Assembly: GCF_018100785.1 (NCBI RefSeq)
Contig: NZ_JAGJEC010000001.1
Coordinates: 620,001-684,000 of the forward strand
From: Maribacter sp. MMG018
GTDB lineage: Bacteria; Bacteroidota; Bacteroidia; Flavobacteriales; Flavobacteriaceae
Direction of reading: 5' to 3'
Length of the DNA: 64,000 nucleotides
In this document: one piece after another, positions 1 through 64,000 of the stretch
Numbering within the stretch: position 1 is the stretch's first letter
How the letters are laid out: the number at the start of each line of letters is the position of its first letter
Program-made: the position numbers and the translations under genes
Notes under the pieces: model-generated
What the model was told of the DNA's origin: nothing
Seen by the model: only the letters and a program-made list of their open reading frames with translations
The model's database searches: none

Positions 1-153
1 CCACATGGGTTAGCTCGCAGTGCTCGTGGACCAGTAGTGCCCGCTCCTGCAAATAGAAAACCACGCTACGCCAAGGCGAATCGTTCTTTTTTATTTCGGG
101 GTAGAAGCCCGGGCAAACCCGGCTTACTGCCAAGAAATGAAAAACCCACACCA
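1..153 (+). CDS. Possible 3' end of a gene cut by the window edge
   Basis: Frame 1 is open from the first base to a TAG at 151-153 (50 codons), rich in Arg, Pro and Gly. The reading resembles the low-complexity tails that arise when a small ORF runs into a tRNA flank, and it ends inside the terminator hairpin. No domain is recognisable, so it may be chance. It could be the tail of a small nuclease-type gene, but the piece seen gives no support for any function. Confidence 0.2.
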
Positions 154-166
154 TAGGCGTGGGTTT
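141..166. terminator. Bidirectional intrinsic terminator behind the tRNA
   Basis: Arms AAAACCCAC and GTGGGTTTT pair perfectly around a short centre that adds two more G-C pairs. A-tract and T-tract flank the stem, so it can work in either direction. It lies just past the 3' end of the minus-strand tRNA. Confidence 0.7.
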
Positions 167-177
167 TCTGCTTGATG

Positions 178-251
178 TGGTCCCACATGGGCTCGAACCA
201 TGGACCCCCTGATTATGAGTCAGGTGCTCTAACCAGCTGAGCTATAGGACC
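178..251 (-). tRNA. tRNA with CAT anticodon (Ile2 or elongator Met)
   Basis: The reverse strand folds as a full cloverleaf of 74 nt. The acceptor strands are GGTCCTA and TGGGACC with discriminator A. The D arm is GCTC..GAGC, the anticodon stem CCTGA/TCAGG holds loop CTCATAA, and the T arm is CATGG/CCATG with loop TTCGAGC. The anticodon is CAT. A D-loop of AGCTGGTTA and no initiator-type C1-A72 mismatch rule out tRNA-fMet. It may be elongator tRNA-Met or the lysidine-modified tRNA-Ile2; the acceptor stem alone does not let me choose. CCA is not encoded. A near -7 box (TAATATTG, 267-274 on the minus strand) sits 16 bp upstream. Confidence 0.95.
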
Positions 252-309
252 CGCAATTTGCGGATGCAATATTACCACTTATTTTTATTTGGCACAAGCA
301 AAAACGTAC

Positions 310-714
310 CTACTTCTTTATTTCTTGACATAGCTCTACCAAAACCCCGTTCGTAGTCTTGGGGTGTACAAAAGCGACCCATTTATTGTCGGCCCCTTTT
401 TTTGGGGTCTCGTTCAAGATATGAAAGCCTTCTTTTTTTAGTCTGGCGATTTCAGAAACAATATCATCTACCTCAAAAGCGATATGGTGTACGCCCTCTC
501 CCTTTTTCTCTAAAAACTTGGCAATGGGCCCGGTGTTGTCCAAAGCTTCCAATAATTCTATTTTATTGGGTCCGTTCTGAAAGAAAGAGGTCTTCACCCC
601 CTCCGATGCCACTTCTTCTTCCTTATAGGGCCCACTACCCAATAATTTGTGGAACAGCTCATTGGATTCTTCCAAATTTTTGACGGCAATACCAATATGT
701 TCTATCTTTTTCAC
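310..714 (-). CDS. mce: Methylmalonyl-CoA epimerase
   Basis: This is a vicinal-oxygen-chelate (glyoxalase-fold) protein that interconverts the 2R and 2S forms of methylmalonyl-CoA in propionate metabolism. Family marks seen are the opening KKIEHIGIAVKNLEES with its metal-ligand His, the central EGVHHIAFEVDD with the second His, and a C-terminal GVLVELCQ with the metal-ligand Glu. I chose the GTG at 714 (134 residues), which matches the usual length and start. An ATG at 780 adds 22 residues that look unlike the family and lie against the rbfA promoter. The gene is divergent from rbfA. The leader between the two possible starts carries a small hairpin (ATCCGA/TCGGAT, 735-753). Confidence 0.88.
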   Translation of the reverse strand: MKKIEHIGIAVKNLEESNELFHKLLGSGPYKEEEVASEGVKTSFFQNGPNKIELLEALDNTGPIAKFLEKKGEGVHHIAFEVDDIVSEIARLKKEGFHILNETPKKGADNKWVAFVHPKTTNGVLVELCQEIKK

Positions 715-791
715 CTTCGTAATTTTTTGTGCGTATCCGAGAAAGAATCGGATGCTTTTCTTTATTTTACTAAAATACATACTATTCTATG

Positions 792-799
792 TATTTTTG
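792..799 (+). promoter_or_regulatory. -7 box of the rbfA promoter
   Basis: TATTTTTG is an exact match to the Bacteroidota -7 consensus TAnnTTTG. It ends only four bases before the rbfA ATG at 804, so the transcript should begin at or next to the start codon (a leaderless or near-leaderless mRNA). No clean -33 TTTG is seen at the expected distance. Confidence 0.55.
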
Positions 800-803
800 T
801 CCT

Positions 804-1196
804 ATGGAAACGCAAAGACAACGTAAAATAGCCGGAGTAATACAAAAAGACATTGTGGATATTCTACAAAAGGCAGCCATTGAAGGCGGTCTTAGAAGCA
901 CCTTGATATCGGTATCGAAGGTATCGGTAACCACCGACCTGTCTATAGCAAAGGTGTACGTTAGCATTTTTCCTAACGAGCAGGCCGCAGAACTTTTAGA
1001 GGGCATAAAATCTAACCAGCCCCTTATTAAGCACGAACTGGCCCAACGTACCAGAAACCAATTGCGAAGGGTGCCAGAACTACTCTTTTACCTGGACGAC
1101 TCTTTAGAGTACATCGAAAAAATAGAAAAGTCGTTAAAAAGAGAGGAGAACCCGATCGAGAACCGAGATTTATTGCCTAAAAGAAAAAAATCCTGA
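804..1196 (+). CDS. rbfA: Ribosome-binding factor A
   Basis: RbfA is a KH-like factor for late 30S subunit maturation that binds near the 5' end of 16S rRNA. The 130-residue product opens METQRQRKIAGVIQKDI and carries the family core VSVTTDLSIAKVYVSIF and RNQLRRVPELLFYLDDSLEY. An ATG at 789 is in frame but overlaps the -7 box, so 804 is preferred. A Lys/Arg-rich tail (PKRKKS) ends it. An ABC permease starts three bases after the stop, which suggests co-transcription. Confidence 0.93.
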   Translation: METQRQRKIAGVIQKDIVDILQKAAIEGGLRSTLISVSKVSVTTDLSIAKVYVSIFPNEQAAELLEGIKSNQPLIKHELAQRTRNQLRRVPELLFYLDDSLEYIEKIEKSLKREENPIENRDLLPKRKKS

Positions 1197-1199
1197 TTC

Positions 1200-2405
1200 T
1201 TGAACTTTCCATTATATATCGCTAAAAGATATGTGCGCTCTAAGAGTTCGCAGAATGCGGTAAACATTATAAATTTCATTACCTTTTTGGTAATCGTAAT
1301 TGGATCGGCCGCACTGTTTATTGTATTGTCCGGTTTCGCCGGACTTAAAACGTTTAGCCTTTCCTTTACAAATTCATTTGACCCCGAACTAAAGGCCCTG
1401 CCCGTTACCGGTAAGTTTTTTACCATAACCCCAGAGCAGGAAACCCAACTTAAAAGCATTAAAGGCCTTGCTTCCTATTCAAAAGAAATAGAGGAAAAGG
1501 TATATCTGGAACATCGGGGCAAAAACCATATTGCCTATATCAAGGGAATCGACTCCAATTACACCAAGGTGATCAATACCGATAGTATCTTGTACATCGG
1601 CGACTGGACCATTAATGAACAACAAGTGGTTTCGGGCATCGGTATCGCCAATATTCTGGGGGTTACGATCAATCAATTTATTAGTCCGATGCAGGTTTAT
1701 GCCTTTAAGCCCGGAGAAGGGTCTATCTCGCAGCAGGGGGTAAGTTCGCTTTACAACCAACTACCCGTTGTAATAGGCGGTGTATATGCCGTAGAGGCCG
1801 ACCTCGACAACAAGTATGTGTTTGCAGACCTTTCGTTGACACAGGCCCTACTGGAAAAAGGTCCGGATCAAATTTCGGGCATTAATTTTAAGGTAGACAG
1901 CACCGCCGATATGGCCCAACTGCGATCCGACATACAATCGGTGCTGGGCGACAACATCGTTTTAAAGAACAGGCAAGAGCTGAACAGTACACTCTATAAA
2001 ATGCTGAATACCGAGAACATGGCGACCTACCTTATTTTTACCCTAGTGCTCATTATTGCCCTGTTCAATGTTGTTGGAGCCATTATAATGATGATTTTAG
2101 ACAAGCAACAAAACTCTAAAACACTGTACAGTATGGGTACTACCATTAAAGAACTTCGCCATATCTATTTTGTACAAGGGCTTTTGGTTACCGGTTTTGG
2201 GGGTGTTATAGGTGTGTTGTTGGGCTCTCTACTTATTTGGACGCAGCTAATGTTCGGGTGGTTAAAAATTACTCCGTCGTTACCCTATCCCGTAGAATAT
2301 AAACTGATCAACGTACTTATTGTTTTGGCTACCATTTTGGTGCTGGGCGTTATTGCCTCTAAAATTGCCAGTAGTAGAATCAATAAGAAACTGGTGGTCA
2401 ATTAA
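1200..2405 (+). CDS. ABC transporter permease, LolE/MacB-FtsX type
   Basis: This is a membrane permease of the FtsX/MacB_PCD class, comparable to LolC/LolE for lipoprotein release or export of an unknown substrate. It has the N-terminal LYIAKRYVRSKSSQNAVNIIN signature before TM1 (about 22-46), a large periplasmic domain (about 50-265), and three C-terminal helices (about 275-300, 318-345 and 370-390). The start is TTG at 1200, three bases after rbfA. No ATPase partner is nearby, so it must share an ATPase encoded elsewhere. The 401-residue length is normal for the single-FtsX-domain type. Confidence 0.85.
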   Translation: MNFPLYIAKRYVRSKSSQNAVNIINFITFLVIVIGSAALFIVLSGFAGLKTFSLSFTNSFDPELKALPVTGKFFTITPEQETQLKSIKGLASYSKEIEEKVYLEHRGKNHIAYIKGIDSNYTKVINTDSILYIGDWTINEQQVVSGIGIANILGVTINQFISPMQVYAFKPGEGSISQQGVSSLYNQLPVVIGGVYAVEADLDNKYVFADLSLTQALLEKGPDQISGINFKVDSTADMAQLRSDIQSVLGDNIVLKNRQELNSTLYKMLNTENMATYLIFTLVLIIALFNVVGAIIMMILDKQQNSKTLYSMGTTIKELRHIYFVQGLLVTGFGGVIGVLLGSLLIWTQLMFGWLKITPSLPYPVEYKLINVLIVLATILVLGVIASKIASSRINKKLVVN

Positions 2406-2576
2406 GCAGTATCGCACTTCTTTTTAAATAGTGTTTTTCATCTAGACAAAAAACCCTTACTATCTAGTTTTTAGACTACTACAATTGTTATTTGTCAAAA
2501 AAATTATAACTTATTCGCAAATAGGAATTCTTATTTTTTTGAACAAAGTCGAAAACTGTTTAGTCCCCTTATTACA

Positions 2577-3674
2577 ATGAAATATTATATTCTTCTTTTT
2601 GCCTTCTTCTCTTTTATACAATCACAGGCACAATCTTTAAAAACAAAAGGAATTACGGTTACCATGCCAAATTACGCCAACCAAGTGGCCCCAAAAGATG
2701 TGGAAACATATTGGGCAGAATTGGTACTTGGCACCGGTGAGGTTATGAACTTTAGCAATGATGAATTTAAAAAAGAGCTGCAGCTAGAAGGTTTTAGAAA
2801 AATTATCGGTGATGAGGCACCGGATATATTTGTGGCGGTAAGCGGTATTTCTGTTGATGTACTCGATGTTAAGGGTACCATTGCCCCTGCCGATGACAAG
2901 ACCTATACTATAGATATTTTACCCAAAGAAAGGGCAAGTGTAAAGCTGCTCTTTTATTATAACGAAGAACTGACCCAGTTCTGGGAGATCCCTATTTTAC
3001 CAAAAGCGGATATACGCGGCACAAAAATACCCACTACCATAAGTTTTCCCGTTAAGGAAAAAGAAAAGTACCTGGACTTAGAAGGGGATCCCGTGGAGCC
3101 GGACATAAGTGCGTATACCATCAAAAAATATCTGGACATAAAACTGGGGGAAAATTTTCTAAAAAAGGTTACCGGTACGATCAAGGATATATACGACAAC
3201 CATATGGCCAAAGAATACCAAAGTTTCTATTATATAAAAGACAAGAAGAACAAAGCCCTTACCAACGAGACCGAAGAACAACTAAATAGTTTGGTCTCTT
3301 TATGCGATGCTAGTTTTAGCTCCATTAAAGACCTAAGGGCAAATAAACAGCAAATAAACGCTCACCTTGATTATTGGAAAGGTCTACTGTCCGATTATGA
3401 TGGGGAAGACAAAAAAATAAAAAAGATAAAATGGGGCATCTTAATGAACCTGTATCACCTATCTATAATGACCGAAGATTTCAACAATGCCCAAAACTAT
3501 TTGAAAAAGGCTTTGGAGTTGTCTGTAAAGTCAGGAGCAACAAAAGGGGCAAAAAACAATTTGTTACAACAATATGGGGGCTATTTAGAGAATTATAGGG
3601 AAGGTACCGGTGAACGAAAATTCTCCAATGGCTATGTAAAACATCTTTCGGCCCAAATATTGAAGGCATTGTAA
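2577..3674 (+). CDS. Exported protein of unknown function
   Basis: I do not recognise this 365-residue protein. It begins with a clear signal peptide (MKYYILLFAFFSFIQSQAQ, cleaved near residue 19), with no lipobox Cys. Residues 25-190 look beta-rich and are followed by an alpha-helical region (about 200-350). That region includes a TPR-like stretch (NAQNYLKKALELSVKSGA) and an Asn/Gln-rich run near 325. It stands alone between the ABC permease (171 bp upstream) and the convergent dusB. It is probably periplasmic or outer-membrane associated; no enzymatic motif is visible. Confidence 0.7.
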   Translation: MKYYILLFAFFSFIQSQAQSLKTKGITVTMPNYANQVAPKDVETYWAELVLGTGEVMNFSNDEFKKELQLEGFRKIIGDEAPDIFVAVSGISVDVLDVKGTIAPADDKTYTIDILPKERASVKLLFYYNEELTQFWEIPILPKADIRGTKIPTTISFPVKEKEKYLDLEGDPVEPDISAYTIKKYLDIKLGENFLKKVTGTIKDIYDNHMAKEYQSFYYIKDKKNKALTNETEEQLNSLVSLCDASFSSIKDLRANKQQINAHLDYWKGLLSDYDGEDKKIKKIKWGILMNLYHLSIMTEDFNNAQNYLKKALELSVKSGATKGAKNNLLQQYGGYLENYREGTGERKFSNGYVKHLSAQILKAL

Positions 3675-3706
3675 AGAGAATAATCCCTTTTTTTTAGAAT
3701 GAAGGG

Positions 3707-4705
3707 CTACTGGGAAACGAACTCGTAGTCGCCAAATTTGTCCAACACCTCATCAAAGGCGGCAAACACATCGGCGGCATCGTCGCTGGTGACCATTTTC
3801 ATACGGTATTCCTTAAAATTGGGGATTCCCTTAAAGTAATTGGTGTAGTGCCTACGGGTCTCAAAAACCCCTAGTTTTTCCCCTTTCCAATCAATGGACA
3901 TTTGTAAATGCCTTCTTGCGGCCTCTACACGGGCTTTCATATTGGGCGGTGCCATGTGCTCCCCCGTTTTAAAATAGTGCTTTACCTCGTTAAAGAACCA
4001 AGGGTAGCCGATACTGGCCCGGCCGATCATAGCCCCGTCCAACCCGTACTCGTCCCTCATTTTCATAGCGGCCTCGGGGGTGTCTACATCCCCGTTGCCA
4101 AATACAGGAATGTGCATACGCGGATTGTTCTTTACCTCGGCTATTGGCCTCCAGTCCGCATTGCCCTTGTACATCTGCGCTCGGGTACGGCCGTGAATGG
4201 CGATGGCCTTGCACCCCACATCTTGCAAACGCTCGGCGACCTCAACGATCTTGATCGAGCTTTCGTCCCAACCCAAACGGGTCTTTACGGTAATGGGCAG
4301 CTTGGTACGTTCTACCATTGCCTTGGTCAAAGAGACCATGAGCTCCACATCCTTTAAAATACCGGCGCCAGCGCCTTTGCTCACTACTTTTTTCACAGGG
4401 CACCCAAAATTGATGTCTATGATGTCGGGGTTCGATTTCTCTACAATTTCCACCGATTGCAGCATAGAATCGAGATTGGCGCCAAATATCTGAATGCCTA
4501 CCGGGCGTTCCTTTTCATAAATATCCAACTTCATGACGCTCTTTGCGGCATCCCGTATCAACCCTTCCGAAGAAATAAACTCGGTATACACCACATCGGC
4601 ACCGTTCTCTTTGCACAGGGCACGAAAAGGTGGATCGCTTACATCTTCCATCGGTGCAAGCAATAAAGGAAAATCAGGTAATTCTATGTCGCCTATCTTG
4701 GGCAT
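3707..4705 (-). CDS. dusB: tRNA-dihydrouridine synthase, DusB type
   Basis: This FMN/NADPH enzyme reduces uridines to dihydrouridine in the tRNA D-loop. Seen are the LLAPMEDVSDPPFRALC flavin loop, VGIQIFGA, the catalytic-Cys motif INFGCPVKKV followed by KGAGAGIL, KTRLGWD, the HGRTRAQMYKG substrate loop, and the phosphate-binding VFGNGDV and GAMIGRASIG. The 332-residue length and the C-terminal helical domain fit the family. It has its own -7 box upstream, within the gap after the M28 gene on the same strand. Confidence 0.93.
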   Translation of the reverse strand: MPKIGDIELPDFPLLLAPMEDVSDPPFRALCKENGADVVYTEFISSEGLIRDAAKSVMKLDIYEKERPVGIQIFGANLDSMLQSVEIVEKSNPDIIDINFGCPVKKVVSKGAGAGILKDVELMVSLTKAMVERTKLPITVKTRLGWDESSIKIVEVAERLQDVGCKAIAIHGRTRAQMYKGNADWRPIAEVKNNPRMHIPVFGNGDVDTPEAAMKMRDEYGLDGAMIGRASIGYPWFFNEVKHYFKTGEHMAPPNMKARVEAARRHLQMSIDWKGEKLGVFETRRHYTNYFKGIPNFKEYRMKMVTSDDAADVFAAFDEVLDKFGDYEFVSQ

Positions 4706-4729
4706 ATAATTGTTTTGATTTTAAGGGTG

Positions 4730-4737
4730 CAAAAATA
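4730..4737 (-). promoter_or_regulatory. -7 box of the dusB promoter
   Basis: Read on the minus strand this is TATTTTTG, an exact TAnnTTTG match, 24 bases before the dusB ATG. It lies in the 39-bp gap between the M28 peptidase stop and dusB, so dusB need not depend on the peptidase promoter. Confidence 0.55.
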
Positions 4738-4744
4738 CGCTTAT

Positions 4745-5971
4745 TTAGAACGTAATTTTCGTGGTTATCTTTTCTCCGTTTCGGTCTACCGTTACTTCCG
4801 TTTCGTTTCCTTCCTCAAAAACCGAAAGTGCCCGCATATAGCTCATCATATCAACCACGGTACTGTCGCCCAATTTAACCACGACATCGCCCTTTTGTAG
4901 GCCTGCTGCGGCTGCGGGTTTTCCTTTGGTGACCCCATCGATGCGCATGCCCTTTCCGTCGAACAGGTAATCGGGCATTACACCAAGGGCAACCTTGAAC
5001 CTAGGGGTGTCCTCGCTTTCGTTCTTGGTCTCCCGAAAAGAAAGTTTGGCAGCATCGTCCAGGTCTGTGATAACATCCAAAATATAATCACTGATCATTT
5101 CCATGCCCTTGTAGTTCAGTTTGTCGGAATCGTCGGAAGGTTTGTGATAGTCCTCATGTTGGCCCGTAAAAAAATGCAATACGGGAATATCCTGCAAATA
5201 AAAAGAGGTGTGGTCGCTAGGGCCTACACCCGATTCGCTCAAGACCAGCTTAAAACCAGGATTGTTGGCATTGAGCACTTGGTTCCAAATTGGCGCGGTA
5301 CCTGTACCACTGATCGATAAGGTCTTATCTTCCCTAAGCCTGCCCACCATATCCATATTGATCATGTAGTTCGCCTTTTTTAAATCGATGGTCGGGTTTT
5401 TTGAAAAATAATTACTTCCTAAAAGTCCCATTTCCTCACCTGAAAAAGCGATGAACAAATAATTGCTTCCCGTAACGCTATCCTTTAGTTTTTTTGCCAG
5501 GTCCAAGAGTACGGCCACCCCACTTGCATTGTCATCGGCCCCGTTATGGATCGCCTCGCCATCGGCATATAAAGAACCTTCACCGCCCATGCCCAAATGA
5601 TCGTAATGGGCTCCTATGATCACTGTTTTATCGGCCTTATTGTCTACATACCCGATCACATTGGTTCCGGTAATGGTGCTATCACCGGCCACGAACTGCA
5701 CTTCGGAATGCGGGTCTTTCTTGGGTTTAAAGCTAAACGTCTGAAAATAAGTACCCTTGTTTCCTTTTGGTGCCAGTCCGATCTGCTTCATACGCCCTTG
5801 CAAATAATCTGCCGCCTGTATTTCATATGGGGTACCTGTTTCACGCCCCATTAAGCTATCCTTTGCTAAAAAGACAACATCGTCTTGCATACTTACGGCT
5901 ACCTCTTTTTCCTGTTTACAGGATAACAGCACCGCAAAAAAGATGTATAAAAATATTTGATTGCGTAACAT
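4745..5971 (-). CDS. M28-family zinc aminopeptidase with C-terminal PDZ domain, lipoprotein
   Basis: This is an exported dinuclear-zinc peptidase. The N-terminus MLRNQIFLYIFFAVLLSC is a lipoprotein signal with lipobox LLSC. Metal-site motifs follow: GAHYDHLG, NGADDNASGVAVLL, AFSGEEMGLLGS, NMDMVGRL and a late His in PVLHFFTGQHEDYH. Residues after about 330 form a PDZ domain (GVTKGKPAAAAGLQKGDVVV). An upstream ATG at 5989 lies inside the gene's own -7 box, so the ATG at 5971 is the likely start (408 residues). It shares a symmetric promoter with the divergent TolB-like lipoprotein, which suggests coordinated cell-envelope roles. Confidence 0.88.
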   Translation of the reverse strand: MLRNQIFLYIFFAVLLSCKQEKEVAVSMQDDVVFLAKDSLMGRETGTPYEIQAADYLQGRMKQIGLAPKGNKGTYFQTFSFKPKKDPHSEVQFVAGDSTITGTNVIGYVDNKADKTVIIGAHYDHLGMGGEGSLYADGEAIHNGADDNASGVAVLLDLAKKLKDSVTGSNYLFIAFSGEEMGLLGSNYFSKNPTIDLKKANYMINMDMVGRLREDKTLSISGTGTAPIWNQVLNANNPGFKLVLSESGVGPSDHTSFYLQDIPVLHFFTGQHEDYHKPSDDSDKLNYKGMEMISDYILDVITDLDDAAKLSFRETKNESEDTPRFKVALGVMPDYLFDGKGMRIDGVTKGKPAAAAGLQKGDVVVKLGDSTVVDMMSYMRALSVFEEGNETEVTVDRNGEKITTKITF

Positions 5972-5975
5972 AGCT

Positions 5976-5996
5976 TGTATTTTTGACAAAAATACA
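5976..5996. promoter_or_regulatory. Mirror-symmetric divergent promoter
   Basis: Arms TGTATTTTTG (5976-5985) and CAAAAATACA (5987-5996) are perfect inverted copies around one A. Each arm holds an exact -7 box (TATTTTTG), one per strand. The plus box serves the TolB-like gene (ATG at 6005), and the minus box serves the M28 gene (ATG at 5971). The two polymerases cannot both occupy the site, so firing should be mutually exclusive, unless the palindrome is also an operator. Confidence 0.6.
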
Positions 5997-6004
5997 CATA
6001 CTAC

Positions 6005-7114
6005 ATGAGACTTTTATTTATTTTAGGAAGCCTATGTTTATTGGGAAGCTGCAAGTCGGAGCCCAAGAATACCGCACCCCAAAAAGAAGAATCAACCTCT
6101 ATTATGGCCGGTGCCGATACCTTGATCTACCCCGAGGAAAAACATTTTAAGAGCATCCGTCAGATTACCTTTGGGGGAGACAATGCCGAAGCGTATTGGA
6201 GCTGGGACGATAAACAGTTGGTCTTTCAATCGAACAACGAGGCTTGGGGCCTAAACTGCGACCAGATGTTCTTGATGAATGTGGATGAAAGCTTCAACGA
6301 CAGTATTATGCCCCCTATGATAAGTACCGGTCTTGGCCGTACTACCTGTGCCTATTTTTTACCCGATAACAAACATTTTGTGTATGGCTCTACCCACTTG
6401 TCGGACAAGGAGTGCCCCGAGGTACCCCTTCGTAAAAACGGAAACTATGTATGGCCCGTTTACGATACCTTCGATATTTTTGTTTCGGACCTCGAAGGAA
6501 ATATTACGGCCCAATTGACCGATGAGCCGGGTTACGATGCCGAGGCTACAGTTTCGCCCAAAGGCGATAAAATCGTCTTTACCTCCGACAGAAGTGGCGA
6601 CCTAGAGCTGTATACCATGAATCTGGACGGTTCGGACGTGAAACAGATCACCGATGAGCTGGGTTATGACGGCGGTGCTTTCTTTTCTCCCGACGGAACC
6701 CAACTGATCTTTAGGGCATCTCGCCCAAAAACGCCCGAAGCGATAAAAAAATATAAGGACCTATTGGCGGAAGGCCTGGTAGAACCTACCGAAATGGAGC
6801 TTTTTATATGCGATGCGGACGGAAGCAACCTGAGGCAACTGACCTTCTTGGGCAACGCCAATTGGAGTCCGTTCTTTCATCCTTCCGGAAAAAAAATATT
6901 GTTCTCCAGTAATTTTGAGGCCGAGAAAGGTTTTCCCTTTAACCTCTACCTCATCGATATCGATGGTAAAAACCTGGAACGTGTTACCCATGGTAAAACC
7001 TTTGATGCCTTTCCCGTATTTTCAAACGACGGTAAATACTTGGCGTTTTCGAGCAATCGTAACAATGGGGGCACAAGGGACACCAATTTGTTCATTGCCG
7101 AATGGCAAGAATAG
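6005..7114 (+). CDS. TolB-like PD40 beta-propeller lipoprotein
   Basis: This 369-residue lipoprotein (signal MRLLFILGSLCLLGSC, lipobox LGSC) is built of WD40-like PD40 repeats. Typical blades read EATVSPKGDKIVFTSDRSGD, ELYTMNLDGSDVKQIT and GAFFSPDGTQLIFRASR, repeated from about residue 50 to 365. The TolB beta-propeller domain is a binding platform. The N-terminal TolB domain is missing, so this is not TolB itself, and no Pal or TolA neighbours are present. It is divergent from a peptidase and lies 28 bp before the Lgt-like gene, with which it may be co-transcribed. Ligand unknown. Confidence 0.8.
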   Translation: MRLLFILGSLCLLGSCKSEPKNTAPQKEESTSIMAGADTLIYPEEKHFKSIRQITFGGDNAEAYWSWDDKQLVFQSNNEAWGLNCDQMFLMNVDESFNDSIMPPMISTGLGRTTCAYFLPDNKHFVYGSTHLSDKECPEVPLRKNGNYVWPVYDTFDIFVSDLEGNITAQLTDEPGYDAEATVSPKGDKIVFTSDRSGDLELYTMNLDGSDVKQITDELGYDGGAFFSPDGTQLIFRASRPKTPEAIKKYKDLLAEGLVEPTEMELFICDADGSNLRQLTFLGNANWSPFFHPSGKKILFSSNFEAEKGFPFNLYLIDIDGKNLERVTHGKTFDAFPVFSNDGKYLAFSSNRNNGGTRDTNLFIAEWQE

Positions 7115-7142
7115 CTTACCCTTCTTAAAAGCAGTATAAAGG

Positions 7143-7904
7143 ATGGATATTCCTTATGAACCGGTATTGTTCGGCACCAAGGTGAATGTACACCTAGTGC
7201 TAGAATACCTAGCCTTTTTCATCGCTTTTAGGTATTATGTTTTTCTGCGGAAAAAAAGCAACGATCCCATATCGTCGAACAATCGGTTGTCCATTATTAT
7301 CGGGGCCATTTTTGGGGCCTTGCTGTTTTCACGCTTGGTCGCCTTTTTCGAAAACCCCGTATTGCACTGGCAACAAGGCTGGTTGGCCATCTTGAACAAC
7401 AAGACCATTATGGGCGGTTTGTTCGGTGGTCTCCTGGGAGTGGAACTCGCCAAAAAGATAATAGGCGAAAAACAGTCGTCTGGCGATCTGTTTACCCTAC
7501 CCATTATTTTAGGAATCATAATCGGGCGTATCGGTTGTTTTTTGTCGGGCGTAAAAGAATTTACCTACGGAAAATCCACTACTTTCTTTATGGGGATGGA
7601 TCTGGGGGACGGTGTTGCAAGACACCCCATTGCCCTATATGAGGTTGTTTTTATGGTTTTCTTGTTCATCGCCATTAAGTATGGCCAAAATAAATTCGTA
7701 CCTCGTGAAAGAGGGGCTTATTTCAAGTTTTTTATGGTCAGCTACTTTACTTTTAGATTCTTTATAGAGTTCCTAAAACCCAATACGTTTTTCATCGCAG
7801 GACTCAGTAGCATTCAGATATTATGTTTAATTTGTCTTCTTTACTATTTTAAATTCATCCGTCAAGGACTGTCCTATGCCCGAAAAAAATTACGTGTATT
7901 ATGA
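7143..7904 (+). CDS. Divergent Lgt-like (prolipoprotein diacylglyceryl transferase fold) membrane protein
   Basis: This 253-residue polytopic protein (about seven helices) aligns by eye with Lgt. It retains GRIG (Arg143 of E. coli Lgt), RHPxxLYE and FRFFIEF (Arg239 and Glu243 positions). The essential His of the Lgt SFHGG motif is Phe here (GGLFGGLLGV), and the Asn of GRxGN is Cys (GRIGC). A normal Lgt transfers diacylglycerol from phosphatidylglycerol to prolipoprotein Cys; with these losses this protein probably does something else, perhaps binding or moving a diacylglyceryl lipid. It overlaps the radical SAM gene by 29 bp, so the two are translationally linked. Confidence 0.8.
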   Translation: MDIPYEPVLFGTKVNVHLVLEYLAFFIAFRYYVFLRKKSNDPISSNNRLSIIIGAIFGALLFSRLVAFFENPVLHWQQGWLAILNNKTIMGGLFGGLLGVELAKKIIGEKQSSGDLFTLPIILGIIIGRIGCFLSGVKEFTYGKSTTFFMGMDLGDGVARHPIALYEVVFMVFLFIAIKYGQNKFVPRERGAYFKFFMVSYFTFRFFIEFLKPNTFFIAGLSSIQILCLICLLYYFKFIRQGLSYARKKLRVL

Positions 7905-9270
7905 TTTTACACTAAGCCTTTGCCCTGAGTGTTTAAGAAGGGTGGATGCCAAGATTATTTTTGAAAATGAAAAGGTATATATGCTAAAACGTTGCCCTGA
8001 GCACGGAGCCTCAAAAGTGCTTATTGCCGACGATATCGAATATTACAAGAATATCCGAAACTACAACAAAGCATCGGAGTACCCGAAAACCTTTAATACG
8101 AAAACACATTACGGTTGCCCCTACGATTGTGGCCTATGCCCCGATCACGAACAGCATTCGTGCCTAACCGTGGTGGAGTTAACGGACCGTTGCAACCTTA
8201 CCTGCCCGACTTGCTATGCCGGGTCATCGCCCACCTATGGCAGGCACCGTACATTGGCGGAGGTAAAATCGATGTTGGATGCCATCGTAAAGAACGAAGG
8301 CGAACCCGATGTTGTACAGCTTAGCGGTGGCGAGCCCACCCTACACCCCGAGTTCTTTGAAATTCTTGACTACTGTAAAACTTTGCCCATTCGCCATTTG
8401 ATGGTGAACACCAACGGTATAAAAATTGCGAAGGACTATGGGTTTGCCGAGAAACTGGCCACCTATATGCCCGATTTTGAGATTTACCTGCAGTTCGATT
8501 CTTTGAACAACGAAGTTTTACAAACCCTACGTGGGGCAGATTTGGCCGATATCCGTTTAAAGGCCCTGGAACACCTAAATAGGCTGAACCTTTCCACAAC
8601 CTTGGTGGTTACGCTTCAAAAAGGCCTTAACGACCATGAAATGGGCGAGACCATAAATTTTGCCCTTCGTCAAAAATGTGTGCGGGGAGTTACCTTTCAG
8701 CCCACACAAATTGCAGGGCGTTTAGAGAATTTTGATGTCGATGAAAATAGAATTACCCTCACCGAGGTACGTAGAAAAATACTGGAGCAGTCCCCTATTT
8801 TTGAACCCGACGACCTAATACCGGTACCCTGTAACCCCGATGCCCTGGTCATGGCCTATGCCTTAAAGATAGATGGAGAAGTAAGCCCTTTGACCCGATA
8901 TATAAATCCGGACGATCTATTGAACGAAGGAAAAAATACGATCATCTACGAGCAAGACGAGCAACTGCACGGAAAAATGATCGCCCTTTTTAGCACTGGC
9001 AATTCGGTAGAGAAAGCTTCGGAAAACCTACAGAGCATTATGTGCTGCCTACCGGAAATAGATGCCCCGGACCTGGGGTACGACAACCTTTTTCGGATCA
9101 TCATAATGCAGTTCGTAGACGCCCACAATTTTGATGTGAGGGCGATCAAAAAGTCATGTGTCCATATCGTGAACAAAGACAATAAGATAATCCCTTTTGA
9201 AACGATGAACCTTTTTTATAGGGATGATAAAATAAACCGATTGAAAGAACTACAAAACGAAATACCATGA
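7876..9270 (+). CDS. Radical SAM enzyme of the MJ0619/tetraether lipid synthase (Tes)-like family
   Basis: The SAM-cleaving cluster motif is Cys106-x3-Cys110-x2-Cys113 (TDRCNLTCPTCYAG), followed by LSGGEPTLHPEF. In front are extra Cys motifs typical of the MJ0619 group: Cys16/Cys19 (CPEC), Cys40 (CPEHG) and Cys81/85/88/96 (GCPYDCGLCPDHEQHSC), likely further metal sites. Further Cys occur late (CC near residue 390). Archaeal Tes joins lipid tails by C-C bonds, and bacterial homologues have been linked to membrane-spanning lipids. Linkage to an Lgt-like protein supports a lipid substrate, which is an inference. The length (464 residues) is near that of bacterial members. Confidence 0.85.
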   Translation: MPEKNYVYYDFTLSLCPECLRRVDAKIIFENEKVYMLKRCPEHGASKVLIADDIEYYKNIRNYNKASEYPKTFNTKTHYGCPYDCGLCPDHEQHSCLTVVELTDRCNLTCPTCYAGSSPTYGRHRTLAEVKSMLDAIVKNEGEPDVVQLSGGEPTLHPEFFEILDYCKTLPIRHLMVNTNGIKIAKDYGFAEKLATYMPDFEIYLQFDSLNNEVLQTLRGADLADIRLKALEHLNRLNLSTTLVVTLQKGLNDHEMGETINFALRQKCVRGVTFQPTQIAGRLENFDVDENRITLTEVRRKILEQSPIFEPDDLIPVPCNPDALVMAYALKIDGEVSPLTRYINPDDLLNEGKNTIIYEQDEQLHGKMIALFSTGNSVEKASENLQSIMCCLPEIDAPDLGYDNLFRIIIMQFVDAHNFDVRAIKKSCVHIVNKDNKIIPFETMNLFYRDDKINRLKELQNEIP

Positions 9271-9482
9271 TCCATTTACCCTTAGAAGTTGGAAGCCTAG
9301 ACGGCCTGTTCTTCTTCCTTTTTTTAATCATGTTCGGCCCCGCGATTCTTTTTCTTATCATCGGGGTGATCTTGTTGTTAAAACATAAAAAGAAGGCCGG
9401 TAAGATATTCGTTATTCTTTCCGGGGTCTACTTGCTTATTAGCTTAGGTGTTTGCGGCACTATTATGATGAGTATGCCATAG
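9267..9482 (+). CDS. Small membrane protein, third gene of the Lgt-like/radical SAM cluster
   Basis: This 71-residue protein has two hydrophobic helices (about 13-38 and 46-68) separated by a basic loop (KHKKKAGK). Its ATG overlaps the TGA of the radical SAM gene (ATGA), a classic coupled start. Family not recognised. The position suggests an accessory or anchoring role for the upstream enzymes, but nothing in the sequence proves this. The next gene is convergent and begins two bases later. Confidence 0.65.
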   Translation: MIHLPLEVGSLDGLFFFLFLIMFGPAILFLIIGVILLLKHKKKAGKIFVILSGVYLLISLGVCGTIMMSMP

Positions 9483-9484
9483 CC

Positions 9485-11890
9485 CTATATTCTGCTATCC
9501 TCCTCTGTGCTCTTTCTCTTTTGGTTGTCACGAATTTTCGTGTTCCCGAACTTATACCTAAAACCAAAGACAAAAAGTCTTTTTTCGCTTCTAGAGAACG
9601 TGCTGTTGTTCTGGTTTAGATAGTTTCGGGTAGAAAAAATATTACCGTCATTGAAAATATCTTCCACGCCTAAAGAAATACTGGCCTTTTTGTTCCATAT
9701 CGTCTTTCTAAAAGATAGCCCTAGCTCACTAGTAGACTCTCTTTCAGAGTTGCCATAAACAGTTGGTGCCAAATACCTAAATGTTATATCCGCAAAAAGC
9801 GATTTGTCCTTTAACAGGGTGAAATAATTATTGGCAACAAAATATGCGGTCATGATATTATTTTCCAACAAGTTTCCTGAATCCAAGTCTATAAAGCCGT
9901 TTTCTTTATAGAAATAACTCAATAAAACATAGGTGTCCCAGAAATTCGTCCATCTTTTGTTTATCCTAAAATCTATGCCATAGCTTTGGTTAGACTCTAA
10001 ATTGGTGCTTACGAACCTTAGTAAATTACTGTCGTTATCTTGAACGACTTGCTCAAAAAAGTCGTCTTTTTTAGCCAAGTAAAACAGTTCTACCGTGTAA
10101 GATTTGTCATAGGTATACCCCAAAGAAATATAGTTTCTGGTCGTTGGTTTTAGGTAGGGGTTTCCTTCCACAACGGCATTGTTGCTCTGAAAATATTGAA
10201 ACGGATTTAAATCGTCGTACCTAGGTCTTGTAATTCTACGGTAGTATTTAAGGTTTAAATCGTTCTTTTCACTTAATTCATGTTGTACCGATATGGATGG
10301 AAAAAATTCTAAATATGAATTTTTAATGGGAGCAAGGTTCGTTTCTAAATTACCTTTTGTTTCGGTATATTCTGACCTTAGGCCTACATTCAGTTGCCAT
10401 TTTTTCCAATTGTTGTTTAAACTTACATAGGCCGCCATAATACTTTCATCATATGAAAACAGGCCTTCTTCCGTAGGGTCTATTCCCGGTTGGTTACGAT
10501 CAAACCCTTCTTGTAACACCTTTGATTCTGAATTAATGCCGGCATAGCGCAATCCTGTTTCTAGTTTTGATGATTTTTTTATCGGCGTAGCATAGTCCAA
10601 TTGAAAAGTATAAAGTGCCGTTTTTTGTCCGGAATTCGTGGTAAAATCATTGGCTCCGGTAACGGTTCCGTCCAAATCAAAAAAATCGGTATTTATTTCT
10701 TGTCCCCGGTCGTAATCATAATAGGTAAAATGGTTACTAAAGGAAATTTCCGCCCCTTCTCGTTTTAACTTATGTGTCCAATCTAAATAATAAGAGGTGT
10801 TATAGACTTCATAATCGGAATTGTTGTCGGTAGAAAAACTTGAATTCAAATCTCCGTTGGGATCAGAAATTAAAGTTTGTGAGGTTATATACCTATTGGC
10901 GGGTGTAGAAAACGTGTTTATCGTAGATATACTAAGGTTGTTTCTTGCGTTGATCCGATAATCAAAAAATGCATTTACATTATGGTGTTTGCCTTTAGAA
11001 ACGGTGCTCTGTTCAGCGGTCCATATTTCATCAACAACATTGTTTTCAAAAAAATTGGTGATATCCGTATATCGGTTCAATCTTTTGTCGGCCCTAAAAC
11101 TGTAGGTAATGGAAAAATCGGTCTTTTCTCCCTTAAAAAAATGGTCGGTGCCCAGCATATGTTTTGCAAACACCCCTTGGGTATATCGGTTATAGACAGA
11201 TCCATTATAACCTGCGATCAGGTTTTTCTTCATTTTTATATCTAACAACATTCCGCCTTCGGCACTATATTTTGCCGGAGGGTTAAGAACCACTTCTACC
11301 GCCTCTACATTGCTTGCAGAGCTTCCCGATAGTAGGTTAATAATATCCTCTTGGGGAATGTTCACTTTTTTGCCGTTGATCATTACCCCAATATTGGTAC
11401 TGCCCTTTATGCTTATCTTGTCGTTTACGATAATTACGCCCGGTGTTCTCTTTACAACGCTCCAAATATCGCTATCGGAAAGAGAGGTGTTCTCTATATT
11501 GAAAACCACACGGTCCGCCTTTTGTTCTATTGTAGGTTTTTTGTAGCTCACCACTACCTCGTCTAAAACCTCTTCGGTCTGTTCTATGATCAATCTGTCG
11601 ACATCAATATCGGAGGTAACCGAAATTTTTTTTATTACAGAAAAGTTGTCCAAATAACTCGCGGACAACAAATAGGTTCCTTTTTCAACATTGTTCAACT
11701 CAAAAAAACCTTCTTCGTTCGTGGCCGTACCGGCCAGCAAAACGGTATCGGTAGATTGAAGCAAAACATTCGCAAAAATTAAAGGTTGATCATTAGAATC
11801 TAAAACTCTTCCCTTAACACTAAACTCTTGGGCCTTAGCAAAGGAAAACAACAATGTAAAAATTAAAAATAAACTAAAATTCCTGTTCAT
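9485..11890 (-). CDS. Outer-membrane beta-barrel protein with carboxypeptidase-regulatory domain (paralogue 1)
   Basis: The domains of this 801-residue protein are, in order, a signal peptide ending FAKAQ, a carboxypeptidase-regulatory-like beta domain (about 22-105, VKGRVLDSNDQPLIFANVLL), a TonB-receptor-like plug (about 115-215, ending NPPAKYSAEGGMLLDI), and a long 'outer membrane beta-barrel family' (OMP_b-brl_3) barrel that ends in a Phe/Tyr-rich strand. A SusD partner and regulators are absent, so this is not a standard polysaccharide locus. The substrate is unknown; OMP_b-brl_3 members may transport iron chelates or other small ligands. It lies 92 bp after a paralogue on the same strand. 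Confidence 0.85.
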   Translation of the reverse strand: MNRNFSLFLIFTLLFSFAKAQEFSVKGRVLDSNDQPLIFANVLLQSTDTVLLAGTATNEEGFFELNNVEKGTYLLSASYLDNFSVIKKISVTSDIDVDRLIIEQTEEVLDEVVVSYKKPTIEQKADRVVFNIENTSLSDSDIWSVVKRTPGVIIVNDKISIKGSTNIGVMINGKKVNIPQEDIINLLSGSSASNVEAVEVVLNPPAKYSAEGGMLLDIKMKKNLIAGYNGSVYNRYTQGVFAKHMLGTDHFFKGEKTDFSITYSFRADKRLNRYTDITNFFENNVVDEIWTAEQSTVSKGKHHNVNAFFDYRINARNNLSISTINTFSTPANRYITSQTLISDPNGDLNSSFSTDNNSDYEVYNTSYYLDWTHKLKREGAEISFSNHFTYYDYDRGQEINTDFFDLDGTVTGANDFTTNSGQKTALYTFQLDYATPIKKSSKLETGLRYAGINSESKVLQEGFDRNQPGIDPTEEGLFSYDESIMAAYVSLNNNWKKWQLNVGLRSEYTETKGNLETNLAPIKNSYLEFFPSISVQHELSEKNDLNLKYYRRITRPRYDDLNPFQYFQSNNAVVEGNPYLKPTTRNYISLGYTYDKSYTVELFYLAKKDDFFEQVVQDNDSNLLRFVSTNLESNQSYGIDFRINKRWTNFWDTYVLLSYFYKENGFIDLDSGNLLENNIMTAYFVANNYFTLLKDKSLFADITFRYLAPTVYGNSERESTSELGLSFRKTIWNKKASISLGVEDIFNDGNIFSTRNYLNQNNSTFSRSEKRLFVFGFRYKFGNTKIRDNQKRKSTEEDSRI

Positions 11891-11982
11891 AAATTAATAG
11901 AAGGTAAAGGCCTAAAAATATAAAATATTCGGAAATTACTTACGAAAAAATGTAACTGATATAGTACAAAAAAGGAACGGGT

Positions 11983-14391
11983 CTATTCTGATTGCAAACG
12001 GTCTCTTTCTTCTTTCTCTATTTCTCGTTTGTTGTCGTCCAGCCTAAAGTTTCCAAAATTATAGGTAAACCCAATTCGGAAGTTTTGGGTTTCTTCTACT
12101 GACTTAAAGGCATTGTTCTGGTTTAAGTATTTAGAGGTATTCCATGGGTTGGCCCCGCCTAAAATATCATTTACCGACAAACTGATCTGAGCCCTTCTGT
12201 TCCATAAAGATTTTTGTAGACCAAGGGTAAGGTTTGTTGTTTCGTTCTGTTTATTGGAGCCTGCCAAAAAACCGGACAGGTACGTAAGCCCCAATTCTCC
12301 CTTAAACGTGCCGTCTTGCGACAGTGTTACGTAATTGGTGAGATCCAAGTAAAAACCGTTGACCTCATTTTTTGCAGATACTTCGTCGCTCTCCAAGGCC
12401 AAAAAGGTCTCGTCTTCATGAAAAATGGAAATATAGCTATAGAGATACCAATAATTGGTGATAGATTTTCCATAATTAAAATCGAAACCATACGACGTGC
12501 TGCCCAGTACATTCTGCGAGCTGTCTATTAGCACCAGGTTATCGTTGTCTTGAAAAGACAACGTAGAAATATAGTTGCCATTGTCCCGGTAGTAAAAGTC
12601 GAAGAAATATTCTTGGTTCAGGGTATAGTTAAGATTAAAGTTGTTACTGAAACTTGGCTGTAAATAAGGGTTTCCTTCATAAAAAATATTCTCGCTTATA
12701 AAGGTTTTAAAGGGGTTTAGGTCTTCATATCTGGGGCGCTTTACTTTTCTTGAATAATCAAAGGACAAACTGTGGTTTTCATTTATGGAATGAAGTAAAT
12801 AAAAAGAGGGAAACAGTTCAAAATAGTCCAAATTGTTAACCTCGGAAAGTACCAAGGAGTTTCCCGAGCTTTGTGTCTGTTCTGCCCTAAGACCGGCCTT
12901 TACGCTCCATTTTTCCCAATCTTTGGAAAAACTCATATAGGCCGCATAAACATCTTCGTCGTACAGGTAATTGTCCGATAGATCAGAAACATATTCCCTT
13001 CCATTGTTCTGGGTATAAAAATTAAGCAGGCTTTTAGAATTTATAAGAGATGTTTTTATACCTGCCTCAATACCGACTTCTCCCAACTGGCCACTATAGT
13101 CTACCTGTGCCGTAATAATTTCAATGTCTTGCTCTTCATCCGTAAAAAAACCATAATCACGTATAAATGTGCCGTCGGGTCTAAAATAATCGGATCTGGC
13201 ATCTTGTGTTCTCGACTGATCAAAATTGGTGTAATGCCCATTAATACTAATAGATCCGTTCTCTTTAAAATAATGTTTAAAGGTAAGATCCCCAGAAATG
13301 TTGTTTTTGGCCTCGTCCAACTTACTGGCCGTAGTAGAAGTAGAATCTAGCAAACCTTGCCCGTTTACCATAGTGGTGTACTGAAAATTATCATATTCCC
13401 TGTCCGGAGATATCTGTGCATTCGATGTTAGGTTTATTGTATTTCTATCATCAAACTCATAATCTACCACGATTCCCGCATTATGGGTCTTAAACCTATT
13501 GGTCTTATCAAAATCGGTATTCCATCTAGAAAAAATACCGTCATCGTTCATGAAATTGGTTTCATTTATAAGGTCTTTAAAGTCTTTTCTGGGGGCATAT
13601 GAATAGCTAGCATTAAGGTTTAGCTTTTTTGTTTTATAAAAGTGCGAGGTGCCAAAATTAAATTTAGAAAAAACACCTTGTGTGTAATTGGTGCTAATGT
13701 TGCCTTTATACCCAAGAGAAATGTTTTTGCTGGTAACAATGTTCAACACCGCACCACCCTCTGCATCATACTTTGCCGGTGGATTGTTTATTACTTCTAT
13801 GGACTTTATGTTTTCCCCTTGGTAATTTTCCAAAAGGCTTCTTATTTCTTCTGAAGAAAGCTGAACCTTACGGTCATTTATATAAACAACAGCTGGTTGG
13901 TTTCTTATCTGTAATTCGTCTTGCAAGGTTATTACACCTGGGGTCTGGCTTAAGATATCCCAAGAATTGCTTTGTGAAAGCACGGAGTTTTCTACATTGA
14001 ACACCAAACGGTCTACCTTACGCTCTACCTTTGGCCTATTGCTGAAAACTACGACCTCATCCAGTTCTTCTACCTGTTGCGGAATAACCAAGGCCCCTAT
14101 TTTGATATCTTTATCTATATCCAAAGGAAGGTCTTTAGAAACTTGCCCAATATAACTTGCCTTTAACAAGTAAAGCCCCGGTTGAATATTCTCGATAACA
14201 AATGCACCGTTCTCATCGGCCGAAGAACCGTTTACCATAGTACCGTCTTCGGAATCGAGTAGAAAAGCCGAAGCAAACGGAATAGGGGTTCCGGACTCGT
14301 CCTTAATAGTTCCGGAGAGCTGAAAAGACTGACACATCGCTTCTTGAAAAAATCCTATAGCGATGATGAAAAATAGGAGTAATGGCCTCAC
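11983..14391 (-). CDS. Outer-membrane beta-barrel protein with carboxypeptidase-regulatory domain (paralogue 2)
   Basis: This 802-residue protein has the same layout as its downstream neighbour: signal peptide ending EAMCQ, regulatory beta domain (about 23-105), plug with VDRLVFNVENSVL, TPGVI and NNPPAKYDAEGGAVLNI, then barrel with NYTQGVFSKFNFGTSHFYK, matching NRYTQGVFAKHMLGTDHFFK in the other copy. The pair is clearly a tandem duplication that has diverged. The C-termini differ after the last strand (IEKEERDRLQSE here). The first copy transcribed is this one, and the two may share a promoter upstream of 14391, although none is obvious. Confidence 0.85.
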   Translation of the reverse strand: MRPLLLFFIIAIGFFQEAMCQSFQLSGTIKDESGTPIPFASAFLLDSEDGTMVNGSSADENGAFVIENIQPGLYLLKASYIGQVSKDLPLDIDKDIKIGALVIPQQVEELDEVVVFSNRPKVERKVDRLVFNVENSVLSQSNSWDILSQTPGVITLQDELQIRNQPAVVYINDRKVQLSSEEIRSLLENYQGENIKSIEVINNPPAKYDAEGGAVLNIVTSKNISLGYKGNISTNYTQGVFSKFNFGTSHFYKTKKLNLNASYSYAPRKDFKDLINETNFMNDDGIFSRWNTDFDKTNRFKTHNAGIVVDYEFDDRNTINLTSNAQISPDREYDNFQYTTMVNGQGLLDSTSTTASKLDEAKNNISGDLTFKHYFKENGSISINGHYTNFDQSRTQDARSDYFRPDGTFIRDYGFFTDEEQDIEIITAQVDYSGQLGEVGIEAGIKTSLINSKSLLNFYTQNNGREYVSDLSDNYLYDEDVYAAYMSFSKDWEKWSVKAGLRAEQTQSSGNSLVLSEVNNLDYFELFPSFYLLHSINENHSLSFDYSRKVKRPRYEDLNPFKTFISENIFYEGNPYLQPSFSNNFNLNYTLNQEYFFDFYYRDNGNYISTLSFQDNDNLVLIDSSQNVLGSTSYGFDFNYGKSITNYWYLYSYISIFHEDETFLALESDEVSAKNEVNGFYLDLTNYVTLSQDGTFKGELGLTYLSGFLAGSNKQNETTNLTLGLQKSLWNRRAQISLSVNDILGGANPWNTSKYLNQNNAFKSVEETQNFRIGFTYNFGNFRLDDNKREIEKEERDRLQSE

Positions 14392-14529
14392 TTTTAATTT
14401 GGTTGAACATCAAATCTAACAAAATATTACCGTTTTTCTTTACAAATTTTGTAATCCGTTTTTTAGGGTGTTACATTCACACCATTTTTATTTCAACGAT
14501 ACCACATTCAATGTCCATTTAAATTAGAT

Positions 14530-14537
14530 TATATTTG
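14530..14537 (+). promoter_or_regulatory. -7 box of the lepA promoter
   Basis: TATATTTG matches TAnnTTTG exactly and lies 64 bases before the lepA ATG chosen at 14602. It is in the 198-bp gap between lepA and the divergent outer-membrane gene. Confidence 0.45.
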
Positions 14538-14601
14538 CAGTTGCTTTTAAAAACCCTTATTAATCCTGTTTTTATTAGCTTTATCCTTTTTGCCAATTGC
14601 T

Positions 14602-16398
14602 ATGAAAAACATTCGTAATTTTTGCATTATTGCCCATATAGACCACGGTAAAAGTACCTTGGCGGACAGACTTTTGGATTTTACCGGTTCGGTGACCGAG
14701 AGAGAGAAAAAAGAGCAATTATTGGATAATATGGACCTGGAACGTGAGCGGGGCATTACCATTAAGAGCCATGCCATACAAATGGACTATATATACAAGG
14801 GCGAAAAATATATCTTGAACCTTATTGACACCCCTGGGCATGTAGATTTTTCCTATGAGGTCTCGCGATCCATTGCTGCCTGTGAAGGGGCCCTTTTGGT
14901 AGTGGATGCCGCACAGAGTATACAGGCACAGACTATTTCCAATTTATATTTGGCCCTAGAGAACGACCTAGAGATTATTCCTGTTTTGAACAAGGTAGAT
15001 CTGCCAAGCGCCAACCCAGAGGAAGTAACCGACGATATTGTGGACCTGTTGGGTTGTAAGCCCGAAGAGGTGATCCCTGCCAGTGCCAAGACCGGTATTG
15101 GTATCGAAGAAATATTGAGTGCCATTATAGAACGCGTACCCGCCCCACAAGGTAATTCGGATGAGCCTTTGCAAGCATTGGTATTCGACTCTGTTTACAA
15201 CCCCTTTCGTGGGGTAGAGACCTATTTTAGGGTCGTAAACGGAGCAATTAAAAAGAATCAAAAGATTAAGTTTGTCGCTACCGACAAGAGCTATTTTGCA
15301 GATGAAATAGGTACTTTAAAATTAACACAACACCCTAAACAGGTTATTAATACAGGTGATGTAGGGTATTTGATTACCGGTATCAAAGACGCAAGAGAGG
15401 TAAAAGTTGGTGATACCATTACCGATGCAGACAACCCAACAAAAAACCCGATAGCAGGTTTTGAAGATGTAAAACCTATGGTTTTCGCCGGTATCTATCC
15501 TGTGGATACCGAAGACTTTGAAGAACTGCGTTCTTCGATGGAAAAACTGCAATTGAACGATGCTTCTTTGGTCTTTACACCAGAAAGTAGTGCCGCCCTT
15601 GGTTTCGGTTTCCGTTGTGGCTTTCTTGGAATGTTGCACATGGAAATTATTCAAGAACGTCTAGAGCGCGAGTTTAATATGACCGTGATCACTACCGTTC
15701 CGAACGTTAGTTACCACGCCTATACTAGAAAAGACCCAAATACCCCATTAATAGTAAACAACCCCAGTGATCTTCCAGATCCTTCAACTATAGACAGGGT
15801 AGAGGAGCCTTATATAAAAGCGACCATCATTACCAAGTCTGACTTTGTAGGTAACGTTATGTCTCTTTGTATCGAAAAAAGGGGACAGATTACCAATCAG
15901 ACCTATTTGACGACAGAGCGGGTAGAATTAAATTTTGATATGCCATTGGCAGAAATTGTTTTTGATTTCTACGACCGTCTAAAGACCGTATCAAAAGGGT
16001 ACGCCTCTTTCGATTATGCCCCAATTGGTATGCGGGTATCAAAATTGGTTCGTGTAGATATTCTGCTGAACGGGCAAACCGTTGATGCCCTGTCTGCCCT
16101 GATACATTTTGACAGTGCCTCTACCATTGGTAAAAAGATGTGCGAAAAACTGAAAGAACTGATTCCAAGGCAACAGTTCGATATTCCGATACAGGCCGCC
16201 ATTGGTTCTAAAATTATTTCTAGGGAAACCATAAAGGCCCTTCGTAAAGATGTGACCGCCAAGTGTTATGGTGGTGATATTTCTAGAAAAAGAAAATTGT
16301 TGGAAAAACAGAAGAAAGGTAAAAAACGTATGCGCCAAGTAGGTAACGTAGAAATACCGCAAGAGGCATTTATGGCCGTATTAAAACTAAACGATTAA
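14602..16398 (+). CDS. lepA: Elongation factor 4 (LepA), ribosomal back-translocase GTPase
   Basis: LepA is a GTPase that acts on stalled or initiating ribosomes. The GTP-binding motifs are [10 protein letters not shown] (G1), GITIKSH (G2), [15 protein letters not shown] (G3), NKVDLP (G4) and SAKTG (G5). The later domains include the LepA-specific C-terminus ([43 protein letters not shown]), which separates it from EF-G. I take MKNIRNF as the start (598 residues), as in the family; an in-frame ATG four codons earlier is possible. A strong terminator follows directly. Confidence 0.97.
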
Positions 16399-16400
16399 AA

Positions 16401-16433
16401 AAAGTCCCTTACGTTCAATCCGTAAGGGACTTT
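16401..16433. terminator. Bidirectional terminator between lepA and the lipocalin-like gene
   Basis: The 13-bp arms AAAGTCCCTTACG and CGTAAGGGACTTT pair perfectly around a seven-base loop, with an A-run before and a T-run after. It sits three bases past the lepA stop and also faces the convergent lipoprotein gene. Confidence 0.85.
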
Positions 16434-16455
16434 TTACTTTTATAAAGCCTCCGCC

Positions 16456-16824
16456 TTATTTTTTAATGGCAATCATAAACCCATCTTTTTCCAAAGTGGT
16501 ATATCCCAATTGCTCCCCTATGGTAAATGTTTCATCGGAACGTACGTCCCCTTCATAGTCTACCTCGTAACCCTCATCGGATTTTGTCCAACTAAACGTG
16601 GTCTCCGCATCAATTCGACCATTGGTCATCTCTTTGTACTCTCCCGTATGATTTGCTTTAAAAAGCCATACATCTTCATTGGTAGTAGTTTCGCCTCCCT
16701 CTGGGGTATAACTAGATTCGCTCACCCAAGTTCCAACAATTTCATCCAAGTCATCATCATCTTTTGAACAATTGGTAAAGACAACTGTACTAGCCATGGC
16801 AAAAAATAAAATGATTCTTTTCAT
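16456..16824 (-). CDS. Lipocalin-like lipoprotein
   Basis: This small lipoprotein (122 residues) has signal MKRIILFFAMASTVVFTNC, lipobox FTNC, and an Asp-rich linker (SKDDDDLDE). The mature part starts IVGTWVSES, the mark of the lipocalin-like domain common in Bacteroidota, and continues as short beta strands (VWLFKANHTGEYKEMT, TFSWTKSDEGYEVDYEGD). Ligand and role unknown. It is a single gene with a long non-coding region upstream. Confidence 0.7.
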   Translation of the reverse strand: MKRIILFFAMASTVVFTNCSKDDDDLDEIVGTWVSESSYTPEGGETTTNEDVWLFKANHTGEYKEMTNGRIDAETTFSWTKSDEGYEVDYEGDVRSDETFTIGEQLGYTTLEKDGFMIAIKK

Positions 16825-17342
16825 AATAATTATGGATTAAAGTTTACTAAAATCGAATTACTACAAAAACGCATGGTGCTTTCAAATATTGTCAGAAAAT
16901 AATACATATTTATTGTCCTTTTTAGGTTGGTCGTAGGTATGCAAAAAAAGAATAATCCTGTTGGTTATCCGTTCTCCTTTACCCAATTACAGAGGAAATT
17001 GCTTTTCATACAACCACTTTCTCCACGGCACATTTTTTACCCGTCTTACCTTCTGGCGCCGGTGAACTGGCCCCAAGGAAAATAACGACTTACATTGCAT
17101 GTTTTACGGCGGAACTCCGTATTATTCCCATCCGAACAAACCCTATCTTCATTTGAAAACAGGGTGACGACCAATTGGGGCCGTCAGGTAAGGATATGCC
17201 TATATCGGCACTATATTTTTGTAGCCTGTTTGCCGGCCAAAACACATAATCGCCCCAAAAGAGCTAGTCCTTGACATTCGGAAAATACCGGACTTCGAAA
17301 TACCATGTATTTTACTAACTTCATTGTCTAAATCTGTTCATA
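16825..17342. other. 518-bp intergenic region
   Basis: No convincing gene or RNA fold was seen. A possible plus-strand -7 box, TATTTTTG (17214-17221), lies 121 bases before the glycosidase start. The middle (about 17010-17270) is richer in G+C than most gaps here, so it may be decayed coding DNA, but no frame reads as a known family. Confidence 0.4.
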
Positions 17343-18980
17343 ATGAGGTCTTTTCGATTCTGTCTGTTTCTATTGTTTCCATTTTTTTCTTTGATGGGCC
17401 AATCTTCTTCTGGTGATGTGGAACAATGGACAACCCTCGAGATTACCCTGACCTCAAATGAACAATACAAGAACCCCTACACCGATGTTGATGTTTGGGC
17501 AATCTTTTACGATGACAAAAACCACGAATTTATAAGGCCTGCCTTTTGGGACGGCAACAATATCTGGAAAGTACGCTTTGCGCCCCCTACCGGTAATGTC
17601 GAATGGAAGTGGAAATCATTTGCTTCGAATCAAAAAGATGTTGGCCTACAAGGGCAATCGGGCTCTTTTAGGTCCGTACCCCATTCGGGCACGAACAAGT
17701 TGCTAAAAAACGGGCTTCTGACCATGTCCGAAGGCCATCGAAGTATAGTTCAACACTCCGGAAAACCTTTTTTAATGGTTGCCGATACGCCATGGGCCAT
17801 ACCCTTTCGTGCAAGTGTCGAACAAGTAGAGATCTATGCAAAAGACCGGCAAGAAAAAGGCTTCAATACCGTGTTGTTGATGACCTTGCAACCAGACATG
17901 AAAGCTGAGGGACCCAACAAGCGCAATACCGAACAGGGGTTTAAAAGGGCATTTAAAGACTTGTCGAAAGGTAGTTTAAACCAAATGAACATCGACTACT
18001 TTCAATACTACGATAAAATCATAACCACTCTTATAGCGCATGAGATAGTTCCTGTACACCAACCTGTTTTTCATGGCTTCGGATGGAAAGGGCTCGAGGT
18101 TTTGGGAAGGTCTATAAACCCCAAGGAATATGAACGCTACTGCAAATACCTACTGGCCCGTTATGGAAGTCTTCCGGCCATTTGGCTGTTAGGCGGAGAC
18201 CATAACGGCAAAGACCCCGGGATACTTGAAAGCGGGGAAATGCTCGAAAAATGGGATTGTTATGCACAACCCACAGGTATACATTACAACCCTTGTGACG
18301 ATTACTTGGCCTCTTGGGCAAAAGAAGATAGCGACCATTGTTTTCATTACAACAAAACATATCAAGAAAAAGAATGGCTCGATTTTCAATGGGCATAGAC
18401 CGGCCATAACGGAGAACATCTCTACCATAAAGTAGAGCGCATGTACGCCAATATACCAATAAAAGGAAGCGCAAATGGCGAACCTACCTACGAGGGTATG
18501 GGAAATGGCCAAAATGGTCTAGGTTGGTGGCAGGGAGAAGAGGCATGGACGCAACTGATGCACGGGGGCACTATGGGTGTGGTGTACGGTGCGGCCACTC
18601 TTTGGCAATGGAAGGTTTCTCCAACAGAAAAAGGTTGGGACTCATGGACGGACCAAGCAACTTCATGGAAAGAGGCCATGGCAATGGAAGGCTCTATGTA
18701 TGTAGGGCTTGTGGGTAAAATTTTAAAGGATTATGACCTAACGGATATAGAAAAACGATTTGACCTCGCCCAGGGCAAACCCTTGTTGGCCAAAAAAGAC
18801 CAGCTTTATATTTCGTACCTCAATGAAGGGGGGGCTATAGATATTCCGAGTGTTCCTTTAGGTCTAGAATATTATTGGGCGAACCCCAAAACAGGAAAAA
18901 CAACACCAAGAAAAAAAGTGGTACAGACTACTTTTAGGTCTCCCGACACCAACCCTTGGGTACTTATAATCGGCAAATGA
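17343..18980 (+). pseudogene. DUF5060/DUF4038 apiosidase-like glycosidase split by one in-frame TAG
   Basis: The reading frame is continuous from ATG 17343 to TGA 18978-18980 (545 codons) except for TAG at 18396-18398 (codon 352). Before it are a signal peptide (ends FFSLMGQ), a DUF5060 beta domain (about 26-115) and the DUF4038 TIM-barrel front half (LMVADTPWAIPFRAS, GFNTVLLMTLQPD, IWLLGGDHNG, WLDFQWA). After it the frame resumes at once with TGHNGEHLYHKVERM, then NGEPTYEGM, which carries a likely catalytic Glu. Gln is expected at the stop (CAG to TAG). A truncated product would lack the second half of the active site. Remnant, recent nonsense mutation, or base-call error. Confidence 0.8.
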
Positions 18981-18992
18981 TGTTAATTATGG

Positions 18993-20840
18993 TTATTCTA
19001 CAGATTTTGCCCCGTTAACAATATCGAACATCTTTCCCAAATAGACCAACCTAGAACCCTTTTCAATATCAGTGAACTTTTTACTATGGGCAGGAATGAT
19101 CTTTAAATCACCATCGGGCGTTTTAAGAAATAGCGGTATAATTTCCGTATCTGCCTTTGTTATCTCTATTAAGCCCTCGTAATGTTCCGTATCGTTAAGT
19201 TCAATTTCATGGATTACAGGATATTTTCTGGCCGTTTCGGATAATTTTATAAAATCGTCGGTATGGGAAAACAATCCTTCCTTCGGATTGTTTTCGGGAT
19301 CGTTCATTTCATCGGAATCTACCAACCTAAACGAACCATATTCCCCAAATTGTTTCTTAAACTTGTCAATGGCGTATTTGTTTATTTCAGAGTTTCCCGT
19401 AAGTGCCATTAGATAGCCCACATCGTTCAACTCTATATTGTCCGACAAGTTATCCGAATAGATGTTGGCTACAATGGCCTCCAACCCCTGTTTTTTTGCC
19501 TTTTCTATATTGGTCTGGTTATTGTCTATAAGTACCACATGGCGGTTGTTCTTATGCAAATAATCCGCAATTAACCTAGACACCTTAGAGGCACCTATAA
19601 TAAGAACCCCTTCAGATTTTTCTAAGAACACCCCTAACAGCTTTGCCATAAAACGAGCGGTAGAGGCATTAAGCAAAACAGTGCCCAAAACGATCATAAA
19701 AACCAATGGTGTTATATATTCAGCGCCCGGTTCGCCCCTAGAAATCAATTTGGACCCAAACAGAGAGGCAATACCTGCGGCTACAATACCCCGAGGGCCT
19801 ACCCAACTGATAAACAATTTTTCCCTGAAATTAAGGTTAGACCCCATCGTACTTAAAAACACCCCCAAAGGCCTTACCACAAAAACCACGATGGCAAAAA
19901 GAATAAGGGTATTAAAGCTGTACAACAGCTCAAGTTCTGGCAAATTCATACTTGCGGATAGAAGTATAAAAAGCATGGAAATTAAAAGTATGCTCAGCGA
20001 CTCTTTAAAATAGAGCAGTTCTTTAATATTCGGCAATTGAGTATTTCCCATGACCATGCCCATAACCACTACTGCCAACAGCCCTGATTCATGTGCGAAC
20101 AATTCTGAAATGACAAAAACGGAAAGCACTACCGATAACGATACCACGTTTAATAAATAATGGGGTATATAGTTCTTTTTTATGGCCAAGGTTAGAGCGT
20201 GTGCGAAAGTAAAACCAAAAGTAAAACCCAACAATAAGACCTTTACAAATTCTAATAGACCGGTTTGGGTATACCCTTGTCCCTCGCCAATACTAATAAA
20301 TTCAAATACCAATACCGCCACCAAGGCTCCGATAGGATCTATAAGTATTCCCTCCCATTTTAATACGGCCGAAAGATCTTTCTTTAAAGGAATATTTCTA
20401 AGAATAGGAGTAATCACCGTTGGTCCGGTAACGATGATAAGCGCCGAAAACAAAAAAGATATTTGCCAAGTAAGTCCAAAGATAAAATGTGCCGCCGTGC
20501 CTGCTAAAAAAAAAGTAACGGCGCTTCCTACGGTAATAAGCTTGGTAATTACGGGCCCTACCCTAGTTACCTCTGAACGTTTTAAGGTAAGCCCCCCTTC
20601 GAACAAAATGACCCCAATTGCCAAAGAGACAAAGTGATATAGACTTTCCCCAAGAAAAAGGCCCTCTTTTTTATTCCAAATAGGTCTTATCAATTTTGTA
20701 CCGTCCTCCGTAAACAATGTAGATATCGGCCCCACCAATAGACCTATAAGAATAAGAGGTAAAATGGCCGGTAGTTTAAATCGCCATGCTACCCATTGTG
20801 CAATGATTCCAAGAATGATTATCCCAGCTAGTTCTACCAT
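18993..20840 (-). CDS. Monovalent cation:proton antiporter with C-terminal RCK/TrkA-type nucleotide domain
   Basis: This 615-residue protein exchanges H+ for Na+ or K+. About 12 hydrophobic helices fill residues 1-400 (start MVELAGIIILGIIAQWVAWRFKLP). Two marks are FEGGLTL, typical of NhaP-like transporters, and WVGPRGIVAAGIASLFG in the later half, typical of the CPA1/NhaP class. From about 412 a Rossmann domain starts (VLIIGASKVSRLIADYL, VVLIDNN) and a TrkA-C-like tail follows (540-615), so transport is probably gated by a nucleotide. Convergent with the broken glycosidase, 12 bp apart. Confidence 0.88.
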   Translation of the reverse strand: MVELAGIIILGIIAQWVAWRFKLPAILPLILIGLLVGPISTLFTEDGTKLIRPIWNKKEGLFLGESLYHFVSLAIGVILFEGGLTLKRSEVTRVGPVITKLITVGSAVTFFLAGTAAHFIFGLTWQISFLFSALIIVTGPTVITPILRNIPLKKDLSAVLKWEGILIDPIGALVAVLVFEFISIGEGQGYTQTGLLEFVKVLLLGFTFGFTFAHALTLAIKKNYIPHYLLNVVSLSVVLSVFVISELFAHESGLLAVVVMGMVMGNTQLPNIKELLYFKESLSILLISMLFILLSASMNLPELELLYSFNTLILFAIVVFVVRPLGVFLSTMGSNLNFREKLFISWVGPRGIVAAGIASLFGSKLISRGEPGAEYITPLVFMIVLGTVLLNASTARFMAKLLGVFLEKSEGVLIIGASKVSRLIADYLHKNNRHVVLIDNNQTNIEKAKKQGLEAIVANIYSDNLSDNIELNDVGYLMALTGNSEINKYAIDKFKKQFGEYGSFRLVDSDEMNDPENNPKEGLFSHTDDFIKLSETARKYPVIHEIELNDTEHYEGLIEITKADTEIIPLFLKTPDGDLKIIPAHSKKFTDIEKGSRLVYLGKMFDIVNGAKSVE

Positions 20841-21391
20841 AAAAAAAATTTAAAGCAAGATAGGTTTTAATATAGAAAAAAATCAACTCTGAAGAAAAAC
20901 CTTACCCATTGATGCAAATAACACACTATTGATCAAACGGGCACAAACAGTGTGGCGAATACCGTAAACGAGCCCAAAACAAAAACATTTCTCCCCTTTA
21001 GTCTATGCGGTTACCCTTTTTATCCACCGATTACAACGTATTGTATCTCCACGTTTTGTTCCTTAAAATGGGTTAATTATATTTCTGTGTCACAAAAAAA
21101 TGATATATCGTGAAAAACGGTCTTTTATATTTATTATAAATGCAAAACCGAAGAAAACTCTCACTAATTAGACAGAAAACCTTTTTTTTAAAAAAGACTT
21201 TTTTACTTTTGTCTCTAGTTTCCCCAAAAAACTCATTTTAAACAATCTATAAGGCTTTCTTCCTCAAAAATTTACAAAAAGTTCATACCTTAAATCCATA
21301 AATTTTTCAGTAAAATAACTTTTACTATTAAAAATGTTGATGGATTATAACGAGTTTTTTGATTTAAAAATAATGATGTTAATTTCATAGA
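20841..21391. other. 551-bp intergenic region upstream of the sensor kinase
   Basis: AT-rich and C-rich on the plus strand (for example, 21241-21300 has 13 C and 3 G). A candidate -7 box TACTTTTG (21204-21211) would give a leader of about 175 bases for the kinase. A T/A-tract palindrome lies at 21181-21196. No gene, tRNA or riboswitch fold was recognised. Confidence 0.4.
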
Positions 21392-24300
21392 ATGATCCGT
21401 CCTCTTAAACAAAACATCTTAAAGAAACCTATTCTAGTCGGTTTTGTGGTTTTCATAATTGTGTTGTGTTTTGCCCAGTTTTTTGTTTATCAAAGGTTCT
21501 TATTGCTAAAAAGTCTCGATCAAGAAGAAATAAACCTTCAGGCCCTAAGGGTAAAAGAGGGTCTGCTCAATGTTTTTAACCAAAGTTTCGCTACCACACA
21601 ATCTTTATCTTTTATAATAGGTAATTACGGGGTTCCTTCCGATTTTGACAGTATTTCACAACTATTGTTGGACTCAAACGATAAGATAGACGCTATAGAG
21701 CTTGTAAATAAAGAAGGTGTAATTACCCATGTATATCCGTTACAAGGCAATGACGTAACAGGATTTAATATCTTACAAGACTCTATTGGCAAACAGGGAG
21801 CGCTTAAAACAATAAAGCAAAAGGATTTTTTTCTCACAGGACCTATAAAATTAAAGCAGGGCGGATCAGGGTTTGTTGGCAGAACCCCCATATTTAAAAA
21901 CGGTTCTTTTGAAGGGTTTTCCGCTGCGGTCATCAAATTGTCCAGCTTTTTAAGTGCTATCCCTACCGACTCGGTAGGTAACGATCGTTTTTTGTATCAA
22001 TTAGCAAAAATTAACCCCGATAAATCGGAAGAAGTCTTTTTTTCCTCCAAAAAAATCGATGTAAAAAATGCTCAAAGTGTACCTATTACTTTAGGTAAAG
22101 GAGAATTAAAACTCTATGTGATATCGAATAACAGAACCACCCTATATACCATATTAATATTTTGTGTTCTAGGTTTCTTGCTCGCTATTATCGCCGGCCT
22201 ATTTGTTGTGTTCCTTATAAGGCAACCTAAAAAACTCAACAAAATGGTAGAGGAAAAAATTAAACTGTTCAAAGAAAGCGAGGAAAAATACAAAACCCTG
22301 ATAGAACAGGCTTCTGACGGAATATTTATTACCACAAATGAGGGAAAGATACTAGAGACCAACCTCAAAGGTTCACAAATGTTCGGATATTCGAAGGAAG
22401 AACTGTCAAATAAATACATCAAAGAGCTTCTTGCCCAGGGCGAGACCGAAAGATTACCCATTCAGTTCGCTGCCCTTAAGACAGGGCAGACCGTAAGGGC
22501 AGAACGGAAACTTATTACAAAAGACGGGCAAACTTTCTATGGTGAGGTAAAATCTAAAATGCTTCCCAACAACACCGTCTTAGGAATCGTAAGAGATACT
22601 ACCGAGAGAAAGAAACTAGAGTTGATCGCAGAGAACAACTTACAGAAGTTCAGCATGGCCTTTAACACTCGTACGATAGGTATGGCCATTTTTGACCAGC
22701 ACCTAAACTTTGTAGATGCCAATGCCTACTTTTTAGAGCTGATAGGATACCCCCTACATGAAATAAAAGGAAAAAGAATAAGGGATATAGGTCCTCTTGC
22801 CAAAGACCAGGATTCTAAACTGGAAGAGGCGCTACAATCATTGAAATTACATGGTCGATTCTCTTCGTTGGAAATTGAGCTCCTTCCAAGAAATAGTACT
22901 ATAGTTCATTTGTTGGCTTCTGCGGAAACCTATACGTATAACGGGGAAACGCATATTTTAGCTACTTACGTAGATAGAACAGAGGCAAAAAAAGCTCAAA
23001 TAAAAATGGCTCAAAGTGAAAACAAGTACAGAGAGCTAACAGAGCGGATCTCTGATGCCTATGTAGCATTTGACAAAGACTGGAACTTTGTTTATATAAA
23101 TGCCAGAGCGGCAAGAATAATAGATAAAAAGCCAGATGATGTATTGGGCAAAAACATGTGGGAAGAGTTTCCGGAGTTTGCCAATTCCCCCGCCTTCTCT
23201 GTGTTCAACAACTCGTTAAAAAATCAGAAATACGCCTATTTAGAACATCATAACAATGAGTTTAACAGTTGGCTGGCAATTCATGTTTATCCGTCACCTA
23301 GTGGTTCTACTGTTTACTTTAGAAATATTACCAGGAAAAAATTAGCAGAAAAAGAAAACCAAAAACTGTTGTCCATTATAGAGAACAGTCTTGGGTTTAT
23401 AGGTTCTTCAGATTTGGAAGGCACCTCTGTTTACATAAACGATGCCGGTAAAAAATTGGTCGGCCTAACTCCCGAAAACGACCTCTCTAACATATCTGTT
23501 TTCGACTTCTTTTCAGAAGAATCTAAAGAAATCATCTATAATGAATACCTGCCACTTATTCACGAAAAAGGTTCGTGGAACGGAGAAGTATATCTTAAAA
23601 ACCTGAAAACGAACAAATACGTACCTGTAGAGTTTTCCGCTTTTATCATTACCGATAGAGAAACCAAAGAACCTATTGGCATCGGAGCGGTAGCCTTTGA
23701 CCTATCGGAAAGGAAAAAAACAGAAAAAGAGATCTTGTCGTTACAATCGAAAATGGATGCTGCAATACGCATAGGTAAGATAGGCTATTGGAGTTGGGAC
23801 ATAAAAACAGAAACCATAGATTGGTCCGACAGAATGTATGAAATATATGATGTTGAACCAGGAACGGTCATAGACGCTCCGTTTTCTCGAACATTGATCC
23901 ATAAAGATGATATAGATTTTCATGACAGAATGTTGGCCCGCAACATCGAGGCCAGGGACCATTCTCCATTTAGCTACAGAATTGTTCAAAGAGACAATAC
24001 GGTAAAACATGTATTGGTACAAATGGAAGTGGTAATGGATGAGAACGGCGTTCCTATTAGATACCAAGGTACCGCCGTAGACATAACATCTCAAAAAGAA
24101 GCTGAAAAGGCCCTAAGGGAAACACAAGAAAAGTTCTCAAAGGCATTCTATACCAACCTGATAGGAATGTTCATACTTGACAAGGGCAGAAAAATAGTCG
24201 AGGTAAACTCTAGGGCCTGTACTATTCTGAACAGTACTAGAGAAACCCTATTGGGCCACACTATAATGGAATCGGGAACATTAAGCATAAACAATAATGA

Positions 24301-25207
24301 TTCTTTGTTGTCGGGTCAACTTTGGGAGATTTTTCTAGAAAACAAAGAGGTTAAGAACGAGGAGTTTAAAGTTACCCTACAAAACGGCAAAGTAATATCT
24401 ATATTACTATCTATAGAGTCTTTAATGCTCGAAGGTGTAGAACATTATTTGGTTACCATAGTCGACAATACCAAACGAAAAGAAGCCGAAGAACTTCTTG
24501 AGGAGCAAAATGTAGAACTTAAAAAAACAAATTCTGAACTAGATAGTTTTGTCTATAGTGCCTCTCATGAGTTGCGGGCACCGTTAACCTCTGTAATGGG
24601 GTTGATACAAATTATGATGGACGAGCAACAAGAATCCCATTGTGTTCATCAATTACAAATGATGGAAAACTCCATCACAAGATTAGACGATTTTATCAAA
24701 GAAATTATTGCGTTTTCACGTAATAGAAATTTAGAGGTTCAATTAGATGAAATAGATTTTCATGATTTGATCGACGACGTTCTAGAAAGTCTGTGGTACC
24801 TTAAAAACATACAGGCCATTACATTTGTCAAGGACATTAAAAACGATGTACCCTTTATCTCGGATAAAAAAAGAGTAATGGTTCTATTGAACAATCTTAT
24901 CTCAAATGCCATTAAGTACCACGACATTGATAAAGACAACCCTACCGTCTGGATCAATATTAGAACGTCTCAGCAAAATGTTGTAATAGAAATAAAGGAT
25001 AATGGGCCCGGCATAGAAAAAGAGCTTCAAAACAAAATATTCGATATGTTCTACCGAGTTTCTGCAAAAGTAATGGGTTCTGGTATCGGGTTATATATAG
25101 TTAAAGAAATTTTAAATAAATTAGGGGGAAGTATAAACGTTGAATCTAAACCAAAAAAAGGTTCTTCTTTTATTATAACCGTACCAAACATAACCATTAA
25201 AAATTAA
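21392..25207 (+). CDS. Multi-PAS sensor histidine kinase with periplasmic CHASE-like sensor
   Basis: The domains of this 1271-residue inner-membrane kinase are, in order: TM1 (about 15-35), a CHASE-like extracellular domain (about 45-235, NKEGVITHVYPLQGNDVTG), TM2 (about 252-276), then six PAS modules (roughly 295-405, 415-525, 540-655, 660-780, 785-905 with PAC-type QYRGTAVD-like end, 912-1030), HisKA with His1059 (SASHELRAPLTS), and an HATPase with NNLISNAIKYHD, DNGPGIE and GSGIGLYIVKEIL. There is no receiver domain; the receiver is the next gene, three bases after the stop. Signal unknown. Many PAS modules suggest multiple internal cues. Confidence 0.92.
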   Translation: MIRPLKQNILKKPILVGFVVFIIVLCFAQFFVYQRFLLLKSLDQEEINLQALRVKEGLLNVFNQSFATTQSLSFIIGNYGVPSDFDSISQLLLDSNDKIDAIELVNKEGVITHVYPLQGNDVTGFNILQDSIGKQGALKTIKQKDFFLTGPIKLKQGGSGFVGRTPIFKNGSFEGFSAAVIKLSSFLSAIPTDSVGNDRFLYQLAKINPDKSEEVFFSSKKIDVKNAQSVPITLGKGELKLYVISNNRTTLYTILIFCVLGFLLAIIAGLFVVFLIRQPKKLNKMVEEKIKLFKESEEKYKTLIEQASDGIFITTNEGKILETNLKGSQMFGYSKEELSNKYIKELLAQGETERLPIQFAALKTGQTVRAERKLITKDGQTFYGEVKSKMLPNNTVLGIVRDTTERKKLELIAENNLQKFSMAFNTRTIGMAIFDQHLNFVDANAYFLELIGYPLHEIKGKRIRDIGPLAKDQDSKLEEALQSLKLHGRFSSLEIELLPRNSTIVHLLASAETYTYNGETHILATYVDRTEAKKAQIKMAQSENKYRELTERISDAYVAFDKDWNFVYINARAARIIDKKPDDVLGKNMWEEFPEFANSPAFSVFNNSLKNQKYAYLEHHNNEFNSWLAIHVYPSPSGSTVYFRNITRKKLAEKENQKLLSIIENSLGFIGSSDLEGTSVYINDAGKKLVGLTPENDLSNISVFDFFSEESKEIIYNEYLPLIHEKGSWNGEVYLKNLKTNKYVPVEFSAFIITDRETKEPIGIGAVAFDLSERKKTEKEILSLQSKMDAAIRIGKIGYWSWDIKTETIDWSDRMYEIYDVEPGTVIDAPFSRTLIHKDDIDFHDRMLARNIEARDHSPFSYRIVQRDNTVKHVLVQMEVVMDENGVPIRYQGTAVDITSQKEAEKALRETQEKFSKAFYTNLIGMFILDKGRKIVEVNSRACTILNSTRETLLGHTIMESGTLSINNNDSLLSGQLWEIFLENKEVKNEEFKVTLQNGKVISILLSIESLMLEGVEHYLVTIVDNTKRKEAEELLEEQNVELKKTNSELDSFVYSASHELRAPLTSVMGLIQIMMDEQQESHCVHQLQMMENSITRLDDFIKEIIAFSRNRNLEVQLDEIDFHDLIDDVLESLWYLKNIQAITFVKDIKNDVPFISDKKRVMVLLNNLISNAIKYHDIDKDNPTVWINIRTSQQNVVIEIKDNGPGIEKELQNKIFDMFYRVSAKVMGSGIGLYIVKEILNKLGGSINVESKPKKGSSFIITVPNITIKN

Positions 25208-25210
25208 ATT

Positions 25211-25603
25211 ATGAGTCCTAAAAAAGTACTCTTAATAGATGATTCTGAAATAGATAATTACATCAACAAGGCCGTTCTTTCGAAATCGGAACTTGTTTCG
25301 GAAATTACCATAAAAACCTCTGGGGCAGACGCACTTAAATATTTGGAAAGTGCTAACGAAGACTCTTTCCCGGATATCATTTTCTTGGATATAAGAATGC
25401 CCGGCATGGACGGCTTTGAGTTTATGGAACACTATATTAAATTACCCGAAAACCTAACGGGCCAATGCAAAGTCTTTGTGCTCAGTTCTTCTATAGACCC
25501 TGTAGATATTGAAAAATCTAACAGTTACAAAGAAATTGAAAAGCACTTGACCAAACCACTTGCACACCACCCGATAGAAAAATTGGTGCTATTTCATGAT
25601 TAA
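25211..25603 (+). CDS. Single-domain response regulator (receiver only)
   Basis: The 130-residue protein is a bare CheY-like receiver: acidic pair Asp10/Asp11 (LLIDDSE), phospho-acceptor Asp60 (FLDIRMPGMDG), the conserved Ser in FVLSSS and the Lys in LTKPL. There is no output domain, so it must act by protein contact or as a phosphate relay. It follows the PAS kinase at three bases and is certainly its partner in expression. Confidence 0.93.
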   Translation: MSPKKVLLIDDSEIDNYINKAVLSKSELVSEITIKTSGADALKYLESANEDSFPDIIFLDIRMPGMDGFEFMEHYIKLPENLTGQCKVFVLSSSIDPVDIEKSNSYKEIEKHLTKPLAHHPIEKLVLFHD

Positions 25604-25751
25604 AACCAAGGCTTTATAAAAAGGCGCGGTCGATCATATCGACTTTAAATTTATAACAAACAACCTGTTTCTTAGAGTTAAAAACTCTTAAATAGTACCT
25701 GATTATATACATTTTGGTTAATTTTCCGAATTTATTATTTCTTTTTACACA

Positions 25752-26618
25752 ATGCATCTATACCCTATAGAGACAGGTAATTTTAAGTTGGACGGTGGTG
25801 CCATGTTCGGAGTGGTACCCAAAACTTTGTGGCAAAGAACGAACCCTGCAGACAACAATAATCTTATAGATATAGCCGCGAGAAGCCTTTTAATAGAAGA
25901 CGGCAACCGTCTAATTCTGATAGATACGGGATTGGGAAACAAGCAATCGGACAAGTTTTTTGGCTATTACCACAGGTGGGGAGATTTTTCGTTGGATGAT
26001 TCCCTTGCCAAGGCAGGTTTTCACCGAAACGATATTACCGATGTGTTTATGACCCATCTTCACTTTGACCATTGTGGGGGCTGTATTCAATGGAACAAAG
26101 ACCGTACAGGTTTTGAACCTGCTTTTAAAAATGCGTCTTTTTGGACGAACAAAAAACACTGGAAATGGGCAACAGAACCAAACGCCAGGGAGAAGGCCTC
26201 GTTCTTAAAAGAGAACTTGATTCCTATGCAAGAAAGTGGTCATTTAAAATTCATCGATACCCCTAGTTCGACAAGCACCTTTGTCAAAAACACGGAATTC
26301 AATTTTGATATTTTATTTGTGGATGGCCATACCGAAAAACAAATGTTGCCTCAACTACGCTACAAAGAAAAAAATATTGTTTTTGTAGCAGATCTTATTC
26401 CTACCGTTGGCCATATTCCATTACCATATGTTATGGGCTATGACACAAGGCCCTTAAAAACACTTTCAGAAAAAGAAATCTTTTTAAATGAGGCCGTAGA
26501 CAAAAACTACTATCTGTTTTTTGAACACGATGCACACAACCAATTGTGTACCTTAAAAAGAACAGAAAAAGGTGTTGTTCTTGATAAGACCTATACCTTT
26601 GACGAAATTTTTAATTAA
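25752..26618 (+). CDS. Metallo-beta-lactamase-fold hydrolase
   Basis: This 288-residue hydrolase binds metal through THLHFDHCGG (HxHxDH). Other metal-site candidates are the His of VDGHTEKQM, the Asp of FVADLIPT and the final His of FEHDAHN. It has no signal peptide, so it is cytosolic. Family members include lactonases and other esterase-like enzymes; the substrate cannot be told from this sequence. It stands alone, 149 bp after the response regulator and 26 bp before the S8 peptidase. Confidence 0.85.
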   Translation: MHLYPIETGNFKLDGGAMFGVVPKTLWQRTNPADNNNLIDIAARSLLIEDGNRLILIDTGLGNKQSDKFFGYYHRWGDFSLDDSLAKAGFHRNDITDVFMTHLHFDHCGGCIQWNKDRTGFEPAFKNASFWTNKKHWKWATEPNAREKASFLKENLIPMQESGHLKFIDTPSSTSTFVKNTEFNFDILFVDGHTEKQMLPQLRYKEKNIVFVADLIPTVGHIPLPYVMGYDTRPLKTLSEKEIFLNEAVDKNYYLFFEHDAHNQLCTLKRTEKGVVLDKTYTFDEIFN

Positions 26619-26643
26619 CAACAAACAACTTTAATTACTTTAT

Positions 26644-28275
26644 ATGACACGTATATTTCCTAAATCCTTATTAATTCTATCTTTCTCCATCCTCATATCT
26701 TGTGGTGGTACAGGAGGGTTAATTTTAACCCCCGTAGAAAATATAGACACCGTTCCCCTAAAGGTTTCTGAATTAACAGATAAAGAAAAGAAACACTGGG
26801 GCCATTTGGATCTGGCCACCGATACCATTCCCGGTATGAGCGTAGACAGGGCTTATGATGAAATTATCAAGAATAAAAAAGGAACTAAGGTTATTGTAGC
26901 GGTGCTAGATTCTGGTATCGATCTAGACCACGAAGATCTAGATGATGTTATTTGGACCAATACCGATGAAATACCAGGAAACAACAAAGATGATGACAAT
27001 AATGGTTATGTAGATGATATTCACGGGTATAACTTTTTGGGAGAATCTTACAACGAACAATTAGAGTATGTGCGCATGCTTCGATTAAATATTGGAGACC
27101 AGGCAACATTGTCAAAAGCACAGGCAAAATTAGATTCAGAATATGCCGAGGCCCAGCAGAACAAGCAACAATATGAGCAAATTTTACAAGCTGTTAAAAA
27201 TGCCGACAGCGAGGTTAAAACACACTTGGGCAAAGACAGTTATACCAAAGAAGATGTTGCTGGTATTAAAGCGACTTCGGAGAGTTTACAGCGCAGCCAG
27301 GCCATTCTTACCCAAATGTTCTCTATAAAAGAGACGATTCCAGAGGTAATCGAAGAATTGGGCGATGGCATCAATTATTTTACCGAACAACTTAACTACA
27401 ACCTCAACAAAGATTTTAACGGACGTGAAATTGTAGGTGACGACCCTTATGATTGGAACGACACGGATTACGGAAACGGAAACCCTAATAATAGGGTCGA
27501 TGACGAGAGTCACGGAACACATGTTGCCGGTATTATCGCAGCCGAAAGAAACAATGGTAAAGGAGCCGACGGCGTTGCCAACAATGTTGCCATTATGAGC
27601 ATCAGGGCGGTACCTAATGGTGACGAGTACGACAAAGATATTGCCCGTGGTATCCGCTATGCGGTAGATAACGGTGCAAGGGTAATCAACGGTAGTTTTG
27701 GAAAGGCCTTTTCGCCCAATGCAGAATGGGTCTATGACGCAATTAAATACGCTGCCGAAAAAGGTGTTCTTTTTGTACATGCCGCAGGTAACGATGGGGC
27801 CGACCTAGACGATCCATCAAACCCAAATTTCCCGAACGATCAGATCAATAATGGTCCTGAGTTTGCCGACAATGTAATAACGGTAGGCGCCCTAGATCCT
27901 AAATATGGTTCTGAATTGGTTGCTTCCTATTCAAATTATGGTAAAATAAACGTAGATGTATTTGCTCCTGGAACAGATATTTACTCTACATTCCCAAATA
28001 ACGAATATGAATTTTCTCCAGGTACATCAATGGCAGCCCCAGCGGTAGCGGGTGTAGCGGCTTTGTTGTTCTCTCAATACCCAAATTTAACCGCCTCACA
28101 GGTAAAGAAAATCATTCTTAACTCTGGGCTACCTATTAAAACGAAGGTTATTTTAGGGGGAGATAACTCAAAGAGTGCTTCTTTATCGGAAATATCGACC
28201 TCCGGTAAAATAGTAAATGCCTATAATGCCTTGATTATGGCAAGCAAAGTAAGTGCAGGCCAACTACAATTGTAA
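26644..28275 (+). CDS. Subtilisin-like S8 serine peptidase, lipoprotein
   Basis: This 543-residue exported peptidase has signal and lipobox LISC (MTRIFPKSLLILSFSILISC). The catalytic triad is Asp89 (AVLDSGID), His290 (SHGTHVAG) and Ser462 (GTSMAAPAVAG), with the oxyanion Asn in HAAGNDG. About 200 residues separate Asp and His, far more than in plain subtilisins; this insert (about 120-280) looks helical and Gln/Glu/Lys-rich. No propeptide or T9SS tail is obvious. It is followed 20 bp later by an M1 peptidase, likely in one transcript. Confidence 0.93.
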   Translation: MTRIFPKSLLILSFSILISCGGTGGLILTPVENIDTVPLKVSELTDKEKKHWGHLDLATDTIPGMSVDRAYDEIIKNKKGTKVIVAVLDSGIDLDHEDLDDVIWTNTDEIPGNNKDDDNNGYVDDIHGYNFLGESYNEQLEYVRMLRLNIGDQATLSKAQAKLDSEYAEAQQNKQQYEQILQAVKNADSEVKTHLGKDSYTKEDVAGIKATSESLQRSQAILTQMFSIKETIPEVIEELGDGINYFTEQLNYNLNKDFNGREIVGDDPYDWNDTDYGNGNPNNRVDDESHGTHVAGIIAAERNNGKGADGVANNVAIMSIRAVPNGDEYDKDIARGIRYAVDNGARVINGSFGKAFSPNAEWVYDAIKYAAEKGVLFVHAAGNDGADLDDPSNPNFPNDQINNGPEFADNVITVGALDPKYGSELVASYSNYGKINVDVFAPGTDIYSTFPNNEYEFSPGTSMAAPAVAGVAALLFSQYPNLTASQVKKIILNSGLPIKTKVILGGDNSKSASLSEISTSGKIVNAYNALIMASKVSAGQLQL

Positions 28276-28294
28276 TTAATAAAGACACCTAAAA

Positions 28295-30151
28295 ATGAAA
28301 ACGTTATTTCTTTCGCTATTAATGGTTACGGGTTTCGCTTGTTCTATAAGTGCCCAGAACCAGGCCAATTATTGGCAGCAGCATGTAGACTACACCATGG
28401 ATGTTGACATGGATGTTGACAACTATCAATATACCGGAACGCAGAAATTAGTTTACACTAATAACTCTCCGGACGAACTTACAAGGGTGTATTACCATTT
28501 GTTCTTTAACGCCTTTCAGCCAGGCAGCGAAATGGATATTAGGTTACAGAATATTCAGGATCCTGACCGCAGAATGATCACGGAGGACAAAAAAAGCCGT
28601 ATTGCAGCGCTCAAAGAAGATGAAATAGGATATCTGCACGTAGAATCATTAACACAAGATGGCCAAAAGGTAACTTTTAACGAAGAAGGTACGGTCTTGG
28701 TTGTAGAACTGGCAAAACCGATTCCTTCTGGAGGCAAAACCACCTTTGAAATGACTTTTAAAGGCCAAGTGCCCGTTCAGATAAGACGTTCTGGCCGTAA
28801 CAATAATGATGGTGTTGCCCTTTCTATGAGCCAATGGTATCCAAAACTTGCCGAATACGATTTTGAAGGGTGGCATGCAGACCCGTACATTGCCCGTGAA
28901 TTTCATGGTGTTTGGGGTGATTTTGATGTAAAATTGACGATAGATAAAGACTATGTTGTTGGTGGCACCGGGTATTTGCAAAACCCACAAGAGATTGGCC
29001 ATGGCTATGAAGCTCCCGGAACCAAGGTGAAAAAACAAAAGGGCAAAACACTCACTTGGCACTTTAAAGCGCCTATGGTACATGATTTTATGTGGGCCGC
29101 AGATCCAGACTATGTACACGACACCTTAAAAATGGAAAACGGTACTACGCTGCATTTTCTATATAAAAACGACCCAAAGTTTCAAGAAACATGGAAGGCT
29201 GTTCAGCCAATGACAGCAAAGGCCATGGACTTTTTTAATAAGAACATCGGGCCCTACCCTTACGACCAATATTCGGTCATACAAGGTGGGGACGGCGGTA
29301 TGGAATACGCTATGGGAACATTAATTACCGGCGGAGACAGACCTGGTAGTGTTATAGGCACCATGATCCACGAACTTGCACACTCTTGGTTTCAGCACGT
29401 GTTGGCCACTAACGAATCTAAACATGAGTGGATGGACGAAGGCTTTACTTCTTTCATTTCCGCTCTTTGCAGTAATGAGATCAGGGGAAGTAAAAAAGAC
29501 AATCCGTTCGAAAACTCTTATAAAGGCTATTACCGTCTAGTACAATCGGGAAAAGAACAACCTCAAAGCACACATGCGGATAGGTATGACCTTAACTTTG
29601 CCTATAGTATCGCGGCCTATAGCAAAGGAGCTATCTTTTTATCTCAATTAGGTTATGTGATCGGACAAGACAAACTAATGGAAACCCTCAGAAAATATTA
29701 TGCCGATTTTAAGTTTAAGCACCCTGTTCCCAATGACATTAAGAGAACGGCCGAAAAAGTTTCGGGGATGGAGTTGGATTGGTATTTAACGGACTGGACA
29801 CAAACGACCAACACCATAGACTACGGTATAAAATCTGTAGAGGCCGATGGCAATGGAACAAAAATAACCTTAGAACGTATTGGGCTTATGCCTATGCCAC
29901 AAGATATTTTGGTTGTTTATAACGATGATACCAGAGAAACCTTCTATGCTCCGTTAAGAATGATGCGCGGTGAAAAGGACAATCCTTACCAAGAGATAAA
30001 AAGAACGGTGTTGCCAGACTGGCCCTGGGCTTTTCCAACTTATGAATTTACTATAGACAAGCCCATTTCTAGCATTAAGGCCATTCTCATAGACCCTTCA
30101 CAATTAATGGCCGATGTGAACGGAGAAAATAATATCTGGCAAGCGGAATAA
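28295..30151 (+). CDS. M1-family zinc aminopeptidase
   Basis: This 618-residue exported metallopeptidase has signal MKTLFLSLLMVTGFACSISAQ. Zinc ligands are His359, His363 (HELAH) and Glu382 (MDEGFTSF), and the substrate-anchoring motif reads GGMEYAMG, a variant of the GAMEN box. N-terminal beta domain about 25-240, catalytic domain about 250-480, then an extra C-terminal domain. It probably trims peptides in the periplasm together with the upstream S8 peptidase. Start and stop fit well. Confidence 0.93.
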   Translation: MKTLFLSLLMVTGFACSISAQNQANYWQQHVDYTMDVDMDVDNYQYTGTQKLVYTNNSPDELTRVYYHLFFNAFQPGSEMDIRLQNIQDPDRRMITEDKKSRIAALKEDEIGYLHVESLTQDGQKVTFNEEGTVLVVELAKPIPSGGKTTFEMTFKGQVPVQIRRSGRNNNDGVALSMSQWYPKLAEYDFEGWHADPYIAREFHGVWGDFDVKLTIDKDYVVGGTGYLQNPQEIGHGYEAPGTKVKKQKGKTLTWHFKAPMVHDFMWAADPDYVHDTLKMENGTTLHFLYKNDPKFQETWKAVQPMTAKAMDFFNKNIGPYPYDQYSVIQGGDGGMEYAMGTLITGGDRPGSVIGTMIHELAHSWFQHVLATNESKHEWMDEGFTSFISALCSNEIRGSKKDNPFENSYKGYYRLVQSGKEQPQSTHADRYDLNFAYSIAAYSKGAIFLSQLGYVIGQDKLMETLRKYYADFKFKHPVPNDIKRTAEKVSGMELDWYLTDWTQTTNTIDYGIKSVEADGNGTKITLERIGLMPMPQDILVVYNDDTRETFYAPLRMMRGEKDNPYQEIKRTVLPDWPWAFPTYEFTIDKPISSIKAILIDPSQLMADVNGENNIWQAE

Positions 30152-30164
30152 GCTCAAATATAAG

Positions 30165-30572
30165 ATGATGGGCGAGACGGATACTAAAAAAGATTTTTCC
30201 TTTGGGAAGAAAGAAAAACTGAAAAGCAATATACTGATCGGTCAATTGTTTCTCGAAGGAAAAAGCTTGTCCGTCTATCCTCTAAAATTAATTTATTTAA
30301 AAACTGACATACAGGACACACAGATAAAGACAGCGGTTACCGTACCAAAAAAGATATTTAAGCGTGCCGTTCATCGAAATAGGATCAAAAGACTGCTAAG
30401 AGAGTCGTACAGGCTCAACAAAGCCATTATTTTTAACAATACTGGGGACAAGTTTGCGTTTCTATTTTTATACCTTGGAAAAGAAATGCCGGCTTTTGTG
30501 GATCTTGAATCAAAAATGAAGCTGCTTTTACAAAAGTTTAATGCCCAAATCAATGAAAAAAATAATGCGTAA
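30165..30572 (+). CDS. rnpA: Ribonuclease P protein component
   Basis: RnpA is the protein part of RNase P, which matures tRNA 5' ends. The basic RNR motif is KRAVHRNRIKRLLRESYRLNK, preceded by the usual beta strand IKTAVTVPKK. 135 residues. ATG at 30165 and 30168 are equivalent candidates. In many bacteria rnpA sits next to rpmH and dnaA near the origin; here it lies between M1 and S41 peptidase genes and ends inside the S41 gene. Confidence 0.92.
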   Translation: MMGETDTKKDFSFGKKEKLKSNILIGQLFLEGKSLSVYPLKLIYLKTDIQDTQIKTAVTVPKKIFKRAVHRNRIKRLLRESYRLNKAIIFNNTGDKFAFLFLYLGKEMPAFVDLESKMKLLLQKFNAQINEKNNA

Positions 30573-32181
30573 AAGAGTACTTATTCCCATTCTTGCAGTA
30601 ACTTTTCTTGTAATTGGAAGTAGTTTTAAAAGTGACTTCTTTGAAATAGCAAAACAGATAGAAATCTTTACCACCCTTTTCAAGGAACTTAACATGAACT
30701 ACGTGGATGAAACAAATCCCGCAGAGTTGATGGATACGGCCATCAAAAACATGTTAGAGGAACTAGATCCATATACCAAGTTCTTGAACGAACAGGATGT
30801 AGAATCTTATCGCATAAACAATGCAGGTGAATACTCGGGTATCGGTGCCCTTGTAAGAACCTATAAAGACCGTTTATTGATCATAGAGCCCCACCAAGGA
30901 TATCCTGCAGACAAAGCAGGGCTAAAGGCTGGTGATCAAATTATACAGATTGGCGATGTAAAAGTTGCAGATTTTAAAGATAACGCCAGCGAACTATTAA
31001 AAGGTGCCAATGGCTCAGAAGTCTCCATAATCTATAAAAGACAAGGTAAAATAAGTAGTACCACCATAAAGAGAGAAGGTATAGAAGTAGATGCCGTACC
31101 TTTTTATGAAATGGTAGATGACAAGACCGGTTATATTGTATTGTCAAAGTTCAATGCAAAGGCCTCTTCCCAAACCAAAGATGCGCTGTTAGACCTTAAG
31201 GGCAAAGGAGCAGAACGTATTATCTTAGATCTTCGTGATAACCCTGGCGGATTATTATCGGAAGCCATCAACGTTACCAATTTGTTCGTTCCAAAAGGAG
31301 AATTGATCGTTACCACCAAATCGAAAGTAAAAAAATTCAATAGGGAATATAAAACCACAAAGAATGCCGTCGATACTGAAATTCCTTTAGTAGTACTTGT
31401 AAACGGAAGTAGTGCCTCGGCAAGTGAAATTGTATCTGGAAGTTTACAGGATTTGGACAGGGCCGTTATTATGGGCGCCAGAAGTTTTGGCAAAGGATTG
31501 GTACAAAGACCCTTAAAATTGACATATGGTACCCAACTGAAAGTAACCATTTCTAGATACTATACCTCTTCGGGTAGATGTATCCAAGCCTTGGATTATT
31601 GGAACAGGGATGAAAAAGGCAATGCGACCCGTCATACAAAGTTTAACGATTTTACCACCAGAAACGGCCGAAAGGTACAAGATGGTGGCGGTGTATTGCC
31701 CGATATTGAGATCGCTACCGTAAAAACGAACGATCTTACCATGGCCTTGCTTCAAAACAACGTAATTTTTGACTATGCCACCAACTATTATTTTAACCAC
31801 AACATAGAAAACATTGATAATTTCAAGTTCACCAATTCTGATTTTAACGAATTTAAAGCCTTTGTAAGACAAAGTAATTTTTCTTTTGAGACCAAGGCCG
31901 AAAAAGCGATTAAAACGGCATTATCGGGAGAAGAAAACGACTTTTTGGGACAAGAAGTAAAAGATAGTTACAAAACGCTTTTGGCCAACATACAAAAAGG
32001 AAAAATAAGTGCTTTGGACAAGTACCAAAACGAGATTCAGAAAAACCTCGAGGACGAAATCGTAAAGCGCTACTTTTATCGCAACGGTCTTTATCAATAT
32101 TATTTAAATAACGATGATGCCATCTTGGCCGCTACAGAGCTCTTGGGCAACGGTAGCAAGTACAGGTCTATTCTTCAATAA
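30553..32181 (+). CDS. S41-family carboxy-terminal processing peptidase (CtpA-like)
   Basis: This is a periplasmic/membrane-anchored serine peptidase. Its N-terminal hydrophobic anchor (RVLIPILAVTFLVIGSSF) is followed by a helical region, a PDZ domain (about 95-180, GYPADKAGLKAGDQIIQIGDV), then the S41 core with the nucleophile region NGSSASASEIVSG, and a later Lys in GARSFGKGLVQ; together these form the Ser-Lys dyad. C-terminal helical region to 542. The start is one of several in-frame ATGs (30541, 30553, 30565); 30553 gives a typical signal anchor and a 20-bp overlap with rnpA. Confidence 0.92.
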   Translation: MKKIMRKRVLIPILAVTFLVIGSSFKSDFFEIAKQIEIFTTLFKELNMNYVDETNPAELMDTAIKNMLEELDPYTKFLNEQDVESYRINNAGEYSGIGALVRTYKDRLLIIEPHQGYPADKAGLKAGDQIIQIGDVKVADFKDNASELLKGANGSEVSIIYKRQGKISSTTIKREGIEVDAVPFYEMVDDKTGYIVLSKFNAKASSQTKDALLDLKGKGAERIILDLRDNPGGLLSEAINVTNLFVPKGELIVTTKSKVKKFNREYKTTKNAVDTEIPLVVLVNGSSASASEIVSGSLQDLDRAVIMGARSFGKGLVQRPLKLTYGTQLKVTISRYYTSSGRCIQALDYWNRDEKGNATRHTKFNDFTTRNGRKVQDGGGVLPDIEIATVKTNDLTMALLQNNVIFDYATNYYFNHNIENIDNFKFTNSDFNEFKAFVRQSNFSFETKAEKAIKTALSGEENDFLGQEVKDSYKTLLANIQKGKISALDKYQNEIQKNLEDEIVKRYFYRNGLYQYYLNNDDAILAATELLGNGSKYRSILQ

Positions 32182-32279
32182 AAATACCTTCTAGTCCGAA
32201 CATTGCGTAAACGTTATTAGGGCCGTGCTACCTTTTAAGTAATTTTTACCCGTTACGGTAACGCCCTTCTGTAATGCAT

Positions 32280-33137
32280 TTATTTGTATTCACAACTGTT
32301 GTTGTCCGCCACTTTATAATACGTCTTATAATTAATGGCCTTGGGATCCATACAGCCCTTTAGATTCCTGATTTTAATATTTCTAAAGTCTATCGGTTGA
32401 CCCTCGCTCTGTAAAGCGATTAAACCCTCTTTTAACGGCTTGCCGTCCACTTTTTGTTTTGGATCATATCCATTGACCACTCCCCCTCCTATTTGTGGCT
32501 TTGTATATTGAAGTACGGTTTTACCGTTAATGATATGGGTCACCAAAGAGTCGTGCAAAACAATAAGCTCTGCGGTCACCCATTGGTCTCCAAAATACGT
32601 GTCAGATGATGAGTTAATACAATGTCTAGCGTCTATTTTACCTTGATAGACCACGTCTGTACCGGGTGAACACATATTTCCCGTAGGACGTTTTTTTCCT
32701 TCTTCGATACCCGCCAAAAACTGCATTTCTACAGAAATAGGCCAGTCTTGTTCTTTTAACATGGTTCTAGGATCTTGGGAATGAAACATTATGCCACTGT
32801 TCTTTAAAGTATATTCTGGGGCTCCGGGAAACAATTCGCCTACAAACCTATATTCCATTACCAAGTGAAAATCAGAATATGGTCGATCATAATACAAATG
32901 CCCAAAACGGTCGTTGAACTGCCCCTCGTAATTATCGTATCTAACTTTGATCATACCATCTTCGGCCCTAAAAGTATCACCATAATTATCGTCTACCTCA
33001 TAATGATGGATCTTGGTGGTCCACCCTTCCAAATTGGTGCCGTTGAACATATTTTTCCATCCGTCGTTGGTTTGCTGAGATAAACTAGCACCACATCCTA
33101 ACAGTACTAAAAATACTGTTGCCATTCCTTTCTTCAT
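32280..33137 (-). CDS. DUF1080 (3-keto-disaccharide hydrolase-like) exported protein
   Basis: This exported concanavalin-like protein has a single DUF1080 domain. Marks are GWKNMFNGTNLEGW near the mature start, VMEYRFVG, NSGIMFHSQD and a late ALQSEGQPIDFRNIKIRNL. DUF1080 members bind or cleave sugars. The preferred ATG gives signal MKKGMATVFLVLLGCGASLS (285 residues); an ATG 42 bases further upstream adds residues that do not look like part of the signal. A Cys in LLGC could make it a lipoprotein. Downstream of the PIG-L gene on the same strand. Confidence 0.85.
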   Translation of the reverse strand: MKKGMATVFLVLLGCGASLSQQTNDGWKNMFNGTNLEGWTTKIHHYEVDDNYGDTFRAEDGMIKVRYDNYEGQFNDRFGHLYYDRPYSDFHLVMEYRFVGELFPGAPEYTLKNSGIMFHSQDPRTMLKEQDWPISVEMQFLAGIEEGKKRPTGNMCSPGTDVVYQGKIDARHCINSSSDTYFGDQWVTAELIVLHDSLVTHIINGKTVLQYTKPQIGGGVVNGYDPKQKVDGKPLKEGLIALQSEGQPIDFRNIKIRNLKGCMDPKAINYKTYYKVADNNSCEYK

Positions 33138-33238
33138 TATAAATGCTTTCACAGAAAAATTCCGTTGATTGTAATTCATGCTTATAATTGTATTTTTTTA
33201 CCCTTTTAGATTCGTTTAAATTATACAAAATGATAATA

Positions 33239-34054
33239 TTATTCAAATATTGAACTAGTATCCTTTTTCGGAGCTTCAAATTTTCTTAAATAAACGACCC
33301 TTCCGTTCTTACTTTTTCTGGCCTCAAAATCCTCTCTGGTCATATTGGGATCTATTTGAGAATAATGACATTTGTAAGAGTTATAGGCCCTCTCCAGATC
33401 TTCTTTTGTATACGTAATTTTGGTCCTTAAAAACTTACTGGCCTGCCCCCTTAAAAGTTTACCTTCGGGGTCATCTATAAACGCCGTAGGTGTGCCGTAA
33501 TAAAACAGAGACATGGGTTTTTCATAATCTTTGCTAAGATAAACCTGGGTTACCGAAGCCCCGACCAACCTGTGGTCCATATGTGTAGACCCACCATCCG
33601 GACCCCAAGTAATAATCGCATCTGGTCGTATGTTGTCGACAATCTCTCCTAAATCCTTTATCATCTTACGGGCGTGAGGTACATGGCCATCATATCCTTC
33701 ACCGGCCTTTAATTGATCGTGATAATCTAAATGTATCAACTCGGCGCCCAGTTGCGATGCGGCACATTGCATTTCTTCCTTTCGTGTGGCCACCAGCTCT
33801 TCGCCGGCCTTATGGTCATGATAATCATTGGTGCCATACCTACCATCCGTTACAATTACGATATGCACCTTGGCACCTTCCCTATTGTACTTCGATAATA
33901 TTGGGGCTACTGTACTTTCATCGTCCGGATGTGCAAATATTGCCAACACCACTTTATTCACATATTCTTTTTGGCCAAAAGCTTTTTGTGTATAGCCTCC
34001 TAATAGTAATAACAGCAACGTTGCCGTAAAAAGTCTCTGTGTTCTTTTTTTCAT
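33239..34054 (-). CDS. PIG-L family exported deacetylase
   Basis: This 271-residue zinc-dependent deacetylase has signal peptide MKKRTQRLFTATLLLLLLGG ending near TQKAFGQ. The metal and acid motif is AIFAHPDDES; a second metal-site motif, HMDHRLVG, follows. PIG-L enzymes remove an acetyl group from amino sugars such as GlcNAc. Here it pairs with the DUF1080 protein, which points to exported sugar processing, though no substrate evidence is present. It is divergent from the S10 carboxypeptidase operon. Confidence 0.88.
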   Translation of the reverse strand: MKKRTQRLFTATLLLLLLGGYTQKAFGQKEYVNKVVLAIFAHPDDESTVAPILSKYNREGAKVHIVIVTDGRYGTNDYHDHKAGEELVATRKEEMQCAASQLGAELIHLDYHDQLKAGEGYDGHVPHARKMIKDLGEIVDNIRPDAIITWGPDGGSTHMDHRLVGASVTQVYLSKDYEKPMSLFYYGTPTAFIDDPEGKLLRGQASKFLRTKITYTKEDLERAYNSYKCHYSQIDPNMTREDFEARKSKNGRVVYLRKFEAPKKDTSSIFE

Positions 34055-34330
34055 GACGATATCTTTTTATACCAATGCCGATTCTCCAGTTAATGGAGTA
34101 TAAGACTATGGTTCATTTATAAGCAAGATCAAATACGTTCAATAAGCTGTACATCTCGTTTTAGACATCGTTAAAAATGTTATCGGTGATGCAATTTTAT
34201 TGACAATTACAATCTATTGATTTTAAGAATTAAAGCCTTTTAAATGTACAGGAATTAAATGAAAAAAACACCCGTTCAAATATTATCGTTAATTTTAAAT
34301 GTGCTTTATGAACAACTAATAAACCAAATA

Positions 34331-35836
34331 ATGAAATACCGCCCGCTTTTATTCACCAGCTTACTTTTTTGTTTCCTATCACATGCTCAAGGCACCAAGT
34401 CAGAAACGGAAATTAAGCCCATTCCGGAAGCAAAATCTTTTGTAACAACCCACCAAGGCATCTTTGGTGGCAAGACCATTAAATATAAGGCAACGGCCAA
34501 AGAAACCTTTCTTGTTAACAAAGAAGGGGACTCGATTGCAACAATATGGTCTGTGGCCTATACAAAAACACCCGTTGGCGATGTTACCAAAAGACCCGTA
34601 ACCTTTGTTTTTAATGGGGGTCCGGGTTCGGCATCTATGTGGTTGCACATGGGGTTTTTTGGCCCTAAGATCATAAAAGTAGATTCTGATGCAAAGCTTG
34701 ACGACGGTGCCGCCCCATATAATTTGACGGACAACGAGCACGCCTTGTTAGACCTCACCGACCTGGTCTTTATAGATCCCGTAGGAACCGGTTACAGTCG
34801 TTTGGTAGGAAAGGGAAAAGGGGAGGATTTTTATGGCCTCAAGGAAGATGTAAATTCTTTTGCCCAGTTTATCCGCACATGGGTTACCGAAAACGAACGT
34901 TGGTTCTCGCCTAAATACTTGGCAGGTGAAAGTTATGGGACCACAAGGGCGGCGGCATTGGGTAAAGCCCTCGAGGGTTCTGGCCAAAATATGGCCTTGA
35001 ACGGAATGATTCTTATTTCACAGGCCTTAGATTATGCCGGGTCTACCTCGGTTGCCAATAACGTTACTTCTTTTATTACCTATTTGCCCAGCATGGCGGC
35101 CACAGCATGGTACCACAAAAAGGCAGGACAAGGCAAAACATTGGAAACTTTTACACAAGAATGTAGAGAGTTTACCTATAATACATATATCCCCGCCTTG
35201 TACAAAGGGGCATTGCTAACAACAGAAGAAAAGGATGCCGTTGCAGAAAAACTGGCTTATTTTACCGGTTTGGACAAAACATATATTCTACGTTCGAACC
35301 TTAGAATATTAATGAGGCGTTTTCAAAAACAGCTGTTGGCGGACAAAGGTTTGGCCATTGGCCGTTTAGACGGGAGGTTTATGGGCGATGAGGCCGACAA
35401 GGTTTCGGAAGGTCCACACTTGGGCGATCCGGCAAGCTATCAAATAAGCGCGGCCTATACCGCAAGCCTCAACCACTATTTTGCTTCTGTATTAAAGATT
35501 AAAATGGACCGGCCCTATATAACCTCTGGCGGTGGCTCAAATTGGAGGTGGAGAACGGTTCCCGATGGTCAATACTGGGAGCCTATGCCCGTAAACACCG
35601 CGCCAGCCTTAGGGGAAACCATGAGACGAAATACCGCAATGAAGGTAATGGTCGCCTGTGGTTATTACGATTTGATCACACCCTTCTTTGATGCTGAATA
35701 CACCTTTGCCAGAAACGGTATCGTAAAAGACCGTGTAGAAATGCACTACTATGAGGCCGGCCATATGATGTATACCCACCAACCCGATTTAATTATGTTG
35801 AGCAAGGATATACGTGAATTTTTAACTGCGGAATAA
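34331..35836 (+). CDS. S10-family serine carboxypeptidase, exported
   Basis: This exported peptidase removes C-terminal residues. The signal peptide MKYRPLLFTSLLFCFLSHAQ fixes the start at 34331; the longer frame from 34259 would place hydrophilic residues ahead of it. Catalytic residues are Ser201 (GESYG), Asp447 (GYYDLITP) and His478 (EAGHMMY); the FNGGPGSASM oxyanion motif comes first. 501 residues. Its stop touches the ATG of the PqqB-like gene (TAA-ATG), so the two are translationally linked. Confidence 0.92.
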   Translation: MKYRPLLFTSLLFCFLSHAQGTKSETEIKPIPEAKSFVTTHQGIFGGKTIKYKATAKETFLVNKEGDSIATIWSVAYTKTPVGDVTKRPVTFVFNGGPGSASMWLHMGFFGPKIIKVDSDAKLDDGAAPYNLTDNEHALLDLTDLVFIDPVGTGYSRLVGKGKGEDFYGLKEDVNSFAQFIRTWVTENERWFSPKYLAGESYGTTRAAALGKALEGSGQNMALNGMILISQALDYAGSTSVANNVTSFITYLPSMAATAWYHKKAGQGKTLETFTQECREFTYNTYIPALYKGALLTTEEKDAVAEKLAYFTGLDKTYILRSNLRILMRRFQKQLLADKGLAIGRLDGRFMGDEADKVSEGPHLGDPASYQISAAYTASLNHYFASVLKIKMDRPYITSGGGSNWRWRTVPDGQYWEPMPVNTAPALGETMRRNTAMKVMVACGYYDLITPFFDAEYTFARNGIVKDRVEMHYYEAGHMMYTHQPDLIMLSKDIREFLTAE

Positions 35837-36811
35837 ATGTTTTCAAGACTTGTTTTTTATGCTTTCGCAATGCTGCTTCTTAGCTGCACGCAAACAAAAA
35901 AAGAAAATAATGAAGTAGCCCATAAAGCCTCTGTAAAACCCGATACCGGTGTTTCTCTTATAGTACTTGGTAATGTACAGGATGCCGGATCTCCACATAT
36001 TGCATGTAAAAAAGATTGTTGTAAACTGTTGTTCGATAACGAGGATCAATCCAGAAAGGTCGTTTCTTTAGGTTTGATAGATAACCTGGAACAAAAAACA
36101 TTTCTTTTTGAGGCTACCCCAGATATGACACACCAGTTGCATCGTTTAAAAGAAAGTACCGATTGGGCCACTAGCGACATTCCCAACGGCATTTTTATTA
36201 CACACGCCCATATTGGACATTATACCGGTTTAATGTATTTAGGAAAAGAGGCAACGAACGCAAAGGATGTTCCTGTATACGCCATGCCCAAAATGAGCGA
36301 CTTTCTTTCTGCAAATGGTCCGTGGAGCCAATTGGTATCTGATAAGAACATTAAACTTGTTGCTATAGAAAATGACCGGTTACTGCCCTTAACAAATAGC
36401 ATACAGGTACTACCATACAAGGTTCCCCATAGGGACGAATACTCTGAAACCGTAGGTTTTAAAGTTATTGGCCCCAATAAATCATTTCTATTTATACCCG
36501 ACATCAATAAATGGAATGTTTGGGAAACGGATATAAGGTCTATAATAAAAGAAGTGGATTATGCTTTTTTGGACGCCACCTTCTTCGATGCCAAAGAAAT
36601 AAATAATAGGGACATCTCTGAAATACCCCATCCTTTTGTAATTGAAAGTATGGCTCTTTTTGATTCCTTATCTCCACAAGACAAAAAGAAAGTTCATTTC
36701 ATTCATTTTAACCACACCAATCCCCTTTTGGACGAACATAGTGAAGCGACCAAACTAGTAAAGGAAAAAGGATTTTCCATCGCAAGAAAAGATATGAAGT
36801 TTACATTATAA
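35837..36811 (+). CDS. PqqB-like metallo-beta-lactamase-fold lipoprotein
   Basis: The product is a 324-residue lipoprotein (MFSRLVFYAFAMLLLSC, lipobox LLSC) whose body matches PqqB: VLGNVQDAGSPHIACKKDCC, THAHIGHYTGL, KVPHRDEYSETVGF and HFNHTNPLLD. True PqqB is cytosolic and belongs to PQQ synthesis; this one is exported and no other pqq gene is here, so it probably has a separate hydrolase role. Co-transcribed with S10 and the fructosamine-kinase-like gene. Confidence 0.87.
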   Translation: MFSRLVFYAFAMLLLSCTQTKKENNEVAHKASVKPDTGVSLIVLGNVQDAGSPHIACKKDCCKLLFDNEDQSRKVVSLGLIDNLEQKTFLFEATPDMTHQLHRLKESTDWATSDIPNGIFITHAHIGHYTGLMYLGKEATNAKDVPVYAMPKMSDFLSANGPWSQLVSDKNIKLVAIENDRLLPLTNSIQVLPYKVPHRDEYSETVGFKVIGPNKSFLFIPDINKWNVWETDIRSIIKEVDYAFLDATFFDAKEINNRDISEIPHPFVIESMALFDSLSPQDKKKVHFIHFNHTNPLLDEHSEATKLVKEKGFSIARKDMKFTL

Positions 36812-36818
36812 ACCCTTT

Positions 36819-37682
36819 ATGGACAAAGAACTACTTGAGCATATTTCAACATTGCTTGGTGTTGTTTTAAAAAAGGTAACTCCCTTGTCGGGTGGTGATG
36901 TCTCAGAAGTATACCTTCTAGAGACCGTAACAGATCGTTTTGTGTGTAAAGTAAATACCCTGGCCAATTCCCCATTATTACATGCGGAAAAAATAGGTTT
37001 AGAGGTAATCGCGGCCTCAAATACCATAGGGGTACCAAAAACATATGACTGTGGAGAAAAGGAAGAAAAAGCCTTTTTGGTAATGGAGTTTATAGAAAGT
37101 AGAACGGCCACAACCTCCGATATGTCCTCATTGGGGCATCAACTTGCTACTTTGCACATGTCTGGCGAGGTTACAATATTTGGAGGTGAAAACGACAATT
37201 ATATAGGCAGCCTACCCCAATCTAACACTACCCATAACGATTGGGTCTCATTTTACGTTCATGAGCGCCTAAATCCACAGTTAAAAATAGCGGTGGACAA
37301 CGGACAACTTTTACAAAACGAAATACCTTCACAAGAAAAGCTTATAGAACGTTGTAAACAACTTTTTCCAAATATTACCCCTTCGCTATTGCACGGTGAT
37401 CTATGGAGCGGCAATTATCTAATAAGCCATAGTGGTGTCCCATACCTTATAGACCCTGCCGTTTATTATGGGCATTATGAAGTGGACCTTGCAATGACGA
37501 AGTTGTTCGGTGGGTTCGGTAATTCGTTCTATGATGCTTACAATGAGCTTGTACCTTTAGAAAACGGTTGGAAGGAAAGACAGGATATTTATCAACTTTA
37601 TTATTTGTTGGTCCATTTAAATATGTTCGGACCCTCCTATAAACCATCTGTACTCCATATTATATCTACCTATTTTACCTAA
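36819..37682 (+). CDS. Fructosamine kinase family protein
   Basis: This 287-residue cytosolic kinase of the fructosamine/ketosamine-3-kinase family phosphorylates sugars bound to amines, which starts protein deglycation. Seen are LSGGDVSEVYLLET, the catalytic HGDLWSGNYLIS (Asp and Asn), and metal-binding DPAVYYGHYEVDLAM. It begins seven bases after the PqqB-like gene. The operon combines a peptidase, an MBL hydrolase and this kinase, so a link to damaged or glycated peptides is plausible but unproved. Confidence 0.88.
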   Translation: MDKELLEHISTLLGVVLKKVTPLSGGDVSEVYLLETVTDRFVCKVNTLANSPLLHAEKIGLEVIAASNTIGVPKTYDCGEKEEKAFLVMEFIESRTATTSDMSSLGHQLATLHMSGEVTIFGGENDNYIGSLPQSNTTHNDWVSFYVHERLNPQLKIAVDNGQLLQNEIPSQEKLIERCKQLFPNITPSLLHGDLWSGNYLISHSGVPYLIDPAVYYGHYEVDLAMTKLFGGFGNSFYDAYNELVPLENGWKERQDIYQLYYLLVHLNMFGPSYKPSVLHIISTYFT

Positions 37683-37706
37683 AAAACAACCTAGTTGTCT
37701 TTTCTA

Positions 37707-38897
37707 TCAATTTCTACTGTCGAAGGTAAAATTTCGCTGTAGGTTGATCAAAGCGTCATCCTCTTCCTTAAAAATTCTATTGGTCCTTAAATAGCGATTT
37801 AGATTATATTCGTCATAATTATCGGCTTCTTTGTCCATACTACTTATTCGAACCCTATCCGAAGCGTGAATAAATTCGTTGTTTCCGATCCACATGCCCA
37901 CATGTACAACTTTCTCTGCGGTTGAATCGGTCGCTTTTCTACCAAAGAACAACAAATCTCCTTTTTCTAAATTGTCGAAATTCTTTACCGAGTCTATGGG
38001 TTTGCCCGCATGCACTTGCTGTGATGCATCTCTAGGAATCACAACCCCGTTTAAAAAATATATTGTCTTGGTAAAACCACTACAATCCATACCTTTGGTA
38101 GAGGTGCCTCCCCACAGATACGGAACGCCCATTAATCCTTTAGAGGTCTCCACTAGGGCGTCTACGTTCTTTTCCAACCGGTTGAGCCAGCCATTATAAT
38201 TTTCCGCTTCTTCCTTTTCTACAAAAGCTTCTCTGCCATCAGGAAACCTAACTTTATAAAATGTCCTGTCCTCTTCCAATAATTCCAATATATTTCCTGC
38301 CACAAGGTCCGACACCCGCTCTTTACTCTCTATACTTTTATAGGCATGGCCATAAGTATGGGTATATATAATTTTATTCTTGTTCTGCCAGGCTTCCAAT
38401 TCATCATTGTCCAATACATAAATTTCACCGGCATTTACCCAGGCCAAATATTTATCGGGCGTTTGTATATAGTACCATCCCCCTTCTTTTTTTAATACTT
38501 TGACCGGTGTGCCCAATGTTGCTTGGGTAGATAATTCTGCAGAATGTTTTGGGGCACTCCTAAGATTGGCGACCGAAATAGTTATTAGGGCATTCTGTTT
38601 TCCTTTTAAATCTTTAGAAGGCAATATTCGAACACTGTCTATAAAATCTATATTCTTAAGCGATAGTGTTTTCTTTAGTTGATCAACGGCTTCTTGCATA
38701 TTGCTTTCTCCCTCCAAAACATAGCTGCCATTCTCTTTTCTAGCTTCTATATTGAAAAGTGCTACCCGCTTGTCGGGCGCAAACCGGTTCTTGGTTTGGT
38801 CTATATACTTTTGTATATGGTTGTTGTCCTCGTTCTTATCTTGGCATGCAAAAGTGATAGTTAGCAATAAAAAGAGAACCGTTCTTTTAAAAAACAT
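37707..38897 (-). CDS. NlpC/P60 (C40) cysteine peptidase with SH3 domains, lipoprotein
   Basis: This cell-wall peptidase has N-terminal lipobox TFAC (MFFKRTVLFLLLTITFAC; an in-frame ATG at 38939 is less likely). SH3-like domains lie around 110-175 (ANLRSAPKHSAELSTQ) and 190-255, and then the NlpC/P60 domain (about 260-380) with the catalytic Cys in GGTSTKGMDCSGFTK and His in VVHVGMWIG. It probably cuts gamma-D-Glu-diaminopimelate links in peptidoglycan stems. 396 residues. A near -7 sequence TATTTTTA lies upstream. Confidence 0.9.
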   Translation of the reverse strand: MFFKRTVLFLLLTITFACQDKNEDNNHIQKYIDQTKNRFAPDKRVALFNIEARKENGSYVLEGESNMQEAVDQLKKTLSLKNIDFIDSVRILPSKDLKGKQNALITISVANLRSAPKHSAELSTQATLGTPVKVLKKEGGWYYIQTPDKYLAWVNAGEIYVLDNDELEAWQNKNKIIYTHTYGHAYKSIESKERVSDLVAGNILELLEEDRTFYKVRFPDGREAFVEKEEAENYNGWLNRLEKNVDALVETSKGLMGVPYLWGGTSTKGMDCSGFTKTIYFLNGVVIPRDASQQVHAGKPIDSVKNFDNLEKGDLLFFGRKATDSTAEKVVHVGMWIGNNEFIHASDRVRISSMDKEADNYDEYNLNRYLRTNRIFKEEDDALINLQRNFTFDSRN

Positions 38898-38988
38898 ATG
38901 CTTTTTTTTGTAAAAATACAGAATAAGACCTCTTTTCAAGAAAATTACTGTTGGATCTCATTATATAATTTGGCTAACTTAGCAAAGC

Positions 38989-40218
38989 ATGAAAAAACTC
39001 AAAGCAATAGAACTTTTCGCCGGAGTAGGTGGTTTTAGATTAGGCCTGGAAGAAACAGAAAATTATGAGGTTGTATGGAGCAATCAATGGGAACCTAGTA
39101 CCAAAACCCAACATGCATCTATGGTCTATGAAGCTAGATTTGGTTCTGAAAACCATATCAATTCAGATATATCCGAAGTGCCAACATCTATAATTCCGGA
39201 TGCAGATCTATTAGTAGGGGGATTCCCTTGCCAAGATTATTCTGTTGCCACTACTTTACAGAATTCGAAGGGGTTAATAGGTAAAAAGGGGGTGCTTTGG
39301 TGGAGCATACATCGCATTCTTTCTGAAAAGAAAAATCCTCCGAAATATCTGTTTTTAGAGAATGTAGATCGTTTGCTTAAATCTCCGTCCAATCAAAGAG
39401 GAAGAGACTTTGCTATAATGTTGAAGAGTTTGGACGAACTTGGCTATGCCATAGAATGGCGGGTCATAAATGCCGCCGAATATGGCATGCCGCAGCGTAG
39501 AAGACGTGTTTTTTTTCTAGGTTACCATAAAACGACCAAACTCTATAAAGAACTTAAAAAGACCCAGGCCTTAAAATGGATTCATAATAAAGGTACATTC
39601 GCCCATGCTTTTCCAGTACAGGATCCTATAAAAAGTATCTCTTCTTTTGTGTTGGAAAACGACCTGGTCACCATTTCGGAGACCTTTAACAAAGACAAAA
39701 AGCTATCGCCTTTTGAAAATACCGGGGTATTTGTTGACGGAAAAGTGGCTACCATAAAAACAATCCCTTCTTATGATGGCGAAAAAAAGGTGTTGAGAGA
39801 TGTGCTCCAAAATGGCGAAGTAACACCCGATTTTTATATTTCTAACGAAGACCTGCCAAAATGGGAATATCTAAAAGGGGCAAAAAAAGAGGTAAGGACC
39901 GCAAAAAACGGGTATACCTATAATTACAGTGAAGGAGGCATGGTGTTTCCGGACGCCCTTGACAATGCTTCTCGTACCATTATCACGGGAGAGGGAGGTA
40001 AAAGTCCATCAAGGTTCAAACATGTAATTAAAAGCGACAAGGGGTTAAGAAGATTAACTCCGGTTGAACTGGAACGTTTAAACATGTTCCCCGACAACCA
40101 TACAAAGCTAGAGGGCATTAGCGATGCCAAAAGGGCTTTTTTTATGGGCAATGCCCTGGTAGTAGGTATCGTAAACCGTATTGCTGTTACGCTTCATGAA
40201 AAAATAAGCAACCGTTGA
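38989..40218 (+). CDS. DNA (cytosine-5-)-methyltransferase of a type II restriction-modification system
   Basis: C5-methyltransferase motifs in order: FAGVGGFRLGL (I), DLLVGGFPCQDYSVA with nucleophile Cys81 (IV), FLENVDRLL (VI), QRRRRVFFLGY (VIII), a variable target-recognition stretch (about 185-330), RLTPVELERLNMFPD (IX) and FMGNALVVGIVNRIA (X). 409 residues. Its stop overlaps the TTG start of a candidate restriction enzyme by four bases. The target sequence cannot be told by reading. Confidence 0.94.
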   Translation: MKKLKAIELFAGVGGFRLGLEETENYEVVWSNQWEPSTKTQHASMVYEARFGSENHINSDISEVPTSIIPDADLLVGGFPCQDYSVATTLQNSKGLIGKKGVLWWSIHRILSEKKNPPKYLFLENVDRLLKSPSNQRGRDFAIMLKSLDELGYAIEWRVINAAEYGMPQRRRRVFFLGYHKTTKLYKELKKTQALKWIHNKGTFAHAFPVQDPIKSISSFVLENDLVTISETFNKDKKLSPFENTGVFVDGKVATIKTIPSYDGEKKVLRDVLQNGEVTPDFYISNEDLPKWEYLKGAKKEVRTAKNGYTYNYSEGGMVFPDALDNASRTIITGEGGKSPSRFKHVIKSDKGLRRLTPVELERLNMFPDNHTKLEGISDAKRAFFMGNALVVGIVNRIAVTLHEKISNR

Positions 40219-40823
40219 AAAGTCATTTTAAATCGGACTTAAAGAAAGAAAAAAGGCTTGCGCTGCTTGTAGACTCTTATTATTTAAAACATTTACAATT
40301 TTATAACTACCATCGTATTGGTGATATAAAACAGCAACTTGAGGGTATCGATGTTCTCTTTACCGATAAAAAATCTGGTGAAAAGTATGCTATCGATGAA
40401 AAAGCACAGTTAGATTACATAAATGAAGATTTACCCACTTTTGCATTCGAAATAAGCTATTTAAAAAACGATATTACCAAAAAGGGATGGCTGTACGACC
40501 TTTCTAAAAAAACGGATTTCTATGCCCTTATTACGGCCATATATGAGGACGAGCCAAATATCTTTACTTCTTGTAAGATAACTATTGTAAATAGAAAAAA
40601 ACTTATTTACCTGCTAAAGGAAAAAGGTGTTTGCGAGTTGTCCATTTCAAATAAATGGAACCAAAGTCAACAAAACCACGGTAAAATAGTATTAAAAGAA
40701 TTAGACTCAAGATCAGAAGGTTACATTTTTTATTCTAAAAACAACAAAGTAGAAAAACCCATAAATCTTATTTTAAAGTTAGATTTTCTTATTAACAACG
40801 GTATTGCTAAACGCTTATGCTGA
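40215..40823 (+). CDS. Candidate restriction endonuclease, PD-(D/E)XK-like
   Basis: This 202-residue protein starts with TTG at 40215 inside the methyltransferase stop. It has a nuclease-like core IDVLFTDKKSGEKYAIDEKA, where Asp of IDV and the D-E-K of IDEK match the catalytic D...(D/E)xK pattern. There follow DLPTFAFEISYL and GWLYDLSKKTDFYALI. No closely known type II enzyme came to mind. A coupled partner of the C5 methyltransferase is the most likely role. A Cys ends the chain. Confidence 0.65.
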   Translation: MKSHFKSDLKKEKRLALLVDSYYLKHLQFYNYHRIGDIKQQLEGIDVLFTDKKSGEKYAIDEKAQLDYINEDLPTFAFEISYLKNDITKKGWLYDLSKKTDFYALITAIYEDEPNIFTSCKITIVNRKKLIYLLKEKGVCELSISNKWNQSQQNHGKIVLKELDSRSEGYIFYSKNNKVEKPINLILKLDFLINNGIAKRLC

Positions 40824-40928
40824 TCCTTTACCCGATTTCTAAACCATAAATTCAATATTTTTTATTAAAAAGCTGTTAATCAGTATGTTTCGTTTGGATT
40901 TCTCCAAAAATTTTATAACTTATAGGTT

Positions 40929-41303
40929 ATGGTAAAATTAGATAAATCAGAAAATACGGAATTTATAGAAAAATCTATAAGCTATTTGGAAGCTACCGGT
41001 TTTGAGAACATCAAAGCGGATATGGAGGGTTACGAAAAGCCTAAATCTTATAGTAGAAAAGGTGCTGGTGATAAGATTACACCAGATATAGTAGCTATTA
41101 AAAATGGCAGAAAATATTTTTTTGACATTAGTCTTAAATCAGAAAAGCCAAGGTTGTTAAAAAGTAAATGGTTGTTTTTGGATACTTTGAGCAGAATGAA
41201 CTCTAATAGGTTTAGAATTATAACCACTAAGGGCCATTACAAATTCACCGATATGATGTTGGAAGATATTAACCTTAGCAACAAAGAACCTATTAAAATA
41301 TAA
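40929..41303 (+). CDS. Conserved small protein with nuclease-like core, unknown function
   Basis: This 124-residue protein has KITPDIVAIKNGRKYFFDISLKSEKP, which looks like a strand-hairpin with a PD...DxxLK acid/basic pattern as in small nuclease folds. The signature is not firm. It stands apart from the restriction pair by 105 bp and is closed by a terminator. It may be a standalone flavobacterial protein. Not recognised with certainty. Confidence 0.6.
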   Translation: MVKLDKSENTEFIEKSISYLEATGFENIKADMEGYEKPKSYSRKGAGDKITPDIVAIKNGRKYFFDISLKSEKPRLLKSKWLFLDTLSRMNSNRFRIITTKGHYKFTDMMLEDINLSNKEPIKI

Positions 41304-41325
41304 TATTCACTATTTCTTACACACT

Positions 41326-41350
41326 AAAAGGCATCTGATAGATGCCTTTT
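41326..41350. terminator. Bidirectional terminator between the small nuclease-like gene and elaA
   Basis: The 11-bp arms AAAAGGCATCT and AGATGCCTTTT pair around GAT, with T-rich and A-rich ends that suit both strands. Confidence 0.85.
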
Positions 41351-41794
41351 TTATTCCCTTATCATAGCAATGTGTGGTATACCGTCTTCCAAATAGCCTT
41401 CACCGGTCTCAATAAAACCCAATGAGTTATAAAATTTGGTCAAATATTCTTGTGCAGATATCCGTATTTTTTTTGTTCTTAAATGCTCGTGAACAGCTTT
41501 AATAGAAGCTTTCATAATATCTATACCATAGCCGAACTTTCTTTCTTCTTGGCTTACTACCACCCTACCAATACTTGCTTCTTCAAAATAATCACCAGGT
41601 TTAAAAATTCGTGTATAGGCGACTATTCGTCCTTCTTTTTTTCCTATAACATGAAGGGCCTTTTGATCCTTACCATCTACATCTTGGTAAACACAATCTT
41701 GTTCTACAACAAAAACAGCACTTCGCAATTGTAATATTTGATACAGTTCAATGGTACTGAGTTCTTTAAATGTCTTTACTGTTATTGCTATCAT
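41351..41794 (-). CDS. ElaA-type GNAT acetyltransferase
   Basis: This 147-residue protein is of the ElaA branch of GNAT acetyltransferases. It has LRSAVFVVEQDCVYQDVDGKDQ, typical of ElaA, the acetyl-CoA loop SIGRVVVSQEERKFGYGIDIM, and a C-terminal strand KIRISAQEYLTKFYNSLGF. Substrate unknown. Its ATG overlaps the CDF transporter stop by one base, so it is the last gene of the rpiB operon. Confidence 0.88.
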   Translation of the reverse strand: MIAITVKTFKELSTIELYQILQLRSAVFVVEQDCVYQDVDGKDQKALHVIGKKEGRIVAYTRIFKPGDYFEEASIGRVVVSQEERKFGYGIDIMKASIKAVHEHLRTKKIRISAQEYLTKFYNSLGFIETGEGYLEDGIPHIAMIRE

Positions 41795-42714
41795 TAATCT
41801 TGAACAATTATCTTTTTACTGTCGCATTTACCATATTCAGGTTGAATATTTACATGGTTAATACCGTGCTTATGGTAAACCTCTTCTTCTATTTGATCTA
41901 ATATTTCATCAAATTCCGAAATTCTTATATCTGAAATAAAATCTATATGCGCCTCTAAATGAACTTCATCTTCATTTAGTTGCCAAACATGTACATGATG
42001 TACATTTTTTATACCATCTATCTTACAAATGGTATCTACTATTTGCTGTATTTGTATGGTATTTGGCGTAAACAACATTAACACTCTGGTAGAATCCTTT
42101 AAAAGGTCATACCCCATATATATCAAGTAAATTGCAATGGCAAAGGTAAGGGCGGGATCAACCCAATATAGTTGATAGAATTTCATTAACAACCCCCCTA
42201 TTAAAACCGCTACGGAAGCCATCATATCGGTAAGCAAGTGCAAATACGCAGATTTCATGTTCATATTGCTATCTGCATCCTTTTTTAACAGAAAAACACT
42301 AAATCCGTTCGCGGCGATTCCTAGTAAAGACAACCATATTACCAGACTGGACTCCACGGGTTCGGGAGCCATAAATCGTTCAATAGCCTCTTTTACCAAA
42401 ATAATAGCTACAACAATAAGGGCTGCGGAGTTTACAAAGGCAGCAATAATTTCAGCTCTTTTATAACCGAAAGTTTTATTGGCAGAAGCTTTTTTTTTAG
42501 AAAGAACGTTAGCTATATAACTAATTATCAATGAAAGTACATCACTGAAATTATGTAATGCATCCGATAGTAATGCCAGGCTTCCGGAAACGATACCCCC
42601 TATAACCTGAGATACGGTAATAAGTATATTCAAGAAAATGGAAATAACCAGATTCCTTCCTTCTACTTTGGGGTGGCTATGTGCGTGCCCATGATGATCG
42701 TGTGCGTGCCCCAT
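41794..42714 (-). CDS. Cation diffusion facilitator (CzcD/ZitB-like) metal exporter
   Basis: This 306-residue metal/proton antiporter exports Zn2+ or related ions. It begins with a His-rich stretch (MGHAHDHHGHAHSHP), has six helices with the metal site HNFSDVLS and the matching later HLLTDMMASV, and a C-terminal cytoplasmic domain (about 210-300, HVHVWQLNEDEVHLEAHIDF). Twelve bp after rpiB and coupled to elaA. Confidence 0.93.
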   Translation of the reverse strand: MGHAHDHHGHAHSHPKVEGRNLVISIFLNILITVSQVIGGIVSGSLALLSDALHNFSDVLSLIISYIANVLSKKKASANKTFGYKRAEIIAAFVNSAALIVVAIILVKEAIERFMAPEPVESSLVIWLSLLGIAANGFSVFLLKKDADSNMNMKSAYLHLLTDMMASVAVLIGGLLMKFYQLYWVDPALTFAIAIYLIYMGYDLLKDSTRVLMLFTPNTIQIQQIVDTICKIDGIKNVHHVHVWQLNEDEVHLEAHIDFISDIRISEFDEILDQIEEEVYHKHGINHVNIQPEYGKCDSKKIIVQD

Positions 42715-42726
42715 GTTATACGAATA

Positions 42727-43158
42727 CTATTTACAAGGTATTTTTTCTATGCGTCTTTCGTGTCTACCCCCTTCAAAATCGGTATTTAAGAAAGTTTCCA
42801 CCATTTCCAATGCCTGTGGTAAAGAAATATATCTTGCCGGTAAACTAAGAATATTGGCATCGTTATGTTCTCTGGCCAAAGCAACTATCTCTTTGGTCCA
42901 ACATAATGCGGCCCTAACTTTTTGATGTTTATTGGCAGTCATTGAGGCCCCGTTACCACTACCGCATATAATAATACCGCAGTCTACTTTACCCTCTTCT
43001 ACATCTTGTGCCACTGGATGAACAAAATCAGGATAATCTACACTATCCGTACCATCGGTACCATAATTAACAACTTCAATGTTCTTTGACTTAAGAAGAC
43101 CTATTATAGCCAGCTTATATTCGGTACCGGCATGATCGTTTCCAATAGCTATTTTCAT
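42727..43158 (-). CDS. rpiB: Ribose 5-phosphate isomerase B
   Basis: RpiB interconverts ribose 5-phosphate and ribulose 5-phosphate in the pentose phosphate pathway. The 143-residue product has MKIAIGNDHAGTEYK, the phosphate-binding GIIICGSGNGASMTANK with catalytic Cys, and REHNDANILSLPAR. It is the first gene of the leftward operon from the origin-like gap and has a -7 box in that gap. Confidence 0.93.
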   Translation of the reverse strand: MKIAIGNDHAGTEYKLAIIGLLKSKNIEVVNYGTDGTDSVDYPDFVHPVAQDVEEGKVDCGIIICGSGNGASMTANKHQKVRAALCWTKEIVALAREHNDANILSLPARYISLPQALEMVETFLNTDFEGGRHERRIEKIPCK

Positions 43159-43219
43159 GATATATTTCTTTAGGGTAAACCATTTATAGTAAGCATTTTC
43201 AAATGTTTACATATATAAG

Positions 43220-43227
43220 CAAAGGTA
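43220..43227 (-). promoter_or_regulatory. -7 box of the rpiB operon promoter
   Basis: On the minus strand this reads TACCTTTG, an exact TAnnTTTG match, 61 bases before the rpiB ATG. Confidence 0.5.
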
Positions 43228-43239
43228 CGATATACCAAT

Positions 43240-43270
43240 GTTCACAACAAAAAATGAACGGTTCACAACA
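43240..43270 (+). repeat. Two GTTCACAACA direct repeats 21 bp apart
   Basis: GTTCACAACA occurs at 43240-43249 and 43261-43270, a spacing of two helical turns. An inverted TGAAC lies between them. They sit just upstream of the rpiB -7 box, on the origin side, so they could be an operator or weak iteron-like DnaA sites. Confidence 0.5.
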
Positions 43271-43514
43271 TTAATTTAATACTTGGTTATTTTGATTGTT
43301 TATTAGTAGCGTAAATACTACCCATAAATGTCTGAAAAAATGTTGACAAAAAAGTATTTAAAAATTTGGAAGTACAGTTTATAATTCTCCTACGACCAAA
43401 TTTTATAATTAGCTAATAATGATATTAGAATTAATTAGTTTCTTGTAAAGGAATATCAATACTTAGTTAACACTAATTTTACTTTTACTTATCAAAAAAT
43501 ACATGTTGAAATAG

Positions 43515-43536
43515 GTTATCAACCTTTATTGATAAC
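43515..43536. repeat. Inverted repeat GTTATCAA / TTGATAAC followed by T6
   Basis: The 8-bp arms pair perfectly around CCTTTA, and TTTTTT follows. This looks like a weak terminator but both neighbours diverge from the gap, so no transcript needs it. The arms read as paired DnaA-box-like TTATCAA sequences, which fits the origin interpretation better. Confidence 0.5.
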
Positions 43537-43799
43537 TTTTTTAATCTTCTGATTATCATCTAAATTTTATGCTAATACAATGTCAATAACTATTAGTATC
43601 TAATAAAAGCAAGTAAACTTAAAATTAGTTTTACCAGATATTAACAAACAATCATAATCATCATTTTATTTTTAAATTTTAAAAAAAGAAACAGTATTAT
43701 ATTATATATGTTGATAACCTTGGTAGTAAATGCAATAGTGCTTGATTCTAACACTAGCACTAAATTATAATTCGTAATTTTCCAATAAATTAAGATTGA

Positions 43800-45989
43800 A
43801 TGTCCAAAAGAAATAAGAAGACGAAAAACCATAAAAGAAACGAGATTACCAAAGGTATATTTACTGTATTAGAGAAAGAACCCAATAAAAGTTTTAATTA
43901 TAAGCAAATAGCTGCTAAAATTGGTATTACCGATGCGCAGGATAGAAATACCCTAATTAAAAGATTGACCCAACTAAAAGAGAAAAAGCGGATACAAGAA
44001 GTTGATAGGGGCAATTATAAGGTTTTAGAGGATACTAAAACCTATCATGAAGGGGTCGTAGATGTTACAGGAAAAGGAAACGCCTATATTATAATAGATG
44101 GTATGGACAGTGATGTGTTCGTGCCTTATAACAAGTTAAACAAAGCCTTTCATAAAGATAAAGTCAAAGTATTTGTACATCCTAAAAGAGGAAGTAAAAA
44201 GTTAGAAGGTGATATTGTTGAAGTTATAGAAAGATTTAAGTCCACCTTCGTTGGTATTGTAGATATGCAAAAGAACTTTGCATTCGTGAGACCCACCGAT
44301 TTTAGAATGTATACCGATATATTCGTATCTCAAGATAAATTAAAAGGGGCACAGGATGGTGATAAGGTTATAGTAGAACTGTTGGAATGGCCAGATGGTG
44401 TAGATTCACCATACGGTAAAATAACAGAGGTACTTGGTAAACCTGGTGAGCATGATACCGAAATACATTCTATTTTGGCGGAGTATGGTTTACCATATGA
44501 GTTTCCAGTAGAAGTACAACGCTTTGCTGATGGCTTGGATACCAGCATAAAAGAAGAGGAAATAAAGAAAAGAAGGGATATGCGGGATGTCCTTACTTTT
44601 ACGATAGATCCCAAGGATGCCAAAGATTTTGATGATGCACTGTCTTTTGCTGTCTTAGAAAACGGTAATTATGAAATAGGTATTCATATTGCCGACGTAT
44701 CACATTATTTACAAGAGAATACGGTGTTGGACGATGAGGCCTATGACCGGGCCACATCTGTATATTTAGTGGATCGGGTAGTACCTATGTTACCCGAAGT
44801 ACTTTCTAACAATGCCTGTTCATTAAGACCTAATGAAGAAAAATATACTTTTTCTGCGGTATTCGAAATAGATGATAATGCGATTATACGTGATCAATGG
44901 TTCGGTAGAACCGTAATTGATTCCAACGAACGTTTTGCATACGAAGAAGCACAACATATAATAGAAACCGGTAATGGTAACATACCTAAAGAAGTTTCTA
45001 TAAGAAAAGATGCCTATAAGGTCGATGATGCAGTAGTTGAAGCGACGCTTACAATGGATAGATTGGCGAAGATGATGCGTGAAAAACGTATGAAACAAGG
45101 CGCTATTTCTTTTGATAAGGTAGAAGTACGTTTTAACCTGAACGAGAAAAATGAACCTGTTGGTGTGTATTTTAAGGAAGCTAAGGATGCTAATAAACTG
45201 ATAGAGGAATTTATGTTGTTGGCCAATAGAAAAGTGGCCGAGTTTATTGGAAAACAAAAACCCAAAAAGACTTTTATTTATAGGGTACATGACGATCCGG
45301 ACGAGGATAAGCTAATGGCCTTGAACGGTATCGTTTCTAGATTTGGGCATAAATTGGATTTTAAGGACAAGAAAAGTATCAGTGCTTCATTGAACAAACT
45401 TTTAGAAGATGTAAAGGGTCAAAAAGAACAGAATCTTGTAGATACTTTGGCTATTAGAAGTATGAACAAGGCCATTTATACTGTTGACAATATTGGTCAT
45501 TACGGGTTGGCATTCGATTATTATACCCATTTTACCTCACCTATTAGAAGATATCCGGATGTTATGGTCCATAGACTTTTACAACATTATTTGGAGGGAG
45601 GAAATTCTGTGAAGGCTGATAAGTATGAAGAAAAATGTAAACATTCTTCTGATATGGAGGGATTGGCCGCCAGTGCAGAACGTGATTCAATTAAGTATAT
45701 GCAGATCAAGTTTATGCAGGATCATAAAGATGAGGAATTTGTTGGGGTTATCAGTGGAGTTACCGAATGGGGCATTTATGTGGAGATTATTGAGAATAAA
45801 TGTGAGGGTATGGTACGTACCCGCGATATAAAAGGAGATTATTATATCTTTGATGAGAAACAATATGCGATTGTTGGCGAACGTACCAAAAAGACGTATC
45901 AATTAGGTGATGAGGTCGTGGTAATGGTCAAAAATACCGATTTAATAAAGCGTCACTTAGATTTCTCTTTGATTGGTAAAAGAGAATAG
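43800..45989 (+). CDS. rnr: Ribonuclease R (3'-5' exoribonuclease)
   Basis: RNase R is a processive hydrolase that degrades structured RNA. In order: a helix-turn-helix-like N-terminus (about 15-70), cold-shock OB domains (about 75-225), the RNB catalytic domain (about 255-590) with TIDPKDAKDFDDALSF carrying the catalytic Asp residues and HFTSPIRRYPDVMVHR, and a C-terminal S1 domain (about 640-725, FVGVISGVTEWGIYVEI). 729 residues. First gene to the right of the origin candidate, on the leading strand. Confidence 0.95.
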   Translation: MSKRNKKTKNHKRNEITKGIFTVLEKEPNKSFNYKQIAAKIGITDAQDRNTLIKRLTQLKEKKRIQEVDRGNYKVLEDTKTYHEGVVDVTGKGNAYIIIDGMDSDVFVPYNKLNKAFHKDKVKVFVHPKRGSKKLEGDIVEVIERFKSTFVGIVDMQKNFAFVRPTDFRMYTDIFVSQDKLKGAQDGDKVIVELLEWPDGVDSPYGKITEVLGKPGEHDTEIHSILAEYGLPYEFPVEVQRFADGLDTSIKEEEIKKRRDMRDVLTFTIDPKDAKDFDDALSFAVLENGNYEIGIHIADVSHYLQENTVLDDEAYDRATSVYLVDRVVPMLPEVLSNNACSLRPNEEKYTFSAVFEIDDNAIIRDQWFGRTVIDSNERFAYEEAQHIIETGNGNIPKEVSIRKDAYKVDDAVVEATLTMDRLAKMMREKRMKQGAISFDKVEVRFNLNEKNEPVGVYFKEAKDANKLIEEFMLLANRKVAEFIGKQKPKKTFIYRVHDDPDEDKLMALNGIVSRFGHKLDFKDKKSISASLNKLLEDVKGQKEQNLVDTLAIRSMNKAIYTVDNIGHYGLAFDYYTHFTSPIRRYPDVMVHRLLQHYLEGGNSVKADKYEEKCKHSSDMEGLAASAERDSIKYMQIKFMQDHKDEEFVGVISGVTEWGIYVEIIENKCEGMVRTRDIKGDYYIFDEKQYAIVGERTKKTYQLGDEVVVMVKNTDLIKRHLDFSLIGKRE

Positions 45990-46064
45990 TTTTTTGGAAC
46001 GTATTTTGATTAATTAGGGTAGTAAAATCAAGGTTTTAATTGTTAGGACCTATAAATCAGATAG

Positions 46065-46742
46065 ATGAAGCATTTTCTATTATTGTTATTCCTTGTATTA
46101 GGGCAGACGATAGAGGCTCAAGATACAGAGATTACCCAAAAGCTAGAAAAATTTGTAGAACTTAAAGGTTTCGATGGTTTGTCCATTAATCTTATTAGGT
46201 CTTCAGAAAATAAAGCGGTAATCAAAGGCGAAAATACCGATAAGGTAGCGATTGTTAATAACGATGGTGTTCTTAAAATACGAATGCAGATAGTTAAGAT
46301 ATTCAGTGGATATAAGACCTTTGTTGATGTTTATTATACCGATGATATAAAGGTAATAGATGTAAACGAAGATGCTAGAATCACTTCGGACGGTGTTATA
46401 GTACAAGATGTACTTGAATTGAAGGCACAAGAAGGTGGTGAAATAGTGGTATCTGCCGAAGTGGAACAAATACTTATTAAATCTGTATCCGGTGGTGTTA
46501 TTAAAGCTTCTGGTATATCCAATTTACAAGATGTACAGATCAATACAGGTGGTATTTATGAGGGCAAGGCGCTTAAAACAAAGTTTTCAACGGTTAATGT
46601 AAACGCCGGTTCTAGGGCCGAAATTTATGCAAGCGATTATGTAAAAGCGGCGGTAAAGGCGGGTGGCGAGGTTATAGTATATGGCAACCCTCCTAAATTA
46701 GAGGAAAAAACGGTATTTGGAGGTAGCATTAAAAGAATGTAA
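46065..46742 (+). CDS. Exported head-GIN (DUF2807) domain protein
   Basis: The 225-residue product has a signal peptide (MKHFLLLLFLVLGQTIEAQ) and a DUF2807 beta-helix (about 35-220), with short repeated strands such as VIKASGISNLQDVQINTGG and AEIYASDYVKAAVKAGGEV. Such proteins are surface or periplasmic and possibly adhesive; function unknown. Seven bp before a LysE-type gene. Confidence 0.85.
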   Translation: MKHFLLLLFLVLGQTIEAQDTEITQKLEKFVELKGFDGLSINLIRSSENKAVIKGENTDKVAIVNNDGVLKIRMQIVKIFSGYKTFVDVYYTDDIKVIDVNEDARITSDGVIVQDVLELKAQEGGEIVVSAEVEQILIKSVSGGVIKASGISNLQDVQINTGGIYEGKALKTKFSTVNVNAGSRAEIYASDYVKAAVKAGGEVIVYGNPPKLEEKTVFGGSIKRM

Positions 46743-46748
46743 TATTAG

Positions 46749-47417
46749 ATGATAGAAGATATACAGGCGGCAATTCCACTAGGCTTTTTATTAAGTTTTA
46801 TGATTGGGCCTGTTTTTTTTGTACTACTGGAAACCAGTGCTATAAAAGGATTTAGAGCTGCCATTGTTTTTGATATCGGTGTTATAGTTGCTGATGTATT
46901 GTTTATTACTATAGCTTATTTTAGTAGTTTTCAACTACTGGAAAATTTAAGTAATCAACCAGGTCTTTATGTTTTTGGAGGTGTTATTCTGTTAATATAT
47001 GGAATTACGGTTTTTTTTAAACAAGGTGTAAAACAATCTACCGAGGTACCTATCAAATCTAAAAAGGGGGATTATATAAGTCTCTTTTTTAAGGGATTTC
47101 TACTGAATTTTATAAATATTGGGGTACTTGTATTTTGGCTAGGGGTTATTATTATAGTGGGTCCTACTTTAGAAAATGAACCCTATAGGATAAGGGTATT
47201 TTTTAGCTCAATGATATTGGCCTATTTCGTAACAGATGTTTTTAAGATCCTATTGGCAAAACAGTTAAAAAGAAAATTGACCAATACGCGTATTCACTTG
47301 ATTAAAAAGGTTATTGCTATAATATTGATAATTAGTGGGGTAGTGTTGATTGTCAAGGGATTTCTTCCAAAGGATAAATTCAATTTGGAGAATCAGATAG
47401 AGAATATGGCACATTAA
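46749..47417 (+). CDS. LysE family transporter
   Basis: This 222-residue protein has six hydrophobic helices and the family start PLGFLLSFMIGPVFFVLLETSAIKG. LysE/RhtB exporters remove amino acids or related compounds; the substrate is unknown. It lies six bases after the DUF2807 gene and ends at a strong terminator. Confidence 0.88.
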   Translation: MIEDIQAAIPLGFLLSFMIGPVFFVLLETSAIKGFRAAIVFDIGVIVADVLFITIAYFSSFQLLENLSNQPGLYVFGGVILLIYGITVFFKQGVKQSTEVPIKSKKGDYISLFFKGFLLNFINIGVLVFWLGVIIIVGPTLENEPYRIRVFFSSMILAYFVTDVFKILLAKQLKRKLTNTRIHLIKKVIAIILIISGVVLIVKGFLPKDKFNLENQIENMAH

Positions 47418-47421
47418 ATAA

Positions 47422-47446
47422 AAAAGACCGGTATAACCGGTCTTTT
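47422..47446. terminator. Bidirectional terminator between the LysE gene and the OmpH-like gene
   Basis: The 11-bp arms AAAAGACCGGT and ACCGGTCTTTT pair around ATA, with T-rich and A-rich tails for both directions. Confidence 0.87.
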
Positions 47447-47476
47447 CATGTTTTGAGTAGAAATATATGTGAACGT

Positions 47477-47983
47477 TTATTGTTTGTACTTATCGTTCAA
47501 TACTTTAATTATTTCATCGGTAAGATCATTGGCTTCTTTACCGTAAAGAACACTACCACCATCGCCACCACCTAAAATATAGCTGTAACCGTTGGTTTTG
47601 CCGTATGCTTCAATTTCTTTTTTAACCTTAGAAACTACACTGTCCATTTCGGTTTGTCCGGCTAATTGTAGTTGTTGGTCTTCCATTTGTAATTGTTGCC
47701 CTATTTGTTGCCCTCTTTGTTGAAAAGCGGCATATTCTTGTTGTGCTTTTGATTGAGACATTTTTTGAGCTCTTTCTTGAAAAGCTTGTGCTTCCATTTG
47801 AAAGGCTTGAGAAATACTATCTCTTTTTTTTGTCAAAGCTTCCGCTTTCACTTTGAATTTGGATTCAACATCAATTTTTTCTTGATATTCATCCATAAGT
47901 TTAACATTGTCTACAAAACCTATTTTTTCTTGTTGACAAGCACTCATGGTTAAAATTGTTAAACCAAGGATTATTTTTTTCAT
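47477..47983 (-). CDS. OmpH/Skp-like periplasmic chaperone, lipoprotein
   Basis: The 168-residue product has a lipoprotein signal (MKKIILGLTILTMSAC, lipobox MSAC), a first strand KIGFVDNVKLMDEY, a long Gln-rich coiled coil (about 35-120, with QRGQQIGQQLQMEDQQLQ), and a second strand YSYILGGGDGGSVLYG. This is the Skp trimer layout, which carries unfolded outer-membrane proteins. It has its own -7 box. Confidence 0.85.
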   Translation of the reverse strand: MKKIILGLTILTMSACQQEKIGFVDNVKLMDEYQEKIDVESKFKVKAEALTKKRDSISQAFQMEAQAFQERAQKMSQSKAQQEYAAFQQRGQQIGQQLQMEDQQLQLAGQTEMDSVVSKVKKEIEAYGKTNGYSYILGGGDGGSVLYGKEANDLTDEIIKVLNDKYKQ

Positions 47984-48005
47984 TTTACTGGTGTTAAAAG
48001 TTGGG

Positions 48006-48013
48006 CAAAAGTA
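48006..48013 (-). promoter_or_regulatory. -7 box of the OmpH-like gene
   Basis: Minus-strand TACTTTTG matches TAnnTTTG, 22 bases before the start codon. Confidence 0.5.
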
Positions 48014-48218
48014 ACAAAGGTTTTCTTAATCGCATATTTATGCGACAGTTATTATTTTTAGTTAAAAATCAATATATCAATATTATTGATGAGTTTAATA
48101 TATAACATCAATATAATTTATTATAATTGGGTTTTTTTAAGGCGATTTAAGAGTGTTTTGAAATTTTGATTGGTATTTGTATAGCTATCGAATTAAAATA
48201 CGCTGTATAGGGTTTAAT

Positions 48219-49052
48219 TTAATTTTTTACCTTTTTTAGCACATAAATTAGTGAAGAATATTCACCAGACGACATGGCTTTTAAATTTGAGGTTAAACCG
48301 GTAATAAAAGCGTTAAAATATCTATTGGAATTGTTTTTGTATTTTTCTGATAGGAGCGATACGTAATAAGAATCGAATAGCATCGGTTTAATATCGATGA
48401 TTTCCATACTGTGTTTCTGAAAAATTTTGGATATTGAATTTTTTGAAAAGTGATGAAGATGACGAGGCACATCATAGGCAGCCCAATAGGGCCCATATTT
48501 TTTTGCGTCGTACGATTTGTAATTGGGTACGGCAATAATCAAAGTGCCGTTCTTTTTTAAGAGTGATGTTATTTTTTTTGTTTGTTCTTCTAGATTTGGT
48601 AAGTGTTCTAAAACATGCCATAGTGTTATGGCGTCGTATGTATTATTTTCTATTTTAGATATATCCGATTTTAGATTTATACCTTTTAATGCAGCATTGT
48701 TTCTGGCCAGTTCGTTAGGTTCAATTCCGGTTGTCTCCCACCCTTTCGATTTGGCCGTTAGAAGAAATTCTCCAGTTCCAGCACCAATATCCAATAGTTT
48801 ATAAGAGTCTTTTGTATACTTATTTAGTAGACCAACTTTTTTCTTTAAACTATATTTTTTAACTAACTGATAGATTTTATCTATAATATTTTTCTTTTGA
48901 TCGGAGTGTGATACATAGTCTTCGCTGTTATAATAGGTGTCTAAATTTTTAGGTATTGGGTGTGTTGAGAGCATGTCAAACTCATTATTGTACAACAGGT
49001 CAAACTCTTCTTGAGTATTAAAATAATCCTTTGTTTTAAGGTATAAACTCAT
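48219..49052 (-). CDS. Class I SAM-dependent methyltransferase
   Basis: The 277-residue product has SAM-binding motif I as LDIGAGTGEFL, the acidic loop GIEPNE, TLWHVLEHL and LIIAVPNYKSYD, which resembles the UbiG-like group. The N-terminal 90 residues are extra and helical. Its target is unknown. The gene begins 35 bases after parS1, in the direction away from mnmG. Confidence 0.85.
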   Translation of the reverse strand: MSLYLKTKDYFNTQEEFDLLYNNEFDMLSTHPIPKNLDTYYNSEDYVSHSDQKKNIIDKIYQLVKKYSLKKKVGLLNKYTKDSYKLLDIGAGTGEFLLTAKSKGWETTGIEPNELARNNAALKGINLKSDISKIENNTYDAITLWHVLEHLPNLEEQTKKITSLLKKNGTLIIAVPNYKSYDAKKYGPYWAAYDVPRHLHHFSKNSISKIFQKHSMEIIDIKPMLFDSYYVSLLSEKYKNNSNRYFNAFITGLTSNLKAMSSGEYSSLIYVLKKVKN

Positions 49053-49087
49053 TTTATGGGTGGAATTTATAGAGGTGATTTATGGAT

Positions 49088-49103
49088 TGTTCCACGTGGA
49101 ACA
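49088..49103. promoter_or_regulatory. parS site 1 (ParB-binding palindrome)
   Basis: TGTTCCACGTGGAACA fits the ParB consensus TGTTnCACGTGnAACA at every fixed position. With two more bases on each side it is a perfect 20-bp palindrome (49086-49105). It lies between the mnmG stop and the methyltransferase start. Confidence 0.88.
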
Positions 49104-49111
49104 ATTGTTTA

Positions 49112-50980
49112 TTATCTCCCTAGGTAAACTAATAGAACGCTGATGTCACTCGGGGTAACACCGCTAATTCTTGATGCCTGTGAAATTGTCACTGGTTGTA
49201 TTGCTGTTAGTTTTTCACGAGCCTCAAAAGAGAGTGATTTTAATTTGGTATAGTCAAAGTTTTCTGGAATTTTAACCGCCTTCAATCTTTGTAATTTATC
49301 GGCATTTAGTTTTTCCTTTGCAATATATCCAGAGTATTTAACTTGTACTTCTGTTTGTTCCAACACCTCGTTGTCTAAATTATTTTCTTTGGCGTAGTGT
49401 TTTACTTTATCTAAGCTTAACATGTGTTCCATGGTAACTTTAGGCCTTGAAAATAGTTTGAACATTTTATCGGATTGTTTTATCAATGATGAATTTACAG
49501 ATTCTAATATGGGGTTTATTTCATCAGGTAGTACACTTGTTTCTTTAAAGAAACTTACAAATGCATTTGATTTGGAAAGCTTTTCTTCCATACGTTGCAT
49601 TCTTTCTTTTTTAGCTAATCCTATTTCATAACCCTTGGGGGTTAATCTTAAATCTGCATTATCTTGTCTTAGCAATGTTCTATATTCTGCTCGTGAAGTA
49701 AACATTCTATATGGTTCTTCAGTTCCTTTTGTAATAAGGTCATCTATTAATACACCAATGTAGGCTTCATTCCTGGCCAGGGTAAAAGGTTCCTTTTCGT
49801 TTATTTTTAAATGAGCATTTATCCCTGCCATTAAACCTTGTGAGGCAGCTTCTTCATAACCGGTGGTACCATTTATTTGTCCGGCGAAATATAAATTGTT
49901 TATGAGCTTTGTTTCTAAGGTGTGCTTTAATTGTGTTGGCGGAAAGTAATCGTATTCTATAGCATAACCCGGTCTAAAGAATTTTACATTTTCAAAACCA
50001 ACCACAGATCTTAATGCCTTAAACTGTATGTCTTCTGGTAAAGAAGTTGAAAACCCGTTAACGTATACTTCAACAGTATTCCATCCTTCCGGCTCAATAA
50101 ACATTTGATGCGAATCTTTATTTGCAAACCTGTTTATTTTATCTTCTATAGAAGGACAATATCTTGGACCGATACTTTTTATTCTTCCGTTGAACATAGG
50201 AGACCTGTCAAAACCCTCTCTAAGAATTTCATGTACCAGAGCGCTGGTATGGGTCATATGACAGTCTCGTTGTTCCTTTAATATAGGTGTGTTGGTATAT
50301 GAGAACTTATAGGGTTGTTCATCACCTGGCTGAACTATCATTTTAGAATAATCCAACGACCTGCCATCTACTCTGGGTGGTGTTCCGGTTTTCATTCTTC
50401 CACTATCAAAGCCTAGGCTTGTTAGTTGTTCTGTTATTCCCGTAGCTGCTTTTTCGCCAGCACGACCTCCTCCAAATTGTTTTTCTCCAATGTGTATTAA
50501 CCCATTTAAAAACGTTCCATTGGTTAATACAACTGACCTTCCTTTTATATGTACACCTAAAGATGTCTTTACCCCTACCACGTTATCTTTTTCTATTAAA
50601 AGACCGGATACCATTTCTTGGTAAAAATCTACATTGGGGGTTCTTTCTAATGCTAGTCTCCATTCTTCTGCAAAACGCATACGGTCACTCTGGGCCCTTG
50701 GGCTCCACATGGCCGGTCCTTTCGATTTGTTGAGCATCTTAAACTGTATGGCCGACTTATCGGTAATAATACCGCTGTAACCACCCAATGCGTCTATTTC
50801 TCTTACTATTTGACCTTTGGCGATTCCACCCATGGCAGGGTTGCAAGACATTTGACCTATGTTTTGCAAGTTCATCGTTACCAATAAAGTTTTAGAACCC
50901 ATATTGGCTGCAGCAGCTGCCGCTTCTGCACCGGCGTGACCACCGCCTACTACTATAACATCATAAATTTCTTCGAACAT
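49112..50980 (-). CDS. mnmG: tRNA uridine-5-carboxymethylaminomethyl modification enzyme MnmG (GidA)
   Basis: With MnmE, this FAD enzyme puts the 5-carboxymethylaminomethyl group on wobble U34 of several tRNAs. The FAD-binding N-terminus is [19 protein letters not shown], and family marks include [33 protein letters not shown]-like [25 protein letters not shown] and C-terminal [11 protein letters not shown]. 622 residues. It starts three bp after ybeY, and parS2 lies within those upstream bases. Confidence 0.96.
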
Positions 50981-50983
50981 AGC

Positions 50984-51406
50984 TTACTTGTGTTCCACGT
51001 GGAACATATTTATTTTTTCTTCTTCTTTTTTACGCATTTCTTCAATATCCTCTTTTTTCTTGTCCTTATAACCCATTAAGTGAAGAACGCCATGAGCCAT
51101 AACCCGCAGCAATTCATTATTAAAAGACACATTAAAACGGATGCTGTTTTCTTTGACCCTTTCTATAGAGATATAAATATCACCAGAAACAACGCTTCCG
51201 CTTGTATAGTCAAAAGTAATAATGTCTGTATAAGTATCGTGTTGAAGATATTGCTGGTTGATGTTCAATAGATATGAATCATCGCAAAAAATATAGTTCA
51301 ATTCTCCTGAAGTATATTCTTCGCTTTCACAAATTGTTTTTATCCAGCTGCGGTACTTATCTTTTTCTGATAGTGAAAAATCGGTTTCATAATGAAAATC
51401 AATCAT
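50984..51406 (-). CDS. ybeY: Endoribonuclease YbeY
   Basis: YbeY is a zinc RNase for 16S rRNA maturation. The 140-residue product has TDIITFDY and the HGVLHLMGYKD zinc motif. In the usual HGxLHLxGYDH the last His is a zinc ligand, but here Asp takes its place, as I believe occurs in other Bacteroidota. The last residues (MFHVEHK) are encoded by parS2. It overlaps the DUF4175 gene by eight bp. Confidence 0.9.
   Translation of the reverse strand: MIDFHYETDFSLSEKDKYRSWIKTICESEEYTSGELNYIFCDDSYLLNINQQYLQHDTYTDIITFDYTSGSVVSGDIYISIERVKENSIRFNVSFNNELLRVMAHGVLHLMGYKDKKKEDIEEMRKKEEEKINMFHVEHK
50991..51006. promoter_or_regulatory. parS site 2 inside the ybeY coding end
   Basis: TGTTCCACGTGGAACA is an exact second copy of parS1, 1,903 bp away. 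It encodes part of the MFHVEH tail of YbeY, which ties the protein end to ParB binding. Confidence 0.88.
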
Positions 51407-54400
51407 TGCCTTTAAAATACGCTTTTACCTTGTTTTGAAAATTTTGGCGCAAAGGTAAGGCTTGTCGATTTAAAATTTCTACCTCATTTCGATAATTCTC
51501 TAATAATGAGGGTTTAGTAATTATAGGGTTGCTAAAGTCTTTTTTATTGGTATTACTTTCCCTTTCTTGCTTTCTGCCTTGTTTTAAAGCGGCATTTTCT
51601 AGCTTAAGTAATTCGTATTGTATGTTGTTGGCCTTGGTTATAGTGCGTTGGGTTATGCCATTTTCTAACAAATCATTTTGAAAATCCTCCATTTGTTTCA
51701 TCAACTTCTCCCCTAATTTACGGTCGCCTTCATTGAGCATGTTTTGTAATTGCTTTTCCAGTTCTTGTCGTATGCGTTGTTGTTCTTGATAGATTTCATA
51801 AATTTCTTGCAATTCAGATTCTGTCATTCCACCTTCTCCACCACTGCTCCCATTTCTATTGTTTGCTCCTTGTTTGCCGTTTTTTCCTTCCCCATTTTGA
51901 CCCTCTCCATTTTGGCCTTCTCCATTTTTTCCGGTATTTCCTTTTTGAGAATCCTTGCCTTGATTGCCTTCCCCTTCTCCTTTTTCTCCTTGGCCAGCTT
52001 TTCCTTCTCCCTTCTCGCCTTCGTTACCTTGTTTGCCTTCACTTCCTTTTTGGCCCATTTTTTCACCTATAGATTCTTGTTGTTTTATAATATCCGGCAA
52101 TTGAAACCCTTGTTGTCCATCTCCTTTTCCTTTCCCCATTTGCATGCTTTGTTGCATGTTTTCTAAAACATTTGCCAAGAAATCCGCTAAGCTGTTCGAG
52201 GCCGTCAGCACATATTTTTGATAAGATACGCCTTGGTACATTTGACCATCTGCCAAGCTTTCCAATGACTTGTCTATATTGTAATATACCTCTGTTATTT
52301 GTTCGTTTACAAATTCAGACAGCTCTGCCTGTCTTAATGATAAGGCAAATAAACTATCATCTACATGTTCGAACAATCCCCGTAATTCTTGTTGGTTTCT
52401 TACCGTTTCTGAATATTCCGATATTTCGCCTCTTTCTTGGGCGCTTAGTTTATCATATAGATTTTCTTGTTTAAAAGAGAAAATTATTAGGTTGTCTAGA
52501 ATTTGACGTAACATTTCGGCATCTTCTGCAACAGAAGAACCCCCACTTGCTCCTTCGGAACTTTTACTAAGTTCTTCGCTCATTTGTTTCATTTTATCGG
52601 CAGCCGATTTTTGGCTTTTCTTCGTCTGTGAAGCCGATTTCTCCATTTCTTGTTGGTTCTGTTCCTGTGCCGAATTCTGATAGTTTTTAATTTCTTCCGA
52701 CGCTTTCTCTTGATCTTGTTCTATTCCTTGTTTTTTATTGTTGTCTATTTTAAGGTCTATGGGTTTCTTTAATTCTGTGTTGTCTTTTTTAAGCTCATCC
52801 AGTTGTTTGCTTATTTCCTTAAATTCTTCATTGAGCTTTTGCTGAGCTTTTTCCGAATTGTTCTCGTCAATGTTTTCTTTGGACAGTTTTTCCTGTTTTT
52901 CCGATAGTTTTTCTAAATCTGTAGCTAGTTGCGACGTTTTTTCTGTTACATAATACCGTTTGGTCAGTTCTACTAGTTGCTCTAGGCTTCTTTGTGAGTT
53001 TTGTTGCTTTTTACCTAGCTCCTCTAGCTTTTGACTTAGTTCTTCTTTGTTTATTTTTTCGGCTATTTTATTTAGCTCCTCTATAAGTTTTTGGTTTTTC
53101 TTTGCTTCAATTTCTTGCCGCTCCAAGCGCTCTTGAAGCAGTTTGTTCAGCTTATTGTCGGTATTGTTTTTTTCAAGATTTTCTTTTAGTTCCTTACTGA
53201 ACTTTTGCATTAGTTCTTCTTGTTGTTCCTGTTTTTTTAGAAAGTCCCGTACTTGGTTTTTGTCATTATAGTTTAGACTACTTTTTTCCTTTTGTAATTC
53301 ATTTATTTCTTTAAGCGCCTCTATTTGTTGGGCTGCTTTTTCCAGCGATTGGTCAAAATTCTTAATTATAGTTTGTTGTTGGCGTAAGTCATTGTTTTTC
53401 AGTTGGTTATCATTTAATAATTGATGATTGAACACCTGACTTTTAACTGATTTTCCTTTATGTATGGCATCGTTATCGGTGACTAAAAAGTAGAAGGAAT
53501 ATTGTTTGTTCTCTTCAAGGTTCAGACCCGACGGAAACGTATAATAAAAGCGACTAAAACTTTCTTTTGGTGAAATAAGGCTCATTACTTTTTTGTCTTC
53601 GGCATTATCGTTGCTATAATAGACAAGGTCAATTTTTTGAAGACCATAATCATCGGTGGCTTCGCCTGAATAGTACGATATATTTGGGTTTAAGCTATCT
53701 ATGACCTGTACAACTTTCACCGTGGGATACGCGTCTTTGATAACCTGAAAGGAATAGTCCAATTTTTCATGAGCTTTTATGTTCTCGTTAGAGGTGGTAA
53801 GTTGATATCTTAGGTTAGAGTAAATCCGTTTAGACAGTTCAAAATCATTTTCATTTTTAGAAAACACCAAACTGGTGTCTTTACTTATCAGGTTGATTTC
53901 TTGGGTGTCTTCTCCCCTAATTTTCCAGGTAACCTTGGTGCCTTCTGGCATAATGGCATTGCCTGTGCTTTTTAATATTTCGGGCGATTTGTTCAGGTAC
54001 CCAGGATACTCCATTAAAATATTGAAGTCGGTAATTGCCGGCGCCTTTAATGAAGTCAACGTATATTCTCTGGACCATACTTCGTTGCCCTTGAACCTAA
54101 ATTTTGTGGAATGTATGGGTGGTGAAAGGGTATATTGATAGATTCCATTTTCTTCTTGTAACAATATTTCCTTGTCACCCAATACAACATACACGTTTTC
54201 TGGTCGTATGTTACCCGAGGTAGATACTTTAAACGTAAAGGGTTCACTTTCTACAACCTTTAAATCTGATGACAGTAATTCAAATTGAAAAGGAGCGGGA
54301 GGCTCGTAGGCCATATCAAAATTGACCACTCTTTCATAAGAACCGAAAAAAGAGGACCAATTGCCCGAAACCCACAAAATTGCAATGACCAATAAGGGAA

Positions 54401-54872
54401 CAGTGGCATATTTTAAATATTTATAAGCATCTTTAAAGCTAATGGCGTTTGTAAACGGAATTGGTTTTAGTTGCTCTGAACGCTGGTCTATACTGGCCAA
54501 CAACAATTCTGATTTAGAGGGGCTATCCGCAAGATCCAAAAGATTATAAAGCTTATCCCCCACTTCTGGAAAATGCTTACCTATCATCAGTGCCGCATCT
54601 TTGGTAGAAATTCCCTTTTTAAATTTAAAGAGATAGAACAATGGGGTTAATATATATTTAAAAAGCAGAAAGAGCTCCACTCCCACAAAAAACAATAGTA
54701 GCACTAATCTTCCTGTAGAATTCAGCCAAAGAGTGTACTCTATGCCCAAGACAATTAAAAAAAACAAAAGCCCCAAGGCTACAAATAGAATAATTCCCTT
54801 TACAAGTTCTTGGGTATAATGCTTTCTGATAAACTCGTTGAGTTTTTCTAATATGTTGTTGTAAGACTGCAA
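51399..54872 (-). CDS. DUF4175-like large membrane protein with long coiled coil
   Basis: This 1157-residue protein has three N-terminal membrane helices (about 24-48, 55-80 and 153-172), then a beta-rich region (about 180-480) of Ig-like strands (ITDFNILMEYPGYLNKS). A Lys/Glu/Gln coiled coil follows (about 495-790). After a further helical region (800-925) come a low-complexity Gly-Glu-Lys-Gln linker with short GEGQN repeats (about 935-1020) and more helix. Found in Flavobacteriia; function unknown. The tandem repeats are a possible site of length change. It is the first gene of a run with ybeY and mnmG. Confidence 0.8.
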   Translation of the reverse strand: MQSYNNILEKLNEFIRKHYTQELVKGIILFVALGLLFFLIVLGIEYTLWLNSTGRLVLLLFFVGVELFLLFKYILTPLFYLFKFKKGISTKDAALMIGKHFPEVGDKLYNLLDLADSPSKSELLLASIDQRSEQLKPIPFTNAISFKDAYKYLKYATVPLLVIAILWVSGNWSSFFGSYERVVNFDMAYEPPAPFQFELLSSDLKVVESEPFTFKVSTSGNIRPENVYVVLGDKEILLQEENGIYQYTLSPPIHSTKFRFKGNEVWSREYTLTSLKAPAITDFNILMEYPGYLNKSPEILKSTGNAIMPEGTKVTWKIRGEDTQEINLISKDTSLVFSKNENDFELSKRIYSNLRYQLTTSNENIKAHEKLDYSFQVIKDAYPTVKVVQVIDSLNPNISYYSGEATDDYGLQKIDLVYYSNDNAEDKKVMSLISPKESFSRFYYTFPSGLNLEENKQYSFYFLVTDNDAIHKGKSVKSQVFNHQLLNDNQLKNNDLRQQQTIIKNFDQSLEKAAQQIEALKEINELQKEKSSLNYNDKNQVRDFLKKQEQQEELMQKFSKELKENLEKNNTDNKLNKLLQERLERQEIEAKKNQKLIEELNKIAEKINKEELSQKLEELGKKQQNSQRSLEQLVELTKRYYVTEKTSQLATDLEKLSEKQEKLSKENIDENNSEKAQQKLNEEFKEISKQLDELKKDNTELKKPIDLKIDNNKKQGIEQDQEKASEEIKNYQNSAQEQNQQEMEKSASQTKKSQKSAADKMKQMSEELSKSSEGASGGSSVAEDAEMLRQILDNLIIFSFKQENLYDKLSAQERGEISEYSETVRNQQELRGLFEHVDDSLFALSLRQAELSEFVNEQITEVYYNIDKSLESLADGQMYQGVSYQKYVLTASNSLADFLANVLENMQQSMQMGKGKGDGQQGFQLPDIIKQQESIGEKMGQKGSEGKQGNEGEKGEGKAGQGEKGEGEGNQGKDSQKGNTGKNGEGQNGEGQNGEGKNGKQGANNRNGSSGGEGGMTESELQEIYEIYQEQQRIRQELEKQLQNMLNEGDRKLGEKLMKQMEDFQNDLLENGITQRTITKANNIQYELLKLENAALKQGRKQERESNTNKKDFSNPIITKPSLLENYRNEVEILNRQALPLRQNFQNKVKAYFKGND

Positions 54873-55042
54873 ATTGTGTTTTTTATACCAAGATAGCAGT
54901 AATTCGATTTTTCGTTCAGAAAAAACTGTTAAAACGGTGTTTTATGCCACCCCCTTGTTCTTTATAGAACCATAAGCGCCGATAAAATTTAAAATTATCT
55001 TTAATACTCTTCATCAATCTTTTTAGCATACAGTGCTTTTTA

Positions 55043-55050
55043 TACCTTTG
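55043..55050 (+). promoter_or_regulatory. -7 box of the gltX promoter
   Basis: TACCTTTG is an exact match, ending four bases before the gltX ATG, the same spacing as at rbfA. A leaderless transcript is expected. Confidence 0.55.
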
Positions 55051-55054
55051 CGGC

Positions 55055-56575
55055 ATGACAAAAAAAGTTCGTGTTAGGTTTGCGCCCAGTCCTACTGGGC
55101 CATTGCATATAGGAGGGGTCAGAACCGCTCTTTTTAATTATTTATTTGCCAAAAAAAATGGAGGGGATTTTATTCTTCGAATAGAGGATACGGATCAAAA
55201 TAGGTTCGTTGAGGGTGCCGAAGAATATATTATCGAGGCACTTAATTGGTGTGGAATTATATGTGATGAAGGTCCGTCCGCATCCGCAGCTACCGCTGAT
55301 CAAGGAAAATATGGCCCTTACAGACAAAGCGAACGTAAAGATCTGTATAGAAAATATGCCGAAGAGCTTGTGGCAAAAGGAAAAGCCTATTATGCTTTTG
55401 ATACTTCCGAGCGTTTAGATTTTCACAGAAAAGACCATGAGGCCAAGGGTAAAACGTTTATATACAATTGGCACAATCGTCTAAAACTGGACAACTCTTT
55501 GTCCATGAGTGCAGAAGACCTGAAAAAAAGATTGGATTCTGGAGACGACTACGTAATTAGATTTTTAACACCACCGGACGAAAAGTTGCACCTAAAGGAT
55601 ATTATTAGGGGAGACATTGAAATAGACACCAATATTTTAGATGATAAGGTCTTGTTTAAAAGTGATGGAATGCCCACCTATCACTTAGCAAACATTGTAG
55701 ATGACCATCTTATGGAAATTACACATGTAATTCGAGGCGAAGAATGGTTGCCTTCGTTGGCACTGCACAAAGAACTATATGACGCTTTTGGTTGGGATGC
55801 ACCTGCGTTTGCCCATTTACCATTGATAATGAAACCCGTTGGAAAGGGAAAATTAAGTAAAAGAGATGGGGAAAAAGGAGGGTTTCCAGTTTTTCCGTTA
55901 TCATGGAAAGATTCTGAAGGATATAGGGAAGCTGGGTATTTCCCCGAGGCGGTTGTTAACTTTTTGGCTCTTTTGGGCTGGAACCCGGGAACAGAACAGG
56001 AGATTTTTTCTATGCAAGAACTAATAGATAGTTTTTCTCTTGAGCGCGTAAACAAGTCTGGGGCAAGATTTGACCCAGATAAAACCAAATGGTATAATCA
56101 ACAGTACATGCACCAGAAAGAGGATTCGGAACTGGCAACATCCTTTATGCAAGAGCTAAAGGCAAAGGATATAGATGTTGTTTCGGAGAACTATGTTGAG
56201 AAGGTGGTTGCCCTAGTAAAGGAACGTGCCACTTTTATAGACGATTTCTGGAATTTAAGTGATTACTTTTTTGTTGCACCGGCAGATTACAACGAAAAAG
56301 CCATTAAAAAGCAATGGAAAGAAGGTACTCCCCAGATTATGGAAGATTTGGTGAAAGTACTGGAGCCGATTTCTGATTTTTCGTCAGAAAATGTCGAAGC
56401 TATCGTTAAGGGCTGGATTTCTGAACAAGAATTGTCTTTTGGTAAGGTAATGCCACCCTTAAGGTTGGTTTTGGTAGGAGACATGAAAGGGCCACATATT
56501 TTTGATATTATCGCCATGATCGGCAAAGAGGAAACGATTTCAAGAATTAAAAACGCCATTTTAACCCAGAGCTAA
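55055..56575 (+). CDS. gltX: Glutamate--tRNA ligase
   Basis: This class I synthetase charges tRNA-Glu. The HIGH motif is PSPTGPLHIGG, with GGDFILRIEDTDQNRF after it, and the KMSKS motif is GKLSKRDG. 506 residues; residues after about 330 form the anticodon-binding region. It shares its 3' end with a terminator hairpin. Start chosen at the ATG four bases after the -7 box. Confidence 0.96.
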   Translation: MTKKVRVRFAPSPTGPLHIGGVRTALFNYLFAKKNGGDFILRIEDTDQNRFVEGAEEYIIEALNWCGIICDEGPSASAATADQGKYGPYRQSERKDLYRKYAEELVAKGKAYYAFDTSERLDFHRKDHEAKGKTFIYNWHNRLKLDNSLSMSAEDLKKRLDSGDDYVIRFLTPPDEKLHLKDIIRGDIEIDTNILDDKVLFKSDGMPTYHLANIVDDHLMEITHVIRGEEWLPSLALHKELYDAFGWDAPAFAHLPLIMKPVGKGKLSKRDGEKGGFPVFPLSWKDSEGYREAGYFPEAVVNFLALLGWNPGTEQEIFSMQELIDSFSLERVNKSGARFDPDKTKWYNQQYMHQKEDSELATSFMQELKAKDIDVVSENYVEKVVALVKERATFIDDFWNLSDYFFVAPADYNEKAIKKQWKEGTPQIMEDLVKVLEPISDFSSENVEAIVKGWISEQELSFGKVMPPLRLVLVGDMKGPHIFDIIAMIGKEETISRIKNAILTQS

Positions 56576-56585
56576 AATGGCGTTT
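56551..56585. terminator. Terminator overlapping the 3' end of gltX
   Basis: The 13-bp arms AAACGCCATTTTA and TAAAATGGCGTTT pair around nine bases. The second arm begins with the gltX stop codon itself, so the hairpin uses the last codons. Confidence 0.78.
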
Positions 56586-56651
56586 ATTGATATGAGTTTA
56601 AAACGTTCCCTGTAAGTTTTTAGGCGTTTTTTTGTTTTCCGTGCGGTAAAC

Positions 56652-57950
56652 CTACTGTTTTTCTGTTTTATCCTTTAGAGCGCCTTCTATGGCCTTTAAA
56701 TTACCATCGATGTCGGTAGGTATGTCCAAGCCCAATAGTTCACATATTAAAGGATAAATATGAATGTTCTTTACAGAGGGTATGGTTTGATTACTTTTAA
56801 AAGCGGGGCCATTCGCATAAAAAATGCCGTGCATTTCTTTATGCGCAGGATCGTAGCCATGCACACCATACGAAGTTCTAGTATTTTTCATTTTAGCTGC
56901 AATAGCTTCTTTTGAAGAAAAATAATAGCCAAAATCGGGAATAACCTGAATAGACCCCCAGTCTTCGTTCTGTGGCGTATATTCAAAACCTGGGGTATCT
57001 TCTGTTTTATACACCATAAAATGGTTTTCCTTTTGTTTTAACGAAGCAACGATTTCATTTGTTTGGCTTTTATTCTTTGGATGTATGAACACAATGGATC
57101 CATTGTCTATGGTAGAATATAGGTCATCGTTCTTAATATCTTCAATGGGTATATAATGGTCCTTGTCCACATTGGCCATACCATGGTCTGAAACTATTAT
57201 CATATTAACGGGTAGTCCCGTGGCACGTACGCCATTATAAAGGTCGCCAAGGTTTTTATCGAGCGACATGAGCGTTTCTTTTAGCTTTTCATCGGCATTG
57301 GGGCCAAAACGGTGTCCGATATCGTCCATATCGGAGAAATATAGGGTAATAAGATGGGGTCTTTCTTTAGGGGGCAGATCCAGCCATTCCAACGCTTGTT
57401 GTACCCGGGTTTCGTTTTTAATGCTTCCATCGTATTTGCGATAATAGGTAGGTTTTATACCCTGTATATCGGCTTCTGTTCCAACAAAGAAATAGCTGGC
57501 GGTAACCATTCCCGCACGTGAGGCCTGAACCCAAATAGGGGTTCCCCCATAAAACTCACCATCTTCTACCACCTTACGATCTCGGATCCTGTACATCGAT
57601 TTCTTTTTATGGCTGTAGAAGGTGTTTCCTATCAAACCATGATTTTCCGGATACATGCCCGTGGCAATGGTATAGTGATTCGGAAAAGTTTTGGAAGGAA
57701 AAGAAGGTATCAAAGATTCTGCCTTGACCCCGGTTTTAATAAAGCTACTTAGAAAAGGAGGATTAAAACGATCCACATAGTCCCAACGGAATCCGTCCAA
57801 AGAAATTAAGATAACATAAGGTTTTTGTAAAGCGGACTCGGAATTTATAGTAGTAACCGAGGAAGTAATGTTGGAGGTTGATTTACAAGAAGATACAATT
57901 AGGGTGATGGTCATAAAAACCAACACAAAAATGCCATGCTGTTTTCTCAT
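56652..57950 (-). CDS. Ectonucleotide pyrophosphatase/phosphodiesterase (ENPP)-type lipoprotein
   Basis: The 432-residue lipoprotein (lipobox SSC) is an alkaline-phosphatase-fold hydrolase. Metal and nucleophile motifs are ISLDGFRWDYVD (Asp), PSKTFPNHYT (Thr nucleophile), FSDMDDIGHRFGP and IIVSDHGMANV. ENPP enzymes cut phosphodiester or pyrophosphate bonds of nucleotides or phospholipids outside the cell. It stands alone between gltX and the TSUP gene. Confidence 0.9.
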   Translation of the reverse strand: MRKQHGIFVLVFMTITLIVSSCKSTSNITSSVTTINSESALQKPYVILISLDGFRWDYVDRFNPPFLSSFIKTGVKAESLIPSFPSKTFPNHYTIATGMYPENHGLIGNTFYSHKKKSMYRIRDRKVVEDGEFYGGTPIWVQASRAGMVTASYFFVGTEADIQGIKPTYYRKYDGSIKNETRVQQALEWLDLPPKERPHLITLYFSDMDDIGHRFGPNADEKLKETLMSLDKNLGDLYNGVRATGLPVNMIIVSDHGMANVDKDHYIPIEDIKNDDLYSTIDNGSIVFIHPKNKSQTNEIVASLKQKENHFMVYKTEDTPGFEYTPQNEDWGSIQVIPDFGYYFSSKEAIAAKMKNTRTSYGVHGYDPAHKEMHGIFYANGPAFKSNQTIPSVKNIHIYPLICELLGLDIPTDIDGNLKAIEGALKDKTEKQ

Positions 57951-58095
57951 TGGTAAGATTTTTCCAGTATTTAAAAATTGTTATTAGAACACCTAATAAA
58001 TAAATGAATAAATATAGGAAAACCATTTGCTTAATATCTGTCGGTTTATCATAAATCAAAGATGTTTCAATAGAAAATCTCAGAAGGATTAAAAA

Positions 58096-58839
58096 TCAAT
58101 AATCGAGGTTGCCCACAACATTCAACAGGGTTACAAGACCTATAAGCAAAATAAGGACCAAAGATATTTTCTTAAACTTGTCTTGAGGTATGTAGTTTAA
58201 AATTTGTTTTCCCAAGTAGGTGCCTAGAATACCGATACCCAAAAGAAAAGGTATATAAATAAGGTGCTCTTTGGTTATATACCCGTTATTGAAGTACACG
58301 AACGTACGCGTAAAATCTATAAAAAAATCAATAAAGGCCGATGTGGCGATGAAAACACTTTTTTCTAGGTTGAAGGCTGCCATTGTTAATCCGCGAATGG
58401 CTCCTCCGGTTCCTAGTAGACCTGCGGAAAAACCAGAAAGAGCGCCGCCCGTGATGGCATTTTTCTTATTGGGTGTAATTACCAAATCTTTTTTTATCAG
58501 AAAAAGAAGGCTTAGGCCCACCAAGAAAAGGGCGAGGACAATTTCTAAATATGTACCGTCCACCAATTTGGTCAAAAATCCTCCAATAATAACAAAAACT
58601 ACAGAAGGAACCCCTATGTTGACCAATAGCCTCTTGTCCAACCCTTTTTTGAATAACAAAATTTTACTCATATTGCTCGCTAAGTGAAACAAGGCCGTCA
58701 GCCCTAGCACATAGTGGAAATCAAAATAAAAATTACCAATAGGAACAAAAAATACAGAAGACCCGAAACCTCCTATGGTGCCAATGATTTCGGCCAGTAG
58801 GGCCAAAACTAAAAATATGTAGTTCAATTTATCCACCAT
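58096..58839 (-). CDS. TSUP (TauE/SafE) family membrane transporter
   Basis: The 247-residue membrane protein has about eight helices and the TSUP pattern IGGFGSSVFFVPIGNFYF near the start, plus the second half's GGALSGFSAGLLGTGGAIRGLT. These proteins move sulfite, organosulfonates or other anions; the substrate is unknown. The gene is single, with no sulfur-metabolism genes nearby. Confidence 0.85.
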   Translation of the reverse strand: MVDKLNYIFLVLALLAEIIGTIGGFGSSVFFVPIGNFYFDFHYVLGLTALFHLASNMSKILLFKKGLDKRLLVNIGVPSVVFVIIGGFLTKLVDGTYLEIVLALFLVGLSLLFLIKKDLVITPNKKNAITGGALSGFSAGLLGTGGAIRGLTMAAFNLEKSVFIATSAFIDFFIDFTRTFVYFNNGYITKEHLIYIPFLLGIGILGTYLGKQILNYIPQDKFKKISLVLILLIGLVTLLNVVGNLDY

Positions 58840-58986
58840 TAGGATTTATAGATCATTGTTAGGCTAAAGTACTCTTTTATTAATGGGAATGGACCTTACA
58901 ACCCTGCTTTTGGATAGTAATTCAGTTTTTGTACAAATTGGTATAATTTTTTATCTTTCTGATATAGAAAGGATTAAAGTATGCCC

Positions 58987-59352
58987 CTATGATCTAACAG
59001 TACCCGAAGTATATAACGTTATGGTCTGGAAAAATAAAGATTGAAGCGTTTCCACAGGTAAATCTTTATTGGGGTCTAGTCTAAATATTTTCATTTTAGA
59101 CCTGTTTCCTGTTTCGAGCTGTGTATGTTGTAAATGTGAACCATTAACAAACAAAACGTAGGGCTCTGTAGTTTTTTTGTCTATCCAGAGATAGCAAAAG
59201 GGCTTTTTCTTGAAGCAAAAGCAGGGCATTCCATATTTTTTTGTTTCACTAACGTGACAGTTGAGTTTTAAAATAAGAGATCTTATAGCAAGTAAACAGC
59301 CTCTGTTCGGTTCGTCCTGATTTAGATAGAAGGTATCAGTGTTAAATTTCAT
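58987..59352 (-). CDS. DUF1801 domain protein
   Basis: The 121-residue protein fits DUF1801, a YdhG-like fold that often binds metal or a small molecule: LKLNCHVSETKKYGMPCFCFKKKPFCYLWI and EPYVLFVNG. Cys-rich in the middle. Role unknown. It stands alone. Confidence 0.7.
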   Translation of the reverse strand: MKFNTDTFYLNQDEPNRGCLLAIRSLILKLNCHVSETKKYGMPCFCFKKKPFCYLWIDKKTTEPYVLFVNGSHLQHTQLETGNRSKMKIFRLDPNKDLPVETLQSLFFQTITLYTSGTVRS

Positions 59353-59574
59353 ACCAAAAGGTTTTTATGTGCATACAGCCAGATAAACCGATGTTTTTGA
59401 TTAGAGTTGGTTTGGCCTTACCGTTTATTTTACTTTTCATTAAAAGTAAGTAAATAATGAAAGCTAAGGCATTGTGGGCCAATGCATTCATATGAAAGTG
59501 TAACAAATAGAGGTGAAATACTACATATATAGAAACGATTTTGTACATTGAATCAATAACTTAAATACTTAATT

Positions 59575-60513
59575 ATGGGTGGATTTATTTGGATTCCGAT
59601 TTTTATCTTTTTAGCACTGGTACTGCTGTCCTTTGTTTTTATCGTAAAACAACAAACGGCGGCGATCATTGAAACTTTTGGAAGGTTTAGTAGTATTAGA
59701 CACTCCGGTCTTCAGTTTAAAATACCTTTTGTACAACGTATCGCCGGAAGGTTAAGTCTAAAAATTCAACAATTGGATGTTATAATCGAAACCAAAACAT
59801 TGGACGATGTTTTTGTTCGGCTTAAGGTATCTGTTCAGTATAAGGTCATTAAAGAAAAAGTATACGATGCTTTTTACAAATTGGACTATCCGCACGATCA
59901 GATTACCTCTTATGTGTTTGATGTGGTAAGGGCCGAAGTGCCAAAAATGAAGTTGGACGATGTTTTTGTAAAGAAAGACGATATTGCTCTGGCGGTAAAG
60001 GCGGAATTGAACGACGCCATGTTGGACTACGGATTTGATATTATTAAAACTTTGGTTACCGATATTGATCCCGATGCCCAGGTAAAAGCTGCAATGAACA
60101 GAATTAATGCTTCAGAGAGAGAGAAAATTGCCGCCCAGTTCGAAGGGGACGCGGCACGTATTCTGATTGTAGAAAAAGCAAAGGCAGAAGCTGAAAGTAA
60201 AAGATTGCAAGGACAAGGTATTGCGGATCAACGTAGGGAGATTGCCCGTGGACTGGAAGAATCTGTAGAGGTGCTTAATAAAGTTGGCATCAACTCACAA
60301 GAGGCTTCGGCTCTAATTGTGGTAACGCAACATTATGATACCTTGCAGAGTATAGGAGAAGAAACCAACACCAACCTTATTCTGTTGCCTAACTCACCTC
60401 AGGCCGGCAGTGATATGTTGAATAATATGGTAGCCTCTTTTACGGCAAGCAACATGATCGGAGAGCAAATGAAAAAAACGAGTGGTAAAAAGACAACGGA
60501 CAAAAAAGAATAA
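59575..60513 (+). CDS. SPFH/Band 7 (stomatin/QmcA-like) membrane-anchored protein
   Basis: The 312-residue protein has one N-terminal helix (FIWIPIFIFLALVLLSFVFIV), an SPFH domain (about 27-205, AAIIETFGRFSSIRHSGLQFKIPF and INASEREKIAAQFEGDAARI), then a helical coil with many Ala/Glu. These scaffold membrane microdomains or regulate proteases such as FtsH; here no NfeD or FtsH partner is nearby. A perfect terminator follows. Confidence 0.9.
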   Translation: MGGFIWIPIFIFLALVLLSFVFIVKQQTAAIIETFGRFSSIRHSGLQFKIPFVQRIAGRLSLKIQQLDVIIETKTLDDVFVRLKVSVQYKVIKEKVYDAFYKLDYPHDQITSYVFDVVRAEVPKMKLDDVFVKKDDIALAVKAELNDAMLDYGFDIIKTLVTDIDPDAQVKAAMNRINASEREKIAAQFEGDAARILIVEKAKAEAESKRLQGQGIADQRREIARGLEESVEVLNKVGINSQEASALIVVTQHYDTLQSIGEETNTNLILLPNSPQAGSDMLNNMVASFTASNMIGEQMKKTSGKKTTDKKE

Positions 60514-60555
60514 TCGGTACAATTTATTTTCTAAACACTCAACTATTACAACCTG

Positions 60556-60585
60556 AAGGCTCGCGATTTTAAAATCGCGAGCCTT
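60556..60585. terminator. Terminator behind the SPFH gene
   Basis: The 15-bp arms AAGGCTCGCGATTTT and AAAATCGCGAGCCTT are perfect inverted copies with no spacer, and T-tracts follow. Among the strongest hairpins in the window. Confidence 0.87.
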
Positions 60586-60804
60586 TTTGTTATAGTATTG
60601 GCCCCAACTTGACGTAAAAAGGAAACAAAGCCCTTAAAGGCACGTTTTCCTTATAAAATATACCAATGGGTTCAGGCCCTAAAAAATGCTGCCAAAAAGC
60701 CTGTAAAAAGGTCAAAAAGCATTGATAAATACAATAAACATCGGCACTGTCTATAGATATTGTTGATCTTATAAAAACGGGTGGCAATGATGCTTAAAAG
60801 GGCA

Positions 60805-62490
60805 TTAATTCTTTTGTTGAATTTTAGCCCAAGAATCACGCAGACCCACCGTTCTATTGAAAACCAATTTTTCTGCAGAAGAATCTTTGTCCACACAAAA
60901 ATACCCGATACGTTGAAACTGGAATCGTTCACCAATAGAGGCGTCTTTTAAACTTGGCTCTACATAACCGGTTATTGTTTTTAGAGAGTCTGGGTTTATG
61001 AAATCCATAAAGTCTTTATCCTTGTGGGTGTCCGGACTTTCGTCTGTAAACAAGCGATCATACAACCGAACTTCTGCAGCTAAGGCATGTTTTATAGAAA
61101 CCCAATGTAAGGTTCCTTTAACACGGCGCAGACTTTCTGGAGTACCACTCCCACTCTTACTCTTTGGGTCGTAGGTACACTGAACCTCAACAATATCCCC
61201 ATCGGTATTTTTAGTACAGCTCTCAGCCTTAACAATATAGCCGTTCTTAAGCCGAACCTCTCCCCCTAATTTTAGACGAAAGAATTTTTTGTTGGCTTCT
61301 TCCTTAAAATCGGCTTTTTCTATATATAATTCTCTGGAGAACGGAACCTGCCTAGAGCCCAAAGATTCGTCTTCGGGACTATTTTCTGCCTCCAACCATT
61401 CCTCTTGTCCTTCCGGATAATTGGTAATGACTAATTTTAACGGGTCTAATACACCCATTACCCTTGGGGTAATTTTATTTAGGTGTTCGCGCACATGAAA
61501 TTCCAATAAAGAAACATCTATTAGGTTATCCCTTTTTGCGATACCAATGGTATCAACAAAATTTCGAATAGATTCTGGGGTATATCCTCTTCTTCTTAAT
61601 CCTGAAATGGTGGGCATCCGCGGGTCGTCCCATCCATTAACTATGTTTTGTTCTACCAACTGGGCCAGCTTTCGCTTGCTTACAACGGTATGGCTCAAAT
61701 TTCTTCTAGCAAATTCACGTTGTTTTGGTCTTAATTTATCAGGTGAAGTAACTTGATCTAAAAACCAGTCATAAAGCTCTCTATGTGGTAAAAATTCTAA
61801 GGTACATAATGAGTGTGAAACCTGTTCTATGTAATCGCTCTCACCATGCGTCCAGTCGTACATAGGATAAATGCACCAATCGGTATTTGTTCTATGGTGG
61901 GCTTTGTGCAGAATTCTATACATAATAGGGTCGCGCATCAACATGTTGGTAGCTGCCATGTCTATTTTGGCCCGTAACACATGTGTGCCTTCCTTGAATT
62001 CACCATTTTTCATTCCCTCAAAGAGCGATAGGTTTTCTTCGACAGACCTATTTCTATAGGGACTATCAACACCTGGTTCTGTAGGGGTTCCTTTTTGAGC
62101 GGCCATTTCTTCCGAAGTCTGACTATCTACATAGGCTTTGCCATCTCTTATAAGCTGTACGGCCCAATCATATAATTGTTGAAAATAATCAGAGGCATAC
62201 CGTTCGGTATCCCACTTAAATCCTAACCAGGAAACATCCTTCTTAATGGCATCCACAAACTCTTGTTCCTCTTTGGCTGGGTTGGTATCGTCGAACCTAA
62301 GGTTCACCGGTGCATCATAACGTAAACCCAGTCCAAAATTGAGGCAGATAGAACTTGCGTGCCCTATGTGCAAATAACCATTTGGCTCTGGCGGAAACCT
62401 AAAACGCAAATCATTTTTAGAATACCCGTTACTTAGGTCTTCCTCTATAATTTGTTCTATAAAATTTAAAGACTTCGATGTCTCGCTCAT
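60805..62490 (-). CDS. glnS: Glutamine--tRNA ligase
   Basis: This class I synthetase charges tRNA-Gln. HIGH motif: PPEPNGYLHIGHASS; KMSKS-like motif: VVSKRKLAQLV. C-terminal beta-barrel domains (about 345-561) have the usual RLKLGGEVRLKNGYIV. 561 residues. It has a clear -7 box and runs leftwards towards the SPFH gene. Confidence 0.96.
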   Translation of the reverse strand: MSETSKSLNFIEQIIEEDLSNGYSKNDLRFRFPPEPNGYLHIGHASSICLNFGLGLRYDAPVNLRFDDTNPAKEEQEFVDAIKKDVSWLGFKWDTERYASDYFQQLYDWAVQLIRDGKAYVDSQTSEEMAAQKGTPTEPGVDSPYRNRSVEENLSLFEGMKNGEFKEGTHVLRAKIDMAATNMLMRDPIMYRILHKAHHRTNTDWCIYPMYDWTHGESDYIEQVSHSLCTLEFLPHRELYDWFLDQVTSPDKLRPKQREFARRNLSHTVVSKRKLAQLVEQNIVNGWDDPRMPTISGLRRRGYTPESIRNFVDTIGIAKRDNLIDVSLLEFHVREHLNKITPRVMGVLDPLKLVITNYPEGQEEWLEAENSPEDESLGSRQVPFSRELYIEKADFKEEANKKFFRLKLGGEVRLKNGYIVKAESCTKNTDGDIVEVQCTYDPKSKSGSGTPESLRRVKGTLHWVSIKHALAAEVRLYDRLFTDESPDTHKDKDFMDFINPDSLKTITGYVEPSLKDASIGERFQFQRIGYFCVDKDSSAEKLVFNRTVGLRDSWAKIQQKN

Positions 62491-62509
62491 AGTTTGATTT
62501 TTGAAGCTA

Positions 62510-62517
62510 CAAAAGTA
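62510..62517 (-). promoter_or_regulatory. -7 box of the glnS promoter
   Basis: Minus-strand TACTTTTG matches TAnnTTTG, 19 bases before the glnS ATG. Confidence 0.55.
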
Positions 62518-62710
62518 GCAAAATTGGCTTAATACCTTGAATTAAAATGTGCTCACACTGTATTAAATCACTTTCACAACATTTTTAAACTTGGCTACAA
62601 CAATAAATTCAGTGCCCCCGTTATATATGACATATTTGTTTTGAGTACTAGGTTTTAATGAATCGACCTTCAACATTCATAAACATAGGGGCCCAAAACT
62701 ACACATCACT

Positions 62711-64000
62711 ATGAAAAATTTTTACAAATCTTACATCTTAACCGTAATCTTTATGTTGATTGGCTTCCTACAGCTATCAGCACAAGCAATTGTAATCAAC
62801 GCACCAGAACCGGCAGATAATCCTAATTTGGCCGGTAATTCTCCATGGACTGCCATTTGTGCAGGTAGTTCAGGTTTTAACGAATACTTTGTGAATATCA
62901 CATGGGCAGGTACGGCCAATGCTGGTAACAAGTTTATTCTAGAACTATCGGATGCCAATGGAAACTTTGATTCGCCAACCGAATTGGCGACCATTACCGA
63001 TAAAAACACCGACAACGATTTTGACGTTAGCTTTTCTATATCTACAACCACTAGGGGAAATGGATATAAAATGCGCGTAAGAAGTACCGATCCAGAAAAG
63101 ATAGGTGCAGAGTCCGATGCATACAATATGTACTATATGGACGTTACCACCAATCTGAACATAAGTGAACTAGGAGATGGAGTACCTCCGGGAAGTGTAT
63201 GTTCTATGGATCCGATTACCCTGCAGGTAGACAATATAGAAAACCCAGAAACCTATCAGTATATTTGGTACAAGAGCGGAACGCTTCTTACTGGAGAAAC
63301 CGGACACACTTTAACCGTTTCCGAAAGTGGAATGTACAGCGCCTTTATTGATTATGGACCCGTTTGTACAGGTTCTGGTAATACAGATTCTAATATAGTG
63401 GACGTAACTATTGGTGGCATCGGTTCAGGTATAGCTATAAATACGCCTACAAAAACCGCTCTTTGTAGTGGCGATACAGAAACATTGTCCATTGCTACTA
63501 CAGATGTTTCTTGGAGCTACCAGTGGTATAAAGATGGTACTGCGATTCCAGGAGCCATTTCAACCTCCTATACGATTAATGCTTCGAATGCCGGTTTTGA
63601 AGGAGATTATGCCGTAGAAATATCCGGTACAGGTATTTGTACCGAAAGATCCGAAGCTGTGACGATAACAAATGCCGATGCCTTTACGGTTACTAGGGAA
63701 AATGCAGAGAATGTTGTGGTTCTACCATCACAATCTCAAGTGCTCTCTGTGTCCACTACGGCTGTGAACCCTACTTATAAATGGTTTAGAAACGGAGTGG
63801 AAATATCTGGGGAGACCAGTAATTCTCTGAGCATTACACAAGAAGGAGAATATTATGCCCAAGTATCACAAACGGGTGGTAGTTGTGCCGTTACCAGTAA
63901 AAACTCTGAAACGACTACAGCGGTATTGCCAGATTCGTTTGAGATAGTTTTGGATTATGCCGATAGTTATACGGCTTGTGAAACTACCAATGTGGTCTTA
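62711..64000 (+). CDS. Large secreted protein with Ig-like repeats, 3' end outside the window
   Basis: The frame is open from ATG 62711 to the window end (430 codons, no stop). A signal peptide (ending LQLSAQA) is followed by Ig-like/PKD-like modules (YQYIWYKSGTLLTGETGHTLTV, WSYQWYKDGTAIPGAISTSYTI, PTYKWFRNGVEISGETSNSLSI), each with paired Cys nearby. This design is typical of large type IX secretion cargo and gliding-motility adhesins, but the C-terminal sorting domain is not visible here. Function unknown. Confidence 0.8.
   Translation, partial: MKNFYKSYILTVIFMLIGFLQLSAQAIVINAPEPADNPNLAGNSPWTAICAGSSGFNEYFVNITWAGTANAGNKFILELSDANGNFDSPTELATITDKNTDNDFDVSFSISTTTRGNGYKMRVRSTDPEKIGAESDAYNMYYMDVTTNLNISELGDGVPPGSVCSMDPITLQVDNIENPETYQYIWYKSGTLLTGETGHTLTVSESGMYSAFIDYGPVCTGSGNTDSNIVDVTIGGIGSGIAINTPTKTALCSGDTETLSIATTDVSWSYQWYKDGTAIPGAISTSYTINASNAGFEGDYAVEISGTGICTERSEAVTITNADAFTVTRENAENVVVLPSQSQVLSVSTTAVNPTYKWFRNGVEISGETSNSLSITQEGEYYAQVSQTGGSCAVTSKNSETTTAVLPDSFEIVLDYADSYTACETTNVVL

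Follow-up and report, generated by a model that had tools for sequence, protein, structure and literature searches.

Three overlapping genes of Maribacter sp. MMG018 that probably form an undescribed lipid-modifying system

What is the common task of three overlapping genes of Maribacter sp. MMG018 that encode an Lgt-like protein, a radical SAM enzyme with the fold of archaeal Tes and a tiny membrane protein? The trio lies in a 64,000-nucleotide stretch of DNA, here called the window, and its features are collected in Table 1. In a first-pass annotation the locus had been read as a possible system that modifies lipid tails, encoded by three genes with overlaps of 29 bp and then ATGA; these overlaps are borne out by the ORF coordinates. 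The trio is probably an undescribed lipid-modifying system, and some role in lipid-tail or lipoprotein-lipid chemistry, all readings taken together, is moderately probable, since an Lgt fold, a cysteine placed as an acceptor and a tail-joining fold, found together over two phyla, are three lines that point to lipid chemistry.

The question reaches beyond one locus. Zeng and others described 456 bacterial Tes homologues and suggested their involvement in brGDGT synthesis (Zeng et al., 2022, PMC8941075), and the proposed activity was still given as unconfirmed in the accessible part of a 2025 paper (PMC11868695). The term "Lgt" is absent from the main text of Zeng et al., and no described Lgt/Tes pairing or trio was found in the literature searched, which includes few subscription papers or preprints. 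With a conserved partner enzyme and a conserved candidate acceptor cysteine, the question of the bacterial Tes homologues becomes directly testable.

Table 1. Features of the three-gene locus, in window positions
Feature	Position	Strand	Basis
Lgt-like multi-TM protein, 253 aa, own LGT-family branch	7143..7904	+	Pfam LGT, fold and tree
GRIGC motif G128-C132 of Lgt-like protein; Arg equals E. coli Lgt R143, Cys at N146	7524..7538	+	Alignment
29-bp overlap of Lgt-like and radical SAM frames	7876..7904	+	ORF calls
Tes/TrsS-superfamily radical SAM enzyme, 464 aa	7876..9270	+	Pfam, NCBIfam, alignment, model
Radical SAM protein, rubredoxin-like site C16x2C19...C40x2H43	7921..8004	+	Alignments
Radical SAM protein, N-terminal auxiliary cluster C81x3C85x2C88 with H91	8116..8148	+	Alignments
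Radical SAM cluster C106x3C110x2C113	8191..8214	+	Pfam domain and alignment
Radical SAM protein C319	8830..8832	+	In 29 non-Tes rows of tree alignment; absent from 3 Tes-group rows
Radical SAM protein C390-C391 pair, main clade	9043..9048	+	Alignment; possible rewired C-terminal cluster ligands (putative role)
Radical SAM protein C428, one kept of three C-terminal Cys common to Tes-group rows	9157..9159	+	Alignment
ATGA overlap, radical SAM stop and small-protein start	9267..9270	+	4 bp; ORF calls
Tiny hairpin membrane protein, 71 aa	9267..9482	+	ORF call and predicted helices
Small protein, signal-peptide-like last helix: K39..K46, 16 residues, G61-V62-C63	9381..9455	+	Family alignment

Linkage and distribution of the three genes

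By using the radical SAM protein as query, one genome per species was scanned over 84,980 species, and at least 569 stretches encoding relatives were found. The best 80 of these, here the named loci, all carry Bacteroidota names, and relatives from other phyla were drawn from a plasmid collection only. Carriers of the trio include the laboratory strains Zobellia uliginosa and Maribacter stanieri and a Flavobacterium. In 78 of the 80 named loci (best 80 of at least 569) the radical SAM gene has the Lgt-like gene on its upstream side, and the contigs of the other two begin 72 and 0 bases ahead of the radical SAM match. The tight coupling claimed in the first-pass annotation is seen in 60 of these 78 loci (from the best 80 of at least 569), where the two genes overlap; in 14 they lie within 510 bp of each other, and in four (L081, L087, L089 and L134) they are 1.5-3.9 kb apart. 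The genes that separate the pair at a few loci had no obvious common feature by eye, and at L106 the Lgt-like frame is split into two. The small gene was found by BLAST in 74 of the 80 named loci (best 80 of at least 569). When the neighbours were clustered over 81 neighbourhoods, with the named loci again the best 80 of at least 569, the Lgt-like gene was present in 79 and the small gene in 76, compared with 47 and 46 for the next most frequent families, and therefore the association of the trio is more than chance.

The co-occurrence of the two larger genes was assessed in 395 Bacteroidota genomes drawn evenly, with E values up to 1e-40 for the radical SAM protein and up to 1e-25 for the Lgt-like protein. 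The radical SAM gene was found in 34 genomes, the Lgt-like gene in 32 and both in 31, with three and one genomes, respectively, carrying one gene alone (Fisher p 1.7e-41, a value that ignores shared descent). The two genes lie on different contigs in G092 and G328. Of the three genomes with the radical SAM gene alone, two hold Tes-type proteins (L144, L145) and the third has a weaker Lgt-like gene adjacent (L143), while the single genome with the Lgt-like gene alone, G075, has no radical SAM match. The earlier reading had been made to depend on conservation of the neighbourhood in relatives, and such conservation is found both in the loci and in the genomes sampled.

Distant pairs are also present on Nonomuraea and Mycobacterium branderi replicons, so that the pairing spans Bacteroidota and reaches Actinomycetota, and is not confined to Flavobacteriia. 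Over 19 genomes or replicons, the pairwise identities of the Lgt-like and radical SAM proteins correlate at 0.87, to which shared descent alone contributes, and the branching of the two proteins is similar in their trees. The Lgt-like, radical SAM and small-protein genes are one functional unit.

Family placement of the radical SAM protein

The radical SAM protein matches Pfam Radical_SAM (E 4.5e-26) and Zn_ribbon_HMPTM (E 1.3e-20), and no membrane helix is predicted in it. Its closest solved structure by sequence is MJ0619, the archaeal GDGT-MAS/Tes (E 2.7e-69), and the same enzyme (7tol) is the solved structure nearest to its model, with Z 35.6 over 395 residues at 30% identity; the model is of moderate confidence, with a mean pLDDT of 72.8 and poorly predicted segments at residues 64-80, 107-120 and 348-399. 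GDGT-MAS has been described as holding three [Fe4S4] clusters and one rubredoxin-like iron, with the N-terminal metal motifs CX2C..CX2H and CX3CX2C plus His (PMC9433317). Both motifs are present in the aligned window protein, and the Tes-type architecture with extra N-terminal cysteines proposed in the first-pass annotation is thus upheld: the two proteins have in common the overall fold, the rubredoxin-like site, the N-terminal auxiliary cluster motif and the radical SAM motif. Tes residues Arg210, Gln268 and Arg275, named as SAM-site or gating residues, match the invariant R219, Q275 and R282 on a reading of the alignment; Met439 is kept and Tyr459 is replaced by Ile.

The C-terminal part differs from that of Tes. 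In GDGT-MAS the C-terminal cluster lies near the lipid tail and participates in the reaction, and density in the structure was interpreted as a bound E. coli phospholipid (PMC9433317). Three C-terminal cysteines are common to MJ0619, L144 and L145, at window-protein positions 427, 428 and 442, and by their position they are the putative cluster ligands; a fourth of MJ0619 (window 410) is absent also from L144 and L145. The window protein keeps position 428 only, and positions 427 and 442 have lost their cysteine throughout the main clade of the tree alignment, which was counted against the reading preferred here. Compared with Tes, C319 is gained, in common with 28 other non-Tes rows, as is the C390-C391 pair, common to the protein's own clade. 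With C428 kept and these cysteines added, a C-terminal cluster with changed ligands may therefore persist. In two actinobacterial rows and L143 the C-terminal cysteines are kept and those of the N-terminal cluster are lost.

Despite its Tes-like fold, the radical SAM protein is not a Tes by sequence criteria. Its score against the NCBIfam Tes model is 286.7 bits, below the cut-off of 450, as compared with 493.8 bits for L144 and 441.9, just below the cut-off, for L145. In the tree, where long branches were flagged, MJ0619, L144 and L145 stand on one side of a branch with support of 100/99 and the window protein stands outside; the rows that have an Lgt-like partner, 26 in number and including two unlinked ones, fall on one side of a branch whose support is modest (94/78). 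Simple Tes membership is rejected on score, clade position and the loss of two of the three C-terminal cysteines, and the Lgt-like partner gene is a further difference from Tes. The best NCBIfam model is TrsS (NF045646), and here too simple membership is rejected, at 328.2 bits against a cut-off of 490. Three relatives, two from halobacteria and one from Mycolicibacterium, also match TrsS best and below cut-off; on their replicons they adjoin a methyltransferase gene and have no Lgt-like gene, in contrast to the window gene. No lipid role for TrsS was found in the literature searched, part of which was accessible in excerpt. A role in defence was also considered and rejected, the matches to viperin-type pVip proteins being weak (E 1.7e-13 and 4.4e-12) and limited to residues 101-225.

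Because the best model is TrsS, albeit below cut-off, and no lipid role was found for it, to transfer the C-C coupling of tails from Tes to this enzyme is unsafe. The first-pass reading is partly supported: the Lgt fold, the Tes-type architecture, the tight coupling and the conserved neighbourhood are upheld, and the step from the Tes pattern to C-C coupling is not supported as written.

A possible, if doubtful, explanation is a pathway that concerns lipids alone, in which the radical SAM enzyme would make membrane-spanning or coupled glycerolipids as Tes or the bacterial Mss do, the Lgt-like protein would do no more than bind phospholipid and present it, and the small protein would be a membrane scaffold or activator. 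Mss is a bacterial membrane-spanning lipid synthase for which a Tes catalytic architecture has been reported (PMC13274423). The kept Tes fold, the invariant equivalents of the three SAM-site or gating residues, the conserved Lgt pocket and the proposal of such lipids for bacterial Tes homologues (PMC8941075) fit this pathway. On the other hand, the Tes-group cysteines of the C-terminal part are kept only in part, and the persistence of a G-x-Cys motif in the small proteins is left unexplained. Such lipids were not found reported for these organisms in a literature that was thinly covered, and in the accessible part of PMC10025309 the mentions of diabolic acid all concern Acidobacteria.

The Lgt-like protein

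The partner protein has the Lgt fold, as had been claimed for it: Pfam LGT is matched with E 7.9e-22 and 78.2 bits, above the gathering score of 24.9, and among the solved chains listed for its model (mean pLDDT 80.7), E. coli Lgt (5azb) ranks far ahead with Z 14.5, against 7.2 for the one that follows. By contrast with the other Lgt of the same genome, which scores 135.8 bits against the NCBIfam lgt model TIGR00544 (cut-off 118.9), it reaches 43.7 bits. A tree was built of 54 LGT-family proteins, and in it the 27 Lgt-likes, among them two unlinked ones and the orphan of G075, are grouped together (99/99) and set off from the 13 homologues of Asn type and the 14 of Cys type.

The E. coli Lgt residues that matter have been described as His103, Arg143, Asn146, Tyr235 and Arg239 (PMC4728403, PMC8689077). 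Their equivalents were read in 94 aligned Lgt-likes, 19 distant and 75 close, the close ones coming from the best 80 of at least 569 stretches, five of whose 80 rows were left out as too short. Within this set, R143, E202, Y235 and R239 are kept in 94 of 94, and E243 in 92, with Asp in the other two. The HGG motif and Asn146 are essential in E. coli. HG[GA] is found in none of the 94 (close rows from the best 80 of at least 569), and a Cys stands at the Asn146 position in all of them, close (75/75, same selection) and distant (19/19). The Lgt-like protein thus has the fold and the R143, E202, Y235, R239 and E243 positions in common with Lgt, and differs in its separate tree group, the missing HGG, the Cys at N146 and the radical SAM linkage.

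A dead transferase that has lost His103 and Asn146 was considered as a reading and set aside. Among 28 other LGT homologues of the same Bacteroidota genomes, picked by position alone, 14 likewise have Cys and no HGG, 13 have Asn with HGG or HGA, and one (L200) was not read; one of the 14 Cys-type homologues is the sole LGT match of its genome (G358). Both features are shared by half of the comparison set, so that the Lgt-like protein may still have transferase activity.

Could it then be a spare transferase for ordinary lipoproteins, beside a radical SAM gene unrelated in purpose? Most pocket residues are kept, and in G075 the Lgt-like gene is present but the radical SAM gene is not. However, at least one second LGT homologue is present in 23 of 23 searched genomes with the Lgt-like gene, in a search that took in 25 of the 35 genomes with either gene; the two Tes-type genomes in it have one LGT homologue each. 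Taken with the co-occurrence of the two genes (31 genomes against one and three alone) and the similar branching of their proteins, this makes the spare transferase very improbable.

The small protein, its cysteine and a proposed working

The small protein has hydrophobic helices, is the sole match in its genome and gave no match above cut-off in Pfam or NCBIfam. All 78 aligned family members (78 of 78) have the equivalent of its Cys63, and no other column printed for the C-terminal part is as constant. The last helix closes with this residue, which lies 16 residues beyond the final Lys; a basic stretch comes first, then a hydrophobic stretch and then G-x-Cys, much as in lipoprotein signal peptides. 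The positive-inside rule is used for membrane topology, and on this basis Cys63 is predicted at the outer face. The signal peptide of lipoprotein precursors such as Lpp consists of a basic stretch, some 15-20 hydrophobic residues and then Cys, and the usual lipobox has Gly, Ala or Ser before the Cys. The small protein has the basic stretch, the hydrophobic run and a Cys at the predicted outer face in common with it, and differs in that the motif is C-terminal and mostly preceded by Ile or Val.

A spacing rule was written after the sequences were seen: Cys 4-14 residues from the end and 14-24 after the last Lys or Arg, with a hydrophobic stretch. By this post hoc rule, every named locus (80 of 80; best 80 of at least 569) has a fitting G-x-C hairpin ORF downstream of the radical SAM gene, with 101 copies altogether, 20 of the loci having two or three. 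Elsewhere in the same loci the rule fits 15 of 336 two-helix ORFs, six of these 15 being the Lgt-like gene. Among the 101 copies, from the same best 80 of at least 569, Gly stands at -2 in 97, and position -1 is occupied by Ile or Val in 80 (Val in the window) and by Ala or Ser in three, which was counted against the preferred reading for its unlikeness to the usual lipobox. The motif is therefore lipobox-like rather than canonical, with no cleavage by signal peptidase II expected. This signal-peptide-like helix with G-x-Cys is new here; the idea of a special lipoprotein lipid, also raised in the first-pass annotation, gains from this invariant cysteine.

An enzyme that acts on the small protein instead, for example by forming a thioether at G-x-Cys, with the Lgt-like protein processing or anchoring the product, is unlikely. 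The radical SAM superfamily has many protein-modifying enzymes, the adjoining small protein resembles a substrate and is multiplied in the 20 loci mentioned (best 80 of at least 569), and the best NCBIfam model is TrsS, for which no substrate was found in the literature searched, accessible in part. Yet the Cys is predicted at the outer face and the enzyme has no predicted membrane helix, and its overall fold and N-terminal sites are those of Tes, not of a SPASM peptide maturase.

The reading preferred here is that the Lgt-like protein lipidates the small-protein cysteine and the radical SAM enzyme then alters an acyl tail, in this order, to which a probability of roughly one in three is given. 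The tiny protein would be an inner-membrane hairpin that presents G-x-Cys at the outer face, resembling an uncleaved lipoprotein signal peptide. The dedicated Lgt-like enzyme would bind a glycerophospholipid in its conserved Arg/Tyr/Arg pocket and transfer the diacylglyceryl group to the cysteine, after which the Tes-fold enzyme would abstract a hydrogen from an acyl tail and modify this tail, the most likely change being its coupling to a second tail or to sulfur. A special lipid would result, borne by a small lipidated protein or assembled around it. The main weakness of this proposal is topological: the Lgt pocket is thought to open outward, and no membrane helix is predicted in the radical SAM enzyme, which puts the two steps on opposite sides. 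A more specific version, quite unlikely as it stands, is a new type of protein-linked lipid in ordinary bacteria, anchored to protein and possibly membrane-spanning, in which the Lgt-like protein would put diacylglycerol on the uncleaved C-terminal Cys and the radical SAM enzyme, with a rewired cluster, would weld a tail to another lipid. If the proposal is true, lipoprotein biogenesis would be joined to radical lipid chemistry in culturable bacteria, and it could bear on which non-archaeal organisms make membrane-spanning lipids.

Twenty-two distant loci were examined for the small protein. Adjacent small ORFs with at least two helices were seen in 14 loci, 19 in number and with Cys in 19 of 19, and a wider look gave one further protein each at L141, L143 and L191, picked by eye. 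The total of 22 small proteins in 17 of the 22 loci includes 20 that meet the post hoc spacing rule, and some have Ala, Ser or Gly directly before the Cys. None was seen in the other five (L149, L156, where the contig is cut, L195, L196 and L197), which, like the solitary Lgt-like gene of G075, was counted against the proposal. Simply asking whether a Cys falls among the final 25 residues discriminates poorly, as 36 of 74 other two-helix small ORFs are also positive. The stricter rule matched 18 of these 74, 17 downstream of the radical SAM gene and one overlapping its 3' end, and seven of the 24 such ORFs on the downstream side do not fit it. Where the two larger genes are separated, no small gene was seen at either place in G092, and in G328 it stays with the radical SAM gene (L147). 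On the Nonomuraea replicon the equivalent of the small protein is the end of a 368-aa protein.

Cysteine-type LGT homologues of Bacteroidota

Through alignment, it was revealed that 14 Bacteroidota homologues of the prolipoprotein diacylglyceryl transferase (LGT; loci L206, L209, L210, L213-L221, L223 and L226) carry a GR-G-Cys motif, mostly followed by [AS]GDGD, and that the HGG motif, held essential in E. coli, is missing from all of them. In genome G358, a search returned a protein of this type, lacking HGG, as the sole LGT match, and it is therefore presumably the working Lgt of that genome.

Radical SAM proteins in other settings

Three Lgt-partnered radical SAM proteins, one from the Bacteroidota draw (L143) and two from Actinomycetota replicons (L191, L192), have lost the N-terminal cluster cysteines in the alignment while retaining the C-terminal ones, the opposite of the pattern in the window's clade. 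The protein encoded at L144, a locus from the Bacteroidota phylum draw, passes the curated Tes cut-off (493.8 vs 450 bits); no Lgt-like gene was found around its gene or elsewhere in the same genome. At L188, L189 and L190, which lie on Mycolicibacterium and halobacterial replicons, a methyltransferase gene directly follows the Tes/TrsS-like radical SAM gene.

Neighbouring reading frames

Additional G-x-Cys hairpin ORFs lie downstream of the radical SAM gene at loci L077, L100, L107 and L109, two of these ORFs being longer (108 and 111 aa). Judged by eye, the two large ORFs beside the trio resemble beta-barrel proteins of the outer membrane and seem to be paralogues of each other.

Coordinates of the Tes-type gene and of the large ORFs
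Feature	Location	Strand	Basis
Tes-type gene	L144, 7864-9321		
Two adjacent large ORFs, 801 and 802 aa	window, 9485-14391	-	ORF calling
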